A DNA stretch of 64,000 nt from Flavobacteriales bacterium (GTDB lineage Bacteria > Bacteroidota > Bacteroidia > Flavobacteriales_D > Crocinitomicaceae): contig CANGJM010000016.1 in assembly GCA_947454525.1 (NCBI GenBank), positions 1 to 64,000 of the forward strand. Reading direction: 5' to 3'. The first letter of the stretch is position 1. Each line of letters starts with the position of its first letter. The notes under the pieces are model-generated. The model was not told where the DNA came from. It saw only the letters and a program-made list of their open reading frames with translations, and made no database searches. Both the position numbers and the translations under genes were made by a program. Shown here in pieces: positions 1 to 64,000 of the stretch.

Positions 1-908
1 ACTGTAAATTCTTTCAGGTCAGCGAATTTTTGCACCTTGACCACGTATTCGTTGTTGTTATTGGAATTCGACTGTGCGTATAACAAGTACTCATTGTTCT
101 TGGACGAGGTGATTTTCCACATGTTAAGCACCAATGGATTCTCGTAGGAGGTCCATTTGTTTTGGCTTATGTTCAGTTCAAACAGGCGATTGTTTCTACG
201 CACGACTCCTCCCGGAAGGTTTGAATTGATTGATGTTAGAATAAAATCCTTGTATAGTAACTCATTCATTTCCCCGAGTCTCTCCCACGTTTTCTTTCGA
301 CAATCATACATCCAACAGTCACGTAAATAGGTATCATCTAGGTGATTTCGGTTTACCCCGCCAATGAGGTAAAACTTGTTGTTTTCGGCTAAGAATACCG
401 GTCCGGACCTCGGAGATGGAATTTCCTTGCTCTTTGAAATCACTTCAAACCATTCCTTTGCTTGTGGAATGTAGCGCGTAAACACATTTTTCACTTGAAA
501 AAATCCGTATCCACCGAACATAAATACGCTATTGTTCCAAGCAAACATCGGCGCGCCATACTGATTTCGGTGCGGAAAACTGTGGTCGATTCGCTTCAAG
601 GTATCTTGCTTCAACTCATAGACATTCCCACAACTCGTACTCACAAAGTAGTAGCTCTTTTTATTCATCGCCAGTACCCTGGTCATGTCCATCATCTCGA
701 GAAACGGAACATCGCCCGCATAGACATACGCATGCTTGACCCAACGATTGGATCCGGGTTTCTGTGTCCAGTAATGCGTGGAATCGTCCAAAACAAAGAA
801 CTGATCACTGTGGTTGTTGTAGACAAGCTGAGCTTTGTCGGATACGTTGATCTGCGCTATCGAGATGGTCGATAGGAGAAGGATTGCGGTGAGGATGAGC
901 TGTCTCAT
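1..908 (-). CDS. Secreted Kelch-repeat-like protein (C-terminus beyond window)
   Basis: The minus-strand frame is open from an ATG at 906-908 to the window edge (about 302 codons, no stop), so the protein is truncated by the window. Residues 1-19 (MRQLILTAILLLSTISIA) look like a signal peptide ending in A-Q, so the protein should leave the cytoplasm. Further in are FMFGGYGFF, then a PSPRSGP segment followed by FYLIGG, DDTYLRD and a spaced W. This is the Kelch pattern of a Gly-Gly pair followed by a spaced Tyr and Trp, which forms beta-propeller blades. The function is unknown; Kelch propellers usually bind partners. An array of the 8-bp repeat starts about 25 bp upstream of the start codon. 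I am confident that it is a gene and moderately confident of the Kelch fold. Confidence 0.75.
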   Translation of the reverse strand, partial: MRQLILTAILLLSTISIAQINVSDKAQLVYNNHSDQFFVLDDSTHYWTQKPGSNRWVKHAYVYAGDVPFLEMMDMTRVLAMNKKSYYFVSTSCGNVYELKQDTLKRIDHSFPHRNQYGAPMFAWNNSVFMFGGYGFFQVKNVFTRYIPQAKEWFEVISKSKEIPSPRSGPVFLAENNKFYLIGGVNRNHLDDTYLRDCWMYDCRKKTWERLGEMNELLYKDFILTSINSNLPGGVVRRNNRLFELNISQNKWTSYENPLVLNMWKITSSKNNEYLLYAQSNSNNNNEYVVKVQKFADLKEFT

Positions 909-1400
909 GTTGGTTGTTTTTAGTCTGGTAGTTAATGTGCCAGTGTGCTAGTGTGCTAATGTGCTAATGGGTAGCTGTTGGCTCTTCGCAAGCGAAGATA
1001 GGTTTCCTGTAATCTTTGTAGGCGCAGGGCATGACCTGCGTCTACATGATGGATTTATTTTTATTCATGTATCGTTCCCCCGGGAATATTCGTAGGCGCA
1101 GGGCATGCCCTTCGCCTACATGATGATTTATTTTTATTCATGTCGGGTTCCCCCGGGAATATTCGTAGGTGCAGGGCATGCCCTGGGCCTACATTGTGGA
1201 TTTATTTTTATTCATTATTAGGATTATCGAAAAACGTTTAGCTCCGCCGCGGCGGAGCGAACATATTATTAGCACATTGACTCGTAAGCAAACTCTATCT
1301 CTACTAACTACAATGAACTGTTAGCGAAGCGAACAAATCATTAGCACATTGGCAGATTGGCACATTAGCACATTACCATTCCGCCTCGGCGGACTAGTCA
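909..1400. repeat. Repeat-bounded spacer 1 with 74-bp tandem palindromes
   Basis: No gene is visible. A left array of GTGCTAAT-type units (about 934-968) runs into the left-end sequence GGGTAGCTGTTGGCTC and a TTCGCAAGCGAA hairpin. Then come three tandem copies of a unit of about 74 bp beginning at 1018, 1092 and 1165, each with a palindrome around GGCATGCC (variants differ in the arms). A GCTCCGCCGCGGCGGAGC palindrome follows near 1241. The right end is AGCGAAGCGAACAAATC followed by an ATTAGCAC array (1338-1374). The last bases before pgi are a second short array, ACTAGTC/GTGACTAG. Confidence 0.8.
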
Positions 1401-3038
1401 CTAGTCACAATACACCGTTAACAAAAACCCCGTCGACCCATCATGCTCCCCGACTTCTTGTTTATTGATTTCGTCAAGAATGCTGGTCGCTAATTGTTTT
1501 CCTAATTCTACTCCCCATTGATCGTAGCTGAAGATGTTCCAGATGACTCCTTGAACAAACAATTTATGTTCGTAAAGGGCAAGTAAGGAACCCAGGTTTG
1601 CCGGTGTTAATTGTTCAATTAAAAGCGTGTTAGTCGGTTTGTTTCCTGCAAAGACTTTAAAAGGCAATAAAAATGCTGCTTGTTCTCCGGTGATGTGTTT
1701 TTTTTCAAATTCTGCGGATACTTGCTCGGCTGTTTTTCCCATGAGCAAGGCTTCTGTCTGTGCGAAGAAATTGGCCATGAGCTTGTCGTGGTGGTCGGTG
1801 TTGCCGTGTAAAGACTTTTTAAAGCCAATAAAGTCCGTTGGAATCAGTTTGGTTCCTTGATGGATCAGCTGAAAAAAGGCATGCTGCGAATTGGTTCCTG
1901 GTTCGCCCCAAATGATGGTGCCCGTTTGATAATTGACCGCTTGACCATCGCGGCCCATGCTTTTACCGTTGCTCTCCATGATGCCTTGTTGCAAGTATGG
2001 TGCGAGTTTTTGCAGGTATTGCGTGTAGGGAATCAGCGCTTCGCTTTCGGACCCATAAAAGTTGTTGTACCAAATGCTTAAGAGCGCCATGATGACAGGC
2101 ATGTTTTCCTCAAATGGGGCAGTTTGAAAATGGCTGTCCATGTCGGCAGCACCGTCGAGTAATTGTTCGAACTGCTCATAACCGATGACTAGCGCAATGG
2201 ATAATCCCACCGCACTCCACAAGGAGAAGCGTCCACCTACCCAATCCCACATCGGGAAGATATTGTCAGGAGCGATGCCAAATGCTTGTACTTTTTGCAG
2301 GTTGGTGGAGACCGCCACAAAATGCGCTGCAATATCGGATTCGCTACCCGCTTTCAAAAACCATTCGCGAATGGTTTGCGCATTGGTTAGCGTTTCTTGT
2401 GTGGTAAATGTCTTCGAAACAATGACAAAAAGTGTGGTTTCAGGATTCACTTTCTTGAGGACTTCCTGCACGTGATCGCCGTCGACGTTCGATACAAAAT
2501 GGACGTTTAAGTGATTTTGGTAGAACGCTAATGCGTCGGCAAGCATGGCTGGACCCAAATCGGAACCACCGATGCCGATGTTCACGATGTCCGTAATGGA
2601 CTTGCCCGTAAATCCTTTGTGTGAACCCGAAATGATTCGTTCAGAAAAATCCTTGATTTGTGCTTTGACACCAGCAATCTCCGGTCGGATATCCACTCCA
2701 TCAACAAGCAAGGGACTCGTTTCCTTCGAACGCAGGGCAGTATGCAAAACCGCACGGTTCTCCGTTTGATTAATCAGGTCACCTCCCACATAGTTCTCAA
2801 TCGCCGTAGAAAGTCCCATTTCACGAGCCAACTCATGCAAAAGTGTCATGGTTTCCGCCGTTATGCGATTCTTGGAATAATCCAAAAGGAAGTCCTTCCA
2901 TTCCATGTGGAATTTTGCCGTTCGCTGAGCATCTTCCGCAAATAAATCTTGCATGCGCAGGTCCTTGTTCGCGTCAAAATGCGCTTGCAGTTTTTGCCAA
3001 GCAGCTGTTTGGGTGGGGTTTAGTGTATGAAGGGGCAT
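1401..3038 (-). CDS. pgi: Glucose-6-phosphate isomerase
   Basis: Interconverts glucose-6-phosphate and fructose-6-phosphate in the cytoplasm. At 545 aa it has the usual length of the large bacterial Pgi. Family landmarks are in order: [10 protein letters not shown] (154-163), SKTFTTQET (208-216), [16 protein letters not shown] (263-278, PROSITE signature region), MESNGK (354-359, catalytic Glu355), [15 protein letters not shown] (381-395, catalytic His386), and [13 protein letters not shown] near the C-terminus with the conserved Lys. The last residues (VYCD) and the TAG stop lie in a short GTGACTAG repeat that begins the spacer, so the extreme C-terminus appears to be repeat-derived. Fructose-6-P from this enzyme is the entry to GDP-mannose/GDP-fucose, which suits the nearby cupin isomerase, gmd and fcl. 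Confidence 0.97.
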
Positions 3039-3120
3039 TAATTTTATTTTTTTCAGTGATTTAATTTAGCGCAAAACTCAAGACAGTTATGGTCATTGCG
3101 ATAAAAGTAGTATTTAATTT

Positions 3121-3169
3121 CTCATTTTTCCAAACCAATAATGGCGTTATAATCTCATTTTTCCAAACC
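3121..3169. repeat. Direct repeat pair between pgi and the AAA ATPase gene
   Basis: CTCATTTTTCCAAACC occurs twice (3121-3136 and 3154-3169), 33 bp apart, and the following bases (RATAAT) also match. It lies downstream of the AAA/DUF4143 gene and upstream of pgi. It could be an operator for pgi or a remnant of another repeat-array promoter like those of the two AAA genes. Confidence 0.6.
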
Positions 3170-3187
3170 GATAATCGTGTTTAGTAG

Positions 3188-4357
3188 TCAATATAAAAAC
3201 CCAAAATGCCATAGCGGAATGACATTAAGGTAGCCTTGTTCGATATTATCTTTGACGACAAACGCATTTGCTTGATTTGCCAGTTGCTTTTGCCCCTTAT
3301 TCTTGCCCCCTAATTCAAAATGATACGCTGCAATGGCGAAGTCAACAAAGTTAGAACTGGTAGGCTGATGTAAAACACGCGTTTGATTCAAAAAAAAGGT
3401 TTCGCGTTGGTTGCCAATATTGGACTGATCTGCAGTGATTACCGTGCTAAGGTTTGTATTATCTAGATAAACTTTATCGATCTTGCCCAAAGCACGAACC
3501 CCTTGTGTATCTGACCTTAATTGAGCGAGCATACCGGCTTCTTCCAAATAAAGTAAGTAGTCTGCAATGTTATTGCGGCTGATACCGAGTAAATCTGCCA
3601 TTTTACTCATGTTGGGCTTGAACGGAACACTTTGAGCAACTACGGCAAGTAATTGCTTGAGTTTGCGACCTGTTGACACATTCATTTGCGCATAAGTAGG
3701 AATATCAACTTCTAACGTTTGGTTGATGACCTGCCAAAGACGCATTTCGAAATCTGGCTCTTGTGCAAAAGGATAATACCCTTGCTTCAGGTACTGCCCA
3801 AAAGCCACCAAAGGCAATGGCAGTTTGCTGAAATCTGCTTGGTGCGACAAAAGCTGTTCAAGCGTATATACAGGGAATTCAAGACCTTTAAACACATACA
3901 AATACTCTCTAAACGATAAACCTTGCATGGTATACAAAACTGCTCTGCGGCTAAGGTCTGAGCTCCCTTTTTTCAGGTCTAATATGGAAGAACCTGTAAA
4001 GACTACCTGTAGTTGTGGGTGATAATCATAAATGAGTTTCAGTTCAGTAGCCCATTGCGGATACTTATGAATTTCATCTATAATGAGATGAGTCCCCCCA
4101 GATTGCACAAATTGTGCGGCTAGTTCGGTGAGACGTGTACTGGCAAAATAAAAATCTTCGGCCGTGACATATAACGACTTTTGTGGGTCGAGCTCGGTTT
4201 TGATGTATTGCAAGACCAAGGTTGTTTTACCCACACCACGAGGTCCCGTCAGGCCAATCAACCTATTTTTCCAATTGATATTGGCATAAGCATAGCGCTT
4301 GAAGCTGACATCAACTTGCGCTATTAAGCTTTTAGAATAGTGGAAAAGTTGTTCCAT
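3188..4357 (-). CDS. AAA ATPase with DUF4143-type C-terminus (copy 1)
   Basis: A 389-aa protein of the AAA_14/DUF4143 class common in Bacteroidota and archaea; the cellular role of this class is not settled. The Walker A motif is GPRGVGKTT (38-46). Walker B is LIIDE (91-95), followed by HKYPQW. The sensor-like stretch VVFTGSS follows, then a helix-turn-helix-like segment (MADLLGISRNNIADYL). The C-terminal region has FELGGKNKG, which resembles the degenerate PD-(D/E)XK nuclease-like end of the family. The start at ATG 4357 is supported by a TAnnTTTG -7 box at 4375-4382, giving a leader of about a dozen bases. It is a paralogue in architecture, not close in sequence, of the ATPase at 5395-6648. 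Context (between pgi and a cupin) says nothing about function. I suspect a selfish or defence-type module. Confidence 0.85.
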   Translation of the reverse strand: MEQLFHYSKSLIAQVDVSFKRYAYANINWKNRLIGLTGPRGVGKTTLVLQYIKTELDPQKSLYVTAEDFYFASTRLTELAAQFVQSGGTHLIIDEIHKYPQWATELKLIYDYHPQLQVVFTGSSILDLKKGSSDLSRRAVLYTMQGLSFREYLYVFKGLEFPVYTLEQLLSHQADFSKLPLPLVAFGQYLKQGYYPFAQEPDFEMRLWQVINQTLEVDIPTYAQMNVSTGRKLKQLLAVVAQSVPFKPNMSKMADLLGISRNNIADYLLYLEEAGMLAQLRSDTQGVRALGKIDKVYLDNTNLSTVITADQSNIGNQRETFFLNQTRVLHQPTSSNFVDFAIAAYHFELGGKNKGQKQLANQANAFVVKDNIEQGYLNVIPLWHFGFLY

Positions 4358-4359
4358 GG

Positions 4360-4540
4360 TTTGTACTTTAAGTACAAATATACATATATTGCACTATGAT
4401 AGTGCGTTTTTTAGTATTTTTTGCACTATTACAGTGCATTATAAGCATTTTACTTTACATATTGTAAGCATTTCACTTTACATATTATAAAGATTTTACT
4501 TTACATATTGTAAGTTTTTTACTTAAGTATGGTAAGATTT
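4360..4540 (-). promoter_or_regulatory. Promoter and repeat-array operator of AAA ATPase copy 1
   Basis: Reading on the minus strand, a -7 box TATATTTG lies at 4375-4382. A 19-bp palindrome (TTTGTACTTTAAGTACAAA, 4360-4378; 9-bp arms around one base) covers the box and the likely transcription start. Upstream are two shorter palindromes (GCACTATGATAGTGC at 4391-4405; GCACTATTACAGTGC at 4423-4437). Beyond them is a direct array whose units start at 4452, 4475, 4498 and 4521, exactly 23 bp apart (core ACTTTACATATTGTAAG, last copy diverged). This looks like multi-site binding of one regulator. The assignment is inference from position. Confidence 0.7.
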
Positions 4541-4555
4541 TTTATGTGTTTTATT

Positions 4556-4676
4556 TCCAACTCCGCTCTCTTGCTCCGCTCTCGCTCTGATTCCCGCTCT
4601 CTTTCTCCGCTCTCTTTCTCCGCTCTCTTTCTGCGCTATCCGCTCTGTTTCTCGCTCTGTTTCTCGCTCTGCTCAA
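4556..4676. repeat. CGCTCT-type low-complexity repeat after the cupin stop codon
   Basis: About ten imperfect copies of CGCTCT, often as the 12-mer TTTCTCGCTCTG, directly downstream of the cupin gene's TGA. In the gene's orientation it reads GAGCGAGAAACA repeated. The same repeat follows the stop of the oxidoreductase gene at 53007. An open frame on the plus strand across it is a low-complexity artefact. Confidence 0.75.
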
Positions 4677-5144
4677 TCATCGTCCGAAATCATCCTGCAC
4701 ACGCACAATGTCGTCTTCATTCGAAGGATTGCTCGCATCGGTGTGTTGCCAGATTTCAGCAATAATCGCATCAGCGTCGAGGCCTACCAAACGGTGACGC
4801 TCACCTTGTGCGAGTTTAATGGTTTGACCTTCCGTATAGTGCACGAGCTCGCCTTCTTGGTCGTTGTCTGAACGCACAATACCGACCGTTCCCTGCACCA
4901 CTTTCCAGATCTCTGCACGGCGGTTGTGGTACTGCCAAGATAGGCGCTGACCAGCAGCCACGACCAATAACTTTGGACTAAGCTTCCCGCCAATCGTCAA
5001 AGTATTCACATCAAGTCCGTCAAAAAAGGCATCCGAAAAAGCCTGGGCTTGTGTTTCGTCGATGACGTAGAACGCTCCCCATGGACGCGTGAGGTCTGAG
5101 GCGATCACAGTGAAGGATTGTAGGAGTTGTTGAGGGGTTTTCAT
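4677..5144 (-). CDS. Cupin, mannose-6-phosphate isomerase type II-like
   Basis: A 155-aa single cupin matching the C-terminal phosphomannose isomerase domain of ManC/AlgA-type proteins. It has TRPWGAFYVID near the start (the family usually has K/R-PWG). KLLVVAAGQRLSWQYHNRRAEIWKV follows in shorter blocks: the metal-binding pattern is H-x-x-R-x-E-x-W around QYHNRRAEIW, then QGERHRLVGL with a second His and NxxxxA-type end. It should convert fructose-6-P to mannose-6-P, the first committed step to GDP-mannose, which feeds Gmd/Fcl at 42-44 kb. The guanylyltransferase half is missing, so ManC and ManB activities must be encoded elsewhere. A WbuC-like or generic sugar-binding cupin is the alternative. 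Confidence 0.78.
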   Translation of the reverse strand: MKTPQQLLQSFTVIASDLTRPWGAFYVIDETQAQAFSDAFFDGLDVNTLTIGGKLSPKLLVVAAGQRLSWQYHNRRAEIWKVVQGTVGIVRSDNDQEGELVHYTEGQTIKLAQGERHRLVGLDADAIIAEIWQHTDASNPSNEDDIVRVQDDFGR

Positions 5145-5394
5145 AAAGGGGGGGATTGTTTTTGGTTAAAAGTTTTTAGTCCAGTGGATAATGTGCTAGT
5201 GTGCTAATGTGCTAATGTGCTAATTTGTTCCGGTTGGCTCCTCGCTCCGCCGCGGCGGAGCTCAGATAGGTGGCATCCGCCGTAGCTTTAGCGCAGGAGG
5301 ATTTTGTTTTATTGTTTTTCTACGCCAAGGCGAAGATTGGTTTTTCGGAATCTTCGTAGGCGCAGGGCATTCCCCTTCGTCTACGCGATAAAAT
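5145..5394. repeat. Spacer 2 with left array and hairpin modules
   Basis: A left array of GTGCTAAT units (about 5190-5226) leads to GGTTGGCTC, the palindrome CTCCGCCGCGGCGGAG, a GGCATCCGCCGTAGC module and an imperfect copy of the GTAGGCGCAGGGCATGCCC palindrome (about 5356-5384). There is no right-hand ATTAGCAC array; the AAA ATPase gene follows directly, so this gene appears to lie inside a longer spacer that closes at 8162. Confidence 0.7.
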
Positions 5395-6648
5395 TTATTT
5401 TCCTAATGCAGCTAATGAAATTACATTGATTCCGTCGGGTCTTCGGTAACTCATGCCAGTGCCGGTGATGACGTTCAGTGATTTTGGCAGACGCATTTTT
5501 TCCGTATCAATATTGGCTTCAAATTTTTTTAAGCTCTCTACCGCATCATCAATGTATCCGACGCCTAATTTAATTTCAAAAGCAGCATAATCGCCATTGC
5601 GTTTCTGAACAATTGCATCGACTTCATTCCCATATGAATCATTGTAATGATATACACTCGCATCATTGGAATTTGCATACACGTTTAATTCATGGATTGC
5701 CAAGGATTCAAAAAGAAACCCGGCATATTTAATATCGTTAAGTAAGGCGTCTTTATCCAAACCTAATGCGGCAACTGTCAGTGAGGTATCGCAGAGGTGT
5801 TTTTTACTTGTTTTTCGGAGTGAAGCTGCTGAACGAATATGAGGGTTGAATGCAGGTTGTTCATACAATAACATCAGTTTCGACAAGGCATCTAAGTAAT
5901 CAGAAAGGGTATTTCTTGATACCTCATCAGCTTCATTGAGCTTTATATCTTTTTCTAATGTCTTGTTATCGACAAGTGTAGACACATTTCGGGATAGCGA
6001 ACGTAAAATACCACGTACTTTTTGTGGGTTGCGTTTCACACCCGATACTTGACTCATGTCTACTTCGCAAACAAGATCAATGTAACCTCGATTCAAATTC
6101 AACGCTGTATCAATGTCCGCGTTAATCAGTGTGGGCCAACCACCAATACAAATTCTCTCCAGAATAAACTCAAGTGAAACAGCTGGCTCAAAAAAATCAT
6201 TGACAGCTCCAGTTAGTAAAGCCTCTAGGCTCACAGTTCCTTTTGAGAAGCCCAACTCTTGCCAAGACAATGTGTGCATTTGAATGACTGTAAAACGCCC
6301 AGCCCCGCTGTGTAATCTTACATTTTCGGGTGGATTTGCAGATCCTGTAAGGATAAACAAACCTTTTGATTGCTGAAAATCTACCTCATGCCTTACATAA
6401 TTCCATATTTCTGGCTGCTCTTGCCATTCATCAATTAAGCGTGGTTTTTTACCTTCAAGCAATAATTGAGGATTCGTTGCCATCATCACAGGTACTTGTG
6501 GATCTCTATCCAAACTTAATACACTCTGAGCGTATTGCTGAGCAGTAGCAGTTTTTCCGCATGATTTTGGACCTTTGATCAATACAGCACCCGAAGCTGC
6601 CATTTTCATCACTAATTCAGTCTCTATTATTCTCTTGATATAACTCAT
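5395..6648 (-). CDS. AAA ATPase with DUF4143/PD-(D/E)XK-like C-terminus (copy 2)
   Basis: A 417-aa protein of the AAA_14 plus DUF4143 class. Walker A is KGPKSCGKTA (25-34). Walker B is RLIDEW (about 70-75), followed by FILTGSANPP. The central domain is helical. The C-terminal domain carries NEVDAIVQKRNGDYAAFEIK, with an Asp followed by E-I-K as in PD-(D/E)XK nuclease-like folds. I chose ATG 6648 over an in-frame TTG at 6672, because the TTG overlaps the -7 box TAGATTTG (6670-6677). The gene is enclosed by repeat arrays (left array at 5190, next at 6969, right array at 8117), unlike copy 1. Function unknown. Together with copy 1 it is a candidate accessory or defence ATPase. Confidence 0.87.
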   Translation of the reverse strand: MSYIKRIIETELVMKMAASGAVLIKGPKSCGKTATAQQYAQSVLSLDRDPQVPVMMATNPQLLLEGKKPRLIDEWQEQPEIWNYVRHEVDFQQSKGLFILTGSANPPENVRLHSGAGRFTVIQMHTLSWQELGFSKGTVSLEALLTGAVNDFFEPAVSLEFILERICIGGWPTLINADIDTALNLNRGYIDLVCEVDMSQVSGVKRNPQKVRGILRSLSRNVSTLVDNKTLEKDIKLNEADEVSRNTLSDYLDALSKLMLLYEQPAFNPHIRSAASLRKTSKKHLCDTSLTVAALGLDKDALLNDIKYAGFLFESLAIHELNVYANSNDASVYHYNDSYGNEVDAIVQKRNGDYAAFEIKLGVGYIDDAVESLKKFEANIDTEKMRLPKSLNVITGTGMSYRRPDGINVISLAALGK

Positions 6649-6669
6649 TTTTGCCCCTTTAATTCTTGT

Positions 6670-6784
6670 CAAATCTACAAAATATTAATCATTGTGCAGA
6701 TTTAAGGTGTTTTGTTGTGCAAATTTAAGACTTTTTACTGTGCAGATTTAAGACTATTTACTGTGCAGATTTTAGATTTATATA
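6670..6784 (-). promoter_or_regulatory. Promoter and four 23-bp direct repeats of AAA ATPase copy 2
   Basis: On the minus strand a -7 box TAGATTTG lies at 6670-6677, 21 bp before the ATG. Directly upstream are four direct repeats with the shared core TGTGCAGATTTAAG, starting at 6693, 6716, 6739 and 6762 (exactly 23 bp apart). The first unit covers the -33 region. The number and period match the array of copy 1, but the sequence is different. Confidence 0.75.
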
Positions 6785-8162
6785 TCTCAATTATCTTACT
6801 TCGTAGGGCAGTATATGACCGCAGTCCAGGTGGTGCTGTGTTAATAGCGCGGAGTTCGAAGGAGTATCCGGAGTTGCGCAGAGTTGTTTTTTTGCCGTGA
6901 GTTTTCACGAATATTTTTGTTTGGTTGTATTTTCGTTCTCTGCACTCGCTCTCCGCTGCGGCGGACTGACAATGTGCTAATGTGCCAGTGTGCTAATTTG
7001 TTACGGTTGGCTCCTCGCTCCGCCGCGGCGGAGCTCGGATAGGTGGCATCCGCCGTAGCTTTAGCGCAGGAGGATTTTGTTTTATTGTTTTTCTCCGCCA
7101 AGGCGAAGATTGGTTTTTTTGTCGTAATCCTCCGCTACGCTCCGAATTACTCCTTTTTGCTTTTACTTTTTGCTTGATCAAAAAGTAACAAAAAATCAAG
7201 ACTCCGAATAAACCTCCCTTCGCAGATTTTAACGCTGATTGCTTAATTCTGCTTCGATGCGAAGGGTTTTATCAACTTTTGAAAACGAGATGCTTGCGCT
7301 TGAGCATACTGCTAAGCTTAGCATTGGCTCGTTTTCATGCAGTTTCAAAAACGCTTTATTCAATGTCGATATTCTATTTTCAGATGCCCAGTAATGTGGT
7401 TCCTGGGGAGGAATAATATTTTTACTCATGAATCCTATGGCCTAGAAGAAATGCTTCGGGACCCACATTGTGAAAAAGCGTAGAAAATTTCAACTGTTTG
7501 AGGGTCAAATTCATTTGGCCCGAGTTTTGAAATTTTCCGCTTTGAGCGATGAAGGGTGAAGTATTTCTTCAAGCTGAAGAGCTCCTTTTTTGCTTACTTT
7601 TTTTGAGCAGAAAAAAAGTAAGAAGATATTTTTGAGGCATTTTTTTCCGCCGCTGCGGAGAAAAAAATCCGAAAAATTGTTATTGAACTTTTATGCACAA
7701 AGTGAATTCGTAATAAAGAATATTTCTTCCCTAGTTTCTACCATAGTTCTACCCTAGTTTGTACCCTAGTTTTGAAGTGAAACTTAAGGGGTGCCTTAGG
7801 GGGTGACTTTACACCGCCATTACTCCGCCATTACACCGCCAACATTCATTTATTATTTAATAATGAACGCGTTGTATTTTATGCAATTGGTGAATCATAT
7901 TCCAATATTGCACGTTTTTTTTAAATATTCAACCCCTTCAGGGTTGTGGATAATCGTGAATGCGTTTTTTGTATGGAGGTTTGACCCCTTCAGGGTCATT
8001 TCTCACAGTGCTCAATGCCTTGTCCGCGAAGGCGGATCAGTGCCGGTATCTATGCTAAAAATTGTTTCGTGTTTAATCTCTGCTGTTAACTAAAAACGTT
8101 TAGCGAAGCGCACAAATCATTAGCACATTGGCAGTCCGCCGCGGCGGAGGCAGATTGGCACA
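6785..8162. repeat. Spacer 3, composite repeat region
   Basis: No credible gene in 1.4 kb. In order: a GCGCGGAGTT...GTTGCGCAGAG module (6847-6890), a CACGAATATTTTTG module, a short CGCTCT stretch, a left array (6970-6999), the CTCCGCCGCGGCGGAG palindrome and the GGCATCCGCCG module. The 459-bp element H follows (listed separately). Next is a CCTAGTTT triplicate near 7730-7770 and the paired-hairpin element AACCCCTTCAGGGTT/GACCCCTTCAGGGTC (7931-7997). The end is AGCGAAGCGCACAAATC, an ATTAGCAC array with a nested GTCCGCCGCGGCGGA palindrome, and the GT2 gene, whose TAA stop belongs to the array. Confidence 0.75.
7164..7622. repeat. Element H copy 1 (459 bp structured repeat)
   Basis: Bounded by two perfect hairpins: TACTTTTTG/CAAAAAGTA (7164-7187) and CTTACTTTTTTT/AAAAAAAGTAAG (7593-7622). 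Inside is a long hairpin with arms GAAAACGAG (7281-7289) and CTCGTTTTC (7328-7336), extended by ATGCT/AGCAT. A minus-strand frame of 66 codons (7229-7429) crosses it, but I read it as a by-product of a structured repeat. Copies at 12867, 37851 and 44163. Confidence 0.8.
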
Positions 8163-8894
8163 TTAAAAAAACTGTCCCAACTTGCTACTAACTTTGCGCA
8201 GCAACACTACCAACGGGAAAACCATCCCATTCTTCCGCAGCGCACGTATATCCTCGCGGGATTTCTTTACTAAGTTTTGCCATTTTGAACTCGCGCCGCC
8301 AATGCGCATGTGCGTGATGACCTGCGGCAGGTATGCGAATTGAAAGCGGTCGTTTAGAAAGCAACGCAACAGAAAATCGTAGTCTGCAGCAATGCGGAAA
8401 GTGGTATCGAATAGTCCGGCGTGGGCGTAGACTTCTTTTTTGAAAAAACAGGTCGGATGCGGGGGCATCCATCCCTTGCGCAATAACGAGGATCTGAACA
8501 CTTCGCTTTTCCAATGGCGGACCGTTCGACCCGTTTCTGCGGAAACGTACTTCAAGTCACCGTAGATTCCATCGACACCGGACTGCGTTAAACGGTTATG
8601 AATGCTTTCCAGTACGCGATCATCAGCGAAGAAATCATCCGCATGTAGGAATCCAAGAACGGTACCGTTGGAGCGCCCAATTCCTTTGTTCAAGGCATCG
8701 TAGATTCCCTGGTCCTTTTCGGACTCCCACTTCACACGTGGATCATTGATTTTTTGCAACCATTCCACTGTTCCGTCAGTCGATGCACCGTCTACGACAA
8801 TCCATTCCCAATTGGTAAAGGTTTGTGAAGACAAGGAGGACCATGCCAGTTTTAAGGTGGGGAGGGAGTTGTAAGTGGCGGTGATGATTGTCAA
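8163..8894 (-). CDS. Glycosyltransferase family 2
   Basis: A 243-aa GT-A fold enzyme that should add one sugar to a lipid-linked glycan at the cytoplasmic face of the inner membrane. It has the start strand MTIITATYNS, the nucleotide site VVDGASTDGT, the metal-binding FLHADD (DxD variant), and the acceptor-side PHPTCFFKKEVY and FRIAADYDFLLR typical of WcaA/WfgD-like GT2 proteins. The only start available is TTG at 8894, formed where the ATTAGCACATT array meets the gene; an ancestral ATG one base different is plausible. The TAA stop is the first bases of the array on the other side. It stands alone between two repeat spacers. Confidence 0.92.
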   Translation of the reverse strand: MTIITATYNSLPTLKLAWSSLSSQTFTNWEWIVVDGASTDGTVEWLQKINDPRVKWESEKDQGIYDALNKGIGRSNGTVLGFLHADDFFADDRVLESIHNRLTQSGVDGIYGDLKYVSAETGRTVRHWKSEVFRSSLLRKGWMPPHPTCFFKKEVYAHAGLFDTTFRIAADYDFLLRCFLNDRFQFAYLPQVITHMRIGGASSKWQNLVKKSREDIRALRKNGMVFPLVVLLRKVSSKLGQFF

Positions 8895-9441
8895 TGTGCT
8901 AATTTGCTAATTTGCAAATGTGCTAATGTGCTAATGTGCTAATGGGTTGCTGTTGGCTCCTCGCTTTGCTCGGATATGTGATATCCGCTGTAGCTTTAGC
9001 GTAGGAGGATTTTTTTGCCACGAATTACGTGAATTTTAACGAATATTTTTGTTTGGTTGTATTTTCGTTCTCTGCTCTCGCTCTCGCTCTGAATTCAACC
9101 CCTTCAGGGTTGTGGATAATCGTGAATGCGTTTTTTGTATGGAGGTTTGACCCCTTCAGGGTCATGACTCACAGTGCTCAGGGCCTGTATTTATAATAAA
9201 TCTTGTTCCGTGTTTAATCTATGCTGTTAACTAAAAACGTTTAGCGGAGCGAACAAATCATTAGCACATTGGCAGTCCGCCGCGGCGGAGGCACACTAGC
9301 ACATTGAATTAGTGCTCAGTGCCGGTATCTATACTAAAAATTGTTCCGTGTTTAATCTATGCTGTTAACTAAAAACGTTAAGCTCCGCCGCGGCGGAGCG
9401 AACAAATCATTAGCACATTGGCACACTAGCACATTGGCACA
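8895..9441. repeat. Spacer 4 with duplicated right end
   Basis: Left array (8895-8944), left-end module, CACGAATTACG module, CGCTCT stretch, paired-hairpin element (AACCCCTTCAGGGTT at 9097, GACCCCTTCAGGGTC at 9149). It then holds two successive copies of the right end, each with a CCGCGG palindrome, GCGAACAAATC and an ATTAGCAC array (9258-9306 and 9405-9441). The right end thus looks tandemly duplicated. No gene seen. Confidence 0.78.
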
Positions 9442-11178
9442 TTAACTTCTCGTGTCAACGAGAACATTCCCCATCACCAACATATCCATATTTGTGCGAA
9501 GGAAACAATTGATTGCTTCGATTGGTGCGTTGACAATTGGTTCGTTTTCGTTGAAGGATGTGTTGAGTAAGATCGGGACTCCTGTTTCTTTGAAAAAGGC
9601 AGTAATGAGTTCGTGGTAGCGTTTTGAATAGGCGTGATCGACCGTTTGTAGCCTTCCGGATCCGTCGGCGTGTGTGACCGCTGGAATCTCGGCTTGCTTG
9701 TCTTTGCGGATTGGGAATACTTTCTCCATGAATGGAACAGGCTCGTCGAGTTCGAACCAGTTTTTGACTTCTTCCTTCAATATGCTGGGTGCAAAGGGAC
9801 GGAAACTCTCTCTGCGTTTGATTTTTAAATTCAAGATTTCTTTGGCATCCTCGCGACGTGGATCAGCAATAATGGAGCGTCCACCGAGGGCTCTTGGACC
9901 AAATTCGGCGCGACCATTGAACCAGCCAACGACGCCACCATTCGTGAGGCATTTGACGATTTCTGGGTACAAGTCTGCATCCGCGAGTTCACGGTAGGAC
10001 AAATTCACCCGTTCGCATTCGGATTTGATGAATTCATTGCTGTACTGACATCCCGTATTGGCGTTGAAGACCGCCTCACTTCGTGTTTGTTTGGCCACCA
10101 TGTGCTCCACCCAATAGGCACTTCCCATGGAAATTCCAGCGTCGTGTCCGGCACTTGGAATGTATACTTCCTTGAAAGGTGTATTGCGCGTGATTTTTCC
10201 GTTCGCCACACTGTTTTGTGCAACTCCGCCGGCGATACACACCTTGCTTAATCCGGTGATCTTGTGTAAGTACGTCAGGACATGGAAAATCACTTCTTCG
10301 GTGAAGCGTTGAACCGATGCCGCTAAATCCTTGTGGTACTGCGTTAATTCTTCATCCTTCGCACGCACCTTCCCGAATCTCGCTTCCATTTTTTCATTGA
10401 ACAAGGAATGAACCAAGGGCATGAAATCATCGGAATAATAAACGTATCCCTTGTGGGGTGACTGAAAGTAACTCAAGTTCAAGCGAAACAATCCGTCTGG
10501 AATGAGTTGAACGACATCGCGCAGCAAATCCACGTATTTCGGTTCCCCGTAGGGTGCCAATCCCATGACTTTGTACTCGTCTCCGTAATAGGGGAATCCA
10601 AGTAACTGTGTCATTGCGGTGTAAAATACGCCAATGGAATGCGGAAAGTCGATGTCTTCTAGCACCTCAATCTCCGTTCCCTTTCCACGTGCCAACATCG
10701 TCGTGGTGAAATCTCCGGCTCCATCAATCGATAAAATCGCTGCTTCTTCGTACGGCGATGGATAAAAGGCTGATGCCAAGTGACTTCTGTGGTGCTCCAC
10801 GTTCTGAATCTTCGCTTCTAAGTCCGCAATGGATATGCTCGCATCCACTTTCTGTAATTCTGTGGCGATGCTACTGATCTTTTTCGCATTCGCAAATCGA
10901 TTCACGGCATATTTCAAGACATGCACCGGCGATTGCAGCATAAAGGCAATTTTCTTCTTGAACTTCGCTTTTGGATCACGTCCAATACAAATGTAATCCA
11001 CATCCTTCATGGAAATGTTCGCTTCTTGCAAACAGAAGGCAATCGCCTGAACCGGAAATCCAGCCCAGTGCTTGGTACGCGTGAAACGCTCTTCTTCGGT
11101 CGCTGCAATGAGTTGACCGTTGACTAAAATGGCTGCCGAGGCGTCGGCGTGGTAGGCGTTTATTCCTAATATGATCAT
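9442..11178 (-). CDS. Carbamoyltransferase (NodU/CmcH family)
   Basis: Transfers a carbamoyl group from carbamoyl phosphate, via carbamoyl-adenylate, to a hydroxyl of a sugar or other acceptor. At 578 aa it is full length for the family. The N-terminal YrdC-independent Kae1-like domain starts MIILGINAYHADASAAI and has HHRSHLASAF (129-138) and SIDGAGDFTT (150-159). Mid-protein GGVAQNSVANG and the C-terminal ARGALGGRS-type segment (GPRALGGRSI) and NTSFNENEPIV are diagnostic. Here it should decorate the surface glycan. ATG 11178 is a natural start, with a repeat array about 35 bp upstream. The TAA stop coincides with the first bases of the downstream array. A stand-alone gene between spacers. 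Confidence 0.93.
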   Translation of the reverse strand: MIILGINAYHADASAAILVNGQLIAATEEERFTRTKHWAGFPVQAIAFCLQEANISMKDVDYICIGRDPKAKFKKKIAFMLQSPVHVLKYAVNRFANAKKISSIATELQKVDASISIADLEAKIQNVEHHRSHLASAFYPSPYEEAAILSIDGAGDFTTTMLARGKGTEIEVLEDIDFPHSIGVFYTAMTQLLGFPYYGDEYKVMGLAPYGEPKYVDLLRDVVQLIPDGLFRLNLSYFQSPHKGYVYYSDDFMPLVHSLFNEKMEARFGKVRAKDEELTQYHKDLAASVQRFTEEVIFHVLTYLHKITGLSKVCIAGGVAQNSVANGKITRNTPFKEVYIPSAGHDAGISMGSAYWVEHMVAKQTRSEAVFNANTGCQYSNEFIKSECERVNLSYRELADADLYPEIVKCLTNGGVVGWFNGRAEFGPRALGGRSIIADPRREDAKEILNLKIKRRESFRPFAPSILKEEVKNWFELDEPVPFMEKVFPIRKDKQAEIPAVTHADGSGRLQTVDHAYSKRYHELITAFFKETGVPILLNTSFNENEPIVNAPIEAINCFLRTNMDMLVMGNVLVDTRS

Positions 11179-11537
11179 GGTTTTGTGATAATTATTGATG
11201 TGTTAAATGAATGTGCCAATCTGCTAATGTGCTAATGTGCTAATTGGTTGCTGTTGGCTCTTCGCTAGCGAAGATGGGTTTTTCAGAATCTTCGTAGGCG
11301 CAGGGCATGCCCTGCGCCTACATAGTTTTTTTTAAAAAAATTCAACCCCTACAGGGTTGTGGTTTAACGTAAATGTGTTTGTTGTATGGAAATTCGACCC
11401 CTTCAGGGTCATTTCCTGCTTACGGTGAATCGTTTTTATAACGTGTTTCGTGTTCTTCTATCGTGGTGGACTGCTAAAAACTATCTTCGTTTTGCTGCGC
11501 CGCGGCGGAGCGAACAAATTATTAGCATATTGGCACA
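11179..11537. repeat. Spacer 5
   Basis: Left array (11210-11244), left-end module with TTCGCTAGCGAA hairpin, a perfect GGCGCAGGGCATGCCCTGCGCC palindrome in two halves (11297-11325), the paired-hairpin element with loop CTACA in its first half (11344-11358) and CTTCA in its second (11396-11410), then CCGCGGCGGAGCGAACAAAT and a right array (11519-11556). The right array runs into the glycosyltransferase frame. No gene. Confidence 0.78.
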
Positions 11538-12677
11538 TTAGCACACTAGCACATTAAAATACTCCTCCAACAAATCCCCTTGCGTATTAACGATTCTTTC
11601 TTGTGCAAAGCGATATGCTCCTTTACTCCAGGTTTGGTATGCTTCGTTGTTCATGGAGACAAGTGTTTGAATGACTGTGGAAAGTTCGTGGTTATCCACA
11701 TCCCAACCTGCTTGGACCTCCGACAAGGACTTCCATGGTGTGTGCTTGGAAATGATGACCGGTCGACCCTGTGCGAAGCTTTCGACAATGGCATGTCCGT
11801 AGTTTTCGCCCTCACTTGGTAGCAGTAAGGCGTGAGCTGCTGCTAGTTTGGTGGGAACTTCTTCCGTTGGACAAACGCCGTTGTAGCGGACTTGAATGTT
11901 TGCGGGCAACTGTGAAATGACCTGCTCACATTGTTTCCAATATTCGGTGTTGTAGCAGGTTCCGTATAAATCGAGTTCGACTGTTCCTTGGACATCCTGC
12001 AAGGCTTTGATTCCGTGCAAGGTGCCTTTTTCCGGTGCGATGCGTCCGATGGAAACGAGTTTGACACTCCCCTGCTCTTTCGCTATCTCCTGTATATTCG
12101 CTATTTCTTGTCGAGCGACATTGGCTAAAACGCTTACCTTCGCCCGTTTTCCTATGACCGTCTGAATGTCCTTCGCTTCTTCGTCGGAAGTTGCATGAAA
12201 GGACATATGTTCATAGGCATTGATCCAACGCATGAAACTCAAGAATACATATTTTTTCAAGGGCTTCACAGCCAATGCATGTGGACTCAACATCCCCCTC
12301 GCAGCAACAATGGTTTTGATTCCCAGCGATTTTCCAATGGAAACTGGCCACTGCGAAAAAGCACGCGAGTAAATGCCACTCACATACAAGGATCCCGCAT
12401 TCGTTCCTTGAATCACCTCTTTCATCTTGCCCTTCGTCAGCTGATCCTCGGAAAAATAATACACCCATACGTTCGCTCCCTGCTGAACCCACGTGTTTGA
12501 TGGGATTCCAGCATAGGGGGCTGTACTGCAGTAATCGGTGTTTCTGGTGATGATGTAGAAATCGATTTCTGGTAAAGCGGTGACTAAGTTTGCTATCGAG
12601 CGGACAGGTCCGCCGGAGGATGTTCCGGGGAGGTACCAGTCGATAGTCAATGTGCTAATGTGCCGATGTGTGTTCAA
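11538..12677 (-). CDS. Glycosyltransferase family 4
   Basis: A 379-aa GT-B enzyme. The N-terminal acceptor domain starts LTIDWYLPGTSSGGPVRS; the C-terminal nucleotide-sugar domain has SIGRIAPEKGT and the E-x7-E site PSEGENYGHAIVESFAQG. Both ends are affected by the 8-bp array: the first codons from the ATG at 12677 (encoding NTHRHIST) are array sequence, and the last residues NVLVC plus the TAA are also array sequence. The original start is probably the TTG at the array junction (LTIDW), and the original stop has been lost. It should act on the surface glycan; sugar specificity cannot be told. Stands alone between spacers. Confidence 0.9.
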   Translation of the reverse strand: MNTHRHISTLTIDWYLPGTSSGGPVRSIANLVTALPEIDFYIITRNTDYCSTAPYAGIPSNTWVQQGANVWVYYFSEDQLTKGKMKEVIQGTNAGSLYVSGIYSRAFSQWPVSIGKSLGIKTIVAARGMLSPHALAVKPLKKYVFLSFMRWINAYEHMSFHATSDEEAKDIQTVIGKRAKVSVLANVARQEIANIQEIAKEQGSVKLVSIGRIAPEKGTLHGIKALQDVQGTVELDLYGTCYNTEYWKQCEQVISQLPANIQVRYNGVCPTEEVPTKLAAAHALLLPSEGENYGHAIVESFAQGRPVIISKHTPWKSLSEVQAGWDVDNHELSTVIQTLVSMNNEAYQTWSKGAYRFAQERIVNTQGDLLEEYFNVLVC

Positions 12678-13253
12678 TGTGCTAAAATGCTAATGTGCCA
12701 ATCTGCTAATGGGTAGCTGTTTGCTCCGAGCTTTGCTCGGATAGGTGACATCCGTTGTAGCTTTAGCGTAGGAAGATTTTGTTTTATTGTTTTTCTCCGC
12801 CAAGGCGAAGATTGTTTTTTTCTATCGTAATCCTCCGCTGCGCTTTGGCTTACTCTTTTTTCTTTTTACTTTTTTCTTGATAAAAAAGTAACAAAAAATC
12901 AAGACTCCGAATAAATCTCCCTTCGCAGATGTTAACGCTGATTGCTTAATCGTACTTCAATGCGAAGGGTTTTATCAACTTTTGAAAACGAGATGCCGGC
13001 GCTTGAGCATACTGCTAAGCTTGGCATATACTCGTTTTCATGCAGTTTCAAAAACGCTTTATTCAATGTCGTGTATTCTATTTTCAGATGCCCAGTAATG
13101 TGGTTCCTGGGGAGGAATAATATTTCACTCATGAATCCTAGGGCCTCGAACCTCGTAAGCCAACCCTATTTTCTACAAAAAACGATTAGCGGAGCGAACT
13201 GATCATTAGCAGATTAGCACATTGGCACATTAGCACATTGGCATGGGCACATT
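12678..13253. repeat. Spacer 6 with truncated element H
   Basis: Left array (continuing from the gene start to about 12714), left-end module GAGCTTTGCTCGG, the ACATCCGTTGTAGC module, element H copy 2 cut short at 13146, a CCTCGTAAGCC module, TTAGCGGAGCGAACTGATC and a long right array (13202-13240) ending at the GT4 stop (TAG followed by AATGTGCC). No gene. Confidence 0.75.
12867..13146. repeat. Element H copy 2 (truncated to about 280 bp)
   Basis: Starts with the TACTTTTTT/AAAAAAGTA hairpin and keeps the central hairpin with ATGCC/GGCAT pairing. It stops after GGGCCT, losing the second half with the CTTACTTTTTTT hairpin. The open frame seen in copies 1 and 4 is frameshifted at its N-terminal side here. 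Confidence 0.75.
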
Positions 13254-14252
13254 CTATTTCCGCCTCTTAACCAAACTACTATAAACATCGTAGTACTGTG
13301 CGGAAACAACCTCCGGGTCAAAACGTTTCACATTTTCAAATCCTGCTTGGATGAGTTTTTCGCGTAACGAAGCGTCGGAAATCAGTTTTTCGAGTCCTTC
13401 GCGCATGGATTTTATGCTGAGTGGGTCGACGAGCAAGGCGCCGTTTCCTGCGACGTCTGGCATGGAGGAACAGTTGCTTGTGAGAACGACTCTTCCTGTT
13501 GCTTGCGCTTCGATGATCGGCATTCCGAATCCTTCGAGGGTGGAACACAGCATCACGATGTCGGCACTGCGGTATTTTTCGAGCAAGGATTCAAACGAAA
13601 TGCTGGACTCAACTTCGTAGGATTGTCCGGCTAAAAGTGCCTTTTCTTCGGCGTCTAGTTCGGCCACCAACGACAAATGAACATTCAAACCTTTCGTGGC
13701 TTTTAATACGCGTTTTAAATTCTTGTTGGGCGCGGATCCAATCAGTAAAATCGTTGGGCAGACCGCGTTGAAAGCCTTGTCGCTACGGGTGAAACGTGGA
13801 TCAATCACCGTGGGAATGACATGGATCTTTTTTCGCCATTTCGGGAAAAATCGGAGGATGTCGTTCTTCGTGGCAACACTCACGGTGGTCACCGCATCGG
13901 CTTGTTTCATCGGACCCGTCAACCAGAAATACTTCAGAATCATGCGCTTTAGTCCTCGTGCATCCCGTAAGAAGCCCACATCGTGGATGGTCAAGACTTT
14001 CTTCTTGCCACGACGCACTCCCCAAATGAGGAAATGGGTATCGCCGGTAATGTGGTAGATGTCGGCTTTATTCAACGCACGCACAGCTTGGACACTGAAA
14101 ATCCGTGGTAGAATCCGCGTGGAAAAGAAGGGTGCTTCCCAATGGGAGACTTCTGCTTTATTTGAAAGCTGCTCTCCGATGGTGCGGAAGTAGTTTTCGA
14201 TGGAGAAGTTTCCGTAAGGACGGGGTTTACGGTGAACGTATTTTAGTTTCAA
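13254..14252 (-). CDS. Glycosyltransferase family 4
   Basis: A 332-aa GT-B enzyme with KKVLTIHDVGFL, DAVTTVS and VIPTVID in the acceptor half. The donor half has ILLIGSAPNKNLKRVLKA and the E-x7-E motif STLEGFGMPIIEAQATG, followed by SSMPDVAGNGALLVDP. This pattern is typical of WbaZ/WbdA-like mannosyl- or related transferases in O-antigen loci. The start is a TTG at 14252 a few bases after the ATTAGC array; no ATG is available nearby. The native TAG stop is intact and is followed at once by AATGTGCC of the next array. It probably extends the same glycan as the other transferases here. Confidence 0.9.
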   Translation of the reverse strand: MKLKYVHRKPRPYGNFSIENYFRTIGEQLSNKAEVSHWEAPFFSTRILPRIFSVQAVRALNKADIYHITGDTHFLIWGVRRGKKKVLTIHDVGFLRDARGLKRMILKYFWLTGPMKQADAVTTVSVATKNDILRFFPKWRKKIHVIPTVIDPRFTRSDKAFNAVCPTILLIGSAPNKNLKRVLKATKGLNVHLSLVAELDAEEKALLAGQSYEVESSISFESLLEKYRSADIVMLCSTLEGFGMPIIEAQATGRVVLTSNCSSMPDVAGNGALLVDPLSIKSMREGLEKLISDASLREKLIQAGFENVKRFDPEVVSAQYYDVYSSLVKRRK

Positions 14253-14509
14253 GATGCTAATGTGCTAGTATGCTAGTGTGCTAATGTGCTAATGTGCTAA
14301 TGTGCTAATGGGTTGCTGTTGGCTCTTCGCTTTGCTCAGATAAGTGGCATCCGCCGTAGCTTTAGCGTAGGAGGATTTTTTTTTGCCACTAATTCCGCGA
14401 ATTATCACGAATTTTTTTGTGGGTTGTTTTAGTAATTAGAAGCGCAGAGTTACTTGGAGGATAAGGAGTTGCGCAGAGTATTTTATGTTATGGTTGTTAT
14501 TGTAGTTGT
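14253..14509. repeat. Spacer 7, left part only
   Basis: Long left array of GTGCTAAT units (14253-14312), left-end module, GGCATCCGCCGTAGC module, CGCGAATTATCACGAAT module and an AGCGCAGAGTTACTT...GTTGCGCAGAG module, then the 3' end of the DUF4062 gene. There is no closing ATTAGCAC array until 16606, so that gene sits inside the spacer. Confidence 0.72.
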
Positions 14510-16021
14510 TTAAATGTATTTTTTTTGATTTAGTTTTCCTTTTCGCGTTAGTTTGTATGCTTGATTACTTCCTTGAGCGTTACTGTTGGTCATTTCAATC
14601 CAAGCATTTTTTAATGCAGGTTTCAAATAGTTTTCCCTAAAGTTTTTTTTGTCTTTCAACCCAAGTAAATCCATCAATGTTTGTCTTGACATATCTCCCG
14701 AGATTACACATAGTAATCGAATTTCACAGGCCTGATATTCAAATGTTTCACTCGTATTTTTACCTTGAACTTGGGGGGTGACTTGGGGGGTGACTTGGGG
14801 GGTGACTTGGGGGATAAACTTCCTCCAAATAACGGTTTTAAACATATCTTCTTGAAGAAATAATGGCTCGGGTAAATTTACTAAAAGACATTCACGAATC
14901 ATATCCCCCGTTCCGGTTCCCATTCGTTCAATGTAACCAACTTGATACATTGGTTCGGCAAGTAAAGGGTTAGCGGGAAAAGATGCATGAGGTCGTTTCA
15001 ATTGGTTTATCGATAAATTTGGTGGAAGAAAGCCTGGATTCCATATTTCTAAACGATCAGAGAACAACATTACTTGTACACTTCCTTCACTCGTGTAATC
15101 TCTATGCACAACTGCGTTAACAATAGCCTCCACAATTACCGCTCGAGGAATTTCATAATTTATAGGTACATCATTAGATTCATTCCTGGTTCCTGTACTG
15201 ATATCAATTCGTGAAAGCACAAAATCAACAGCTTGATCAATTAATTCAAAAATATCCCCATTAAAATCACGATGAGCAGGGATGGGCTTCGATATCTCTG
15301 TGCCATGAAATTGAGCACATTTTACTATGGAGCTCGTAAAAAAGGACTGAGGATAACGCCCAAACAACAACAATGCAGCATTGGTTGGTTGATTTTCCCT
15401 CAACAGATTTAAATGTGTCAACAATTTCGTCAAGGTTGACTGATCTGATAATGGGAATCCTCTTTTGGTCTGAGCTAATGCCACAAAACGCCTTACTCTA
15501 TTTTCATCAATGTCATCCATTGATGTTTGGCGTTGAATCGACGAATCAAACGGTGCAGTTTGAATATATCCACGTTTCATTAAAATTTGCACAAAAGAAC
15601 TGTAAACATTTGTTTTTAAATCAACTATGTTCGTGATTCGTCTTCTGATTAATTGAGATTCTGCCAATGAAACCAATTTTTGCATTTTTGGATGCCTTTG
15701 TTCATGATTACCTTGAATAAAAACGATTCTGTTGCGATTTGCTAGTTCAGCCTGCATAAATTCACTTTCAGTAGGAGATATACCCTTATCATTTTCAAAA
15801 CCATACTGCAATCCTAACAAGCAAAGGAAGATATCACATTTCGACACTAAATCTAGGTAAACCTCATCAGTACGTTGATCTGAAGCTGATAAATTCTCGA
15901 AAAGAACCGGTTCAAAAAACTGTCCGAGTAATTTATCACTTACAATATATTCAGCCAACTCTTTGCGGTAATCTGCAAACTCATTCTGAACACTGCTAAA
16001 AAATACCTGAAGTTTTCTCAT
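14510..16021 (-). CDS. DUF4062 - GHKL-type ATPase - winged-helix protein (copy 1)
   Basis: A 503-aa three-part protein. Residues 1-95 are a DUF4062 domain (KLQVFFSSVQNEF, then CDIFLCLLGLQYGF and SPTESEF), a sensor-type domain common in conflict proteins. Residues about 190-400 are the COG2865 HATPase_c_4 region with the N-box EAIVNAVVHRDY (298-309), LEIWNPG, and the ERMGTGTGD glycine box (365-373). A linker of PQVT repeats (404-418) follows, encoded by a perfect 12-bp tandem repeat at 14769-14813. The C-terminus (about 430-503) looks like a winged helix (QTLMDLLGLKDKKNFRENYL). The usual AlbA_2 N-terminus is replaced by DUF4062. It is a clear paralogue of 35993-37489. It could be a regulator or a defence protein; nothing links it to glycan synthesis. 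Confidence 0.85.
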   Translation of the reverse strand: MRKLQVFFSSVQNEFADYRKELAEYIVSDKLLGQFFEPVLFENLSASDQRTDEVYLDLVSKCDIFLCLLGLQYGFENDKGISPTESEFMQAELANRNRIVFIQGNHEQRHPKMQKLVSLAESQLIRRRITNIVDLKTNVYSSFVQILMKRGYIQTAPFDSSIQRQTSMDDIDENRVRRFVALAQTKRGFPLSDQSTLTKLLTHLNLLRENQPTNAALLLFGRYPQSFFTSSIVKCAQFHGTEISKPIPAHRDFNGDIFELIDQAVDFVLSRIDISTGTRNESNDVPINYEIPRAVIVEAIVNAVVHRDYTSEGSVQVMLFSDRLEIWNPGFLPPNLSINQLKRPHASFPANPLLAEPMYQVGYIERMGTGTGDMIRECLLVNLPEPLFLQEDMFKTVIWRKFIPQVTPQVTPQVTPQVQGKNTSETFEYQACEIRLLCVISGDMSRQTLMDLLGLKDKKNFRENYLKPALKNAWIEMTNSNAQGSNQAYKLTRKGKLNQKKYI

Positions 16022-16641
16022 AAATAAAATCTAACGGAATTCGATGGTATTTATTGTAAATCTTGGTGTTTCTTGAGGTAATTGCCATCCCGAAGCTTCG
16101 GGATGCTAATGTGCCAATGTGCTAATGTGCTAATGTGCTAATGGGTTACTGTTTGCTCCGAGCTTTGCTCGGATCGGTAACATCCGCCGTAGCCTGAGCG
16201 TAGGAGGATTTGGTTTACCCGGGTGTCTTCGTAGGCGCAGGGCATGCCCTGCGCCCTACAATGTTTTTTTTGAAAAATTCAACCCCTACAGGGTTGTGGT
16301 TTATCGTGAATGCGTTTTTTGTATTGATGTTTGACCCCTTCAGGATGCTAATGTGCTAATCTGCCTCCGCCGCGGCGGACTGCTAATTTGCCAATGTGTT
16401 GCAGTTAGCTCTTCGCAAGCGAAGATATATCTGATATTGTTTTACCTATTGAGCATTGTAGATTAATGTGTTGCTTTGAGCCAACGTAGTTTTTTATTTA
16501 TTACGATATTTTATAAAAATCAATCCGTGCTAATTCGTTTTTCCGTGTCCTATTTCTGCTGTCTACAATGAACCCCAAGCTAAGCCGCGGCGGAGCGAAC
16601 GAATCATTGGCACATTGGCACTCCGCCGCGGCGGAGGCAGA
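16022..16641. repeat. Spacer 8 with array inserted into a paired-hairpin element
   Basis: A perfect 20-bp palindrome CATCCCGAAGCTTCGGGATG (16086-16105) abuts a left array (16104-16142). Then come the left-end module, the GGCGCAGGGCATGCCC palindrome (about 16231-16259) and a paired-hairpin element (16281-16344). The second hairpin of that element is cut after GACCCCTTCAGG by a new array (16345-16362). After a CCGCCGCGGCGG palindrome there is a unique stretch (16440-16560), then GCGAACGAATC and the right array with a nested CTCCGCCGCGGCGGAG (16606-16650). No gene. Confidence 0.78.
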
Positions 16642-18432
16642 TTAGCACATTTGAAGATTGTTGCGCTGCAACCAATCTTCAAGTGCAACGACGGACCACC
16701 ACCTACTCCACGACACCCCACTTTTTCCTTGTAGGAAGCGATTCCATTCGGGAAGGAGGTCTGGACTATCGATGCGGTCGGCGAAGTTCATGATGCGGGA
16801 CTGACAAAAGCCACGGAGTTCGTTCTGAATCCAGTGTTCCCATGGGAGGGTGAAGCCTTGCTTCTGACGGTCGTAGACATTGCGGGGTAGTTCGGACTCA
16901 AAAGCCGAGATGAGCAGGTCTTTGGGACGCGAACCGAGTTTCATGGCGTCTGGCAGGGCGAGGGCGTAATCGACGAGGTCTGCATCCATGAAGGGTGCGC
17001 GCAGTTCGAGTCCGACCGCCATGCTGTACTGATCGCTGTCGCGCAGTAAGACGGGTTGTGTATAATATTGCCATTCCTGCTGGGAATAAAGCGCCTGTGA
17101 AAAAGGGCCTTTTTCCTTGGGTGGAAAGAGCGTTGGTTTGTTCAAGTGAAAATAATCTTCGATGCTGCTTTGATCGAACAGCACGCGTTGATAGGCATAG
17201 GCGTTTCCTCCGTACTTGGAGACTGCTGCTGCGATTTCCATGCCCTTGCGTTTCTCGAAAGATAGGAGCGACTGGAATTTGGATCCGAGACCGAGGATGC
17301 TGCGTTTTTGCCAGTCGGACATCCGTCGGAAGTACGGATAGCCCAAGAACCATTCGTCGCCACCGATTCCGGACAAGGCCATTTTGAATCCTGCGGCTTG
17401 TGTGTACTTGGATACCACGTAGGTATTGAGTCCATCGCCACTCGGATGATCGGTTGCTGCGAGTCCTTCGGGGAGTAAATCGAGGAAATCGTTGGGTTGC
17501 AAGCGGATTTCGTGGTGCTGCGTCTGGCAGCGTTTCGCGACTTCGGCGGCAATGTGGTGCTCCGAAAACTGACTTTCGTCAAAGGACACCGTAAAGGTAT
17601 GTAGGTCTTTGCCCAAGCGCTGTGCGGCAAGGGCTGTGATGATGCTTGAATCGACTCCTCCGGATAAAAACGTGGCAAAGGGAACATCACTCACCAAACG
17701 TTTTTCAACGGCTGCAGTGACTTTTTGTTTAACGGTTGCTAATGCTTCTTCACGGGAAACAGGTGTGTTTGCATATGGATTCTCCCGAACAAAACTTCCT
17801 TGGGTAAGAACTTTTCCGCCTTTTAGTTCTGCGTAGGTTCCTGGTGCGAGTTCTTCGATGCCTTCGAGCAAGGTTCCTCCGGGAATGGTTTGCCAGAACA
17901 ACCAATTGCTGACTTGTTCGGCGGATACCCGATTTAAATAGGGATGCATGCGCATCAAGACCCGTACTTCGCTGGCAAAGCTGAAGCTCGTTTCGTTTTG
18001 GTGGATGTACAGCGGCTTCTTCCCAAAGCGGTCGCGGGCCAATAACAGTGTTTGTTCTTCTCGGTCGTACAAGGCCAGTGCAAACATGCCTTCCAATTCG
18101 GAAAGTGCCTGCTTGCCCTTTTGGATCAGCAAAGCCAATAGAACTTCCGTATCGCTTTGTGTTTGCCACGGATAGTTCAAGCCCGCCTTTAGCTGCTGGA
18201 AATTGTATATCTCCCCATTAAAAACCAGCACATAGCGACCCGACTGCGCATGAAAGGGCTGATTCGCGCGTACATCGGTATCAATGATGCTCAAGCGACT
18301 ATGGTACAAGTCAATCCCCTGCTCTCCCCAATGCGCCTGGGCATCTGGACCACGGTGAGCCAGTTGCGCCAATATCGCCGCATGCGCAAAGGTCTTTTGT
18401 TGGGTAGTGTTATGTCCTGCTAGGCCACACAT
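16642..18432 (-). CDS. Asparagine synthase-type glutamine amidotransferase (AsnB family)
   Basis: A 596-aa class II amidotransferase. The N-terminal Ntn glutaminase has Cys2 (MCGLAG), RGPD, and FNGEIYN (71-77). The C-terminal ATP-pyrophosphatase domain has SGGVDSS (257-263) and SGIGGDEWFLGYPY. In polysaccharide loci such proteins usually amidate uronic-acid sugars instead of making asparagine, which fits the uronic-acid donor genes at 47-54 kb. The last two residues (MC) and the TAA stop are array sequence. It is GC-richer than the block that begins 47 bp upstream of its start and resembles the left flank, so the block edge lies between the two. A second AsnB is at 26748-28445. Confidence 0.92.
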   Translation of the reverse strand: MCGLAGHNTTQQKTFAHAAILAQLAHRGPDAQAHWGEQGIDLYHSRLSIIDTDVRANQPFHAQSGRYVLVFNGEIYNFQQLKAGLNYPWQTQSDTEVLLALLIQKGKQALSELEGMFALALYDREEQTLLLARDRFGKKPLYIHQNETSFSFASEVRVLMRMHPYLNRVSAEQVSNWLFWQTIPGGTLLEGIEELAPGTYAELKGGKVLTQGSFVRENPYANTPVSREEALATVKQKVTAAVEKRLVSDVPFATFLSGGVDSSIITALAAQRLGKDLHTFTVSFDESQFSEHHIAAEVAKRCQTQHHEIRLQPNDFLDLLPEGLAATDHPSGDGLNTYVVSKYTQAAGFKMALSGIGGDEWFLGYPYFRRMSDWQKRSILGLGSKFQSLLSFEKRKGMEIAAAVSKYGGNAYAYQRVLFDQSSIEDYFHLNKPTLFPPKEKGPFSQALYSQQEWQYYTQPVLLRDSDQYSMAVGLELRAPFMDADLVDYALALPDAMKLGSRPKDLLISAFESELPRNVYDRQKQGFTLPWEHWIQNELRGFCQSRIMNFADRIDSPDLLPEWNRFLQGKSGVSWSRWWSVVALEDWLQRNNLQMC

Positions 18433-18479
18433 TTACGTTGGTGGATTATGATTTATTTCTAAAATGGATTTAGCAAACT

Positions 18480-19841
18480 TTATTTCATTAAGTTCAAATG
18501 CAACATTTTTCGTTGATTTCTTGTCGAATCCAAAGTAAATCGATTTTTTGTAAAATATACCAAGGCTCCAAATACCACAATACTTTTTGCTAAGTGATTA
18601 ATGGTGGTTTGCAACTCACAGTCAGGTCTTACGGCATAATTGAGCATGGGTAAAAGCAATAAGACGTAGAAAGGTGAGATTTTCGTCCAACGTTCAACCA
18701 ATTTAAAGGTCAAAGAAAAAATGAGGCCTAATACAAAACCAAAAATATATACACCCCAAGCTCCATATGCAATATAGCCATCGGCAAAAATACCAAGACC
18801 CATGGAAGTACCTCCGTTGATAATATGACCAGAAAATGAATTGAAAATTTCTTTATCACCTGATTCAAGTTTATTTGGAGCTAAAAATCGTGGAAGCAAT
18901 GCTGCTTCTATGTATTTATTCACATTGGTCATTCCTTGGAAATCCTTATAATGATCCATGCGATCAACTGTACTGGCAAAAATCCAAGCTTGGTTTCCTC
19001 GATTTAAGGATGAGAGTAAATTTTCTTCACCGATCAAAGATTCGGAATTTGCTTTGGATGAACCTACGCTAGAAATGGTTTCAAGACTTGCTTCTTTCTC
19101 TCCCGACCAAACTTGCTCACGGTAGGCGGTTTTAATCGCTTGAACAAATAACACTAATAGTATCAAACTACTTATTCCAATCAATTTAATTCTCATTGAA
19201 GGTTTAGATGTATAGACAAAAAATAAGGCGAAAAATATAACCCACATAACGGCATCATGATACATACCGGCTCGAAAAGCGTAAAACAATTCAATGAGAA
19301 GGGTAAATATGACCAACCCAGCAAACTTTTTTGTATTTGTCGCAAAAAGGGAAAAGGCACCTACAAACCGCATCATTGACAATAAATACACAATAAAGCC
19401 TAACTCACCTGGAAAGAAATCAGAAAAAATGCGCAAGAAGATCCCTGTTATAGTTGTTTGTAGTAAGAAGCGTTCATTAATCATTGCCACTTGATTTACC
19501 TTTTTAAATTCAGGTTTGAATAGACGATTGGGTATACTAAACATTCCCACTGAAAATAATAAAAAACCTGGGAATGCCAAGGAGAAATATGCATCAGAAT
19601 TGATTTTCATTCCATATTTCACTAAATCAGGATTTAATTGATAGGTGATTGCTGGCGATAGCAAGTAATTGGAGGCATATAAAAACAATGCCCATTCGCG
19701 GAACATAAAAGAGTTATTGGATTTTAAAAATAGTTGAAGTCCAATTGTTAATGTCAATCCAAAGGCTAGGGATGAGTAAATATCTGGAAATATTATTATT
19801 CCCAAAAAAGATAATAATATGAAATAAAATAGATATTTCAT
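18480..19841 (-). CDS. Polytopic membrane protein, O-antigen polymerase (Wzy) or ligase-like
   Basis: A 453-aa protein, mostly hydrophobic, with roughly ten membrane spans and one long hydrophilic loop in the second half (about residues 235-320, ending in the SFSGHIINGGTSMGLGIFADG region). This large periplasmic loop and the GxxxGxxADGYIAYGAWGVYIFGF pattern are typical of O-antigen repeat-unit polymerases. Sequence in this class is poorly conserved, so a WaaL-type ligase cannot be excluded. That option matters because the locus has an ABC exporter and no Wzx is seen. It is the first gene on the left of the AT-rich block; 37 bp separate it from the epimerase. Confidence 0.78.
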   Translation of the reverse strand: MKYLFYFILLSFLGIIIFPDIYSSLAFGLTLTIGLQLFLKSNNSFMFREWALFLYASNYLLSPAITYQLNPDLVKYGMKINSDAYFSLAFPGFLLFSVGMFSIPNRLFKPEFKKVNQVAMINERFLLQTTITGIFLRIFSDFFPGELGFIVYLLSMMRFVGAFSLFATNTKKFAGLVIFTLLIELFYAFRAGMYHDAVMWVIFFALFFVYTSKPSMRIKLIGISSLILLVLFVQAIKTAYREQVWSGEKEASLETISSVGSSKANSESLIGEENLLSSLNRGNQAWIFASTVDRMDHYKDFQGMTNVNKYIEAALLPRFLAPNKLESGDKEIFNSFSGHIINGGTSMGLGIFADGYIAYGAWGVYIFGFVLGLIFSLTFKLVERWTKISPFYVLLLLPMLNYAVRPDCELQTTINHLAKSIVVFGALVYFTKNRFTLDSTRNQRKMLHLNLMK

Positions 19842-19878
19842 ATATAAAGTAATTTATTCGTATTTCCCAATTTAGCTA

Positions 19879-20928
19879 TTATATTTTTGCTTTAAATGAT
19901 TGATATATCTGTTCGAAAATTTCATGTAAACTAACAGAAATAGACCAATTCGGATAATGCTGTTGCATTTTAGTTAAGTCACTATAATAACAAATATGAT
20001 CTCCAATTCGGTGATTTTCTAAATATTCGGAAATCATTTGTTTAGAACTTAGTTTTTGGATTATTTCAAAAGCTTCAATAATGGAACAAGTATTTTCCTT
20101 ACCCCCGCCTATGTTATAAACCTCCGCTATTCTTGGGGACTCTATAAAACAATCAATAAATCTAGCGACATCATATGAATGAATATTATCTCTAACTTGT
20201 TTCCCTTTATAACCGTAAATATTGTACTTTCTTTCTTCAATGTTGCATTGAATCAAGTAGCTCAAAAAACCATGTAATTCAACACCAGAGTGATTTGGAC
20301 CTGTCAAACAACCACCTCGTAACACACAACTTTTCATGCCAAAATATCGGCCATATTCCTGAACCAAAATATCTGCTGAAAGTTTTGAAGCGCCAAAGAG
20401 ACTATGGGTTGATTGATCAATTGAAAAACTTTCATTTATTCCATTAATGTATTTTGCATCATTGTAATCCCATCTTGATTCTAATTCCGTCATATCAATA
20501 TTATTTGGAGCGTCCCCGTACACCTTATTTGTACTCATATGAATAAAAGGTATATTGGTTGATAATGATCTAGTTGCTTCTAATAAATTTAATGTTCCTA
20601 CCGCGTTGGTTTCAAAATCGTCGAAAGGTATTTGAACTGCCTTATCATGACTAGGTTGAGCAGCAGTATGCACAATAACATCTGGTTTAATTGAGGCAAC
20701 TAGTTTTCTTAATCCTTCCCTATCTCTTATATCAACTTCCCAATGTTTAAATCCGTTCAATTCACGAATTAATCTTTCCTGATTCCAACGAGTATCACCT
20801 TGTGGACCAAAGAAAACCGCTCTTTGATTGTTATCGACACCGTTTACTTGCCATCCTCTATTTGCAAAGTAAGTGCTTACTTCAGAACCTATTAAACCAG
20901 ATGATCCTGTAACTAAAATTTTTCTCAT
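19879..20928 (-). CDS. NAD-dependent epimerase, CDP-paratose/tyvelose 2-epimerase-like
   Basis: A 349-aa extended short-chain dehydrogenase/reductase. The Rossmann motif is GSSGLIG (8-14); [17 protein letters not shown] and [18 protein letters not shown] are characteristic of the CDP-paratose 2-epimerase group as I remember it. In the active-site segment [10 protein letters not shown] the usual Tyr of YxxxK is Phe178, with Lys182 kept. I recall this in the same subgroup, so it is probably not a loss of function. No CDP-glucose pathway gene is in the window, so the real substrate may be another nucleotide sugar. The ATG overlaps the stop of the upstream CgeB-like gene by 4 bp, indicating one operon. 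Confidence 0.8.
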
Positions 20929-21923
20929 AATTCCTTTAATCTAAATTCAAACTCTCTTTTAAAATAACTGTTATAATCCCTCAAGTCAGAAATGACTCTA
21001 TTTCGTCCATTTGTTGCTATTTCTTGATGATTTCTTTGATTTTTTATCAAAAATGGTATTTCAAAAAAATCATCAAAAAAAATAACCTCCTTCGAATCAA
21101 AAAAACTCAATGTTTCAGCATTTCTCTCAGTAATTAAAATTGTATTGCATGCGGGGATCTCAAATGTTCTAGTTGTATGTAGTTCAATAAACCTTTTTGT
21201 TAATAATCCGAGACCAAATAAAGACTTTGATATTTCATTAATATATTCACCTCCAAAAACTTTTGCCCCCAAATATTCTAAATAAGGATTATTACGATTT
21301 TTCAAATAAAATGTATACCAACCCACACCACCAACTTTTACTTTAATTTGATTTGTAATGAGTATTTCAATAACTTTTTTCCGGCTTTCTTCAAACAAAC
21401 CAATGAAAATAACTCCTTCCTTTTGCTCAAAATTAATTTCATGTAGATGCATTGTTGAATTATAACCTTGAGTGCAAAATACAACCTCCCTGCATTTATT
21501 TTTTTTATACAATTCTATTTCAAATGATTTTGTTGTATAACAAATGTCATAAATGTCTAAAGAACTTGTAAAGAGTTTAGATTGATATTTTAAAAATGCA
21601 ACATCGGGTGTATAATGCACAAGTTTCTTTGTATTTGCCTTAACCTTCAAAAGCGTTTTTGGATGAATAAAATATCCCTTATCAATCCAAATAATGTCGA
21701 ATTGGCCGACTAGTTTATTAATTAAAAACTTGTTTATGTTATTTATTAGTGGCCCTTTGTAAAATCTCCATCCTAGAGATCTAAAGATTCTAAATGTTTT
21801 CTTAATTGGAATAGAAATATCAATTTCAAGAACATCTCCGTTATTTGCTAGGGAAATTGCGTCGAATCTAGATTTTGAAGTTGACCCAACACTTAAATCA
21901 CCGATGTATGCTATTCTCATCAA
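20925..21923 (-). CDS. CgeB-like glycosyltransferase
   Basis: A 332-aa GT-B-like protein of the CgeB/Glyco_trans_1_2 kind. It has [18 protein letters not shown] at the start, [25 protein letters not shown], and [11 protein letters not shown] at the domain hinge. The C-terminal [19 protein letters not shown] followed by LITERN and EVIFFDD is the usual CgeB ending (R-x-F-E-x-x-A-x-G...). It is likely to add a sugar during repeat-unit assembly. It overlaps the next gene upstream by 26 bp and the epimerase downstream by 4 bp. Low GC throughout. Confidence 0.78.
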
Positions 21924-22953
21924 TCGAATTTATATAATTTATTATTTCCTTGAATTCATATTCAGAGTTCATTTTAGTTGAATTTATTTTTCCTATGAAA
22001 TAAAAATCAGCCCCGATATTATCATGCTCAATATTTTCATTTATAATATATGAATTTAATGTACGTAATTTATTTGATGTTAAAACACTTAAACCACAAG
22101 AAGCATATTCAAAAAATTTATTGGGAATACTAAACGAGTGATTTTTACTAATTCCTGAATAAAGAATTAATCCACAATCATAATTCTTGAATAAAATGGG
22201 TAACGAATTATAGTCTTTGGGCGGAAACAATTTTATCCATTCTTGACTTTTCAATATAGCCTTTGATTTTGCGTCAATATTACCAGAAAAAACATCCAAT
22301 GTGACATTGTATTTTTGAGAATTTACTAACATTATAAATTCATTTATAAGACTACTATCAGCACCTAATGAGCCAACAAATACAATTTTTTTTATGCTAT
22401 TTATAGATGTGGAATTAACGTTCAATTTATTATTTCTCCAATTTTCATTAGGCATATTTTGTATTATATGACATTTTTTTGAATTTAGTTTTGGATAATC
22501 ACTGAGGAAAAATTGAAGTCTATCTGGATTAGTATGCGAAATCCAATTGGCTTTGGGTAAGATTCTATTTGTTTCAAGGGAACTCAATAATTTATAATAT
22601 AAACTAACTTTATTACGCTCATCTAATGTTTCATATTCGTGAAAATGAACAAGGATATCAGATGACAGAAATAATCGTGTAAAAAAAGAGTAAATAAAAA
22701 CTGGTAAAGACGAATAAGTTTCGAAGTAGATTATTCTTTTTGGTCTGTATCGAAAGAGATAATACAAGGAAATCAGAATAAATGATGAATGTTTATACTT
22801 AGAATAAACAACTGAATTGTTATCTTTATTTCCAATAGGAGAACCAGTAGAAATACATTTGTAAAAAACCTTGTTTTTTTCAAGCTCATAAATAAAATTC
22901 TGCACCGGTGGATATTTAGATGCATTTTGAAAATGAAGAATTAACAAATTCAT
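21898..22953 (-). CDS. Glycosyltransferase, GT4-like
   Basis: A 351-aa GT-B-like protein. It has a start strand LLILHFQNASKYPP, an ILVHFHEYETLDER segment, AIWISHTNPDRLQFF-like text around residue 160, the hinge KIVFVGSLGADSSLI and a C-terminal SIPNKFFEYASCGLSVLTS. This corresponds to the donor-binding helix of GT4 enzymes, although the classical E-x7-E is reduced to a single Glu. It overlaps both neighbours (26 bp and 4 bp). Strongly AT-rich. Sugar specificity unknown. Confidence 0.75.
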   Translation of the reverse strand: MNLLILHFQNASKYPPVQNFIYELEKNKVFYKCISTGSPIGNKDNNSVVYSKYKHSSFILISLYYLFRYRPKRIIYFETYSSLPVFIYSFFTRLFLSSDILVHFHEYETLDERNKVSLYYKLLSSLETNRILPKANWISHTNPDRLQFFLSDYPKLNSKKCHIIQNMPNENWRNNKLNVNSTSINSIKKIVFVGSLGADSSLINEFIMLVNSQKYNVTLDVFSGNIDAKSKAILKSQEWIKLFPPKDYNSLPILFKNYDCGLILYSGISKNHSFSIPNKFFEYASCGLSVLTSNKLRTLNSYIINENIEHDNIGADFYFIGKINSTKMNSEYEFKEIINYINSIDENSIHR

Positions 22954-23921
22954 TTTACATTTTTTTTAAAAAATGAGTTAAACAAAAAAAATATATTTAA
23001 CCATTTCAAATTCCATATTATACGATTTAAAAAATCGTATTTGTCAAAAACCAATTTATTTATCTCCTCTTTAGAATATTTTCGAAATAACAAACGAAGT
23101 CCTAAAAATCCTAGTTTCCCATTGTGAAAATAAAAATCTTTTACAATTTTAATCTGGTTTCTGATTAATTGATTTTTCTCAAATTGAGCGATGTCTTTAG
23201 CAAGAATAAATTTATTTTCTTGACAAATGAGGGCACTTAATAGCGCTCTTTTATTTCTAGTTTTTGAAAGTGTAATTGTTTCTGTTTTCATCCTATAATG
23301 AAACCTATTATTTCTTAAGATTTTTATTTTGTCAAAATGCGACAAAATGCAGAAAATAAAATCACCATCATCATCTAGCGTTAAATAGTTTTTCCATTTG
23401 TATTTTTCACAAAAATTTCTCGGGACTAAAAAACAGCTTGTTTGCAGCATAAAGTCATTATGCGATAAAAATAAATTATTTAAAAGCTCTTTTCGATTCT
23501 CACTTAAAAAGTGATCATTTACATTTAGACTAACTACTTCTCTTTGTATGAAATCAAAAAAACCAATTGTTATAATGGATGAGTCAAAATCAACTAATTT
23601 TAAATACTGAATATGATTTTCAATATAATTTACTCCCAAAATGTCATCTGAATCTAGAAACAAAATATAATCACCCTTTGAAATGTTAAATCCTAGATTT
23701 CTTGAATGGGATGCACTTTTAATAGATGACGAAGTCAATTTTAAATCATTTGCATCTACATATTTTAATACCTTATTATAAGAATTATCAGTAGATCCAT
23801 TTTCAATTACAATTATTTCAACATTAAAATAGGATTGGTTTAGAACACTTTGAATCGTTTTTTCAATGGTTTTTTCTGAGTTGTATAATGGAATTACAAC
23901 AGATACAAGGGGGTTAATCAC
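22950..23921 (-). CDS. Glycosyltransferase family 2
   Basis: A 323-aa GT-A enzyme: PLVSVVIPLYNSEKTI at the start, SVLNQSYFNVEIIVIENGSTD for nucleotide binding, SHSRNLGFNISKGDYILFLDSDD with the metal-binding DSDD, and TLDDDGDFIFCIL as the catalytic-base region. The last 60 residues are basic and hydrophobic and may touch the membrane. Start ATG 23921; its end overlaps the next gene by 4 bp. One of four GT2 enzymes in the AT-rich block. Confidence 0.9.
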   Translation of the reverse strand: MINPLVSVVIPLYNSEKTIEKTIQSVLNQSYFNVEIIVIENGSTDNSYNKVLKYVDANDLKLTSSSIKSASHSRNLGFNISKGDYILFLDSDDILGVNYIENHIQYLKLVDFDSSIITIGFFDFIQREVVSLNVNDHFLSENRKELLNNLFLSHNDFMLQTSCFLVPRNFCEKYKWKNYLTLDDDGDFIFCILSHFDKIKILRNNRFHYRMKTETITLSKTRNKRALLSALICQENKFILAKDIAQFEKNQLIRNQIKIVKDFYFHNGKLGFLGLRLLFRKYSKEEINKLVFDKYDFLNRIIWNLKWLNIFFLFNSFFKKNVK

Positions 23922-24753
23922 GGATAACTTTTATTAAAACGTTTAATCCAGAAATTATTTTTTTCAGCTTAATGCTTTTTTTGATTACACTAATTATTAA
24001 TTCCCTTTTTTTGTGCTTAAGTATTTTTTTTGAAATCCTATTGTTTAATGGCGAATTATCGCTTAATAGAACTTCTTTATATATTTTTAAAGATATTCTT
24101 TCCCTATCAAAAACTAATGCTTCAGATTTGATTTCTTGGCCTTCATGTTGTCTCCAAAAAACCAAGGACCCATTTAATAAAACGGTAGATGTTCTAGCTG
24201 CTATTTTTAAAAACACTTCCGTATCACCAACATAGCGTAACCCTGAAAAAGACCCTGCCATTAATAGATTTTTTTTATTAAACATAACACTTAAGGGGCC
24301 GACATCTAATATACCATATTGCAAAAAATGTATCTCAAAGGTTTCTTTGGGACTAAGTAAAATAGGGAATTTTTTGTTAAGCAACTCAGGGTATTTTGAA
24401 GACACATACAAACCGGCATTGGGAAATTGTAAAAACGAATCATAAAATACTGTTAATGAATGAGGATAAATCTCATCGTCACTGTCTACAAATTTTATTA
24501 GATCAGAACTGCAAAGTGTCACAGAATAGTTCCTGTTTCTATAATCCCCCAAATTAGCTTCATTTCTATAGGCTTTTATTCTACTATCATCTTTCGAATA
24601 TTTATTTATTATTTCCCAGCTCTTATCATGTGATGTGTCATCAACTATAATTAATTCAAAATCTTTGAATTCAGAGGAAAGAACACTCTCAATTGCATTG
24701 GAAATGAATTCTTCACGATTGTAACAAGTTATAATTACACTAATTTTCGCCAT
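23914..24753 (-). CDS. Glycosyltransferase family 2
   Basis: A 279-aa GT-A enzyme with KISVIITCYNREEFI, IIVDDTSHDKSW, NLGDYRNRNYSVTLCSSD, and the metal site KFVDSDDEIYP. The acceptor part has GLRYVGDTEVFLKIAAR. The C-terminus is rich in Lys and Ile. It overlaps its upstream neighbour by 19 bp and its downstream neighbour by 8 bp, consistent with translational coupling in one long operon. Confidence 0.9.
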   Translation of the reverse strand: MAKISVIITCYNREEFISNAIESVLSSEFKDFELIIVDDTSHDKSWEIINKYSKDDSRIKAYRNEANLGDYRNRNYSVTLCSSDLIKFVDSDDEIYPHSLTVFYDSFLQFPNAGLYVSSKYPELLNKKFPILLSPKETFEIHFLQYGILDVGPLSVMFNKKNLLMAGSFSGLRYVGDTEVFLKIAARTSTVLLNGSLVFWRQHEGQEIKSEALVFDRERISLKIYKEVLLSDNSPLNNRISKKILKHKKRELIISVIKKSIKLKKIISGLNVLIKVIRD

Positions 24754-25838
24754 AGAATTTTTAGTAGGTTTTTAAAGTTGAGAAAATACTTTTTTCGTTT
24801 GTAGTTTGAAATAAATATTTTGATTTCTGAATTTATTATATTCTGAATAAATAAATCAAAATTTTTAGTGAGATAATGATTTGAATATTTTTTATTAATA
24901 CTTTCCTGTAATGCCTTTATTAATAACGATGAATTGGAAATAGTAAATTTGTTATAAATATCAATTGCTTTTGGTATGAATTCTGATTCTTTTAAAATCA
25001 AATAATTAAATTCATCTAATATTTCTTCAGGACCGCCACTTCCTTCTAGTACTATTGGAATTGAATAGTTTTTAATTCCCTCTATTAACACAATTCCAAA
25101 GCCTTCACTTCTACTTGGGTGAATTAAGAATTTAGATTTTGAGATTTCCTTTAAAACTTGATGATTTTCAAGATTAAATATAATCTTCAAATTAGGTGCA
25201 TTGTTTATCAAAGTCCAATACTCTTCCTCAATTTCTTGATCCGAGGCAATTATTAATTTTTCTCCTTGAATTTGTGAGCACAATTCCAAAAACAAATCAA
25301 TCCCCTTAGCATAGTTAATTCTTCCAACAAATATTAGTTCATATGATTTCGTACAACTTTCTTCCAATTGCTTAATTGAATTAATTTGTGGTGAACAAAT
25401 TAAGGGAATATGTAGGATTTCATTTGGAATGTTTTCAATCTGCTTCTGATTAACTGTTATAATTCCAGATAAAACCCTACTCATTTCGTTTAACGTACGA
25501 TAATAGTGAGGGGTATTCCCGTGTAATGTATAAATCAATCTCCCCTTGAAACCTAATAAATACATCAAATTATATTCTATTTCTTCAGAAAAAATTAGTG
25601 TATCGTCTTCATGAAAATCAATACATTTAGATTTACTAATTAAAAATAAATTTTCTTCGTTGATAATACAATCAATATCACTATTTGTGTATTTTATTTC
25701 AGGTAATAATTTCCTATCATTTAGTTGATAATTAACAGTGACTACGTCATAATTAATTTCTTTTAGTGCCTTAGTGAGTTCTAGATTATATTGTTTAACT
25801 CCACCAATACAGTCCCTATTTATTAAGAATATTTTCAA
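24735..25838 (-). CDS. Glycosyltransferase family 4
   Basis: A 367-aa GT-B enzyme. The N-terminus is MKIFLINRDCIGGVKQYN (Gly-Gly loop for the acceptor domain), followed by LIYTLHGNTPHYY. The donor domain has LIFVGRINYAKGIDLFL and the E-x7-E site HPSRSEGFGIVLIEGIKN, then EGSGGPEEIL. The C-terminal basic stretch (KRKKYFLNFKNLLKILWRK) could sit on the membrane. Overlaps: 4 bp upstream, 19 bp downstream. Confidence 0.9.
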   Translation of the reverse strand: MKIFLINRDCIGGVKQYNLELTKALKEINYDVVTVNYQLNDRKLLPEIKYTNSDIDCIINEENLFLISKSKCIDFHEDDTLIFSEEIEYNLMYLLGFKGRLIYTLHGNTPHYYRTLNEMSRVLSGIITVNQKQIENIPNEILHIPLICSPQINSIKQLEESCTKSYELIFVGRINYAKGIDLFLELCSQIQGEKLIIASDQEIEEEYWTLINNAPNLKIIFNLENHQVLKEISKSKFLIHPSRSEGFGIVLIEGIKNYSIPIVLEGSGGPEEILDEFNYLILKESEFIPKAIDIYNKFTISNSSLLIKALQESINKKYSNHYLTKNFDLFIQNIINSEIKIFISNYKRKKYFLNFKNLLKILWRKLV

Positions 25839-26755
25839 AATATTGTTGATATTTTAATTTTGAAAATTTTGAAAAGTCTTAAAATTGATTTGGGATGAAA
25901 TGATGTTTTTGAAATTAAGGTTAGAAATGAAAACCAAAACCTCATTTTCGAAATCGATTCACGATAAAAACAAAACTCAAAATATAAAAATTCAAGTTCA
26001 TTTTTTTCCTGTTTTGTAATGTTTCTAGTGTATTTAGTAGGTTTATTTTTTCTTCTTAGGTATAAATCATTAATAACTATAAGTCTGTATTTTAAAGCAT
26101 CTATTTCATTTTTTCCTGTAGAAATATTTGCGCTGTGTTGCCGATAAAAATACAATGGTTTATTGACGAAATTGACATATCCTACTTCTTCCATTTTAGC
26201 ATATAAATCATTATCAACAGCCTTTATTAATTTTTCATTAAGCCCAGATGTTAATTTATACTTTTTTGTGCAAACTAAAGCTGGAGCGGATATATTTCCT
26301 GAGTTTATATTAAACATAGATTCTCCTTTCCGAACTTGAGATGGATAATCAGAAACATTTTTTGAAATCAACGATTCATTGCAAATAAAGTGTGTCCCAT
26401 ATGCAATAGATAACTGATCATTATTTTTCAAAACTTGACACAATTCAAATAAACACTGTTCATGAAATGCATCATCAGGATCTAGAAATATAAAATACTC
26501 TCCATTAGCTAAATCTATAAGTTTCTTTTTTGCAAATCCACATCCATTATTTTGTTCTGAAACGTGAAAAATTATATTGAATTGATGAAAATTAGAACGA
26601 ACCTTTTCAATCCAATTTTGATCTTCAGAACCATCATCATAAATTATTAATTCCCAATTCTTATAACTTTGGTTAATGACACTCTGAATCGCTTCAATTA
26701 TATAATTTTGATTATTGTAATTTGCGATTAATATAGAAATCAATTTATTATTCAC
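25835..26755 (-). CDS. Glycosyltransferase family 2
   Basis: A 306-aa GT-A enzyme: ISILIANYNNQNYI, AIQSVINQSYKNWELIIYDDGSED, NNGCGFAKKKLIDLANGEYF and the metal site FLDPDD. PALVCTKKYKL and KAVDNDLYAKMEE follow, then PLYFYRQH. This is the WcaA-like pattern of an enzyme adding a sugar to a growing oligosaccharide. Its start overlaps the asnB stop upstream by 8 bp. Confidence 0.9.
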   Translation of the reverse strand: MNNKLISILIANYNNQNYIIEAIQSVINQSYKNWELIIYDDGSEDQNWIEKVRSNFHQFNIIFHVSEQNNGCGFAKKKLIDLANGEYFIFLDPDDAFHEQCLFELCQVLKNNDQLSIAYGTHFICNESLISKNVSDYPSQVRKGESMFNINSGNISAPALVCTKKYKLTSGLNEKLIKAVDNDLYAKMEEVGYVNFVNKPLYFYRQHSANISTGKNEIDALKYRLIVINDLYLRRKNKPTKYTRNITKQEKNELEFLYFEFCFYRESISKMRFWFSFLTLISKTSFHPKSILRLFKIFKIKISTIF

Positions 26756-28445
26756 AAAAATAACTTTGAATCATAAAAGCTTTCCAAGGTGTTAATTTCG
26801 AAGTGTCAAATCCAAAATCTAGAGTAAAATCCATAGCCCTATTTGAAATCTGGAGTTTATTTGTAAAATCCGAGAATGGGGTTACGAAACCTTTTTTATC
26901 AGTCGACCATATAATCTTTTGGGCTTTCGAAAATGAACTTTCTGACGCAATATGCCTCAATATATATTTCGTATAACCATCATGTAATTTAAATTCATTT
27001 GGAAGTGAAAAAACAAATTCGATTAATTCATGATTTAAAAATGGTGATCTTAATTCAATTGAACTTCCCATTGAGTTTCTGTCACCGTATCTTAACATTT
27101 CTTGCAATTCTCCATCAAAAAGATTTAATTCAAGAAGTTCATTCAAAGTTGGTGCTTTTTGATTTGAAAGTCGCTTTTTAACATTACTTAAACGACCTTT
27201 GATTGTAAGATAATTATCAAAACGATTATCTGAACGTAATTTTTTGTACTTATTTATTTTACTTTTGAAATCGCTCCAATTAGAAAAAGATAACTCATAA
27301 AAATATCTATCGAAGTAATAATGATAACCTGCAAATATTTCATCTGCACCTTGCCCGTCTATAGCCATTTTTATTCCTTTTTTACTCAACTTTTCAAAAA
27401 TTAAATGTTGTGCAAATACACTTGTAGATCCAAATGGTTCATCTTGACATTTAATTACTTTTAATATCTTGTTCTCAAATTCATCTTGATTTGGCTGAAC
27501 AAAAAACTGTTTATTAGTTTGATGAATGTCGAGTGAATTAAAAATATCAACACTTTCATCTTGAGTCTTATTAGGGAAAATAGCACTTATTGTATTCGGG
27601 CTAATGCCTAATGCATTTTGTAAAGCAATTATAATATTTGAATCCAAACCACCAGATAATAAAGTTGCTGATTCAACATCTGATCTTAACCTTCGGTTAA
27701 CAATCTTTAATAATAACTTTGTTAATTCTTCCTTAGCGTCTGTAAATGACAGGTTGTTATTTTTATTCTGAATAGAATAATATCGTTCTTCACGTATTTT
27801 ATAATTCGCAAGATCAAATACTAAAAAATGTGAAGCTTGAACAGTTTTTATTGATTCATAAAAGGTACTTGAAGGATCAGTTTCATTATAATAAACTGAC
27901 TTATTAATGAAAAAATTAAGAGTTTCAACATTTGGTTTTTTTGAGACATTTTCAAATGCCTTTATTTCAGATGCATACTTAAATTCTATATTTGAATGAA
28001 CATAAAAAAGTGGTTTTTCTCCAAAGCGATCTCGTATTAAATAAATTTTTTTTTCTTTTTTATCAAATACCGAAATAGCAAACATTCCATCTAAATAATC
28101 CAAAGATTTAATCCCAAAAATTAACCATAATTTGCAGAGTACTTCAAAATCACCATTCGTTGTAAAAGTCACATTATGGTCCTTTTGTAGACTATCTTTG
28201 AGTTCTAAATAATTGTATATTTCTCCATTGTAAGTAATCACATAATCCTCATTTTCAAAAGGCTGGTTCGATTTTTCAGACAAATCTAATATACTTAACC
28301 GATTATGACCAATACCAATCTTTACTTCGTCGTTTAAATAAAAACCGAAATTATCTGGGCCTCGATGAATTAAGCTTAAATGCATTTTATTTAATTCATA
28401 TAGCAAATCCTTATTTTTTGCAACAACACCGAAAATTCCACACAT
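26748..28445 (-). CDS. Asparagine synthase-type glutamine amidotransferase (AsnB family)
   Basis: A 565-aa class II amidotransferase with Cys2 (MCGIFG), RGPDN, YNGEIYN (72-78), LIRDRFGEKPLFY, SGGLDSN (264-270) and DGQGADEIFAGY. It is the AT-rich counterpart of the AsnB at 16642-18432, and the two differ greatly in base composition and in detail, so they look independently acquired rather than recently duplicated. The likely role is amidation of a glycan uronic acid. Its start is 2 bp from the stop of the fucosyltransferase-like gene. Confidence 0.92.
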   Translation of the reverse strand: MCGIFGVVAKNKDLLYELNKMHLSLIHRGPDNFGFYLNDEVKIGIGHNRLSILDLSEKSNQPFENEDYVITYNGEIYNYLELKDSLQKDHNVTFTTNGDFEVLCKLWLIFGIKSLDYLDGMFAISVFDKKEKKIYLIRDRFGEKPLFYVHSNIEFKYASEIKAFENVSKKPNVETLNFFINKSVYYNETDPSSTFYESIKTVQASHFLVFDLANYKIREERYYSIQNKNNNLSFTDAKEELTKLLLKIVNRRLRSDVESATLLSGGLDSNIIIALQNALGISPNTISAIFPNKTQDESVDIFNSLDIHQTNKQFFVQPNQDEFENKILKVIKCQDEPFGSTSVFAQHLIFEKLSKKGIKMAIDGQGADEIFAGYHYYFDRYFYELSFSNWSDFKSKINKYKKLRSDNRFDNYLTIKGRLSNVKKRLSNQKAPTLNELLELNLFDGELQEMLRYGDRNSMGSSIELRSPFLNHELIEFVFSLPNEFKLHDGYTKYILRHIASESSFSKAQKIIWSTDKKGFVTPFSDFTNKLQISNRAMDFTLDFGFDTSKLTPWKAFMIQSYFCE

Positions 28446-28447
28446 AA

Positions 28448-29356
28448 TTATGAACTGATTTTAGAGATTTCGCTACTCGGAAAATAATTGAATTCTGGCA
28501 ACTGTTTATTTATTAGCCTAATACGATGATGTTCTCCTAATATAATAGACCAATCAGAAAGGTAAGATGAAGTTTTAAGAATATATTTTGCTTTGGACAT
28601 AATTAACAAATCCTCTAAAGCTTTTAAGTTAACAGAATAAAATTCACTGCAATTCAGAATTTCTGTATGATGCACATGCGGTTTATTTATATCTATTTCA
28701 TTGGGAAATATAAGTGAAAATGACTTTAAATTTTTTCTCACCAATTCTTGAAGTCTGTAATCATCTGTAAAAACACTAATTTCTTTTGGTGTAGTAATAG
28801 AAATAAAATCATTAATTTGATCCAATAATTCCTCATCTGTAAATTGAACAGATTCATTGATTTTGTCTGTACCTCTAAGATGTAAAACTAATGCTTCGGA
28901 AATATTACCTGGAGGCGTATTAAAAACAATTGGGTCAAAATATTTTTCAATTAAAAATCTAGTAATTTTCAAATTTAGTTTATCGTTAATTTGAGATAAG
29001 CCCCAGATTAAGTCCATTCGGTAAATTGAAATTCGAAATTTCGTTTGACTTTTGTAATCCTCCCTAAATTTAAAAATCTCACTGCATACGTTTCGTTTAC
29101 AGTGTTTATGTCCTATTTCAATATTCACTTTAATATTTTTCTTTTCTGCTAAATACAGAAATTCTAACATCCAATTTAATTTAGAACCTAAACCATGTTC
29201 TGAAGTAATAATAATTGAAATTTCCCGTAAAACATAAACTGAAAAATAAAATTGTATGGACTTAAAACATTGAGTTAAACGAAATAAAAAGAACTTAATC
29301 AATTTATTTCGTTTTACCAAAAAGTAGTTATAACACCTTTTTGTAAAAGATTGCAT
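28448..29356 (-). CDS. O-fucosyltransferase-like glycosyltransferase (GT11/GT23-like)
   Basis: A 302-aa protein with a hydrophobic, basic N-terminus. Two segments suggest a GDP-fucose-dependent GT-B enzyme: ISIIITSEHGLGSKLNW (a Gly-x-Gly loop as in the alpha-1,2/1,6-fucosyltransferase group) and ALVLHLRGTDKI, which matches the H-x-R-x-x-D GDP-binding motif. ISVFTDDYRLQELV and a C-terminal DLLIMSKAKYILKTSSYLSDW also fit that fold. GDP-fucose genes (gmd, fcl) in the same locus support it. I am moderately sure of the family and not of linkage. Overlaps the FkbM gene upstream by 29 bp. Confidence 0.6.
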   Translation of the reverse strand: MQSFTKRCYNYFLVKRNKLIKFFLFRLTQCFKSIQFYFSVYVLREISIIITSEHGLGSKLNWMLEFLYLAEKKNIKVNIEIGHKHCKRNVCSEIFKFREDYKSQTKFRISIYRMDLIWGLSQINDKLNLKITRFLIEKYFDPIVFNTPPGNISEALVLHLRGTDKINESVQFTDEELLDQINDFISITTPKEISVFTDDYRLQELVRKNLKSFSLIFPNEIDINKPHVHHTEILNCSEFYSVNLKALEDLLIMSKAKYILKTSSYLSDWSIILGEHHRIRLINKQLPEFNYFPSSEISKISS

Positions 29357-30116
29357 TGTTTACTGAATTAGTTAAATCTGATTTATTACACAATTCAAAA
29401 CCCGTATATTCAAAAATTTCAAAAATTTTATTTGCATTTGGTATATCATTATTTATTTCACAAATCACATAAAGATTGGACAACTTTGATAACAAATCTT
29501 GTATTGATTCTATAACGGTTAATTCGAAACCTTCAACATCAATTTTAATTAGTTTGATTCTATTTAAATAGTAATCACCCAGTATTTTATCTACTTCTAC
29601 AACTGGTACCTTTTCATCACCATTTGTTCCATTTATTATTTGATTTGTACCGGTATTTGTAATTGGTCCATAAGCTAAACTTAGAAAGTCATTTACTTGT
29701 TTACCAACAGCCATTGGAATGATTCTAATTTTTGGAGCAATATCCTTGTTTAACTCTAGATTATGATAAAACGAAATTAACTCTCTTGTAGATGGCTCAA
29801 AACTTACAACTAATGCTCCTTTCTTTGCGGCTAACAAGCTAAATAGACCGAAATTCGCGCCAATATCAATAAAAACATCGTTTTCTGATAATCGTTCAAC
29901 TAAATTTTTAACCTCTTTATCGAAACCGTTGTTTAATATCAATCTCGAATCTATGTAACCAATTGGGTTTAATTTAAAAAGTACTCCATCGACTTTGAAG
30001 TGTAATCTGATGCGAGATACAATTGGCCGAAGTGTTCGAAAAATTAATTTATAAACTAAACCGTTGTCTTTAATTTTTGAGCACAAAATAAGATATAACC
30101 TTACGAAATAAACCAT
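29328..30116 (-). CDS. FkbM family methyltransferase
   Basis: A 262-aa S-adenosylmethionine-dependent methyltransferase. Motif I is DVFIDIGANFGLFSLLAA; VSFEPSTRELISF follows, with the acidic residue at the end of strand 2. IKLIKIDVEGFELTVIESI is the FkbM-specific D-V-E-G segment. In polysaccharide clusters FkbM proteins O-methylate sugars. The N-terminal 40 residues are basic and hydrophobic. Overlaps the GT10 gene upstream by 16 bp. Confidence 0.88.
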   Translation of the reverse strand: MVYFVRLYLILCSKIKDNGLVYKLIFRTLRPIVSRIRLHFKVDGVLFKLNPIGYIDSRLILNNGFDKEVKNLVERLSENDVFIDIGANFGLFSLLAAKKGALVVSFEPSTRELISFYHNLELNKDIAPKIRIIPMAVGKQVNDFLSLAYGPITNTGTNQIINGTNGDEKVPVVEVDKILGDYYLNRIKLIKIDVEGFELTVIESIQDLLSKLSNLYVICEINNDIPNANKIFEIFEYTGFELCNKSDLTNSVNNAIFYKKVL

Positions 30117-31021
30117 TGTTTTATTTTAAATTTTATGTTTTCATTTTTGTAATAGATTGACGTCAATATCCAACGTAATCTATTTGAACTTTTCTTTGCT
30201 GACATTAATGCATCTATAACAAACTTTTCAAATTTATCACCACTTAACAATTCTTGATAGTTACTTTCATTTATCCAACTCTTATTCCATAATTCTTCAA
30301 GTTTACTGTCATCCTTAAGCAATTCATAAACTTTTTCAGCATTCCAATCAAAGTCATTTGAAGAAAGTATATTGATAAAACTTTCCTGATTAAAATATTT
30401 GCCTACATCAGGATCGCCAAAATAAATAGGTATGACATTACAGTGCATCGCCTCAAAAAGTTTCTCAGTACAATATCCTTTTTGTTGTATGTTTTCAAAA
30501 CAAATTATGAATTTATATTCACTAATGAAATCATGTTTTTGCGGTAATAAAAAGACTTTCCCAACATTATTCATAAAGGAACCTCCTGAATCAACCTTTA
30601 TAAATTTACTCAATTTATTATAAAAATCAATCCTATCTTGCGCATTTGGATTACCAATTATTATGCAGCAATCTTTCTTTTTTTTAAATGTTTGGAAGGA
30701 GATTTTCGGTGTTAAAATTTTATTTGGATTGTCCCAAACAACCCAATGTGGCATATAAAAGAAATTTCTTTGAGAACTGGGATTCATTGAAATACAATAG
30801 TCGAACATGAATTCTGGTAAAATAACACTTTCTCCACTGTAGAATATTTTTAAACCTTTTGCTTTTAGGTGATTTTGTCCAAATAATGAAAAGAAAACGA
30901 CATCAGCTTCGTCGATGCAATTTGTTATACTGTAATTAATCGAGTGTTTTTTTAAAATTGAAATAAAAAAATTATCGGACGTGTTAAATCCAGTCCAAAA
31001 GTCCGAGAAATTAATTTTCAT
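30101..31021 (-). CDS. Alpha-1,3/1,4-fucosyltransferase, GT10 family
   Basis: A 306-aa protein of the GT10 family, as in Helicobacter and Bacteroides Lewis-antigen enzymes. The donor-binding region is unmistakable: YKFIICFENIQQKGYCTEKL, then AMHCNVIPIYFGDPDV and FNQESFI. The N-terminal part has ADVVFFSLFG and IFYSGESV. It should transfer fucose from GDP-fucose, supplied by Gmd and Fcl at 42-44 kb, to a GlcNAc-like residue. It is close to the short bacterial form and lacks a long heptad-repeat tail. Overlaps its neighbours by 16 and 11 bp. Confidence 0.9.
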   Translation of the reverse strand: MKINFSDFWTGFNTSDNFFISILKKHSINYSITNCIDEADVVFFSLFGQNHLKAKGLKIFYSGESVILPEFMFDYCISMNPSSQRNFFYMPHWVVWDNPNKILTPKISFQTFKKKKDCCIIIGNPNAQDRIDFYNKLSKFIKVDSGGSFMNNVGKVFLLPQKHDFISEYKFIICFENIQQKGYCTEKLFEAMHCNVIPIYFGDPDVGKYFNQESFINILSSNDFDWNAEKVYELLKDDSKLEELWNKSWINESNYQELLSGDKFEKFVIDALMSAKKSSNRLRWILTSIYYKNENIKFKIKQWFIS

Positions 31022-31793
31022 ATTTGATGTGTTTATTCCAAAAATCTAAATCATATTTCCACCAAGCGTGGCACCCAAAAGGCAGAGTGTTATTATTCAA
31101 TTTTAAAAGTTCCCTAGGGTTGATTTCAAATGAGAATTTTATCGCTTCTTCAACTGGTGCAATGTTTACTTGTATTCCTTTTTCACTCAATCGATATCCA
31201 TAAAAAATATCTTCCGGATCATCATTAAATAAAAATACTGAATTATTTAAATGGATTTTCTTTAAGAATTTAAAAATCATTACCGTAACAAGACCAATTA
31301 TTTTTAAGATTATATTTCTGGAATAATATATCTTAGGTGGTTGTATGTATTCATTTATTTTATTCTTCAAAGAAACTTTTCTTAAAGAAAACCCAGAATT
31401 ACCAACTCCAATGATTTTTGAATTAGAATCAGCTTGAGTAAATCCTTCATACCATGGTGCGCCTATATAATCATATCCCTTTGCACACCACATATCTAAT
31501 TCGTCTCTAAAGACAAAGGCGTCAAGTTCATAGGTTAGGATAAAGTCGTATTTACTGAAGTGCCTATAAAATAATTTGCTCTTTTTTAGCTTATTGTACC
31601 ATTTTAAATTACTCATCCAAAGTGAATTAACAACTACCTTTTCAAGACCATAAAAATCTATATCCTTAATTTTAGAAGGGCAAACAATGACTATTTTCCA
31701 ATTTGAGAGAACATCTATTAATCTCTTTATTGATAAATCTTCATTTTTAGTTAGTTTCTTTTTGTGTATAGGTATTACTACGATACAACTCAT
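31011..31793 (-). CDS. DUF5672 family protein, probable glycosyltransferase
   Basis: A 260-aa protein with the DUF5672 hallmarks: VVIPIHKKKL at the start, FILTYELDAFVFRDEL, GYDYIGAPWYEGF, GVGNSGFSLRKVS, and PEDIFYGY. The acidic ELDAF segment in the place of a DxD, and the G-N-S/G-G-F-S-L-R stretch, resemble GT-A enzymes. The family is found almost only in glycan loci, so a transferase role is likely though not proven. Abuts the GT2 gene upstream without a gap. Confidence 0.82.
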   Translation of the reverse strand: MSCIVVIPIHKKKLTKNEDLSIKRLIDVLSNWKIVIVCPSKIKDIDFYGLEKVVVNSLWMSNLKWYNKLKKSKLFYRHFSKYDFILTYELDAFVFRDELDMWCAKGYDYIGAPWYEGFTQADSNSKIIGVGNSGFSLRKVSLKNKINEYIQPPKIYYSRNIILKIIGLVTVMIFKFLKKIHLNNSVFLFNDDPEDIFYGYRLSEKGIQVNIAPVEEAIKFSFEINPRELLKLNNNTLPFGCHAWWKYDLDFWNKHIKYEN

Positions 31794-32798
31794 TTAAAAT
31801 AATTTATTAAAAAAAACTTTTATTAAATATTTCAGAATTTCTTTTTTTGGTTGATTCAATAAAACTTTTTTGTTTTTTACCAATAAAATACTCAAGGATT
31901 TTAAATTAAAATTTTCAGGACTTTCAATAATATATTTATTTATTCTTTCAATAGTTTCAATTATAACATGTTTTAAACCATTATTTATTATCAATTCGGC
32001 ATTTATCAATTTCTCTAAGCCTAATTGAATTTCTAAGAGATAATTTAAATCATTCTGATCAAAAGATTCAATATTTAATTTCATATCGTTATCAGGTCCT
32101 AAATACCAATTGAGATATGACAATCTAATTTTCAACGAATTCCTATTTTGAAGAAATTGTTTTGTTTGCGAAACTTGCTGATTATGCACCCTGTAACTTA
32201 TTAGAATTTCAGGTATATTTGCGAATTTCGCGCCTGCAATTTGAACCATTCTAGTCCACAAATCATAATCTTCTGAAGGTTCCATTTTAGGGTTATACAA
32301 CAACATGTTTTGGGTTAAAAAACTCTTTCTAAACATAACTGACGAATGACAAAACACTGATCCCCAAAACAACCCTTTTATTATATCGTCATGTTCTACT
32401 GGATGCTTTATTATTTCCTTATTATTCATCAACTCATAATAAGTTCCGCATAACATGATTTTTTGATTTTCCTTCAAATAGTTAAATTGAATTTCGAGTC
32501 TATTCATATTCGATATATCATCACTATCCATTCTTGCAATTAACTCTCCTCTCGCAATTGATAACGCATAATTCAACCCAAACACGTAACCTTTATTTAA
32601 TTCATTTTCAATAAGGATTATTCTTTCATCAGTAAATGACTTGATGATTTCTTTACTACCATCGGTAGATGCATCATCTATGATTATAAACTCAAAATCT
32701 GTAAAAGTTTGATTGAGAATACTATTTAACGCCTCATTTAAATACTTAGAAGTATTGTAAACAGGCATAATTACAGATACTTTAGGACTTTGATGCAT
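31794..32798 (-). CDS. Glycosyltransferase family 2
   Basis: A 334-aa GT-A enzyme: PKVSVIMPVYNTSKYL, SILNQTFTDFEFIIIDDAST, KGYVFGLNYALSIARGELIARMDSDD with the metal site, FCHSSVMFRKSFL and MEPSEDYDLWTRM. The remaining 120 residues form a helical tail. It starts at ATG 32798. Upstream is a 456-bp stretch without a convincing gene, so this gene may begin a separate transcript or follow a decayed gene. Confidence 0.9.
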   Translation of the reverse strand: MHQSPKVSVIMPVYNTSKYLNEALNSILNQTFTDFEFIIIDDASTDGSKEIIKSFTDERIILIENELNKGYVFGLNYALSIARGELIARMDSDDISNMNRLEIQFNYLKENQKIMLCGTYYELMNNKEIIKHPVEHDDIIKGLFWGSVFCHSSVMFRKSFLTQNMLLYNPKMEPSEDYDLWTRMVQIAGAKFANIPEILISYRVHNQQVSQTKQFLQNRNSLKIRLSYLNWYLGPDNDMKLNIESFDQNDLNYLLEIQLGLEKLINAELIINNGLKHVIIETIERINKYIIESPENFNLKSLSILLVKNKKVLLNQPKKEILKYLIKVFFNKLF

Positions 32799-33254
32799 TT
32801 TAGTTATAAATAAATGGGAATATTAAAATTAAGGAATGTTTCACGATTAAATATTGTCAACTATTATGAAAAAAATTACAAAATTATTTTAGTAATTTCA
32901 TCTCAAAATTTACTTTTGAGAAATTATTACATTTTCAGAACTCAAAGGTTTTTAAAAATAATAATCGCCACACAAACCGTTTTGAAAAGGAATTCTCAAC
33001 ACTGCCCATCCTTTTCCAAGATTAAACATATTTTTAAGTCTTTAGCATATAATGCGTTTTTTCTTAACCCAAAATATAATAAGTCGTTTAAGCGTTCGAT
33101 AATTTGTAGCCTTTTATCGGTCAAGTCAAACATACAAAGTTTTTTAATTTTTGAATTAATATACTAGTTATTGCATCTTTAAATTACTTTGTAGAATTAA
33201 TAGTCTGCAGAGCAGATGTCAAACAGTCCCCCTTGTAATTATTTGAAATTTCTT
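32799..33254. other. AT-rich gap inside the otherwise overlapping operon
   Basis: All other genes of the AT-rich block overlap or nearly touch, so this gap is out of character. I see no repeat family here. A plus-strand open frame (32814-33167) has an amino-acid composition typical of AT-rich chance frames. A 45-codon minus-strand frame (32996-33133) starts MFDLTDKRLQIIERLNDLLY and could be a remnant of a lost gene; I do not recognise it. Confidence 0.5.
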
Positions 33255-34049
33255 TTAAAGAAGAAATGCTTTATTTATTCCAACTGTCAATTCTCCTATA
33301 TTAAAAACGATAAAACCACTATTTCTTAAAATAATTTCAATTTTTTTTGGTGAAATAAATTCCTCATGCACCTCTATTGCTATTATTCTAGTTTTTTGTA
33401 AAAAATCAATATCAGCATTAAATATCTCTGATTCGGCTCCTTCTATATCCATTTTCAATAAATCTATTTCATCCCATTTTTTTTCCAATAAGAGATCATT
33501 TAGTGTAACTGAATTTATTTCACCATCTGGATCTAAAACTGTTGTTGTTGACCAATCAAGACCATCTCTAAAATTATTGTTTGTGTTATATTTATGGTTT
33601 GAATTACTTGACAAAGCAATACATTTGAATTCTATTCGATTGTCCAAATGATTTAATTCTATGTTCTTTTTTAATAAATAAACATTGTCTTCTGAAGGTT
33701 CAATAGAAATGATATCTACATTTAAATCAATTGCAAAATATAAAGAAGTATATCCAACATTTGCTCCGGCATCAATAATTTGATACTTATCTTTTTTTAT
33801 ATTAAGTAAAATCTCCTTTATAATTTTATATTCTTCTGAAACGAAAATCTGGCTATAGACTGACATATCACTATGATCCTTTCCTCTCATCACAACTTTA
33901 AATCCATCAAAAAGAATTATGTTCACATCATCTATTTTGCTATGATTTAGATAACCAGGTAGCCATGTAATACGTTTTTCAAAGTAACTATCTGTATTCG
34001 AATTTATAGGGAATAATATTCTGAATATACTTTTAAGTTTAGAAATCAT
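33255..34049 (-). CDS. FkbM family methyltransferase
   Basis: A 264-aa S-adenosylmethionine-dependent methyltransferase. YQIIDAGANVGYTSLYFA is motif I, ISIEPSEDNVYLL the second acidic loop, and IDLLKMDIEGAESEIF the FkbM core. Only distantly similar to the other FkbM at 29328, so the two probably methylate different sugars. It ends near 33255 before the AT-rich gap; its start is 1 bp from the acetyltransferase stop. Confidence 0.88.
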   Translation of the reverse strand: MISKLKSIFRILFPINSNTDSYFEKRITWLPGYLNHSKIDDVNIILFDGFKVVMRGKDHSDMSVYSQIFVSEEYKIIKEILLNIKKDKYQIIDAGANVGYTSLYFAIDLNVDIISIEPSEDNVYLLKKNIELNHLDNRIEFKCIALSSNSNHKYNTNNNFRDGLDWSTTTVLDPDGEINSVTLNDLLLEKKWDEIDLLKMDIEGAESEIFNADIDFLQKTRIIAIEVHEEFISPKKIEIILRNSGFIVFNIGELTVGINKAFLL

Positions 34050-34050
34050 A

Positions 34051-34566
34051 CTATCTTTTTTTTAATAACTTTCCCGGGATTCCTCCAATAATAGAGTATG
34101 GGTCAACTGATTTATTTACCACTGCACCAGCTGCAATAATGGATCCCTTTCCAATTGTAACACCATCTAAAATACGACAACCTCCACCAATCCATACATC
34201 ATCCTCTATTGTGATACCCTTACAAATCAAACCTTGCGAGTTGATAGTTTTATTTCTATCAGTATAAATATGATTAGCTGGAATAACCATAGTGTGTCCT
34301 GCAATTAATACATCATTGCCAATTTTTAATCCCCCATGTCCATATAAAATTGTGTACGGATTAATTGAACATCTATCACCTACTTCTATTTTTCCGCCAT
34401 AGGTCATAAGAATCACTCCATTTAATAACTCACAGTTTTCACCTATATTTATTTCCCCACCATATTGTGTTTCTATCACAACATTTGAAGAAATCTTGGT
34501 TCCGTTACCAATAATAATATTTCTATTACTTCGAAAAAAATCTCGGATTTTTGATATTAATGCCAT
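34051..34566 (-). CDS. Hexapeptide-repeat acetyltransferase
   Basis: A 171-aa left-handed beta-helix protein with many I-G-x-x hexapeptides (IGNGTKIS, IGENCEL, VGDRCSINPYT, IGNDVLIAGHTMV, IEDDVWIGGGCRIL, IGKGSIIAAGAVV) and the usual end PYSIIGGIPGKLLKKR. It should O- or N-acetylate a sugar from acetyl-CoA. I chose the ATG at 34566, which lies 10 bp inside the wzt end; an in-frame TTG at 34572 is possible but less likely. Catalytic His is probably in AGHTM. Confidence 0.85.
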   Translation of the reverse strand: MALISKIRDFFRSNRNIIIGNGTKISSNVVIETQYGGEINIGENCELLNGVILMTYGGKIEVGDRCSINPYTILYGHGGLKIGNDVLIAGHTMVIPANHIYTDRNKTINSQGLICKGITIEDDVWIGGGCRILDGVTIGKGSIIAAGAVVNKSVDPYSIIGGIPGKLLKKR

Positions 34567-35768
34567 GTGCAATTAATCTTTAAACTACCTGTATTAGCTG
34601 AGTAAATACTTAAGTCACTATCTATATCAATGACGTCGAAATTGCAAATATCGTCAACATACTCATGGACAATTTCACCTTCAAAAACAGCAAAATCTAC
34701 ACTGAATTTACCTTCCATTAATACATGTCTAGGTATTTTAACAAAAATCAATTTAGTATGAGCTTCCAAAGAATAAATACTTGTAAACAATTTTGTTTTA
34801 TCACTATTTAATAACGACATTCCAATAGTGCAATTAAAGTTGATGTCTTGTAGTTTTACTTTAAAAATAATTTCATCAGAGTGAAAAAAGCTACCTTTAT
34901 AATTGTCGATTTGCACCTCAGTTATGTATACTTGATCTTCCTCTTTTGCCTTATATACATTTGATTCATTGTTTGATAAATTAATATATTGGTTGATTAC
35001 TAATCGTGTGTCATCCAAGATGTCTAATTGCCCGTGTTTTAATAATATTGACTTTTTGCAGAGCTGAGAAATCGCCGCCATATTATGACTCACAAACAAA
35101 ACCGTTCTCCCCTCACCTTTACTCACCTCACCCATTTTACCAAGACACTTCTTTTGAAACTCTGCGTCACCAACAGCGAGTACTTCATCTACGATGAGAA
35201 TTTCAGATTCTAGGTGAGCCGCTACAGCAAAAGCAAGCCGCACATACATACCTGATGAGTAGCGCTTTACCGGTGTATCAATGTAACGCTCTACACCAGA
35301 GAAGTCAATGATTTCATCTAGTTTGCGGTCAATTTCACGTTTTCGCATGCCGAGAATGGCACCGTTGAGGTAGATGTTTTCACGGCCGGTAAGCTCTGGG
35401 TGAAAACCGGTTCCTACTTCTAATAAAGAAGCCACACGGCCCTTAATGTTGATTTTTCCGGTGGTTGGAGTGGTAACTCGCGAAAGAATTTTTAGCAAGG
35501 TGCTTTTTCCAGCACCGTTGCGGCCGATGATTCCAACAGCGTCTCCTTGGTTGATTTCGAAGTTGATGTCTTGTAAGGAATAGACAATATCAGATGCTCC
35601 TTTGTTAGCACGGTCGTTGCTTTCTCCGATTTTTAGAAAAGGATCTTCTTGTTTTAGTATGCGGGTTTTAAACCAACGCTCCATATCACGGGATATGGTT
35701 CCAGTGCCTATTTCTCCGAGGCGGTAGATTTTGGAGAGGTTTTCAACTTTGATTGCAGTGTTACTCAT
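34557..35768 (-). CDS. wzt: ABC transporter ATPase for polysaccharide export (Wzt)
   Basis: A 403-aa protein. The nucleotide-binding domain (about 1-245) has Walker A GRNGAGKST (82-90), the Wzt-type YSSGMYVRLAFA signature (170-181), Walker B ILIVDEVLAVGD (190-201) and the H-loop FVSHNM. The C-terminal domain (about 255-403) is the glycan-recognition part. Base composition changes abruptly near 35030, close to the domain boundary: the ATPase part looks like the GC-richer flank, the C-terminal part like the AT-rich block. This suggests a recombination junction inside the gene. Its partner Wzm is 2.8 kb away at 38577, separated by a DUF4062 gene and repeats. ATG 35768 is 5 bp after an array end. 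Confidence 0.93.
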   Translation of the reverse strand: MSNTAIKVENLSKIYRLGEIGTGTISRDMERWFKTRILKQEDPFLKIGESNDRANKGASDIVYSLQDINFEINQGDAVGIIGRNGAGKSTLLKILSRVTTPTTGKINIKGRVASLLEVGTGFHPELTGRENIYLNGAILGMRKREIDRKLDEIIDFSGVERYIDTPVKRYSSGMYVRLAFAVAAHLESEILIVDEVLAVGDAEFQKKCLGKMGEVSKGEGRTVLFVSHNMAAISQLCKKSILLKHGQLDILDDTRLVINQYINLSNNESNVYKAKEEDQVYITEVQIDNYKGSFFHSDEIIFKVKLQDINFNCTIGMSLLNSDKTKLFTSIYSLEAHTKLIFVKIPRHVLMEGKFSVDFAVFEGEIVHEYVDDICNFDVIDIDSDLSIYSANTGSLKINCTWH

Positions 35769-35992
35769 TTGTCAATGTGCTAGTGTGCTAATGTGCCAAT
35801 GTGCTAATTTGTCGCTGTTGGCTCTTCGCAAGCGAAGATAGGTGACATCCGCCGTAGCTTTAGGTCAGGAGGATTTGTATTTTGTTTCTTTTCGCTTTGC
35901 TCAAAGTTTTTAGCTCAGAGTTTAGCGGAGTTTAACGAGTTGCGCAGAGTTTTGTTTTTTGCTACGAATTCCGAGAATTTTCACGAATTGTT
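35769..35992. repeat. Spacer 9, left part only
   Basis: Left array (35776-35809), left-end module with TTCGCAAGCGAA, GACATCCGCCGTAGC module, GCGGAGTTTAACGAGTTGCGCAGAG-type module (in two parts) and CCGAGAATTTTCACGAATT, then the 3' end of the second DUF4062 gene. The order is the same as in spacer 7 before the first DUF4062 gene. Confidence 0.72.
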
Positions 35993-37489
35993 TTACAGTT
36001 TATTTTTTCGATTCATTATTTCCCAAAAACCATGTTTATCAGAGCCGGTGCGCGAAACTACGCTATCTCGCTTTAATTTTTCAATGTCTCGAGCAATAGT
36101 TCTTCTAACAACACCCATGATTTTTGCTATCTCAGTAGTAGTAATTTTGTTGTTGTTTTTTATTAGCTCAACAATTGCATTTCGTCTATTTTCTGTGACA
36201 TCTTCTGTGACATCTTCTGTGACATCTTCTGTGACATTATCTACGTCTTTTACATCAGTGTCTTCATTATCTTCCGAGTTTTTACGCCAAAGAATGGTCT
36301 TGAAATTTTCTTCCTGAACAAACTCGGGAGCTTTTTTCAAACCCGCCTCTTTACAAAGTCGAATAATATCGCCAGTTCCTGTACCCATCCTTTCGATGAA
36401 ACCAGCAAGATACATGGGCTCCGCAAGTAACGGATTGGCTGGAATGGAACTGTGGGGCTTTCTAAGTTTAGCAGTGGTTAATCCGTAAGGCAAACTACCC
36501 GGATTCCAAATTTCTAGACGGTCTTTAAAAAGCATAACCTGAATACTGCCATTACTTGTATAATCACGATGTGCCACAGCATTTACAATGGCTTCAGTCA
36601 CTGCCGCAGGAGGTAACTCATATTGTATGGGAACTTGAATGCTTTCCTCACGCGTTCCGACGGAAACGTCAATTCTGGAAAGTACAAAATCGACAGCCTG
36701 ATTCACTAACTGGAACACATCTCCCTTGTACACATGATAAGAAGGGATAGGTTTCGTTATTGTTGTTCCGTGAAAATGAGCACATTTTATCTCTGAACTA
36801 ATAAAAAATTGCTGTGGATTCTTGGCAAACAATAAAATCGCAGCATTTGTTACGCGTTGTTGCACCAACAAATTAAGATGGGTGAGAATCGTTTCCGAAG
36901 GGGATTCAACCGAAAAAGGAAACCCTCTTTTGGCTTTAGCTATACCAACAAAATCAGCGATTTTTTGACAGTCTAAATCGTCCATAACAGCCCGCGTATG
37001 GACTGTAGCGTCAAACGGGGTGGTTCTTATGAATTCTTTTTCTTCGAGATAATGAATCAAAGAAACATAAACGGCCGTTTTTAATTCTAGAGGTGAATTA
37101 AACCGCTTTCGAACCAACAATTGCTGGGCTTTTTCAATCAGCATTCGTTCCTTTAAATCCCGATCTGTATCGGCATCATTACTCAAAAAAACCAATCGTG
37201 TTTTCGAATGAAGTCCTGCAAGATCAAACTCTCTTTCCGTTGGAGAAATACCTTCTGAATCTTCAAATCCATATTGTTTACCAAAAATACCCAGATAAAT
37301 ATCGCAATGTTCCACTTCATTACTATAAACCGAAACCGCAGAATAATTTACCGCAGGGACATTCTCGAAAATAAAAGGTTCGAAAAACCTCCCAAGTAAC
37401 GCATCAGAAGTCATATAATCACACAGAATAAGACGCTCTTCAGCAAATTCTGATTGTACACTACTAATAAATACCCTGATTTTTTTCAA
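35993..37489 (-). CDS. DUF4062 - GHKL-type ATPase - winged-helix protein (copy 2)
   Basis: A 498-aa paralogue of 14510-16021 along the whole length. DUF4062 comes first (KKIRVFISSVQSEF, CDIYLGIFGKQYGF, SPTEREF). The GHKL/COG2865 part has EAIVNAVAHRDYTS, LEIWNPGSLP and ERMGTGTGDII. The linker of DVTE repeats (about 417-432) is encoded by a 12-bp tandem repeat at 36192-36238. The C-terminal helix-turn-helix (TTEIAKIMGVVRRTIARDIE) is DeoR/HTH_11-like. The only start is a TTG at 37489 (an in-frame stop lies two codons upstream). It separates wzt from wzm, which are normally adjacent, so it looks inserted. Function unknown; defence or regulation are both possible. Confidence 0.84.
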   Translation of the reverse strand: MKKIRVFISSVQSEFAEERLILCDYMTSDALLGRFFEPFIFENVPAVNYSAVSVYSNEVEHCDIYLGIFGKQYGFEDSEGISPTEREFDLAGLHSKTRLVFLSNDADTDRDLKERMLIEKAQQLLVRKRFNSPLELKTAVYVSLIHYLEEKEFIRTTPFDATVHTRAVMDDLDCQKIADFVGIAKAKRGFPFSVESPSETILTHLNLLVQQRVTNAAILLFAKNPQQFFISSEIKCAHFHGTTITKPIPSYHVYKGDVFQLVNQAVDFVLSRIDVSVGTREESIQVPIQYELPPAAVTEAIVNAVAHRDYTSNGSIQVMLFKDRLEIWNPGSLPYGLTTAKLRKPHSSIPANPLLAEPMYLAGFIERMGTGTGDIIRLCKEAGLKKAPEFVQEENFKTILWRKNSEDNEDTDVKDVDNVTEDVTEDVTEDVTENRRNAIVELIKNNNKITTTEIAKIMGVVRRTIARDIEKLKRDSVVSRTGSDKHGFWEIMNRKNKL

Positions 37490-38576
37490 TACTTAATTCT
37501 TCAGCTTTGTTTTATATTTTTTGCCATCGGATGCAGTATGTAAGTAATCCTTACTAACTGAAATTGTCTCTAATTCGTGATTTTTACTATGTGTTTTCAA
37601 TGTTGGTCGTTCGCTTTGCTCGCGAGTTATTAGCGCGGAGTTTAGCAGAGTTTAAGGAGTTGCGCAGAGTTAATGTGCTAAAATGCCAATGTGCTAATGT
37701 GCTAATGTGCCAATTGGTTATTTTCAAATCTTCGCTCCGCCGCGGCGGAGCGAAGATAGGTTTATATTATTTCTTTTCGCTTTGCTCAAAGTATTCTGTT
37801 TTTTTTGTCGTAATCTTCCGCTTCGCTACAGATTACTCCTTTTTTCCTTTTACTTTTTGCTTGATCAAAAAGTAACAAAAAATCAAGACTCCGAATAAAC
37901 CTCCCTTCGCTGATTTTAGCGCTGATTGTTTGATTATGCTTCGAGGCGAAGGGTTTTATCAACTTTTGAAAACGAGATGCCAGCGCTTGAGCATGCTGCT
38001 AAGCTTGGCATTCGCTCGTTTTCATGCAGTTTCAAAAACGCTTTATTCAATGTCGTGTATTCTATTTTAAGTTACCCAAGGATTTGGTTCCTGGGGAGGA
38101 ATGATAATTCTATTCATGAACACTAGGGCCTAGAAGAAATGCTTCGGGACCCACATTGTGAAAAAGCGAAGAAAATTTCAACTGTTTGAGGGTCAAATTC
38201 ATTTGGCCCGAGTTTTGAAATTTTCCGCTTTGAACAATAGTGGGTGAAGTATTTATTCTAGCTGAAGAGCTCCTTTTTTGTATCAACCACCAAAGCCTCG
38301 GCGGCGGAGGCTTACTTTTTTTGAGCAGAAAAAAAGTAAGAGATCAATTTGAAGATTTTTTGCTCGCCTCAGCGAAGCAAAAAAATCTGAAATATGTTTT
38401 TAAAATTTAACCCGATATCACGATTTATCAAGGTCGCGTTTTATTCAATGTCGTGTATTCTATTTTAAGTTACCCAAGGATTTGGTTCCTGATATGCTCA
38501 ACTAAAAACGTTCTTCTCTTTCGCCTCGGCGAAACAAATCATTAGCAGATTAGCATTTTGGCACATTAGCACATTC
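37490..38576. repeat. Spacer 10 with element H
   Basis: First comes about 110 bp of ordinary DNA upstream of the DUF4062 start, then a GCGCGGAGTTTAGCAG...GTTGCGCAGAG module (37633-37670) and a left array (37671-37713). A perfect GCTCCGCCGCGGCGGAGC (37735-37753) and element H copy 3 (37851-38340) follow. After that there is a partial second copy of the H segment TTTTATTCAATGTCGTG (38438-38490), a TTTCGCCTCGGCGAAACAAATC end and the right array (38537-38576). Wzm's TAG stop sits one base before AATGTGC. No gene. Confidence 0.75.
37851..38340. repeat. Element H copy 3 with a 30-bp internal insertion
   Basis: 490 bp; without the insertion 460 bp, against 459 in copies 1 and 4. The central hairpin pairs ATGCC with GGCAT. 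Between CTCCTTTTTTG and CTTACTTTTTTT lies an extra 30 bp (38281-38310) carrying CCTCGGCGGCGGAGG, absent from the other copies. The minus-strand open frame of copies 1 and 4 is interrupted by a stop here. Confidence 0.8.
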
Positions 38577-39449
38577 CTATACAGTGTCTACGAAAGTCTT
38601 CTCAGTCTTATTAAATATCACCACTCCTAACACCAAAGATACTATTGTCACAACAACGGAGTAACCAAGTGTACTCATGGTCATCACTCCTTCTCCTAAA
38701 AATCCATAACGAAAAGCTTCAATAATGCCAGTCATGGGATTGAGTTCGATGAGCCATTTGTATTTCGCAGGTGCGGCGCTGAGTGGGTAGATGACAGTTG
38801 TGGCATACATCATGAGTTGGACGCCAAAGGAAATCAAGAAGGCTAAATCGCGGTACTTGGTGGTCAATGCGGTGATGATGAGGCCGAGTCCGAGTCCGAG
38901 GAGTGCCATCATGAGCACAAGCACTGGGAACAACAAGACAAAAATATTCATGTGGAAATCTACTCCGGTGAATGCGTAATAACCAACCATCATAAAGAAC
39001 AAGATCATCTGTACGCCGAAACGCACTAGGTTACTCACCACAATGCTCAAGGGCATGATCAATCGCGGAAAATAGACCTTCCCAAAGATATTGGCATTGT
39101 CCCGGAACACGGTCGATGTTTTGGTCAAACAATCAGCAAAGTAATTCCATGCGGTGATTCCAGCCATATAAAACAAAGGCTGCGGAAGTCCGTCTGTACT
39201 GAGTCCCGCCAAGTTCCCGAAGATAAACGTAAAAATAATCGTCGTAAACAAGGGCTGAATGAAGAACCACAGGGGTCCGAGAATGGTCTGCTTGTAAAAC
39301 GAAACGAAATCACGCTTTACGAGGAGCCACAATAGGTCGCGGTAGCGCCAGACGTCTGCGAGGTGGAGTTCGAAGAGGGAGGATTGGGGTTCTATTACTA
39401 GATCCCACTCTGGGGAATGGTTGTTAGTTTGTTCGTTGATGGTTTTCAA
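38577..39449 (-). CDS. wzm: ABC transporter permease for polysaccharide export (Wzm)
   Basis: A 290-aa inner-membrane protein with about six spans of the ABC2 type. The N-terminal VIEPQSSLFELHLADVWRYRDLLWLLVKRDF and GPLWFFIQPLFTTIIFTFIFG are typical of Wzm/TagG, as are GITAWNYFADCL and the C-terminal LNPMTGIIEAFRYGFLG (quoted in parts of the family signature). With Wzt it exports a lipid-linked glycan. The start is TTG at 39449, exactly where the ATTAGCACATT array meets AAAACC; the ancestral codon was probably ATG. The TAG stop is intact. Confidence 0.93.
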   Translation of the reverse strand: MKTINEQTNNHSPEWDLVIEPQSSLFELHLADVWRYRDLLWLLVKRDFVSFYKQTILGPLWFFIQPLFTTIIFTFIFGNLAGLSTDGLPQPLFYMAGITAWNYFADCLTKTSTVFRDNANIFGKVYFPRLIMPLSIVVSNLVRFGVQMILFFMMVGYYAFTGVDFHMNIFVLLFPVLVLMMALLGLGLGLIITALTTKYRDLAFLISFGVQLMMYATTVIYPLSAAPAKYKWLIELNPMTGIIEAFRYGFLGEGVMTMSTLGYSVVVTIVSLVLGVVIFNKTEKTFVDTV

Positions 39450-39861
39450 TGTGCTAGTGTGCTAATGTGCCAATGTGCTAATGGGTAGCTGTTGGCTCTT
39501 CGCAAGCGAAGATAGGTGACATCCGCCGTAGCTTTTGCGCAGGTGGATTTGTATTTTGTTTCTTTTCGCTTTGCTCAAAGTTTTTAGCTCAGGGTTTAGC
39601 GGAGTTTGATGAGTTGCGCAGAGTTTTGTTTTTTTGCCACGAATTCTGCGAATTTTTCATGAATTGTTTTTTACTATGTGTTTTCGCTCTCTTTTTGTGC
39701 TCTCCGTTCTTCTATTCAACCCCTTCAGGGTTGTTGTCAAAAGTGGATGCGTTTTTGGTATGGAGGTTTGACCCCTTCAGGGTCATTCTCTGTTTTAAAG
39801 TTAATCGTTTTTGTAGGGTTGTCAAGGATTACTTGACAGCTGTATTTTCCTGCAGGTGCCT
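39450..39861. repeat. Spacer 11, left part
   Basis: Left array (39449-39482), left-end module with TTCGCAAGCGAA, GACATCCGCCGTAGC module, GAGTTGCGCAGAG module, CACGAATTCTGCGAATT module, CGCTCT stretch and the paired-hairpin element (AACCCCTTCAGGGTT at 39718, GACCCCTTCAGGGTC at 39770). It ends at the small gene of the PIN pair. The closing arrays are at 40580-40735, so the toxin pair sits inside this spacer. Confidence 0.74.
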
Positions 39862-40014
39862 TTATGCACAGGGCTTTATTGTAGTTTGAGTCTTGGCTTT
39901 GTTGAAGTATTCCAAAATTTCTTCATTTGTCATTTTAGATAACTTCGCACTTAATTTGTCTCTTTGTTGACGCATAAATTTTACTGCGTCAAATGTTTTT
40001 TTAATCGTCTTCAT
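39862..40014 (-). CDS. Small protein partner of the PIN toxin (50 aa)
   Basis: A 50-aa frame starting at ATG 40014, overlapping the PIN gene's 3' end by 14 bp. The sequence starts MKTIKKTFDAVKFMRQQRDK and continues as a charged amphipathic helix with KLSKMTNEEILEYF. I recall similar short proteins beside PIN toxins in other bacteria. The overlap and the helical, Lys-rich character make it a plausible antitoxin or co-factor, although antitoxins usually come first in the operon. No DNA-binding motif is obvious. Confidence 0.65.
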   Translation of the reverse strand: MKTIKKTFDAVKFMRQQRDKLSAKLSKMTNEEILEYFNKAKTQTTIKPCA

Positions 40015-40465
40015 ATTTTTCAAATTCTCTTGGTGAACGAATTTCTAATTGTTTGTAACCGTTTTTGATGTTAATTGAGTTGTAACCTCTAATTCTTTCA
40101 ATGTTTACAATATGCTTGAAGTTCCAACTCACTAAAAAGTCTGCTCGGTTTATAGTTGCCAACGCAATATGTAAGCAGTCAGCAAAACTTGTTTTTCCGA
40201 CAACCTTTTCCGAAATGTATTCTGTCGCTAATTCAATTGCTTTGTCAGTTGTTTCAATGAATTCTGTTATATCGGAACTAAGACTTATTACAAGTTCTTT
40301 TACTTTCTCAGGTGCATTTTCAAGTTCGTCCTGCGTTACTGTCGAGTAAAGAATGATAAATTCGCCAGCTTTTATTCTGTCAAACAACGGAATTGTATGC
40401 TCTTTGAATTCTTCGTCAAAGTGTCCCCCGAAAACCGATGTATCTATATAAATTCTTTGAACCAC
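40001..40465 (-). CDS. PIN-domain ribonuclease, VapC-like toxin
   Basis: A 154-aa PIN protein. The first acidic residue is Asp8 in RIYIDTSVFG; TQDELEN supplies the mid-protein Glu; SFADCLHIALAT supplies the next Asp; FLVSWNFKHI is the last PIN strand. Such proteins cleave RNA (often tRNA or rRNA) with magnesium. It is encoded with the 50-aa protein at 39862 and flanked on both sides by repeat-spacer sequence. It has no visible link to glycan synthesis. Confidence 0.85.
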   Translation of the reverse strand: MVQRIYIDTSVFGGHFDEEFKEHTIPLFDRIKAGEFIILYSTVTQDELENAPEKVKELVISLSSDITEFIETTDKAIELATEYISEKVVGKTSFADCLHIALATINRADFLVSWNFKHIVNIERIRGYNSINIKNGYKQLEIRSPREFEKYEDD

Positions 40466-40719
40466 TTTTTTTATTGAAATATACTCCTAAATATACGGTT
40501 TTTAATATTCAGTTGTTTTTTTTGTTCTTCTGCCGTGTTGGACTGCTGTAAACATTTAATCTCTTTCGACTTGACGGAACAAATCATTGGCAGTTTGGCA
40601 CATTAGCATCCCGGCACTTCGGGATAGCACATTATCTCATAGCACACTCCTATTTCTTCTAATTACAATAAACTGTTAGCGAAGCGTACAAATCATTAGC
40701 AGATTAGCAGATTGGCACA
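40466..40719. repeat. Right end of spacer 11, doubled
   Basis: About 70 bp of ordinary DNA before the PIN start, then CTTTCGACTTGACGGAACAAATC and an ATTAGCAC array that is interrupted by an ATCCCG/CGGGAT hairpin (about 40606-40625). A short unique stretch, GTTAGCGAAGCGTACAAATC and a second array (40693-40729) complete it. The second array runs into the next gene, giving its last residues MC and the TAA. Confidence 0.75.
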
Positions 40720-41547
40720 TTAGCACATTCGTTTTTTGTAACGCCAATACCCTATTCCTAAAAGGACCAAGTAAACAATCTCAAGGCTCCAAAACAACAC
40801 TGGAAACGTACTCAAATTATACATTCTCAAACAAATCGTATCCGCGTAGTGCTCTCCTTTGAAGAGTTTCGCGAGGTAATAGTAGGGCTTGGATATTCCA
40901 AACCATTTGTCCCAGTTGGTGTAACGGACGTCGTTGAATTGAAAGCGTTGGTTAAATTCTTCGGGAAATTGGTCGCTGTAAAGTTCGTAGTGTTTTGCTA
41001 CTTCTTTCACAGATGCCCAATCGCCGTTTTTCTGACGAATAATCAACTTGAATAGTGGATCTACAAAGACCCATTTTTTCAATACTTCGGAGTAATACTC
41101 GATGATGATGTGTCCACCGTAACCAGTACCCTTGGTTTTCAATTGTCCGATGCGTACATCGAATCCTTGCAATTGCAGTGTTCGCGCGAGTACCTTGGAG
41201 TATCCCCCACATGCTCCTGATCCGTACATAAGGTCAATGTCCGCTGACTGAAAGACCGATTGTTTCCAACTGTATTGCTCTGTCCCCCGAAACAATTCAT
41301 GCCTGCTTTGCATGATGTCGTTGATCGAGGTCATCGCTTCTTTTACCACTGTGGTATCGTCTACATCCGCTGCATGAATGCGCGCTGAGTGTCCGATGTT
41401 GCGGTAAAGGTTATTTTCGTGCTGCCATTCTAGGAGAATGTATATGAGCAGAACGAAAAGAAAAAAATGAGCTACTTTAACAAATCGCTTACCTAAACAA
41501 AACCTGAGGTATTCAAGATGGGTTTTGAAGAGATTTGGTATGCGCAT
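40720..41547 (-). CDS. Membrane-anchored transglutaminase-like protein
   Basis: A 275-aa protein with one membrane span near the N-terminus (24-40) and one near the C-terminus (about 252-268). Between them lies a papain-like/transglutaminase core: Cys113 in YGSGACGGYSKVL, His146 in GYGGHIIIEYY, Asp163 in KKWVFVDPLF. This is the C-H-D order of bacterial transglutaminase-like proteases, acting outside the inner membrane. In a glycan locus it may modify peptide or protein carriers; that is a guess. The two last residues (MC) and the stop are array-derived. The ATG at 41547 is natural, with the array about 100 bp upstream. Confidence 0.75.
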   Translation of the reverse strand: MRIPNLFKTHLEYLRFCLGKRFVKVAHFFLFVLLIYILLEWQHENNLYRNIGHSARIHAADVDDTTVVKEAMTSINDIMQSRHELFRGTEQYSWKQSVFQSADIDLMYGSGACGGYSKVLARTLQLQGFDVRIGQLKTKGTGYGGHIIIEYYSEVLKKWVFVDPLFKLIIRQKNGDWASVKEVAKHYELYSDQFPEEFNQRFQFNDVRYTNWDKWFGISKPYYYLAKLFKGEHYADTICLRMYNLSTFPVLFWSLEIVYLVLLGIGYWRYKKRMC

Positions 41548-41993
41548 TTTTTCGAAAATTTATTGAGTATGCAAAATTAACGAAAGTGTTTTGTTAGAAG
41601 TTGCTTGTGGTTAGTTTTTATTGCTATTTTTTAGAAAAGATTAACAATGTGCTAATGTGCCAATGTGCTAATTTGCCAATGTGCTAATATTTTGCTGTTT
41701 GCTCCTCGCTACGCTCGGATAGGTTTTGTTATCGGTTTATTGTTTTTTAATTCAACCCCTACAGGTTGCTAATGTGCTAATTTGCTAATTTGTTACTGTT
41801 GGCTCCTCGCTGCGCTCACGGGGTATTAGCGCGGAGTTTGGCGGAGTTTGAGGAGTTGCGCAGAGTTTAACTTTGTTGTTTTCTATTCTCTCGAAGCTGC
41901 TGACTGCTGTAAACATTTAACCTCTTTCGCTTTAGCGGAACAAATCATTAGCAGATTGGCACATTAGCACATTAGCACATTAGATTTGGCACA
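41548..41993. repeat. Spacer 12
   Basis: About 95 bp of ordinary upstream DNA, then a left array (41646-41690), left-end module, and a fragment of the paired-hairpin element cut after AACCCCTACAGG (41754-41765) by a new array (41766-41791). A second left-end module, a GCGCGGAGTTTGGCGGAG module, CTTTCGCTTTAGCGGAACAAATC and the right array (41945-41983) follow. The array end is duplicated as TTAGATTTGGCACA. No gene. Confidence 0.76.
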
Positions 41994-43076
41994 TTAGATT
42001 TGGCACATCTGTGCTAAATCACTCTCCACCATCTCCCTCACTAACCCCGCCAAATCGTATTCCGGTTCCCACCCCAATTGTGTCTTCGCCTTCGTTGGAT
42101 CTCCCAAAAGTAAATCAACCTCTGTCGGACGATAGTAACTTGGATCTACGCGGACCACCACTTTGCCAATTTCGAGTTGGTAAGCTGGATTGGAACAGGC
42201 CTGCACTTTGGCGATTTCGTTTTCTTGGCTTCCTTCGAATTGAAGTTCAACACCAATTTCTTGGAAGGCCATGCGAACGAAGTCACGGATGCTGGTTGTT
42301 TTTCCGGTGGCAATGATGAAATCTTCTGGAGTCTCTTGTTGCAAGATGCGCCACATCGCTTCGACGTAGTCTTTGGCATGTCCCCAGTCGCGCAGTGCGT
42401 TGAGGTTTCCTAGGTACAAGCAGTCTTGCTTTCCGAGTGCAATGGCAGCTGTCGCCATCGTGATTTTACGGGTCACGAAGGTTTCGCCACGACGCGGTGA
42501 CTCATGGTTGAATAAAATTCCGTTGCAGGCAAACATTCCGTAAGCCTCGCGGTAGTTTTTCGTGATCCAAAATCCGTAGATCTTAGCCGCACCATAAGGT
42601 GAACGTGGATAAAATGCCGAGTTTTCGTCGTAGAATCCGTGTTCGTTTTTATTTTCTGGCAATCCACCGTAAAGCTCTGAAGTAGAAGCCTGGTAAATGC
42701 GTGTTTTCTTTTCGAGTCCTAGTATACGCACCGCTTCGAGTATGCGTAGGGTTCCGAGTCCATCGACATTCGCCACATATTCCGGAGAGTCGAAGGAAAC
42801 CTTCACGTGGGACATCGCCCCAAGGTTGTAGATTTCGTCCGGCTGTACTTCTTGAATGATGCGGATGATGTTCGTTGAATCAGTCAAGTCTCCATAGTGC
42901 AACTTAAACTTGAGCTCCGAGCTATGCTGATCTTGGTAAATATGGTCAATGCGTTGGGTATTAAACGACGAAGCACGACGCTTGATCCCGTGAACCATGT
43001 AGCCCTTTTCGATGAGCAATTCCGCTAAGTAAGATCCGTCTTGGCCGGTGATTCCGGTGATGAGTGCCGTTTTCAT
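41994..43076 (-). CDS. gmd: GDP-mannose 4,6-dehydratase
   Basis: A 360-aa short-chain dehydrogenase that turns GDP-mannose into GDP-4-keto-6-deoxymannose with bound NADP. It has GITGQDGSY (8-16), [21 protein letters not shown], the catalytic [14 protein letters not shown] with Tyr and Lys, and [16 protein letters not shown], all diagnostic for Gmd. The C-terminal residues MCQI and the TAA stop come from the adjoining repeat. Its ATG overlaps the fcl stop by 4 bp, so the two are translated together. Substrate must come from ManB/ManC elsewhere. Confidence 0.96.
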
Positions 43077-44023
43077 AGTTTGACTTCTTTTAAGTGTGTT
43101 TGGTTATCCAATAGCCATTGGTACGTCAGTGCGATGCCTTCTTGCAAGGATGTTTTGTATGCCCATCCAGCGTTTTTCAGTTTGGAAACATCCATTAATT
43201 TGCGGGGCGTCCCGTCTGGTTTCGACGCGTCCCACTCGATGTTTCCTTCGTGTCCAACAACGTGTTGAATCGCTAGTGCTAATTCCTTGATGGTCAAATC
43301 GACACCTGTCCCAACATTGTACAGGTGTTCCGGCAATGTATTTTCTAAGGCAAAAACAACGGCAGATGCCATGTCATCGACAAACAAGAACTCCCGCATC
43401 GGTGTTCCCGATCCCCACAGCTGAACAGGAGCGTGTCCGTTGAGCTTGGCTTCGTGAAACTTGCGCATCATCGCTGGCAATACATGCGATGTTTGTAAGT
43501 CGAAATTATCGTGGTATCCGTAAAGGTTGGTCGGCATTAAACTGACGTAGTCGTGTCCAAATTGTTTGCGAATCGCTTCACACGCTTTCACGCCACTGAT
43601 TTTCGCCAAGGCGTACCATTCATTCGTCGGTTCCAAGGAAGCCGTCAACAAACATTCCTCTTTCAAAGGCTGAGCTGCCAACTTCGGATAAATACACGAG
43701 CTTCCCAAGAATATAAATTTTTGAATCCCCGCCTGAAACGCGCCATCAATCAAATTATTCTGGATCTGCATGTTCTCCATCAAGAACTGATACGGATAAT
43801 TGTTATTTGCTAAAATTCCCCCTACCCTAGCCGCAGCATCGATGACAACCTCTGGTTTTTCCTCCGCGTAGAATGAACGCACGGAATCTTGGTTTCTTAA
43901 ATCCAATTCACTACTCGTTCTTCCGATGAGGTTGGTGTATCCGGAACTTTCCAACGCCCGCCAGATGGCACTACCGACCATGCCACGATGCCCTGCGATA
44001 TATATCTTTGTTTGTTTATTCAA
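43073..44023 (-). CDS. fcl: GDP-L-fucose synthase
   Basis: A 316-aa epimerase-reductase producing GDP-L-fucose from the Gmd product. GHRGMVGSA (11-19) binds [29 protein letters not shown] and the catalytic [10 protein letters not shown] (Tyr/Lys) are family signatures, followed by [13 protein letters not shown]. The start is a TTG at 44023 ([11 protein letters not shown]); no ATG fits the expected N-terminus. It feeds the GT10 and the O-fucosyltransferase-like genes. Confidence 0.96.
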
Positions 44024-45123
44024 ACTGCTTTTAAGTTGCTATTGGCACTGAGCTGCGCTCAGATGAATTTTAATTTATTGCTTTTTTAGCTCCGCCAAGG
44101 CGAAGCTTGCTTTTTTTTATCGTAATCCTCCGCTACGCTGCGGTTTACTCTTTTTCTCTTTTTACTTTTTGCTTGATCAAAAAGTAACAAAAAATCAAGA
44201 CTCCGAATAAACCTCCCTTCGCAGATGTTAACGCTGATTGCTTAATTCTGCTTCGAAGCGAAGGGTTTTATCAACTTTTGAAAACGAGATGCTTGCGCTT
44301 GAGCATGCTGCTAAGCTTAGCATTTGCTCGTTTTCATGCAGTTTCAAAAACGTTTTATTCAATGTCGTGTATTCTATTTCAGATGCCCAGTAATGTGGTT
44401 CCTGGAGAGGAATAATATTTTTACTCATGAATCCCAAGGCCTAGAAGAAATGCTTCGGGACCCGCATTGTGAAAAAGCGAAGAAAATTTCAACTGTCTGA
44501 GGGGCAAATTCATTTGCGCCGAGTTTTGAAATTTTCCGCTTTGAGCAATGAAGGGTGAAGTATTTTTTCAAGCTGAAGAGCTCCTTTTTTGCTTACTTTT
44601 TTTGAGCAGAAAAAAAGTAAGAGATTAATTTGAAGTTTTTTTGCTCGCCTCGGCGAAGCAAAAAAACTGAAATATATTTTTAAAATTTGACCCGATATCA
44701 CGATTTCTCAAGGTCGCGTTTTATTCAATGTCGTGTATTCTATTTTCAGATGCCCAGGGATGTGGTTCCTGAATAGTCGAATAAATTCTTCTAAAAATCC
44801 CACACTAGGCACTAGTTGCCACATTGACTCGTAAGCCCACTCCTATTTCTGCCATACACAATGAACCGTAAGCGAAGCGAACAAATCATTAGCACACTAG
44901 CACATTGGCAGATTGGCACATTTTTTAGTTAAACCACGCCAGCCCATCCCTATTTCTACTATAAACACAGATCGTCTTGCGAAGCGAACAAATCATTAGC
45001 AGACTAGCACATTGGCAGATTGGCACATTTTTTTAGTTTGCTCTGCAAACTAAAAATGGCTTCGCCGCAGCTAGTCCCACTGACTAACCAACATTTTTAC
45101 ATGAAACCGTGGCGGCTGCGCGC
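44024..45123. repeat. Spacer 13 with element H and several right ends
   Basis: No gene in 1.1 kb. A short CTGCGCTC/AGGCGAAGC region leads into element H copy 4 (44163-44621). A 70-bp partial H copy (44712-44772) follows, then three right ends: arrays at 44883-44922, 44992-45028 and an intervening short one, with AGCGAAGCGAACAAATC before each of the main two. A perfect 12-bp inverted repeat with a TCT loop (45030-45056) lies next to the last array. The final 65 bp before the NusG-like stop are ordinary DNA. Confidence 0.74.
44163..44621. repeat. Element H copy 4 (459 bp)
   Basis: Same length as copy 1 and bounded by the same two hairpins. The central hairpin pairs ATGCT with AGCAT, as in copy 1. 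A 69-codon minus-strand frame (44228-44437) crosses it. Confidence 0.8.
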
Positions 45124-45672
45124 CTACAAACGTTTCACGTACGTCTTCGGCACGTTTACCGAAAACCCTACCCCCATGTTCTTGATCTCGATGATCAGTC
45201 GCATGGAATTTTGCAGTTGGATGGCGCAAGCCTGCATGCCCTTGAAGGGACCGCGAATGACTTCCACCAAATCTCCTGCTTGGATGTCCACTTGTTCAAT
45301 ATCCTCGACATGTACCTCTTGCAACAAAATGCGCAGGTTCATGATCTCGTGGGCTTGAACGACCGCTGGACGTCCCAAATATTTTAATACACCATGAATC
45401 CCCTGAATGGAATAAAGTTCATTCAAGGCGCGTTCGTTCGTTTTCACAAACACAACAGAATTGATTAATGGTTTTTCGATTTTCTTTTTTCGGTCGCTCC
45501 ACTGACGAATCGTCGTGTAAACCGGAAGGTAATGTTCGATGCCAGCGGCTTGAAGTCGCTCCGAAACTTTTTTCTCCGCCAAGTGCTTAGTATACACCAC
45601 GTACCACTTGGCTTCCAAAGAGGGCTTGCGGTAAACGGATGCTTGCGTACTTAATGTAGATGTTAGATTCAT
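45124..45672 (-). CDS. NusG-like transcription antiterminator, UpxY type
   Basis: A 182-aa NusG paralogue. The NGN domain starts AKWYVVYTKHLAEKKVSERL and has HYLPVYTTIRQWSDRKKK and SVVFVKTNE. The C-terminal KOW-like part is QAGDLVEVIRGPFKGMQA. In Bacteroides, UpxY proteins bind the paused polymerase at the head of their own capsule operon and let it read long operons. Here it is the first gene of a 45-kb minus-strand locus. I chose ATG 45672 over the TTG at 45690, because the -7 box TATATTTG on the minus strand (45688-45695) would overlap the latter. Confidence 0.9.
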   Translation of the reverse strand: MNLTSTLSTQASVYRKPSLEAKWYVVYTKHLAEKKVSERLQAAGIEHYLPVYTTIRQWSDRKKKIEKPLINSVVFVKTNERALNELYSIQGIHGVLKYLGRPAVVQAHEIMNLRILLQEVHVEDIEQVDIQAGDLVEVIRGPFKGMQACAIQLQNSMRLIIEIKNMGVGFSVNVPKTYVKRL

Positions 45673-45687
45673 AGGCTCTTTACAGGA

Positions 45688-45722
45688 CAAATATAGCCTT
45701 TTTCGCCTATTTTACCTTATTT
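45688..45722 (-). promoter_or_regulatory. Probable promoter of the antiterminator gene
   Basis: On the minus strand the -7 box TATATTTG (45688-45695) lies 16 bp before the ATG. The sequence next to it (45699-45722, on the plus strand starting TTTTTCGCCTATTTTACC) recurs at 45975-45998 with one mismatch in 24 bp and could be an activator or repressor site. Confidence 0.55.
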
Positions 45723-46213
45723 AAACTTACTTTTTGTAATTTCTTAATAATTTAATCATATTCATAACCTATTATTCTCTTTATATTGGACGTATTTCCT
45801 ATATTCTATTGGCTTTACAGCGGTCATAATAAATCCCATTTTTCAGGCATAAATATGGCATAATTACCCCCATTTTTTGTTCTTTTATTCGTATTTTCAG
45901 GAACTTTCACAAACTTTTATGCAGTTCAAATAAAACTGCTATATTTGTTAAATAATTACACGTACAAAATCTGTTTTTTCGCCTATTTTACCCTATTTTT
46001 TCTATCAGAAATAAACAATTTTTCGATGAAACAGAAGGCATGATTTAAACGTGAGATTTGAAAGATTAAATTGAAAAACACACAACAAAACAACATTATA
46101 AATACACTGTTTTAAACTTTAAAAGGTACAGATTTTCTTACATTATTTGCATTATTACAAGTTAAAACATACATTTAAGAGTAAAAACTTACCTTTGTAA
46201 AAAAAATACGCTT
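45723..46213. promoter_or_regulatory. Divergent intergenic region, nusG-like gene / ompA-like gene
   Basis: An AT-rich 490-bp region without genes or the 8-bp arrays. On the plus strand TACCTTTG (46190-46197) fits the TAnnTTTG -7 box and lies 16 bp before the OmpA-family ATG. A second match, TATATTTG (45940-45947), may be an alternative start. The second copy of the 24-bp repeat is at 45975-45998. Confidence 0.55.
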
Positions 46214-47521
46214 ATGAAACGTTTACTTTTCGCCTTTTTCAGCATGATTTCCGTACTCGGAACTGCTCAAGATTACAACAAATGCTCGATTGGATTTAAC
46301 ATCGGTGGACATGATGGAATGCACAATACCAACCACACAACACACATTTACCAGTTTACACATTACGAGTTAAACTCTCGCTATATGTTCAATAACCGCG
46401 TTGGATTAAAATTCGATGCTGGATTTGATCACTTTAACTTTACAGACGGACATCCAGCAACAAATGCTTTGCGTATTTCTGTTCAACCAACGTTTAACTT
46501 AACGGATTTATTACACATGAATGACTTCACCACACGTTGGGGAATGTTGTTACACATGGGTGGTGGATATGCAACGATGTCGAACAAAACATTGGCAACG
46601 GGTCCAAAAGAATTGTTCAGTTCAAAAGAAGGATCTGTTGACGAAATGTTGCAAGGGATTATTGGAATCACGCCACAATTCAAAGTAAATGAGCGTTTGA
46701 GCATCAACGGTGACATTTCTTTCATGGGGAACATTCGCCAAAACAACGGTTTCGACTTCGAAGCAACGCCTGTTCAAGGTGGTGGATTCTCAGGATACTA
46801 CGCTACAGCAACCGTTGGATTCAGCTATTACTTTGGTAAAAAAGCTACACATGCAGACTGGACTTACACGCCACGTTTGAATCAAGCAGACTTGAACCGC
46901 ATCGCAGCGTTAGAGAAACAAGCGAAAGAAGCAGCAACGAAATTAGGTGACGACGATAAAGACGGTGTCATCAATGCAGTTGACCAAGAAGCAAACACAC
47001 CAGAAGGAAGCATGGTAGATGTAACAGGAAAAACAATCGTTCCTACACCAGCTCCAGACTTGAACACCATCGATACAGACGGTGACGGATTCGTTGACGC
47101 GAAAGATGAGTGTCCAACAGTAAAAGGAAACGTAAAAGGATGTCCAGAAGAACATTCTCCTGAGAAAGATGCAAAAACATTGATCGAATACGGAATCTAC
47201 GACATCATGTTCGTGAAGGGTTCTTTCTACATCAATCCAACGTACATGCCAATCTTGGACAAAGTAGTAAGCTACATGGCTGCGAACCCAGGTCAAAAAA
47301 TGGCGGTAAGCGGACACGCAGACATCGATGGTGGTGATGAAGTAAACAACAAACTTTCGGAAGCACGTGTAAATGCAGTTGTAGATTACTTGACAAAGAA
47401 AGGCGCTGACAAAAGTCGTTTAGTGATTACCTACAAAGGAAAAAAAGAAACAAAATATGCAGGAAACACATTGGAAGTGGATGCGGCGAATCGTCGTGTA
47501 CAATTTGCCATTGTTCGTTAA
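46214..47521 (+). CDS. OmpA family outer-membrane protein with TSP3 repeats
   Basis: A 435-aa protein. A signal peptide (KRLLFAFFSMISVLGTAQ) is followed by a beta-barrel region (about 20-215) rich in alternating aromatic residues. A short helical Ala/Lys part comes next, then thrombospondin type 3 calcium motifs (DDDKDGVINAVDQ, DTDGDGFVDAKDECP). The OmpA C-terminal peptidoglycan-binding domain (about 315-435) contains SGHADIDGGDEVNNKLSEAR and the NRRVQFAI end. It links outer membrane to cell wall. Its own -7 box and terminator suggest a one-gene unit. Confidence 0.93.
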   Translation: MKRLLFAFFSMISVLGTAQDYNKCSIGFNIGGHDGMHNTNHTTHIYQFTHYELNSRYMFNNRVGLKFDAGFDHFNFTDGHPATNALRISVQPTFNLTDLLHMNDFTTRWGMLLHMGGGYATMSNKTLATGPKELFSSKEGSVDEMLQGIIGITPQFKVNERLSINGDISFMGNIRQNNGFDFEATPVQGGGFSGYYATATVGFSYYFGKKATHADWTYTPRLNQADLNRIAALEKQAKEAATKLGDDDKDGVINAVDQEANTPEGSMVDVTGKTIVPTPAPDLNTIDTDGDGFVDAKDECPTVKGNVKGCPEEHSPEKDAKTLIEYGIYDIMFVKGSFYINPTYMPILDKVVSYMAANPGQKMAVSGHADIDGGDEVNNKLSEARVNAVVDYLTKKGADKSRLVITYKGKKETKYAGNTLEVDAANRRVQFAIVR

Positions 47522-47541
47522 TCCGCAAAGCAAACTACAGA

Positions 47542-47566
47542 AGGCGGTCAATTGATCGCCTTTTTT
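47542..47566 (+). terminator. Rho-independent terminator of the ompA-like gene
   Basis: AGGCGGTCAATTGATCGCCT forms a ten-pair stem (one G-T pair) followed by TTTTTT. It ends 21 bp before the next ATG. Confidence 0.85.
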
Positions 47567-47587
47567 ATTATTAAAAAATAAGATTCG

Positions 47588-48724
47588 ATGAAGAAAATTC
47601 AAATGGTGGACCTTGTTTCTCAATACGAGAAAATCAAACCATCCATTGATGTGGCGATTCAAGACGTCATTCATAACGCACATTTTATCAATGGTCCAGC
47701 AGTTGGACGCTTTCAAGCGGATCTTCAAACGTACCTCGGTGTCAAGTACGTGATTCCATGTGCCAACGGCACAGATGCCCTTCAAATTGCCATGATGGCC
47801 CTCGGACTAAAACCGGGCGACGAAGTCATCACACCAAGTTTTACCTACATCGCCACAACAGAGGTCATTGCCCTACTCGGCCTGACTCCTGTATTTGTCG
47901 AAGTGGATCCACAAACGTTTTGCATCGATCCTGCTGTCATTGAAGCGGCGATTACTTCCAAAACGAAAGCAATTGTTCCCGTTCACCTTTACGGACAAGC
48001 AGCAAACATGAATGCGATCATGGAAATCGCCGAGAAACACCAACTTTTCGTCATCGAGGACAACGCACAAGCGATTGGATCCGATTACCATTTATCCAAC
48101 GGGAAAAAAGTAAAAACCGGCACCATTGGCGACATTGGCTGTACTTCCTTTTTTCCATCTAAAAACCTTGGTTGTTACGGCGATGGCGGTGCCCTATGTA
48201 CCAACAACGATGAATTAGCGCGTAAAATCAAGATGATTGCCAACCACGGTCAGGAGCAAAAGTACGTGCACGACGTCGTGGGATGTAATTCCCGCCTAGA
48301 CACCATTCAAGCAGCGATTTTAGAAGTAAAATTGCGCCAATTGGACAACTACATCGACGCACGTCGCGAAGTAGCCGCACGCTACGACGAAGCATTCGCA
48401 GGAATCCCCGGCGTTCGCATCCCCTTCCGCGCGGACGATTCCAAGCACGTGTTCCACCAGTACACCCTCGTATTGGAGAACGTCAACCGCAACGCCTTGC
48501 AAGAACATTTATCCGCCAACGATATTCCAAGCATGATCTATTACCCGATTCCAGCGCACAAACAAAAAATGTTCGCCGCCTTCGGAAGTAGCAACACCGA
48601 ATTACCCACAACCGATTGGTTAACCGAACGCGTGATTTCGTTGCCAATACATACGGAAATGGATGAGGAGCAACAGGAATATATTATTGACACGGTAAAT
48701 TCCTTTTTTGGAAATAAACATTAA
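47588..48724 (+). CDS. PLP-dependent sugar aminotransferase (DegT/DnrJ/EryC1, WbpE-like)
   Basis: A 378-aa aminotransferase of the DegT family. Lys192 in SFFPSKNLGCYGDGGA binds PLP; CANGTDALQIAM and DNAQAIGS are further cofactor contacts; NSRLDTIQAA is near the C-terminal domain. The starting MKKIQMVDLVSQY is typical of WbpE. That enzyme aminates UDP-3-keto-GlcNAcA to UDP-GlcNAc3NA, and WbpB- and WbpD-like genes lie 3-5 kb downstream. The promoter is unclear, since the ompA terminator ends only 21 bp upstream. Confidence 0.88.
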   Translation: MKKIQMVDLVSQYEKIKPSIDVAIQDVIHNAHFINGPAVGRFQADLQTYLGVKYVIPCANGTDALQIAMMALGLKPGDEVITPSFTYIATTEVIALLGLTPVFVEVDPQTFCIDPAVIEAAITSKTKAIVPVHLYGQAANMNAIMEIAEKHQLFVIEDNAQAIGSDYHLSNGKKVKTGTIGDIGCTSFFPSKNLGCYGDGGALCTNNDELARKIKMIANHGQEQKYVHDVVGCNSRLDTIQAAILEVKLRQLDNYIDARREVAARYDEAFAGIPGVRIPFRADDSKHVFHQYTLVLENVNRNALQEHLSANDIPSMIYYPIPAHKQKMFAAFGSSNTELPTTDWLTERVISLPIHTEMDEEQQEYIIDTVNSFFGNKH

Positions 48725-48979
48725 CACACCGTAGCCACAGGGCATGCCCTGTGGTCTACAATAACAATAATTGGAACAAACACCGTAACCGCAGGGAACG
48801 TTGTTTGAAAATAAAATGAACCACCGTAGCCACAGGGCATGCCCTGTGGTCTACAATAACAATAATTGAAATAAACACCGTAACCACAGGGAACGTTGTT
48901 TGAAAATAAAATGAACCAACGTAGCCACAGGGCATGCCCTGCGGTCTACAGAATACCGTTAAAACGGACAAAAAAATAA
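48725..48979. repeat. Tandem 95-bp repeat with GGCATGCC palindromes
   Basis: Units begin at 48731, 48826 and 48921 (95 bp apart; two complete units plus the start of a third). Each starts with the palindrome CCACAGGGCATGCCCTGTGG. A degenerate half-site, CCRCAGGGAACG, follows in each full unit. Lies between the aminotransferase and ugd and may form strong hairpins in the transcript. Confidence 0.85.
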
Positions 48980-50299
48980 ATGATGAAAAATATTGCAGTA
49001 GTAGGCACCGGCTACGTCGGACTAGTAACCGGAACCTGTTTTGCCGAAACGGGAAACAACGTCATTTGCATTGATATCGATGCGAACAAAGTCGCAAAAA
49101 TGCAAAACGGTGAAATTCCGATTTACGAGCCAGAATTGGACGTATTGTTCGAACGCAACATCAAAGCGGGACGCCTGACATTCACCACCGATTTAGCAGC
49201 GGGAATCAAGGATGCGGAAATCATTTTCCTTGCCTTGCCAACGCCTCCGGGAGAAGATGGATCCGCGGATTTATCGTACATTCTTGGTGTCGCGAAGGAA
49301 TTAGGGAAAATCATGACTGATTACAAAGTGATCGTGGACAAAAGTACCGTGCCTGTTGGAACAGCAGAGAAAGTAACAGCAGCGATTGCAGCACATGCGA
49401 CGGTTGAATTTGCCGTGGTATCGAATCCGGAGTTTTTACGCGAAGGATTTGCCGTAAGCGACTTTATGAAGCCAGACCGCGTTGTCATTGGAACATCCGA
49501 TGAACGAGCGCGCAAGGTCATGGATAGCTTGTACAAACCATTCGTTCGTCAAGGGAATCCGATTTATTTCATGGATGAGAAATCTGCCGAATTGACCAAA
49601 TACGCTGCGAATGCATTCTTGGCAACGAAAATTACCTTCATGAATGAAATCGCGAATTTCTGTGAATTGGTGGGAGCAGATGTGGACAAAGTACGCATCG
49701 GGATTGGTTCCGACAGCCGCATTGGCAAACGTTTCTTGTTCCCAGGAATCGGTTACGGTGGATCGTGCTTTCCAAAAGACGTGCAAGCTTTAGCGAAGTC
49801 GGGAATCGAAAACAACTACGATTTCAAGATTCTTTCCGCAGTGATGGAAGTCAACCAGGACCAAAAAACAAAATTGTTCCCGAAAATGAAGAATTTCTTC
49901 CGCGGGGACCTATCCGGAAAACACATTGCGATTTGGGGCCTAGCCTTCAAACCGGATACAGATGACATCCGCGAGGCACCGGCCTTGTACATGATTGAGG
50001 AATTGCTTCAAGCAGGTGCGACCGTGAGCGCGTATGATCCAGAAGCGATGCCGAATGTGCAACGCATTTTGGGAGACAGAATTACCTTCGCAGAAAATGA
50101 ATACAGTGTCCTCGATCAAGCAGACGCTTTATTGATTTGCACCGAATGGAGTATCTTCCGCAATCCAAACTTCCCTGAAGTCAAAAATCGCTTGAAAGAT
50201 GCAGTGATCTTTGATGGAAGAAATTTATATGAAACAGACGAAATGAACGAAAAAGGATTCTATTATTCGAGCATTGGTCGTAACCTCGTAGAGAAATGA
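48980..50299 (+). CDS. ugd: UDP-glucose 6-dehydrogenase
   Basis: A 439-aa enzyme oxidising UDP-glucose to UDP-glucuronate with two NAD. The Rossmann motif is [10 protein letters not shown] (9-18). Others are [23 protein letters not shown] in parts, the [14 protein letters not shown] helix and the catalytic Cys in [10 protein letters not shown]. The C-terminal domain has [16 protein letters not shown]. The product is used by the next gene, whose ATG overlaps this stop by 4 bp. Confidence 0.95.
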
Positions 50300-51282
50300 A
50301 ACGTGTACTCATCACCGGAGCAGCCGGATTTTTAGGATCGCATTTGTGTGATCGTTTCATCAAAGATGGCTACCATGTCATCGCGATGGACAACCTCATC
50401 ACCGGACGCCTGAAAAACATCGAACACTTGTTTCCTTTGGAACACTTCGAATTTTACAACCATGACGTATCGAAATTCATCCACATTCCAGGAGAATTAG
50501 ATTACATCTTGCACTTCGCTTCTCCAGCGAGTCCAATTGATTACTTGAAGATTCCGATTCAAACCTTGAAAGTGGGATCCTTGGGCATCCACAATTGCCT
50601 CGGACTAGCGAAAGCGAAAGGAGCACGTTTGATCATCGCTTCCACATCGGAAGTGTATGGTGATCCAACGGTTCATCCACAAACAGAAGATTATTGGGGA
50701 AATGTGAATCCAGTGGGTCCACGTGGCGTTTACGACGAAGCGAAACGCTTCCAAGAGGCGATCACCATGGCTTACCACAATTTCCACGGCGTTGAAACAC
50801 GCATCGTGCGCATCTTCAATACCTATGGTCCACGCATGCGCTTAAACGACGGACGTGTACTACCTGCGTTCATCGGACAAGCATTGCGCGGAGAAGACCT
50901 CACTGTTTTCGGTGACGGATCACAAACGCGTTCGTTCTGCTACGTCGATGATTTAGTCGAAGGAATCGTTCGCTTGTTGATGAGTGATTATCCGTATCCA
51001 GTAAACGTTGGAAATCCATCGGAAATCACGATTTCACAATTCGCAGAGGAAATCATCGCCTTAACTGGCACGACGCAAAAAGTCATTTACAAAGATTTAC
51101 CGGTGGATGACCCGAAACAGCGTCAACCCGACATCACGAAAGCGCGCGCAATCCTAAATTGGGAGCCGAAAATCGACCGCAGCGAAGGATTAAAAAGAAC
51201 CTATGCCTATTTCCAAAGTTTGAGCAAAGAAGAATTATTGGAAACAGATCATTATAATTTTGACAAATACATTACGAAGTAA
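50296..51282 (+). CDS. uxs: UDP-glucuronate decarboxylase (UDP-xylose synthase)
   Basis: A 328-aa short-chain dehydrogenase. GAAGFLGSH (8-16) binds [25 protein letters not shown] and STSEVYGDP are signatures of the UXS group; the catalytic pair lies in [11 protein letters not shown] (Tyr/Lys). [10 protein letters not shown] and [15 protein letters not shown] follow. It decarboxylates UDP-glucuronate to UDP-xylose. Coupled to ugd by a 4-bp overlap and directly followed by the acetyltransferase (no gap). Confidence 0.94.
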
Positions 51283-51873
51283 ATGAAGTATTTCGCACAT
51301 GAAACGGCGGTGATTGATGAAGGATGTCAGATTGGTGAAGGTACCAAGGTCTGGCATTTTTCGCATATCATGCCCAACTGTACCATCGGATTGTCGTGTA
51401 ACATCGGACAAAACGTGGTGATTTCTCCGGAGGTCATTCTCGGAAACAACGTCAAAGTACAAAACAACGTCTCCATCTACACCGGTGTCATCTGCGAGGA
51501 CGATGTGTTCTTGGGTCCGTCGATGGTTTTCACCAACGTCATGAATCCACGTAGCGCCATCATTCGCCGCGATAGTTATTTAAAAACGATTGTCAAAAAA
51601 GGCGCTAGTATCGGTGCCAATGCCACCATCGTTTGCGGTCACGACATCGGACGCTACGCCTTCATCGGCGCTGGAGCCGTTGTCACAAAACACGTTCCCG
51701 ATTACGCCTTAGTCGTTGGAAATCCCGCACGTCAAATCGGCTGGATGTCCGAATACGGTCACCGTTTGAATTTTGATGAAAATGGTGTGGCAGAATGTCC
51801 GGAGAGTGGGCAAAAATATCGAATGGTAGACTCAGGGCATGCCCTGAGCGTACAGATCGATAGTAATGAATAG
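51283..51873 (+). CDS. WbpD-like N-acetyltransferase with repeat-encoded C-terminus
   Basis: A 196-aa left-handed beta-helix protein. [21 protein letters not shown] and [19 protein letters not shown] match WbpD (UDP-2-acetamido-3-amino-glucuronate acetyltransferase), as do [12 protein letters not shown] and the end [16 protein letters not shown]. The native C-terminus seems to end near KYRMVD. The last 13 residues ([13 protein letters not shown]) are encoded by a GGCATGCC palindromic repeat that entered the 3' end. This should not touch the active site, which lies in the helix. Part of the presumed UDP-GlcNAc3NAcA pathway. Confidence 0.9.
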
Positions 51874-51978
51874 AAAATAATTGAAATCGCCGTGCAGGCG
51901 TAGCCACAAGGCATGCCTTGTGGAACGATAAAACACAGTAACCACAAGGCATGCCTTGTGGACTAAGAAAATAAAAGA
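51832..51978. repeat. Three GGCATGCC palindromes at the end of the acetyltransferase gene
   Basis: CTCAGGGCATGCCCTGAG lies in the coding end (51830-51850); CCACAAGGCATGCCTTGTGG occurs twice after the stop (about 51903-51923 and 51938-51960). Arm changes are matched on both sides. Confidence 0.8.
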
Positions 51979-51981
51979 AAT

Positions 51982-53007
51982 ATGTCAAAAATCAAATTTG
52001 CCGTCATCGGCGCTGGACACATTGGAAAACGTCATGCGGAAATGATCCGTCGTGATGCCGAAGGAGAATTAGTTGCCATGGTAGATGTACGTGGAAAAGA
52101 GGAATGTCAAGCGCAAGATTTCGACGTGCCTTTCTTCACAACGATGGAAGAACTATTCGCCAGCGGATTGGAATTCGATGTGATCAATGTCTGTACACCG
52201 AATGGTTTGCATGCTGATCAAGCATTGTTGGCCTTGGAACACAAGAAACACGTCGTGTGTGAAAAACCGATGGGCTTGTCCAAGGAAAGTTGTGAGCGCA
52301 TTATTTACAAATCGTTGCAGGTTTCCAAGCAAGTATTCTGTGTCATGCAAAACCGTTATTCCCCGCCATCCGTGTGGATCAAAGACCTCATCGATCGCAA
52401 AGTCTTGGGTGACATTTACATGGTTCAGTTGAATTGTTATTGGAACCGAGATGAACGTTATTACAAAGCAGGTGGATGGAAAGGAACCTCCGATTTAGAC
52501 GGTGGAACACTGTTCACACAGTTCAGTCACTTCATCGACATCATGTACTGGTTGTTTGGCGACATCGACAACATCCAAGGGAAATTCGCCGATTTCAACC
52601 ACAAAGATTACACAGACTTCGAAGATTCAGGCTTCGTGAGTTTTGACTTCATCAACGGTGGAATGGGTTCATTGAACTATTCGACCTCCGTTGCCAATCA
52701 GAATTTAGAGTCCTCCATGACGATCATCGGAAAAAATGGTTCCGTGAAAATCGGTGGACAATACATGAACGAAGTCGAGGTGTGCAACATCACCAATTAC
52801 GAAATGCCGGAGCTCGCGCCAACAAACCCAGGAAACGACTATGGTCCATACAAAGGATCCGCAGCGAATCACAACTACGTGATCACGAATGTCATCGATT
52901 CCTTAAAAGGACGCACCTCCCCCACAACAAACGCCCTCGAAGGAATGAAAGTCGTGGAGATTATTGAACGAATTTACAAAGAACGAGATACTCAGTTCGG
53001 AGAGTGA
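51982..53007 (+). CDS. Gfo/Idh/MocA oxidoreductase, WbpB-like
   Basis: A 341-aa NAD-dependent oxidoreductase. GAGHIGKRH (10-18) starts the Rossmann fold; VCEKPMGLSKESC carries the family Glu-Lys-Pro motif; CYWNRDERYYKAGGWKG, then DGGTLFTQFSHFIDIMYWLFG carry the active-site Asp/His helix. This is close to WbpB/WlbA, which oxidises C3 of UDP-GlcNAc-uronate to supply the WbpE-like aminotransferase. The gene ends at a TGA that is already part of the GAGCGAGAGC repeat. Confidence 0.9.
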   Translation: MSKIKFAVIGAGHIGKRHAEMIRRDAEGELVAMVDVRGKEECQAQDFDVPFFTTMEELFASGLEFDVINVCTPNGLHADQALLALEHKKHVVCEKPMGLSKESCERIIYKSLQVSKQVFCVMQNRYSPPSVWIKDLIDRKVLGDIYMVQLNCYWNRDERYYKAGGWKGTSDLDGGTLFTQFSHFIDIMYWLFGDIDNIQGKFADFNHKDYTDFEDSGFVSFDFINGGMGSLNYSTSVANQNLESSMTIIGKNGSVKIGGQYMNEVEVCNITNYEMPELAPTNPGNDYGPYKGSAANHNYVITNVIDSLKGRTSPTTNALEGMKVVEIIERIYKERDTQFGE

Positions 53008-53108
53008 GAAACAGAGCGAGAGCGGACGTCCCGACCCTGAAGGGGTCAAACCTCAATACGAAAACGATTATATAATGAATTAAGACCCTGAAGGGGTCAA
53101 ACCTCAAT
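53005..53108. repeat. GAGCGAGAGC stretch and two GACCCTGAAGGGGTC hairpins
   Basis: GAGTGAGAAACAGAGCGAGA at the stop, then GACCCTGAAGGGGTC at 53033-53047 and 53084-53098, both followed by AAACCTCAATAC. The hairpins are the inverse of the second hairpin of the paired element on the minus-strand side. Confidence 0.8.
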
Positions 53109-53118
53109 ACAAAAAATT

Positions 53119-54414
53119 ATGATCTACGAAAACCTAATAAAAAAAGAAGCAAAACTCGCACTAGTCGGATTGGGCTACGTCGGATTACCGATTGCCTTGG
53201 AATTCGCGAAACGCGTGAAAGTCGTAGGATTTGACATCAATCAAGCGCGCGTGGACATGATGCGTCGTGGAGAGGATCCAAGTCGTGAATTGGAAGCGGC
53301 TGATTTTGAGAACCGTGACATTACCTTTACAGCAGATATCAACGAATTAGCGGATGTTAACTTCTTCATCGTCGCTGTTCCCACTCCGATCGACGAAACC
53401 AATCTTCCGGACTTAAAACCTTTACAGGGCGCGAGTCGCACGGTGGGAAAAGTCTTGAAAAAAGGCGATTACGTGGTATTTGAATCCACGGTGTATCCTG
53501 GATGTACCGAGGAAGATTGCATTCCAATTTTGGAAGCAGAATCTGGATTGAAATTCCCGGAGGACTTCAAAGTGGGTTATTCACCGGAGCGCATCAATCC
53601 GGGGGACAAAGAACATACCTTGCAAAATGTCATTAAAATCGTATCTGGTTGCGACGAAGAATCGCTGGATGAGATTGCAAAGACCTACGAATTAGTTGTT
53701 GCGGCGGGAGTCCACCGTGCGACGAGCATCAAAGTAGCCGAAGCAGCGAAAATCGTGGAAAACACGCAGCGCGACGTGAACATCTCCTTGGTGAACGAAT
53801 TATCGATTATCTTCAACAAAATGGGCATCAACACCTTTGATGTACTCGAAGCCGCAGGAACGAAATGGAATTTCTTGAAATTCTACCCAGGCCTCGTCGG
53901 AGGACATTGCATTGGCGTCGATCCGTATTATTTGGTGCACAAAGCCATGCAATTGGGATACCATTCAAAAGTGATCAATTCTGGTCGCTACGTGAATGAT
54001 TCCATGGGCTTCTACATCGGTAAACAAACAGCGAAAAAAATCATCGCCCAAGGAAAAATGATCCAAGAAGCACATGTCCTAGTGATGGGTGCAACCTTCA
54101 AAGAAAACGTGAGTGACATCCGTAATTCCAAAGTCATCGACGTCGTGAACGAATTAAAATCGTTCCAAATCAACGTCGATGTCATCGATCCACATGCGGA
54201 TTCATCCGAAATGGAACACGAATACGGCGTAGCATTAGCTACAGACATCCGCAAAGATTACGACGCCATCATCCTAGCAGTCAATCACCGCGAATATTGT
54301 CAATTCGACGAAAATTATTTCAAAGGAATGATGAAAGACGGCAAAGGCGTTTTCGTGGATGTAAAAGGTATTTACCGCGGAAAAATAAACGATTTAACGT
54401 ATTGGTCCCTGTAG
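53119..54414 (+). CDS. UDP-GlcNAc/UDP-GalNAc 6-dehydrogenase (TviB/WbpO-like)
   Basis: A 431-aa nucleotide-sugar dehydrogenase. GLGYVGLP (17-24), VPTPIDETNLPDLKPL, STVYPGCTEEDCIPIL, SPERINPGDKEH and the catalytic Cys in GLVGGHCIGVDPYYL are the TviB/WbpO pattern, distinct from the Ugd at 48980. It oxidises UDP-HexNAc to the uronate, the first step for the WbpB/E/D set. The TAG stop coincides with the GTAGCC start of a palindromic repeat. Confidence 0.93.
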   Translation: MIYENLIKKEAKLALVGLGYVGLPIALEFAKRVKVVGFDINQARVDMMRRGEDPSRELEAADFENRDITFTADINELADVNFFIVAVPTPIDETNLPDLKPLQGASRTVGKVLKKGDYVVFESTVYPGCTEEDCIPILEAESGLKFPEDFKVGYSPERINPGDKEHTLQNVIKIVSGCDEESLDEIAKTYELVVAAGVHRATSIKVAEAAKIVENTQRDVNISLVNELSIIFNKMGINTFDVLEAAGTKWNFLKFYPGLVGGHCIGVDPYYLVHKAMQLGYHSKVINSGRYVNDSMGFYIGKQTAKKIIAQGKMIQEAHVLVMGATFKENVSDIRNSKVIDVVNELKSFQINVDVIDPHADSSEMEHEYGVALATDIRKDYDAIILAVNHREYCQFDENYFKGMMKDGKGVFVDVKGIYRGKINDLTYWSL

Positions 54415-54478
54415 CCACAGGGCATGCCCTGTGGGATTACGGGCATGCCACATGGTACGATGGAAAAAAACATTACAA
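54412..54478. repeat. GGCATGCC palindrome with a second half-copy
   Basis: GTAGCCACAGGGCATGCCC followed by TGTGGG, then GGGCATGCCACATGG as a partial second copy. An upstream in-frame ATG at 54431 lies in this repeat, so I do not use it as the rmlB start. Confidence 0.75.
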
Positions 54479-55531
54479 ATGAAAAAAACAATCATCATCA
54501 CCGGCGGTGCCGGATTCATCGGTTCACACGTTGTTCGACGTTTTTTGAACAATTATCCAACTTACCTCATCGTGAACGTGGATAAATTGACCTATGCGGG
54601 AAATTTAGAAAACCTGAAAGATGTGGCGGATCATCCCAATTACCGTTTTGAACGTGCGGATATCGTTGATGCGGAAGCGGTTCGTGCCATTTTCCAAAAA
54701 TACGAGGTGACGGATGTCATTCACTTGGCAGCAGAATCACACGTGGATCGCTCCATTGAGGGTCCGATGGACTTCGTCATGACGAACGTTGTGGGAACGG
54801 TCAACCTGCTTCAAGCAGCGAAAGACGCGTGGAAAGGAACAGAGGGACACGTTTTTCACCATGTTTCCACGGATGAAGTGTACGGAAGTTTAGGTGACGA
54901 AGGATTGTTCACAGAACATACTTCCTACGATCCAAGAAGTCCATATTCAGCGTCGAAAGCATCCTCGGATCACTTCGTTATGGCTTTTTACCACACCTAT
55001 GGACTTCCGATAAAAATGTCGAATTGTTCCAACAACTACGGAAGTCACCACTTTCCAGAAAAGTTGATTCCCTTGATGATTCACAATATTCAGCATAAAA
55101 AACCATTGCCTGTTTACGGGAAAGGAGACAACATCCGTGATTGGTTGTGGGTAGAAGACCACGCTAGTGCGATTGATGCCATTTTCCACACAGGAAGAAT
55201 CGGTGAATCGTACAACGTTGGTGGACTCAACGAGTGGACGAACATCGAATTGGTGCGTTTTCTGTGTCAACTCATGGACCAAAAACTCGGACGTCCAACC
55301 GGTGAATCCGAAGAATTGATCACCTACGTTACCGACCGCGCTGGACACGACAAACGTTACGCCATCGACGCAAGCAAACTCAAAGAAGAACTCGGCTGGA
55401 CACCATCCATCACCTTCGAAGAGGGACTGTCCAAAACCGTTGACTGGTACCTCGAAAACCAAGATTGGGTCGAACAGGTAACAAGCGGCGCGTATCAGGA
55501 TTATTATGAGACGATGTACAATAAACGATAA
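54479..55531 (+). CDS. rmlB: dTDP-glucose 4,6-dehydratase
   Basis: A 350-aa short-chain dehydrogenase. GGAGFIGSH (9-17) binds NAD; KLTYAGNLENL, AAESHVDRSI, STDEVYGSLG, the catalytic PYSASKASSDH, and NNYGSHHFPEKLIPL are diagnostic for RmlB. It makes dTDP-4-keto-6-deoxyglucose, but rmlA, rmlC and rmlD are not in the window. I start at ATG 54479 (MKKTIIITGGAGF), since the longer frame is repeat-encoded. Its TAA stop is the start of a TAATGTGC array. Confidence 0.95.
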   Translation: MKKTIIITGGAGFIGSHVVRRFLNNYPTYLIVNVDKLTYAGNLENLKDVADHPNYRFERADIVDAEAVRAIFQKYEVTDVIHLAAESHVDRSIEGPMDFVMTNVVGTVNLLQAAKDAWKGTEGHVFHHVSTDEVYGSLGDEGLFTEHTSYDPRSPYSASKASSDHFVMAFYHTYGLPIKMSNCSNNYGSHHFPEKLIPLMIHNIQHKKPLPVYGKGDNIRDWLWVEDHASAIDAIFHTGRIGESYNVGGLNEWTNIELVRFLCQLMDQKLGRPTGESEELITYVTDRAGHDKRYAIDASKLKEELGWTPSITFEEGLSKTVDWYLENQDWVEQVTSGAYQDYYETMYNKR

Positions 55532-55669
55532 TGTGCCAATCTGCTAATGTGCTAATGGTTTGTGCGCTATCGCTTGAAGTAAATAGTAGAAAATGACCCA
55601 CGATTCCGACACTAGGCACTGAGCACTAGGCACTGACACACTAGTCACTAGTCACTAAACAACTAAACC
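55529..55669. repeat. Short spacer after rmlB with two array families
   Basis: TAATGTGCCAATCTGCTAAT, then GGTTTGTGCGCTATCGC, which is the reverse complement of the right end (GCGCACAAATC type). Before the next ATG lies a CACTAGGCACTGAG / CACTAGTCACTAGTC array (55608-55655). Confidence 0.75.
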
Positions 55670-56410
55670 ATGAACTTTCTATCAAAACTATTCGGCACCT
55701 CCTCCAACTCCAAATACGATTTAGGTCAATTGGAAGTGGACATGCATAGTCATTTGATTCCAGGTATTGACGACGGTTCTCCATCCATGGATCATACCAT
55801 TGCGATGTTGGCGAAGTTCGAGCAAATGGGCTACCGAAAAGTGGTGACTACGCCGCATATTTTGAACGATGTGCATCCCAATACGCCGCAAACCATCCTT
55901 GGTGGATTGGCAGACGTGCGGGCGGAAATCAAACGCTTGGGAATGAAGATTGAGATCGAAGCAGCAGCTGAATATTACTGTGATGAGACCTTTCTTCCGA
56001 TCATTGAGCGCAACGAAATCCTCAGCTTCGGTTCAAACTATGTTTTAATGGAATTCGGATTCTTGAGCCCATCGCAATACGAAGCGCAAGCGCTCTTCAA
56101 TTTACAGGTCGCGGGCTACGTACCGATTCTTGCGCATTACGAACGTTATCCATACTATTTTGGTGACTTCAAAAAAGTCGATGAATTGCGTGAACGAAAC
56201 ATACAAATCCAAGTCAACTTAAATTCCTTAACAGGACACTATGGTCCGGGTGTGAAAAAGATGGCTGAGCAACTCATTAAAAACAAGCAGGTCGATTTTC
56301 TGGGCACCGATTGTCACCGCATGGAACATTTAATGATGATCGAACAAAGCTTGGATTTATCCATTTATAAGCACATCGAGGCCTTGACCTTGAAAAATAA
56401 CCAATTGTGA
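55670..56410 (+). CDS. CpsB/YwqE-type tyrosine-protein phosphatase (PHP family)
   Basis: A 246-aa metal-dependent phosphatase of the PHP superfamily. DMHSHLIPGIDDG (24-36) supplies the first metal ligands; VVTTPHILNDVHPN, EAAAEYYCDETFLP, ILAHYERYPYY and the final DFLGTDCHRMEH complete the set. In capsule systems it dephosphorylates the autokinase that controls chain length and export. No Wzz/Wzc-type kinase is in the window. Last gene of the sugar cluster; its TGA overlaps the next GTG start. Confidence 0.92.
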   Translation: MNFLSKLFGTSSNSKYDLGQLEVDMHSHLIPGIDDGSPSMDHTIAMLAKFEQMGYRKVVTTPHILNDVHPNTPQTILGGLADVRAEIKRLGMKIEIEAAAEYYCDETFLPIIERNEILSFGSNYVLMEFGFLSPSQYEAQALFNLQVAGYVPILAHYERYPYYFGDFKKVDELRERNIQIQVNLNSLTGHYGPGVKKMAEQLIKNKQVDFLGTDCHRMEHLMMIEQSLDLSIYKHIEALTLKNNQL

Positions 56411-56871
56411 TCCTTCATTTCCTGCGTCACGCCAAAACGAATCAGGTGAGTCCAAGCGGACGCGACTTCGACCGTGAATTGCTCCCACGCGGCTACGAAC
56501 AGCTCAGCGAATTTCGTGCATTCGTTGGAAAGCATAATCAACAAAAAGCACTTTCCATCGACCACATCTACTGTTCTTCCGCAAAGCGCACGCGTCAAAC
56601 CTTCAACGAAATCGCGGATCTTTTTCCCAACGCCACCATTTCCTTTCACGACGAACTGTACCTCGCCTCTGCATCCGAATTACTGACTTTCCTCAGCTCC
56701 AAAAACTCCCCGCAAACATCCCTACTCATCGGCCACAACGCAGGACTCTCCGATCTTGCCACCTATCTCACCGGTTCCGACATTCACCTCAAAACCTGCG
56801 GTTACGTTCAGCTTTCTTTTCCTTTCGATCATTCGGGATTTATTTCGGCAAGCACAGGGACGTCTATTTAA
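56407..56871 (+). CDS. Histidine phosphatase, SixA-like
   Basis: A 154-aa protein of the phosphoglycerate-mutase-like superfamily. LRHAKTN near the start contains the R-H catalytic motif; IYCSSAKRTRQT has the second Arg; LLIGHNAGLSDLA carries the second catalytic His. SixA removes phosphate from histidine phosphotransfer domains; small relatives act on other phosphates. GTG start at 56407, overlapping the upstream stop by 4 bp. The TAA is part of the following TAATGTGC array. Confidence 0.85.
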   Translation: MILHFLRHAKTNQVSPSGRDFDRELLPRGYEQLSEFRAFVGKHNQQKALSIDHIYCSSAKRTRQTFNEIADLFPNATISFHDELYLASASELLTFLSSKNSPQTSLLIGHNAGLSDLATYLTGSDIHLKTCGYVQLSFPFDHSGFISASTGTSI

Positions 56872-57223
56872 TGTGCTAATGTGCCAATTTGCTAATTTGC
56901 TAATGTGCTAATGTGCCAATGATTTGTTCGCTTCACTAATAGTTCATTGCGTATCGCAGAAATAGTAGTGGGCTTACGAGTCAATGTGCTTCCGCCGTGG
57001 CGGAGTGATAATCTGCCAATGTGCTAATGGGTAGCTGTTGGCTCTTCGAAAGCGAAGATTTGTTTTGTTATCGGTTTATTGTAATCAGATGTGGTTTTCT
57101 ATTCTGCTGTAAACATTTCAACTATTTCGCCTTGGCGAAACAAATCATTGGCACATTAGCACATTCTAGTATGCCAAGGCTTCGCCCAGAGAATATTTCT
57201 TTCATTTTTTCGTTCTTTAGTTT
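56869..57223. repeat. Spacer after the SixA-like gene, composite
   Basis: Opens with TAATGTGC arrays and GATTTGTTCGC (right end, reverse-complemented), then a CGTGGCGG palindrome and a left array with GGGTAGCTGTTGGCTC (57013-57047). CGCCTTGGCGAAACAAATC and a right array (57147-57166) follow. The last 55 bp before the next ATG are ordinary DNA. No gene. Confidence 0.75.
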
Positions 57224-57595
57224 ATGACTGATTCTAAAAACCCGTTATTGACTAAAACATTTGACTTTGCGCTGTTGACTGTGTCTTTTTGTCAAGAGTT
57301 ACAAGCTCAGAAAAATTATGTTATTGCAAATCAACTGCTGAAATCCGGTACCTCAATCGGTGCTAACGTGAGAGAAGCTCAACACGCGGAATCTAAACTT
57401 GATTTTATCCACAAACTTAAAATTGCTTCTAAAGAATGTGAGGAAACTATTTATTGGCTCGAAATCTGTCAAGCCAGTTATTCTTTAAATTGTGAAAACC
57501 TTCTTTTTGAATCTCAACAAATCGGAAAATTGCTCAGTCGCATCATTTCTACTGCTAAGTTAAATTCTAAGAGTTCTTCAACGAAAAACAATTAA
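57224..57595 (+). CDS. Four-helix bundle protein (23S rRNA intervening-sequence type)
   Basis: A 123-aa helical protein. The N-terminal KTFDFALLTVSFCQEL, the central LLKSGTSIGANVREAQHAES and IASKECEETIYWLEI are signatures of the S23/IVP family. Members first came to notice inside 23S rRNA intervening sequences, but in Bacteroidota many are free-standing; role unknown. Here it lies alone between repeat spacers, with no rRNA nearby. Possibly RNA-binding. Confidence 0.9.
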   Translation: MTDSKNPLLTKTFDFALLTVSFCQELQAQKNYVIANQLLKSGTSIGANVREAQHAESKLDFIHKLKIASKECEETIYWLEICQASYSLNCENLLFESQQIGKLLSRIISTAKLNSKSSSTKNN

Positions 57596-57912
57596 CCTTT
57601 CGCAAAGCGATCGAATCATTAGCAGATTAGCAGTCCGCCGCGGCGGAAGCACATTGGCACATTGTTTCCCACTCCTTTTTCTACCATCTACTTTGAACTT
57701 TTTCGCCTTGCGGAACAAATCATTAGCACATTGGCACATTAGCATACCGACGTAGAAGTCGGCACAGGCATTAGCACATTGATTACCGAAATCTAAATAG
57801 TAGAACCTCGTAAGCCCACTCCTTTTTCTACAAAAAACACTAAACGCTTTGCTCCGCCGCAGAGGAGCAAACAAATCATTAGCACATTGGCACATTAGCA
57901 CATTAGCACATT
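57596..57912. repeat. Spacer with three right ends
   Basis: Three successive blocks of AACAAATC or CGAATC followed by an ATTAGCAC array (57616-57665, 57718-57780, 57872-57911). One array is interrupted by GTCCGCCGCGGCGGA, another by a CCGACGTAGAAGTCGG hairpin. A CCTCGTAAGCCCACTCC module lies between. No gene. Confidence 0.75.
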
Positions 57913-57920
57913 GTATTCAC

Positions 57921-57928
57921 TATATTTG
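57921..57928 (+). promoter_or_regulatory. -7 box of the SUFU-domain gene
   Basis: TATATTTG ends 3 bp before the ATG at 57932, so the transcript would start at or beside the start codon. The last array unit ends 9 bp upstream of the box and occupies part of the -33 area. Confidence 0.5.
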
Positions 57929-57931
57929 CAC

Positions 57932-58546
57932 ATGCCCACACTCCTCCACTCCCTCTCCCAGCGCTTCGGATCTCCTCAACTTCAATCAATCCAACGAAAC
58001 AACGATACCTATTGCTTGATTACCTTGCCTGGATCGAAGGAACTTCGGATATTGATGACGACCGGATTGTCGGACTTTGAAATGAAGGTCCATGAGAAAC
58101 ACAAGGGAGAAGAATGGAAAGAATTATACATCTTGATTCCAAGTTATTGGGATTTAGCGGATGAAGCGAATGTCAACATGAATTGGGTCTTCGACTGGTT
58201 GACGAAACTCAAGAATTACGTGATTACGAACGAAACATGGCTTGGACACGGGCATACGCTGCCGACGGGAAAGGAGATGCAACAGATTTCTCCCAACATG
58301 AGACAAAATCATTTTATGTTGTCGGATCCCATTGAATTAGCGGAAGAATTAGCGCCGATTCAAGTGGGGGATAAATCCATTGGATTTTTGGCATTGATTC
58401 CGATCTTTGCCGATGAAATGGACTACAAACAAGGAAAAGGAACGGCGAAATTATTTGCGAAATTTGCGCTGCAGAATATTACAGAAAAATTGGATAATTA
58501 CCGCTCGACGGTCCTGAAGACACGTTGGAATTTCTTTGCCAAATGA
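57932..58546 (+). CDS. Suppressor-of-fused (SUFU) domain protein
   Basis: A 204-aa protein with a SUFU-like core: LRILMTTGLSDFEM, EWKELYILIPSYWDL, WLGHGHTLP, and LALIPIFADEMDYKQGKG. Bacterial SUFU proteins are widespread; some appear as immunity proteins, most have no known role. I chose ATG 57932 (MPTLLHSLSQRFG) over a TTG at 57911 that lies in the repeat array and upstream of the -7 box. Its stop overlaps the next ATG by 4 bp. Confidence 0.82.
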   Translation: MPTLLHSLSQRFGSPQLQSIQRNNDTYCLITLPGSKELRILMTTGLSDFEMKVHEKHKGEEWKELYILIPSYWDLADEANVNMNWVFDWLTKLKNYVITNETWLGHGHTLPTGKEMQQISPNMRQNHFMLSDPIELAEELAPIQVGDKSIGFLALIPIFADEMDYKQGKGTAKLFAKFALQNITEKLDNYRSTVLKTRWNFFAK

Positions 58547-59457
58547 AGCAAAAATCAGTACAAGCACACATTGCCCTGTTGTTGGTCAACGTACTCTATG
58601 GAGCCAGTCATGTATTGGCGAAGGGTGTCATGCCAGGCTTTTTGACGCCAACTGTTTTCATCTTATTTCGCGTGGTGGGAGCCACAGCGCTGTTTTGGCT
58701 CGTGCTCAGTTTGACAAAACGATCCAAGATTGAAGGCAAAGATTTTCCGTTGATCGCCTTGTGCGGTCTCTTTGGCGTCGCGATCAATCAATTGTTTTTC
58801 TTTCACGGATTAAACCTTTCCTCGGCGTTTAACTCGGGAATCATCATGGCCCTGAATCCGATTATGGTAGTGATTTTATCGTTTTTCCTCTTGAAGGAAC
58901 GACTAACCGCCTTCAAAATAACGGGCATTACCTTGGGAGCGACGGGAGCGATTCTCTTGACCTTGAAAGCATCCACACATATGGGCGATTCTCGTTTGGG
59001 CGATTTATTCCTTTTCCTGAACGCCTTGAGCTACGCGATTTACTTGGTGCTGGCGAAACCACTGATGAAAAAATACAGTCCGATACAAGTCATCACATGG
59101 GTCTTTACCTTTGGACTCTTTTTCGTCCTCCTATTCCCTCCGACTTTGAGCGAATTGAGTCAAACGAATTTTCAGCGGATTCCGACAGAAATTTGGTGGA
59201 AAATTACGTACGTCGTGATTGGTGTGACCTTTCTTACGTACTTACTCACCATCTTCGGATTGAAATACCTCAGCGCAACGATTTCCAGTGCCTACATTTA
59301 CACACAACCCGTCATGGTGCTACTGTTTACCTTTTTATTTGCGATCATCGGCTGGTCCGAGGATTACCGAAGTACCATTACCTCTGAAAAGATTCTGTAT
59401 ATGTTCGTTATCTTTACCGGTGTTTACTTGACGTCTAAATCAACCTCCAAAAAATGA
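58543..59457 (+). CDS. EamA/DMT family transporter
   Basis: A 304-aa inner-membrane protein with ten spans made of two EamA repeats. The first has LLLVNVLYGASHVLAKG and FILFRVVGATALFW; NPIMVVILSFFLLKERLT is the hallmark end of repeat one, and TQPVMVLLFTFLFAIIGW its counterpart in repeat two. Substrate unknown (amino acids or metabolites in relatives). ATG 58543 overlaps the upstream TGA (ATGA); an in-frame TTG at 58525 is less likely. Confidence 0.9.
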   Translation: MKQKSVQAHIALLLVNVLYGASHVLAKGVMPGFLTPTVFILFRVVGATALFWLVLSLTKRSKIEGKDFPLIALCGLFGVAINQLFFFHGLNLSSAFNSGIIMALNPIMVVILSFFLLKERLTAFKITGITLGATGAILLTLKASTHMGDSRLGDLFLFLNALSYAIYLVLAKPLMKKYSPIQVITWVFTFGLFFVLLFPPTLSELSQTNFQRIPTEIWWKITYVVIGVTFLTYLLTIFGLKYLSATISSAYIYTQPVMVLLFTFLFAIIGWSEDYRSTITSEKILYMFVIFTGVYLTSKSTSKK

Positions 59458-62243
59458 AAAATCTTCTTTTTTGCTTTATCCTTTTGAGTGTTTCCATCAG
59501 TTGGGGACAAAATAAAATCATCGACCACAAAGCATATCCCGAATGGAAACGTTTGGAAAAACAACAGTTTAGTCAAAATGACGAATGGCTGACCTACGAA
59601 ATCAATCCACTGACGGGCGATGGCTATTTGCACTGGTATCAGAGCGCAACAGGAAAACACGATTCCCTGAAACGAGCAAAGGATGCACAACTCGATCCGA
59701 ACGGACAATTCATCGCGTGGAAAGTTGTTCCGGGATTTGACACCCTGCGAAACTGCGAATTGAACAAAGTCGACAAGAAAAAATGGCCAAAGGATAGTTT
59801 GTACATCCTTCTGACGGCTAACGATTCCTTGATCAAAGTTCCCAAATTGAAGTCCTTCCAAATCATGGAAGATGCCTCTGTACTCGCTTATTTGTCGGAA
59901 GTGAGTCAAAAACCAGCACCGGAAGTCAAAAAGAATTGGCTGCAAAAACATGGATTCCAGAAGGAAGAAAAACCAGTGGAAAAACCGAAAAGCGACGGAC
60001 ATCAACTCACTATTTGGACCACCACCAACTCATGGAAACAAACGAATGTCACGAAGTACTCCTTGCCAAAAAATGGAAAATACGTCGCGATTGTCACTCA
60101 GCAAAAACTGAAAAACGATTCCTCACAGGTGCGCATCTACGAAGTTGCCACGCAAACACTCATCAAAGAATTTGACCGAAATACCGCATGTGAAGCACCG
60201 ATATGGAACGAAGACGGAACACGTTTGGCGTTTTTTGCAAGTCAAGACACGAACAAAGTGAAACAGTTCGAATTGAATGTCTTTGACCTTGTCTCCAATA
60301 AAACGTGGGTTTTCGGCGACACATTGACTCCCGATTTCGACACCTTGAAAGGAATATCGGAAAACCGCACGCCTATTTTCACACAGGACAATCGATTTTT
60401 GTTCTTCGGCGTGTCAGACCATGTGAAAGCAGAGGTAAAAGACACGCTTCTTGAATCAGAAAAAGTGCGTGTGGACATCTGGCATTACCAAGATCAGGAA
60501 CTTCAAGCACAGCAATTGGTGCAATTGAGCCAAGAGAAAAAACGCAGTGATTTGTACGTTTTTCGCTTTGACAACGAGAAAATCATTCCACTCAGCAACG
60601 ATACGCTTAGCGTGCGCGCGTCCGACCAACTCATCGGAGATTACCTGCAAGCAACGAGCAATGAAGCTTACGCCATTCAACAACAATGGAAATCCCCCGG
60701 ATTGGAAGACGTCTACCGCATTTCTTTAATCGATGGCTCGATAGAACTCCTCGCAAAAGGACTCGCGTATCCTGGGATTCTTTCTCCAAAAGGCGCTTAC
60801 TTCACGTATTTCAATCCAGCGAAAAATCAACACGTCCTGTTAGATATCGCCGCGAAATCGGTTTCGTACATGAACGCGAATCGCAAGGACATCACTTGGA
60901 ATGAAGACCTCAACGGGCAACCGATGGAGGCAGGTCCAGAAGGATGGATTGGCTTCGATCGCAGCGAAGACCACGTGTATTTCAAGTCCCGCTACGACCT
61001 GTGGGATTATCAAATCAGCACACAGAAATTACAGTCCCTGACAAATGAATGGGCAACGAAAAACAAGGTCCGCATGGACTTAGTGCAATGGGAATCCGAC
61101 AGCGTTTACATCGATCTCCGTGATTGCTACGCGAAAAGCTTTGAACTGTCCACCAAAAAAGAAGGACTTCATTCCTTCGATGCGAGTCAAGCGAATGGTT
61201 TGCGTCAAATCATTCAAATTCCAGCGCGCATTTCCTTGATCGAACGTTCCCCAAATAAAAACCATTATTTTTTCCGTTGGATGACGGTTTCTCATTACCC
61301 AGAATTGGAATTGTGGAACGATCAATATCAGCCTGAAGGAGTCTTGTCGGTGACGAATCCACAACAAGCGAACTACAATTGGGCGACGAGTGAAATCGTG
61401 AAATGGAAAGCCTACGACGGACAAAACCTCGAAGGAATCCTCTACAAACCTGCGGATTACGATGCGACGAAAAAGTATCCACTCATTCTTTACTACTACG
61501 AATTGAACTCGGATAATCTTCACAACTATCAAGGACCTCGTCCCTCTGCGAGTACGATTAATCCGACCGAATACGCTTCCGCGGGATATTTTGTGTTCAT
61601 TCCAGACATCCGCTACGAGATTGGACATCCTGCCAAATCGGCATATAATTGCATCATGAGCGCAACAGATCAGCTCCTGAAACAGTTTCCAATCGATTCC
61701 ACGCGCATGGGCTTGCAAGGACAAAGTTGGGGTGGATATCAAACCGCTCAACTCGTAACCATGACCAAACGATACGCAGCTGCCATGGCCGGAGCTCCTG
61801 TAGGAAACATGATTTCTGCTTACGGCGGAATCCGTTGGGGATCCGGATTGAACCGACAATTCCAATACGAGTCCACACAAAGTCGCATTGGAAAAACGAT
61901 TTGGGAGGCACAAGCCTTGTACATCGAAAATTCACCTTTGTTTCATTTGCCGAATGTCACTACACCTTTGTTGATCATGGCCAATGACCGCGACGGAGCG
62001 GTTCCATGGTACCAGGGACTAGAATTGTACAACGGAATGAGACGCCTTGGAAAACCATGTTGGATGTTGAACTACAACGATGACGACCACAACCTGACCA
62101 AACTTCCGTACAAAATCGATTTAAGCATCCGCATGCGTCAATTCTTTGACCATTACCTCCAAGGAAAACCAGCGCCACTTTGGTTGAAAGATGGCATTCC
62201 AGCCATCGACAAAGGACAAAAGTTTGGGTATGAAACAGAGTAA
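59454..62243 (+). CDS. S9 family (prolyl oligopeptidase-like) serine peptidase, secreted
   Basis: A 929-aa peptidase. A signal peptide (MKNLLFCFILLSVSISWG) is followed by a long beta-propeller region (to about 640) and a C-terminal alpha/beta-hydrolase domain. The catalytic Ser758 lies in GLQGQSWGGYQ; the Asp is in LIMANDRDGAVPW (845 or 847) and the His is His879 in YNDDDHNLTK. DPP-IV/PepX-like enzymes of this kind trim peptides in the periplasm. The N-terminal part is longer than in classical prolyl oligopeptidases. Overlaps both neighbours (4 bp and 14 bp). Confidence 0.92.
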   Translation: MKNLLFCFILLSVSISWGQNKIIDHKAYPEWKRLEKQQFSQNDEWLTYEINPLTGDGYLHWYQSATGKHDSLKRAKDAQLDPNGQFIAWKVVPGFDTLRNCELNKVDKKKWPKDSLYILLTANDSLIKVPKLKSFQIMEDASVLAYLSEVSQKPAPEVKKNWLQKHGFQKEEKPVEKPKSDGHQLTIWTTTNSWKQTNVTKYSLPKNGKYVAIVTQQKLKNDSSQVRIYEVATQTLIKEFDRNTACEAPIWNEDGTRLAFFASQDTNKVKQFELNVFDLVSNKTWVFGDTLTPDFDTLKGISENRTPIFTQDNRFLFFGVSDHVKAEVKDTLLESEKVRVDIWHYQDQELQAQQLVQLSQEKKRSDLYVFRFDNEKIIPLSNDTLSVRASDQLIGDYLQATSNEAYAIQQQWKSPGLEDVYRISLIDGSIELLAKGLAYPGILSPKGAYFTYFNPAKNQHVLLDIAAKSVSYMNANRKDITWNEDLNGQPMEAGPEGWIGFDRSEDHVYFKSRYDLWDYQISTQKLQSLTNEWATKNKVRMDLVQWESDSVYIDLRDCYAKSFELSTKKEGLHSFDASQANGLRQIIQIPARISLIERSPNKNHYFFRWMTVSHYPELELWNDQYQPEGVLSVTNPQQANYNWATSEIVKWKAYDGQNLEGILYKPADYDATKKYPLILYYYELNSDNLHNYQGPRPSASTINPTEYASAGYFVFIPDIRYEIGHPAKSAYNCIMSATDQLLKQFPIDSTRMGLQGQSWGGYQTAQLVTMTKRYAAAMAGAPVGNMISAYGGIRWGSGLNRQFQYESTQSRIGKTIWEAQALYIENSPLFHLPNVTTPLLIMANDRDGAVPWYQGLELYNGMRRLGKPCWMLNYNDDDHNLTKLPYKIDLSIRMRQFFDHYLQGKPAPLWLKDGIPAIDKGQKFGYETE

Positions 62244-62577
62244 AACCTGGTACTACCTGACGCTTGCTGTCCTGTTGGGAATCACGATTTTGAGCTTAAT
62301 GCCACCGAAATCAGGTGTGGAAATTCAGAGTAACGACAAAATCAATCACTTTGTCGCGTATGCCGTATTGAGCTTTTGTAGCTTTACATCCGCACAAGGA
62401 AAGCGTTTTTGGCGAATTCTGCTCCTTTGTATCGCGTATGGAATCTTCATGGAATTCGCACAGGGCTTCGTTCCGGGACGCGAACAATCCATGTTGGACG
62501 CTTTGGCAAATACCTTGGGTGTCGGAATCGGTTGGCTGATTTTCCGGATGATAAATCGATCAAAAAGGACCGTCTAA
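62230..62577 (+). CDS. VanZ-like membrane protein
   Basis: A 115-aa protein with about four spans. LGITILSLMPPKSG, DKINHFVAYAVLSF and FMEFAQGFVPGREQSMLDALANTLG contain the VanZ family residues (D-K-x-x-H, E-x-x-Q, D-x-x-x-N). The role is unknown in most bacteria; VanZ gives low-level teicoplanin resistance in enterococci. I use ATG 62230, which overlaps the peptidase end by 14 bp; an ATG at 62191 would give an unusual hydrophilic extension. Converges with the rhomboid gene with 1 bp between them. Confidence 0.85.
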   Translation: MKQSKTWYYLTLAVLLGITILSLMPPKSGVEIQSNDKINHFVAYAVLSFCSFTSAQGKRFWRILLLCIAYGIFMEFAQGFVPGREQSMLDALANTLGVGIGWLIFRMINRSKRTV

Positions 62578-62578
62578 A

Positions 62579-63367
62579 CTACTGTTCAGAAGGATTCTTC
62601 GGCGGAGTACTCGGTGTTTTCTTGAATTCGTAGGTCACGATGATTTCGCTGGAAATGTTTCGCGATTCCTCCAATTTACGCTGCTCCTCTTCCTCCTGTA
62701 AACGGAGTTTTTCGAGGTACATTCCTTCTAAATCTGGCGGTTCAATGCCCAGCTCTTTTTCGATTTCATATTGGTATTTTGGACGCTGGGGTCCTAATTT
62801 GCGGTAATAAAAGGCCAAAAACACTCCGATAATCATCCCACTGAGGTGTCCTTCCCAAGAGATGCGCTCCTTCGTTGGAAATATTCCCCAAATCATGGAG
62901 CCATACAAAAAGACGATAAACAAGGCCAAGGCTTGCAAGGGCAAGTATTTTCTCAGTACTCCAGAAGTAAAAAGGAAAGCGGCCAAACTGTAAATCACTC
63001 CGCTCATGCCAATGTGGTGTGCGCCATTGTTCGCTCCAAAGACCCAAAGGAAAAGTCCGGTCAAAAACCAGCTAAACAAAAAGACTTTCAGCGCAATTTC
63101 TTTGTAGGAATAAAACAACAAGGTCATCAACAAGAAAGCAGGAACCGAATTGTTCAAAATGTGTTTCACATCCGAATGTGCGTGAATCCAAGGCATAAAA
63201 AGGATTCCCTTCAAGCCAGAAACCTGTTTTGGAACGACTCCCAGTCGATGAAAATCGTAGATAAAGAGAAAATCCGCCCAATAAATCAACCACATGATGA
63301 GCAAAGCCACCAAAGCAGGTGGAATGGCATTTCTCAAATGAGATTCAAAGGGTGGCGTTTGTTGCAT
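62579..63367 (-). CDS. Rhomboid family intramembrane serine protease
   Basis: A 262-aa membrane protease. Six spans are followed by a charged cytosolic tail (about 195-262, with LRLQEEEEQRKLEE). The catalytic dyad is Ser122 in HIGMSGVIYSLA and His174 in WEGHLSGMI; His69 in DVKHILNN is the usual third polar residue. It cleaves membrane-spanning substrates; targets unknown. The first gene after the plus-strand cluster to face the other way. Confidence 0.92.
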   Translation of the reverse strand: MQQTPPFESHLRNAIPPALVALLIMWLIYWADFLFIYDFHRLGVVPKQVSGLKGILFMPWIHAHSDVKHILNNSVPAFLLMTLLFYSYKEIALKVFLFSWFLTGLFLWVFGANNGAHHIGMSGVIYSLAAFLFTSGVLRKYLPLQALALFIVFLYGSMIWGIFPTKERISWEGHLSGMIIGVFLAFYYRKLGPQRPKYQYEIEKELGIEPPDLEGMYLEKLRLQEEEEQRKLEESRNISSEIIVTYEFKKTPSTPPKNPSEQ

Positions 63368-63452
63368 CGTCCACCAAATGTCAAAAGATATGCCTAGTTG
63401 AAAATACTGACAGACTGTCCTAAAAATAAAGGCCCTGTTTTTAACAATCCCT

Positions 63453-63460
63453 TATCTTTG
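63453..63460 (+). promoter_or_regulatory. -7 box of the DUF2480 gene
   Basis: TATCTTTG fits TAnnTTTG and ends 4 bp before the ATG at 63465, predicting a leaderless or nearly leaderless transcript. Confidence 0.6.
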
Positions 63461-63464
63461 TAAC

Positions 63465-63968
63465 ATGGAGGAAATTAAAAACAAGGTCAAGGAAAGCAGT
63501 CTTATTCAGATGGACTTGGCGGATTTCAAATCGAAAGAAAAAATCGTGGGTCTCGACTTAGCTGCACAGCTTTGGCAGGGATTGGTTCTGAAAGAAAAAG
63601 ACTTTCGATCGTGGATTAAAACAGAAGCTTGGGACCAATTTGACGGTCAAGCTGTCTACATTCATTGCTCCGCGGATGCAATTGTTCCTACCTGGGCATA
63701 CATGTTAGTGGCTTCCGCGTTACATACACACGCTGCGTATGTTGTTGTTGGATCACAGCTAGAACTCGAAAAAGCGCTCATCCGAAGAAACATGGAACAA
63801 CTCGACCTAGGTCCATTTCAAGACGGAAAAGTCATCATCAAAGGATGCAGTGACATTTCTTGTCCGGAATATGCCATGGCAACATTAGTTCAAAAATTAC
63901 AAACAACGGTTCAGTCCATCATGTATGGCGAACCTTGTTCCACCGTTCCCATTTACAAACGCAAATAA
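63465..63968 (+). CDS. DUF2480 family protein
   Basis: A 167-aa cytosolic protein of a family seen mostly in Bacteroidota. The diagnostic stretches are QGLVLKEKDFRSWI, GQAVYIHCSADAIVPTWAY, VIIKGCSDISCPEYAMATL and the end SIMYGEPCSTVPIYKR. Function unknown; conserved Cys and His residues (HCSADA, GEPCSTVP) hint at metal or redox chemistry. A further gene begins 1 bp after its stop. Confidence 0.93.
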   Translation: MEEIKNKVKESSLIQMDLADFKSKEKIVGLDLAAQLWQGLVLKEKDFRSWIKTEAWDQFDGQAVYIHCSADAIVPTWAYMLVASALHTHAAYVVVGSQLELEKALIRRNMEQLDLGPFQDGKVIIKGCSDISCPEYAMATLVQKLQTTVQSIMYGEPCSTVPIYKRK

Positions 63969-63969
63969 C

Positions 63970-64000
63970 ATGAAAATAAAAGCTTGGTTAAACGCTGCAC
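63970..64000 (+). CDS. Start of a following gene, cut by window end
   Basis: An ATG one base after the DUF2480 stop opens a frame of ten codons (MKIKAWLNAA) to the window edge. Spacing suggests a co-transcribed gene; nothing can be said of the product. Confidence 0.4.
   Translation, partial: MKIKAWLNAA

What the first reader, a model, noticed from the sequence alone, without database searches (positions are those of the whole stretch)
4360..6784. Both AAA/DUF4143 genes have four 23-bp direct repeats upstream of the -7 box
Copy 1 has units at 4452, 4475, 4498 and 4521; copy 2 at 6693, 6716, 6739 and 6762. The period (23) and number (4) agree exactly, but the repeat sequences differ, as do the proteins. 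Both arrays lie directly upstream of a TAnnTTTG box. This suggests each ATPase or a partner recognises its own private repeat, as restriction-modification controllers or self-recognition systems do. The candidate is a DUF4143 ATPase that reads a cognate repeat.
Basis: partly seen in the sequence, partly recalled or inferred. Interest (0 to 1): 0.75.

Follow-up and report, generated by a model that had tools for sequence, protein, structure and literature searches.

The report
Private promoter repeats of defence-candidate ATPases
A very large, little-tested family of candidate anti-virus genes in bacteria and archaea often carries, in front of the gene, a short row of evenly spaced repeats whose spelling differs from gene to gene, and the row of one subfamily also turns up in viruses that lack the gene, which suggests how such genes may control themselves and perhaps sense invaders.

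Summary
The two 23-bp arrays are real (both p<=1/201 by shuffling) and are one case of a family-wide feature. The genes belong to the AAA_14/DUF4143 family, which PADLOC lists as phage-defence candidate PDC-S01. Of 297 non-redundant family genes (Bacteroidota, other bacterial phyla, methanogens, viral contigs) 176 have a significant direct-repeat array in the 220 bp upstream, 161 of them with period 22, 23, 32 or 33; of 298 control genes, 9 and 1. Some other members have inverted repeats. In gene B's subfamily the 23-bp period is kept down to about 39% protein identity while the unit sequence changes. Most likely the arrays are operators of the gene's own product (inferred; no binding was tested). 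One correction: array A has the unit of gene B's subfamily; gene A's own operator is probably two palindromes 32 bp apart. Unexpectedly, the unit of a third family gene of this genome occurs as a two-unit, 33-bp-spaced array in phage contigs without the gene (0 of 50 records), while in 100 related genomes it lies almost only at that gene.

The parts
5395..6648 (-). Gene B: AAA_14 ATPase + winged helix + DUF4143/PD-(D/E)XK protein, 417 aa (ATG at 6648; a TTG start at 6672 is also open)
   Evidence: PADLOC PDC-S01 202 bits; AlphaFold2 model pLDDT 92.7
6670..6677 (-). TAGATTTG, Bacteroidota-type -7 box of gene B
   Evidence: sequence; the box type is recalled
6691..6779 (-). 23-bp direct-repeat array of gene B, unit CTTAAATYTGCACARTAAAARRT, about 4 copies; proposed operator
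   Evidence: same unit type in homologues of 71-78% identity
3188..4357 (-). Gene A: AAA_14 + weak DUF4143 match, 389 aa
   Evidence: PADLOC PDC-S01 94 bits
4375..4382 (-). TATATTTG, Bacteroidota-type -7 box of gene A
   Evidence: sequence; the box type is recalled
4390..4405 (.). Palindrome TGCACTATGATAGTGC, unit 1 of the 32-bp-spaced pair; likely the cognate operator of gene A
   Evidence: the pair is shared by A-type relatives L093 and L096
4422..4438 (.). Palindrome TGCACTATTACAGTGCA, unit 2, 32 bp from unit 1
4438..4544 (-). 23-bp direct-repeat array upstream of gene A, unit CTTACAATATGTAAAGTAAAATG, about 4 copies; unit of gene B's subfamily, type 'TGTAAA'
   Evidence: all 3 exact matches to its core in the genome lie in this array

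Best explanation
The arrays are operators of AAA_14/DUF4143 (PDC-S01) genes. The encoded ATPase (P-loop module, winged helix, C-terminal PD-(D/E)XK nuclease-like domain) binds the phased units in its own promoter, on nearly one face of the DNA (spacing of 2 or 3 helical turns plus 1-2 bp), occludes RNA polymerase and so keeps its own synthesis low. Each lineage of ATPase has its own unit sequence, so that the several paralogues of one genome do not cross-regulate. Shown by computation: existence, fixed spacing, position at the promoter, occurrence through the family, privacy of the sequences, lack of a conserved linked partner. In the window, gene B with the array at 6691-6779 is a complete case; array A is a displaced array of B's subfamily, or a site for a B-type protein, next to gene A's own palindromic operator.
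For: Own genome: 5 of 7 family genes have clear arrays of different sequence (significant for L001, L002, L003, L005, L007). 40 genomes, own included: 54 of 96 genes at p<=1/201, 49 of the 54 with period 22, 23, 32 or 33. Rest of the phylum: 29 of 70, 26 of the 29 at these periods. B subfamily across phyla: 66 of 86, 62 of the 66 at exactly 23. Methanogens: 22 of 28, 21 of the 22 at exactly 23. Non-redundant total: 176 of 297, 161 at these periods; control 9 and 1 of 298. Neighbour-gene control in the B loci: 16 of 187 with some array, of these 4 at 32-33, 1 at 22 and 0 at 23. Inverted repeats at p<=1/201 in 32 of 96 array-less family genes against 2 of 298 controls. Privacy: 3 of 82 paralogue-array pairs in 14 genomes share a 10-mer; array A's core has exact matches only in its own array (3 of 3). 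Unit similarity rises with protein identity: 0.35-0.37 at 35-50%, 0.46 at 60-70%, 0.52 at 70-80%. Promoter: of 95 arrays treated as Bacteroidota, 63 have a TAnnTTTG box within 160 nt, 25 inside the array and 32 within 30 bp downstream; in three spirochaete genes the last unit holds a -35-like element 17-18 bp from a TATAAT-like box (L217, L220, L222). No conserved neighbour in the flanks. Fold: winged helix 208-264 with helix 245-257; best matches archaeal ATPases 2qen and 2fna, then STAND/NLR modules; DNA-bound Cdc6/Orc1 follows 2fna in Foldseek. Precedent: RptR represses a defence island by binding direct repeats in its promoter (PMC12255303; abstract and passages).
Against: No binding or expression data. 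Column-level covariation between protein and unit does not localise to the recognition helix, and regional correlations differ little. The winged helix of STAND-like ATPases often does not bind DNA (recalled). 121 of 297 family genes have no significant array. TAnnTTTG boxes also occur in 61 of 135 control genes, so their presence is weak evidence; in 4 of the 63 boxed cases the box lies upstream of the array, and in the 42 other arrays tested the best -35 was inside the array in only 23. Gene A carries an array of another subfamily. Orphan arrays exist in phages and in one related genome.
Confidence: 0.68

Rival explanations
1. The arrays are both operator and invader gauge or target. The ATPase-nuclease also recognises the same unit in phage genomes; incoming phage DNA either titrates the repressor off its own promoter (derepressing the defence gene) or is attacked at the array.
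For: 0 of 120 loci have a family homologue and 0 of 50 whole records a DUF4143 match, 46 of the 50 being L005-type. Each of these 46 records has one such place, with one match or with two that are 33 bp apart. Of 74 phage loci fetched by a neighbouring protein, 33 have a significant period-33 array. In 22 non-redundant loci the units are 94-96% and the spacer 86% conserved, the flanks 50% and 69%. Three contigs annotated carry tailed-phage genes; the nearest isolates, at 35% portal identity, infect a marine flavobacterium. In one phage the array precedes a TATCTTTG box and a gene block that looks early. In 100 related genomes the motif is in 6: four at the family gene, one orphan, one single imperfect match.
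Against: Strong conservation in phages is odd for a target of attack and fits a phage benefit better. The loci were chosen for at most 9 mismatches in the 38 unit positions, so unit conservation is partly by construction (the spacer was not chosen on). Only this unit was found in quantity: triple TGCACAAT 0, spirochaete pair 0, GGTGAAT palindrome 0 hits; TGTAAAGTAAA pair clear in one phage contig (L365). No isolate phage with an array was found.
Confidence: 0.3
2. Phage decoy or hijacking: phages carry the array to titrate or borrow the host ATPase for their own early-promoter control, so the phage arrays are counter-defence.
For: Array conservation above the flanks (with the caveat above), different flanking genes and both orientations relative to them, position before a promoter-like box in one phage.
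Against: Only one place with one or two matches per record, which is little titration before replication. No data on whether hosts of these phages carry the gene.
Confidence: 0.2
3. A separate host transcription factor reads these arrays and the ATPase is only a regulated gene.
For: Many operators are read by unlinked factors (general knowledge).
Against: Each gene has a different unit, and a unit is rare elsewhere in the genome, so every paralogue would need its own dedicated unlinked factor; no conserved neighbour; the arrays accompany the gene across phyla and into archaea.
Confidence: 0.12
4. Chance, or tandem repeats expanding without function.
For: The genome is rich in intergenic octamer repeats.
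Against: Shuffle tests and controls; fixed periods kept over deep divergence while the sequence changes.
Confidence: 0.02

Closest known systems
PDC-S01 (PADLOC phage-defence candidate; AAA_14 + DUF4143)
   Same: The window's proteins match its models: ATPase domain with PD-(D/E)XK domain. PMC12988326 calls it the fourth most common defence across prokaryotes, with validation pending for most such candidates (passages).
   Different: The passages that I read describe no promoter repeats. Defence by these proteins is not shown there or here.
RptR repressor of a restriction-modification defence island (PMC12255303)
   Same: Represses its own defence promoter by binding a series of direct repeats that overlap the core promoter (abstract and passages).
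   Different: RptR is a small dedicated repressor with one conserved 6-bp palindrome in 9-bp repeats. Here the presumed reader is the ATPase-nuclease itself, units are 22-23 or 32-33 bp apart, and the sequence is private to each lineage.
Controller (C) proteins of restriction-modification systems
   Same: Autoregulation of a defence gene at its own promoter (recalled).
   Different: C proteins are small helix-turn-helix dimers with no ATPase or nuclease domain (recalled); Pfam lists only AAA and DUF4143 matches for genes A and B.
Iterons of plasmid replication initiators and archaeal Cdc6/Orc1 origin boxes
   Same: Phased direct repeats read by a winged-helix protein (recalled); Cdc6/Orc1 is also AAA+ and on DNA is among the nearest Foldseek matches.
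   Different: Here the repeats lie at the gene's own promoter; a link to replication was not looked for systematically.
STAND/NLR ATPases and SSO1545-type archaeal ATPases
   Same: Best structural matches, 2qen Z 15.9 and 2fna Z 14.4, then plant NLR and CED-4 modules at Z 11-12.5. An NLR, Rx1, binds DNA (PMC4599002; abstract and passages).
   Different: C-terminal nuclease-like domain and a gene-specific promoter array.

Membership tests
AAA_14 / DUF4143 (Pfam PF13173, PF13635) | Match above both Pfam cut-offs | tested here: met
   Gene B: AAA_14 45.7 and DUF4143 114.8 bits, cut-offs 27 and 28.1. Gene A: AAA_14 107.9 bits, but DUF4143 only 23.8 bits, below cut-off, so met for B only.
PDC-S01 | Match to PADLOC PDC-S01 models over most of the protein | tested here: met
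   Gene B 202 bits, residues 1-382 against model 8-388 of 422; gene A 94 bits, residues 30-301, partial; L005 624 and L001 542 bits. PADLOC's own thresholds were not applied.
PDC-S01 | Antiphage activity | not testable with these tools
   Needs an infection assay.
PD-(D/E)XK nucleases | D...E-x-K active-site residues | tested here: met
   K360 invariant and D344, E358 at least 90% conserved over 65 sequences; all three invariant in 7. The motif is recalled; activity not tested.
Own-gene operator array | Periodic repeats at the gene's own promoter above control | tested here: met
Own-gene operator array | The encoded protein binds the array | not testable with these tools
   Only an indirect covariation test; column level inconclusive.
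RptR-type regulators | Small dedicated repressor gene beside a restriction-modification system | tested here: not met
   No conserved neighbour in the flanks (up to 2.5 kb) of 86 B-family loci; the largest neighbour family is in 5 loci.
STAND NTPases | P-loop, helical and winged-helix arrangement | tested here: met
   VIA-align Z 11-12.5 to NLR and CED-4 modules, 2qen and 2fna above; shared fold only.

The most novel reading that the evidence does not exclude
PDC-S01 genes are self-addressed immune switches: each ATPase-nuclease reads a private phased array, represses itself through the copy in its own promoter, and is switched on, or directed to its target, by the same array in an invading phage genome, so the promoter is a built-in gauge of phage DNA. 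Some phages related to flavobacterial phages conserve such arrays, in one case before an early-looking promoter.
Probability: 0.25. Interest if true: 0.95.

Novelty: new variant of a known kind. Interest (0 to 1): 0.86.

Why it matters
PDC-S01 is reported as one of the commonest candidate defence genes in prokaryotes (29,494 bacterial and 9,986 archaeal copies in PMC12988326, passages read), with experimental validation pending for most such candidates. A gene-specific operator would be a concrete handle on how these genes are controlled, would make their DNA specificity predictable from sequence, and links one subfamily to a definite set of phages. Keeping a 23-bp array through deep protein divergence and on both sides of the bacteria-archaea divide (gene transfer is possible) while the sequence changes is unusual, and offers a large natural data set for protein-DNA recognition.

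Tried and rejected
Chance or low-complexity origin: rejected by shuffles and two control sets. A conserved partner regulator: none found in the flanks. Locating the specificity residues: seven residues separate the TGCACA from the TGTAAA group (D11E, E80K, D125R, C194A, N246P, Y262E, Y354W), one at the start of the recognition helix, but the column scan over 71 proteins does not favour that helix; left open. A solved relative of gene B by sequence: none at E<=0.01. A lost B-type gene beside array A: tblastn of two TGTAAA-type proteins against the window found only gene B itself and weak hits. A second copy of B's unit elsewhere: the loose pattern gave 268 hits against 192 for the control, with no clear second array among the listed places. 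Thermus TT_RS11170 (taken to be TT_P0211): no array; an inverted repeat read by eye just before the start. Scans of viral contigs for other units: triple TGCACAAT 0, spirochaete pair 0, GGTGAAT palindrome 0. Of the three TGTAAAGTAAA-pair hits, L363 and L364 share one AT-rich place and look like chance, L365 is clear; of the five TTGCAAA hits, L366 and L370 share one place with no clean array, L367-L369 hold clear period-23 arrays without a family homologue. Isolate phages with these arrays: only weak partial matches. Literature on repeats in front of these genes: ten searches listed none; the library lacks most subscription papers and preprints.

Rows dropped: 6 domain fragments of 102 matches; of the phylum search (capped list) 70 matches were taken; 1 of 29 archaeal loci lacked upstream DNA; 13 near-identical upstreams of 310 were removed before the totals; 6 of 80 phage loci lacked downstream DNA. 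Loci from searches are the best-scoring matches, not a random draw.
Full report
What was checked. The window holds two genes of the AAA_14/DUF4143 family on the minus strand: A (3188-4357) and B (5395-6648). The 23-bp arrays are at the stated places. Array B ends 13 bp before a TAGATTTG box. Array A ends 55 bp before its TATATTTG box, and two 16-17-bp palindromes 32 bp apart lie between. Both arrays beat 200 dinucleotide shuffles.

The whole genome. Seven family genes were found. Five have clear upstream arrays, all of different sequence: two of period 23 (A, B), three of period 32-33 (L001, L002, L005), all five significant. L005 has five units of TTTTACCCTTGTTTTGTTACAT, the last running into its TACATTTG box.

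Relatives and controls. In 40 genomes (own included) 96 genes with upstream DNA were tested (6 domain fragments of 102 matches left out); 54 have an array at p<=1/201, and 49 of the 54 have period 22, 23, 32 or 33. Of 298 other genes from 400 kb of the own genome, 9 have an array of any kind at p<=1/201, none at 22-23, one at 32. In the rest of the phylum 29 of 70 genes have arrays, 26 at these periods. In 16 genomes behind loci of other phyla, 17 of 30 have arrays, but 7 of the 30 repeat genes of the B set. All totals, duplicates removed: 176 of 297 family genes, 161 at the four periods, against 9 and 1 of 298 controls. Of 96 family genes without an array, 32 have an inverted repeat at p<=1/201 within 110 bp upstream (25 of 100 with an array do too), against 2 of 298 controls and 0 of 86 in the B subfamily.

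Gene B's subfamily across phyla. Eighty named genome loci and six viral contigs were fetched. 66 of 86 have an array, 62 at exactly 23 bp. Of 187 neighbouring genes in the same loci 16 have a significant periodicity, many of them low-period repeats, 4 at 32-33, one at 22, none at 23. Homologues of 71-78% identity have units like B's (TTAAATnTGCACAAT), those of about 56-63% have AATnTGTAAAGTAAAA-like units, and more distant ones have other units. Mean unit similarity is 0.31 below 35% protein identity (4 pairs), 0.35-0.37 at 35-50%, 0.39 at 50-60%, 0.46 at 60-70% and 0.52 above 70%. So spacing is kept while the sequence drifts. In methanogens (60 genomes of the phylum of Methanobrevibacter curvatus, 41 with a match) 22 of 28 genes tested have arrays, 21 at exactly 23 bp; gene transfer between the domains is possible.

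Array A is of B's kind. Its unit is closest to the TGTAAA group (mean similarity 0.54; 0.44 to B's own group, 0.37 to the rest). Of 8 A-type relatives, L093 and L096 have the same palindrome pair, L031, L092 and L095 have significant 32-33-bp repeats of other sequence, and L090, L091 and L094 have none that is significant. Only L093 keeps a remnant of the 23-bp array. I therefore read the palindromes as A's operator and the 23-bp array as a displaced array of the B subfamily, or as a site for a B-type protein in trans.

The protein. The AlphaFold2 model of B (65 sequences, mean pLDDT 92.7) shows an ATPase module, a winged helix at about 208-264 and a C-terminal nuclease-like domain. Its closest solved structures are archaeal ATPases 2qen and 2fna and STAND modules of plant NLRs and CED-4; DNA-bound Cdc6/Orc1 follows 2fna in Foldseek. 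K360 is invariant and D344 and E358 are nearly so. PADLOC assigns PDC-S01, which PMC12988326 describes as the fourth most common defence across prokaryotes, with ATPase and PD-(D/E)XK domains (passages only). In Thermus thermophilus RNA of one AAA_14/DUF4143 gene rose 6.6-fold with a plasmid, only in the strain with Argonaute (PMC4406477, one section read); the gene that I take to be this one has no array, so this says little. No conserved neighbour was found in the flanks, so the encoded ATPase is the best candidate reader. Attempts to place the specificity in the recognition helix were inconclusive.

Promoter geometry. Of 95 arrays treated as Bacteroidota (two, L190 and L206, come from records with other names) 63 have a TAnnTTTG box within 160 nt upstream of the gene; 25 boxes lie inside the array, 32 within 30 bp downstream of it, 4 upstream of it and 2 elsewhere. 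Boxes also occur in 61 of 135 control genes with at least 80 nt of non-coding upstream DNA, so presence alone is weak evidence. In three spirochaete genes the last unit supplies a -35-like element with a TATAAT-like box 17-18 bp on; over all 42 other arrays the best -35 falls inside the array in 23. In L201 and L203 the array lies between a promoter-like box and the gene (by eye). Operators on either side of the box fit a repressor better than an activator.

Orphan arrays in phages. The 46 records carry one such place each. A set fetched by a metallophosphoesterase protein, taken from one array-bearing contig, has a significant period-33 array in 33 of 74 loci. In 22 non-redundant loci with the array the units are 94-96%, the spacer 86% and the flanks 50% and 69% conserved; the loci had been chosen for at most 9 mismatches in the 38 unit positions, so only the spacer is an unbiased figure. 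Three contigs annotated carry tailed-phage genes: primase/helicase-like in all three, portal and endolysin in two. The portal protein of one is nearest (35% identity) to phages P12024S and P12024L of a marine flavobacterium. In L596 the array sits between the phosphoesterase gene and a TATCTTTG box before a block with small genes and a helicase-like gene. In 100 related genomes (own included) the unit, with up to one mismatch, is found in six: at the L005-type gene in four, as an orphan two-unit array in one (L496), as a single imperfect match in one. One phage contig (L365) has two TGTAAA-type units just before a short gene next to the large terminase gene. These copies can be targets, titrating sites or decoys; nothing here separates these.

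Verdict. Autorepression through private phased operators is the best-supported reading; a role in sensing phage DNA is the bold reading that the phage arrays leave open.

Noticed in passing
L115:2891-4423 (own genome, contig C10) and L333-L340: A Fic-domain gene, PADLOC PDC-S24 (629 bits), and some homologues also have repeated motifs upstream: AAGTGTTTTTC at period 30 in the own genome (p=0.005), TGCGCTCA about four times in L336-L338 (period 41, p=0.005), TTTGGAACC-like motifs about six times in L339 (p=0.025); L335 shows none (p=0.63) (motif counts by eye). A second single-gene defence candidate may use private promoter repeats.
   Followed up: partly
   Followed up: partly
L367, L368 and L369: Viral contigs with TTGCAAA-type period-23 arrays of three or more units and no family homologue; L367 and L368 (contigs of 146 and 381 kb) share the same stretch.
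   Followed up: partly
window 4677-5144: A MannoseP_isomer-like cupin gene precedes gene A; the same coding end lies upstream of A-type relatives L031, L093 and L094 (by eye), so the gene order is old, while the 23-bp array is in L007 and, as a remnant, L093 only.
   Followed up: partly
window, many places (e.g. 933-969, 5189-5224, 8893-8944, 14255-14310): The octamer TGCTAATG/CATTAGCA recurs as short tandem arrays at many places, several between the open frames.
   Followed up: no
L201 and L203: Bacteroidota MAG loci where the B-type array lies downstream of a promoter-like TAnnTTTG box, that is in the presumed 5' UTR (by eye; L203's array itself is not significant there).
   Followed up: no
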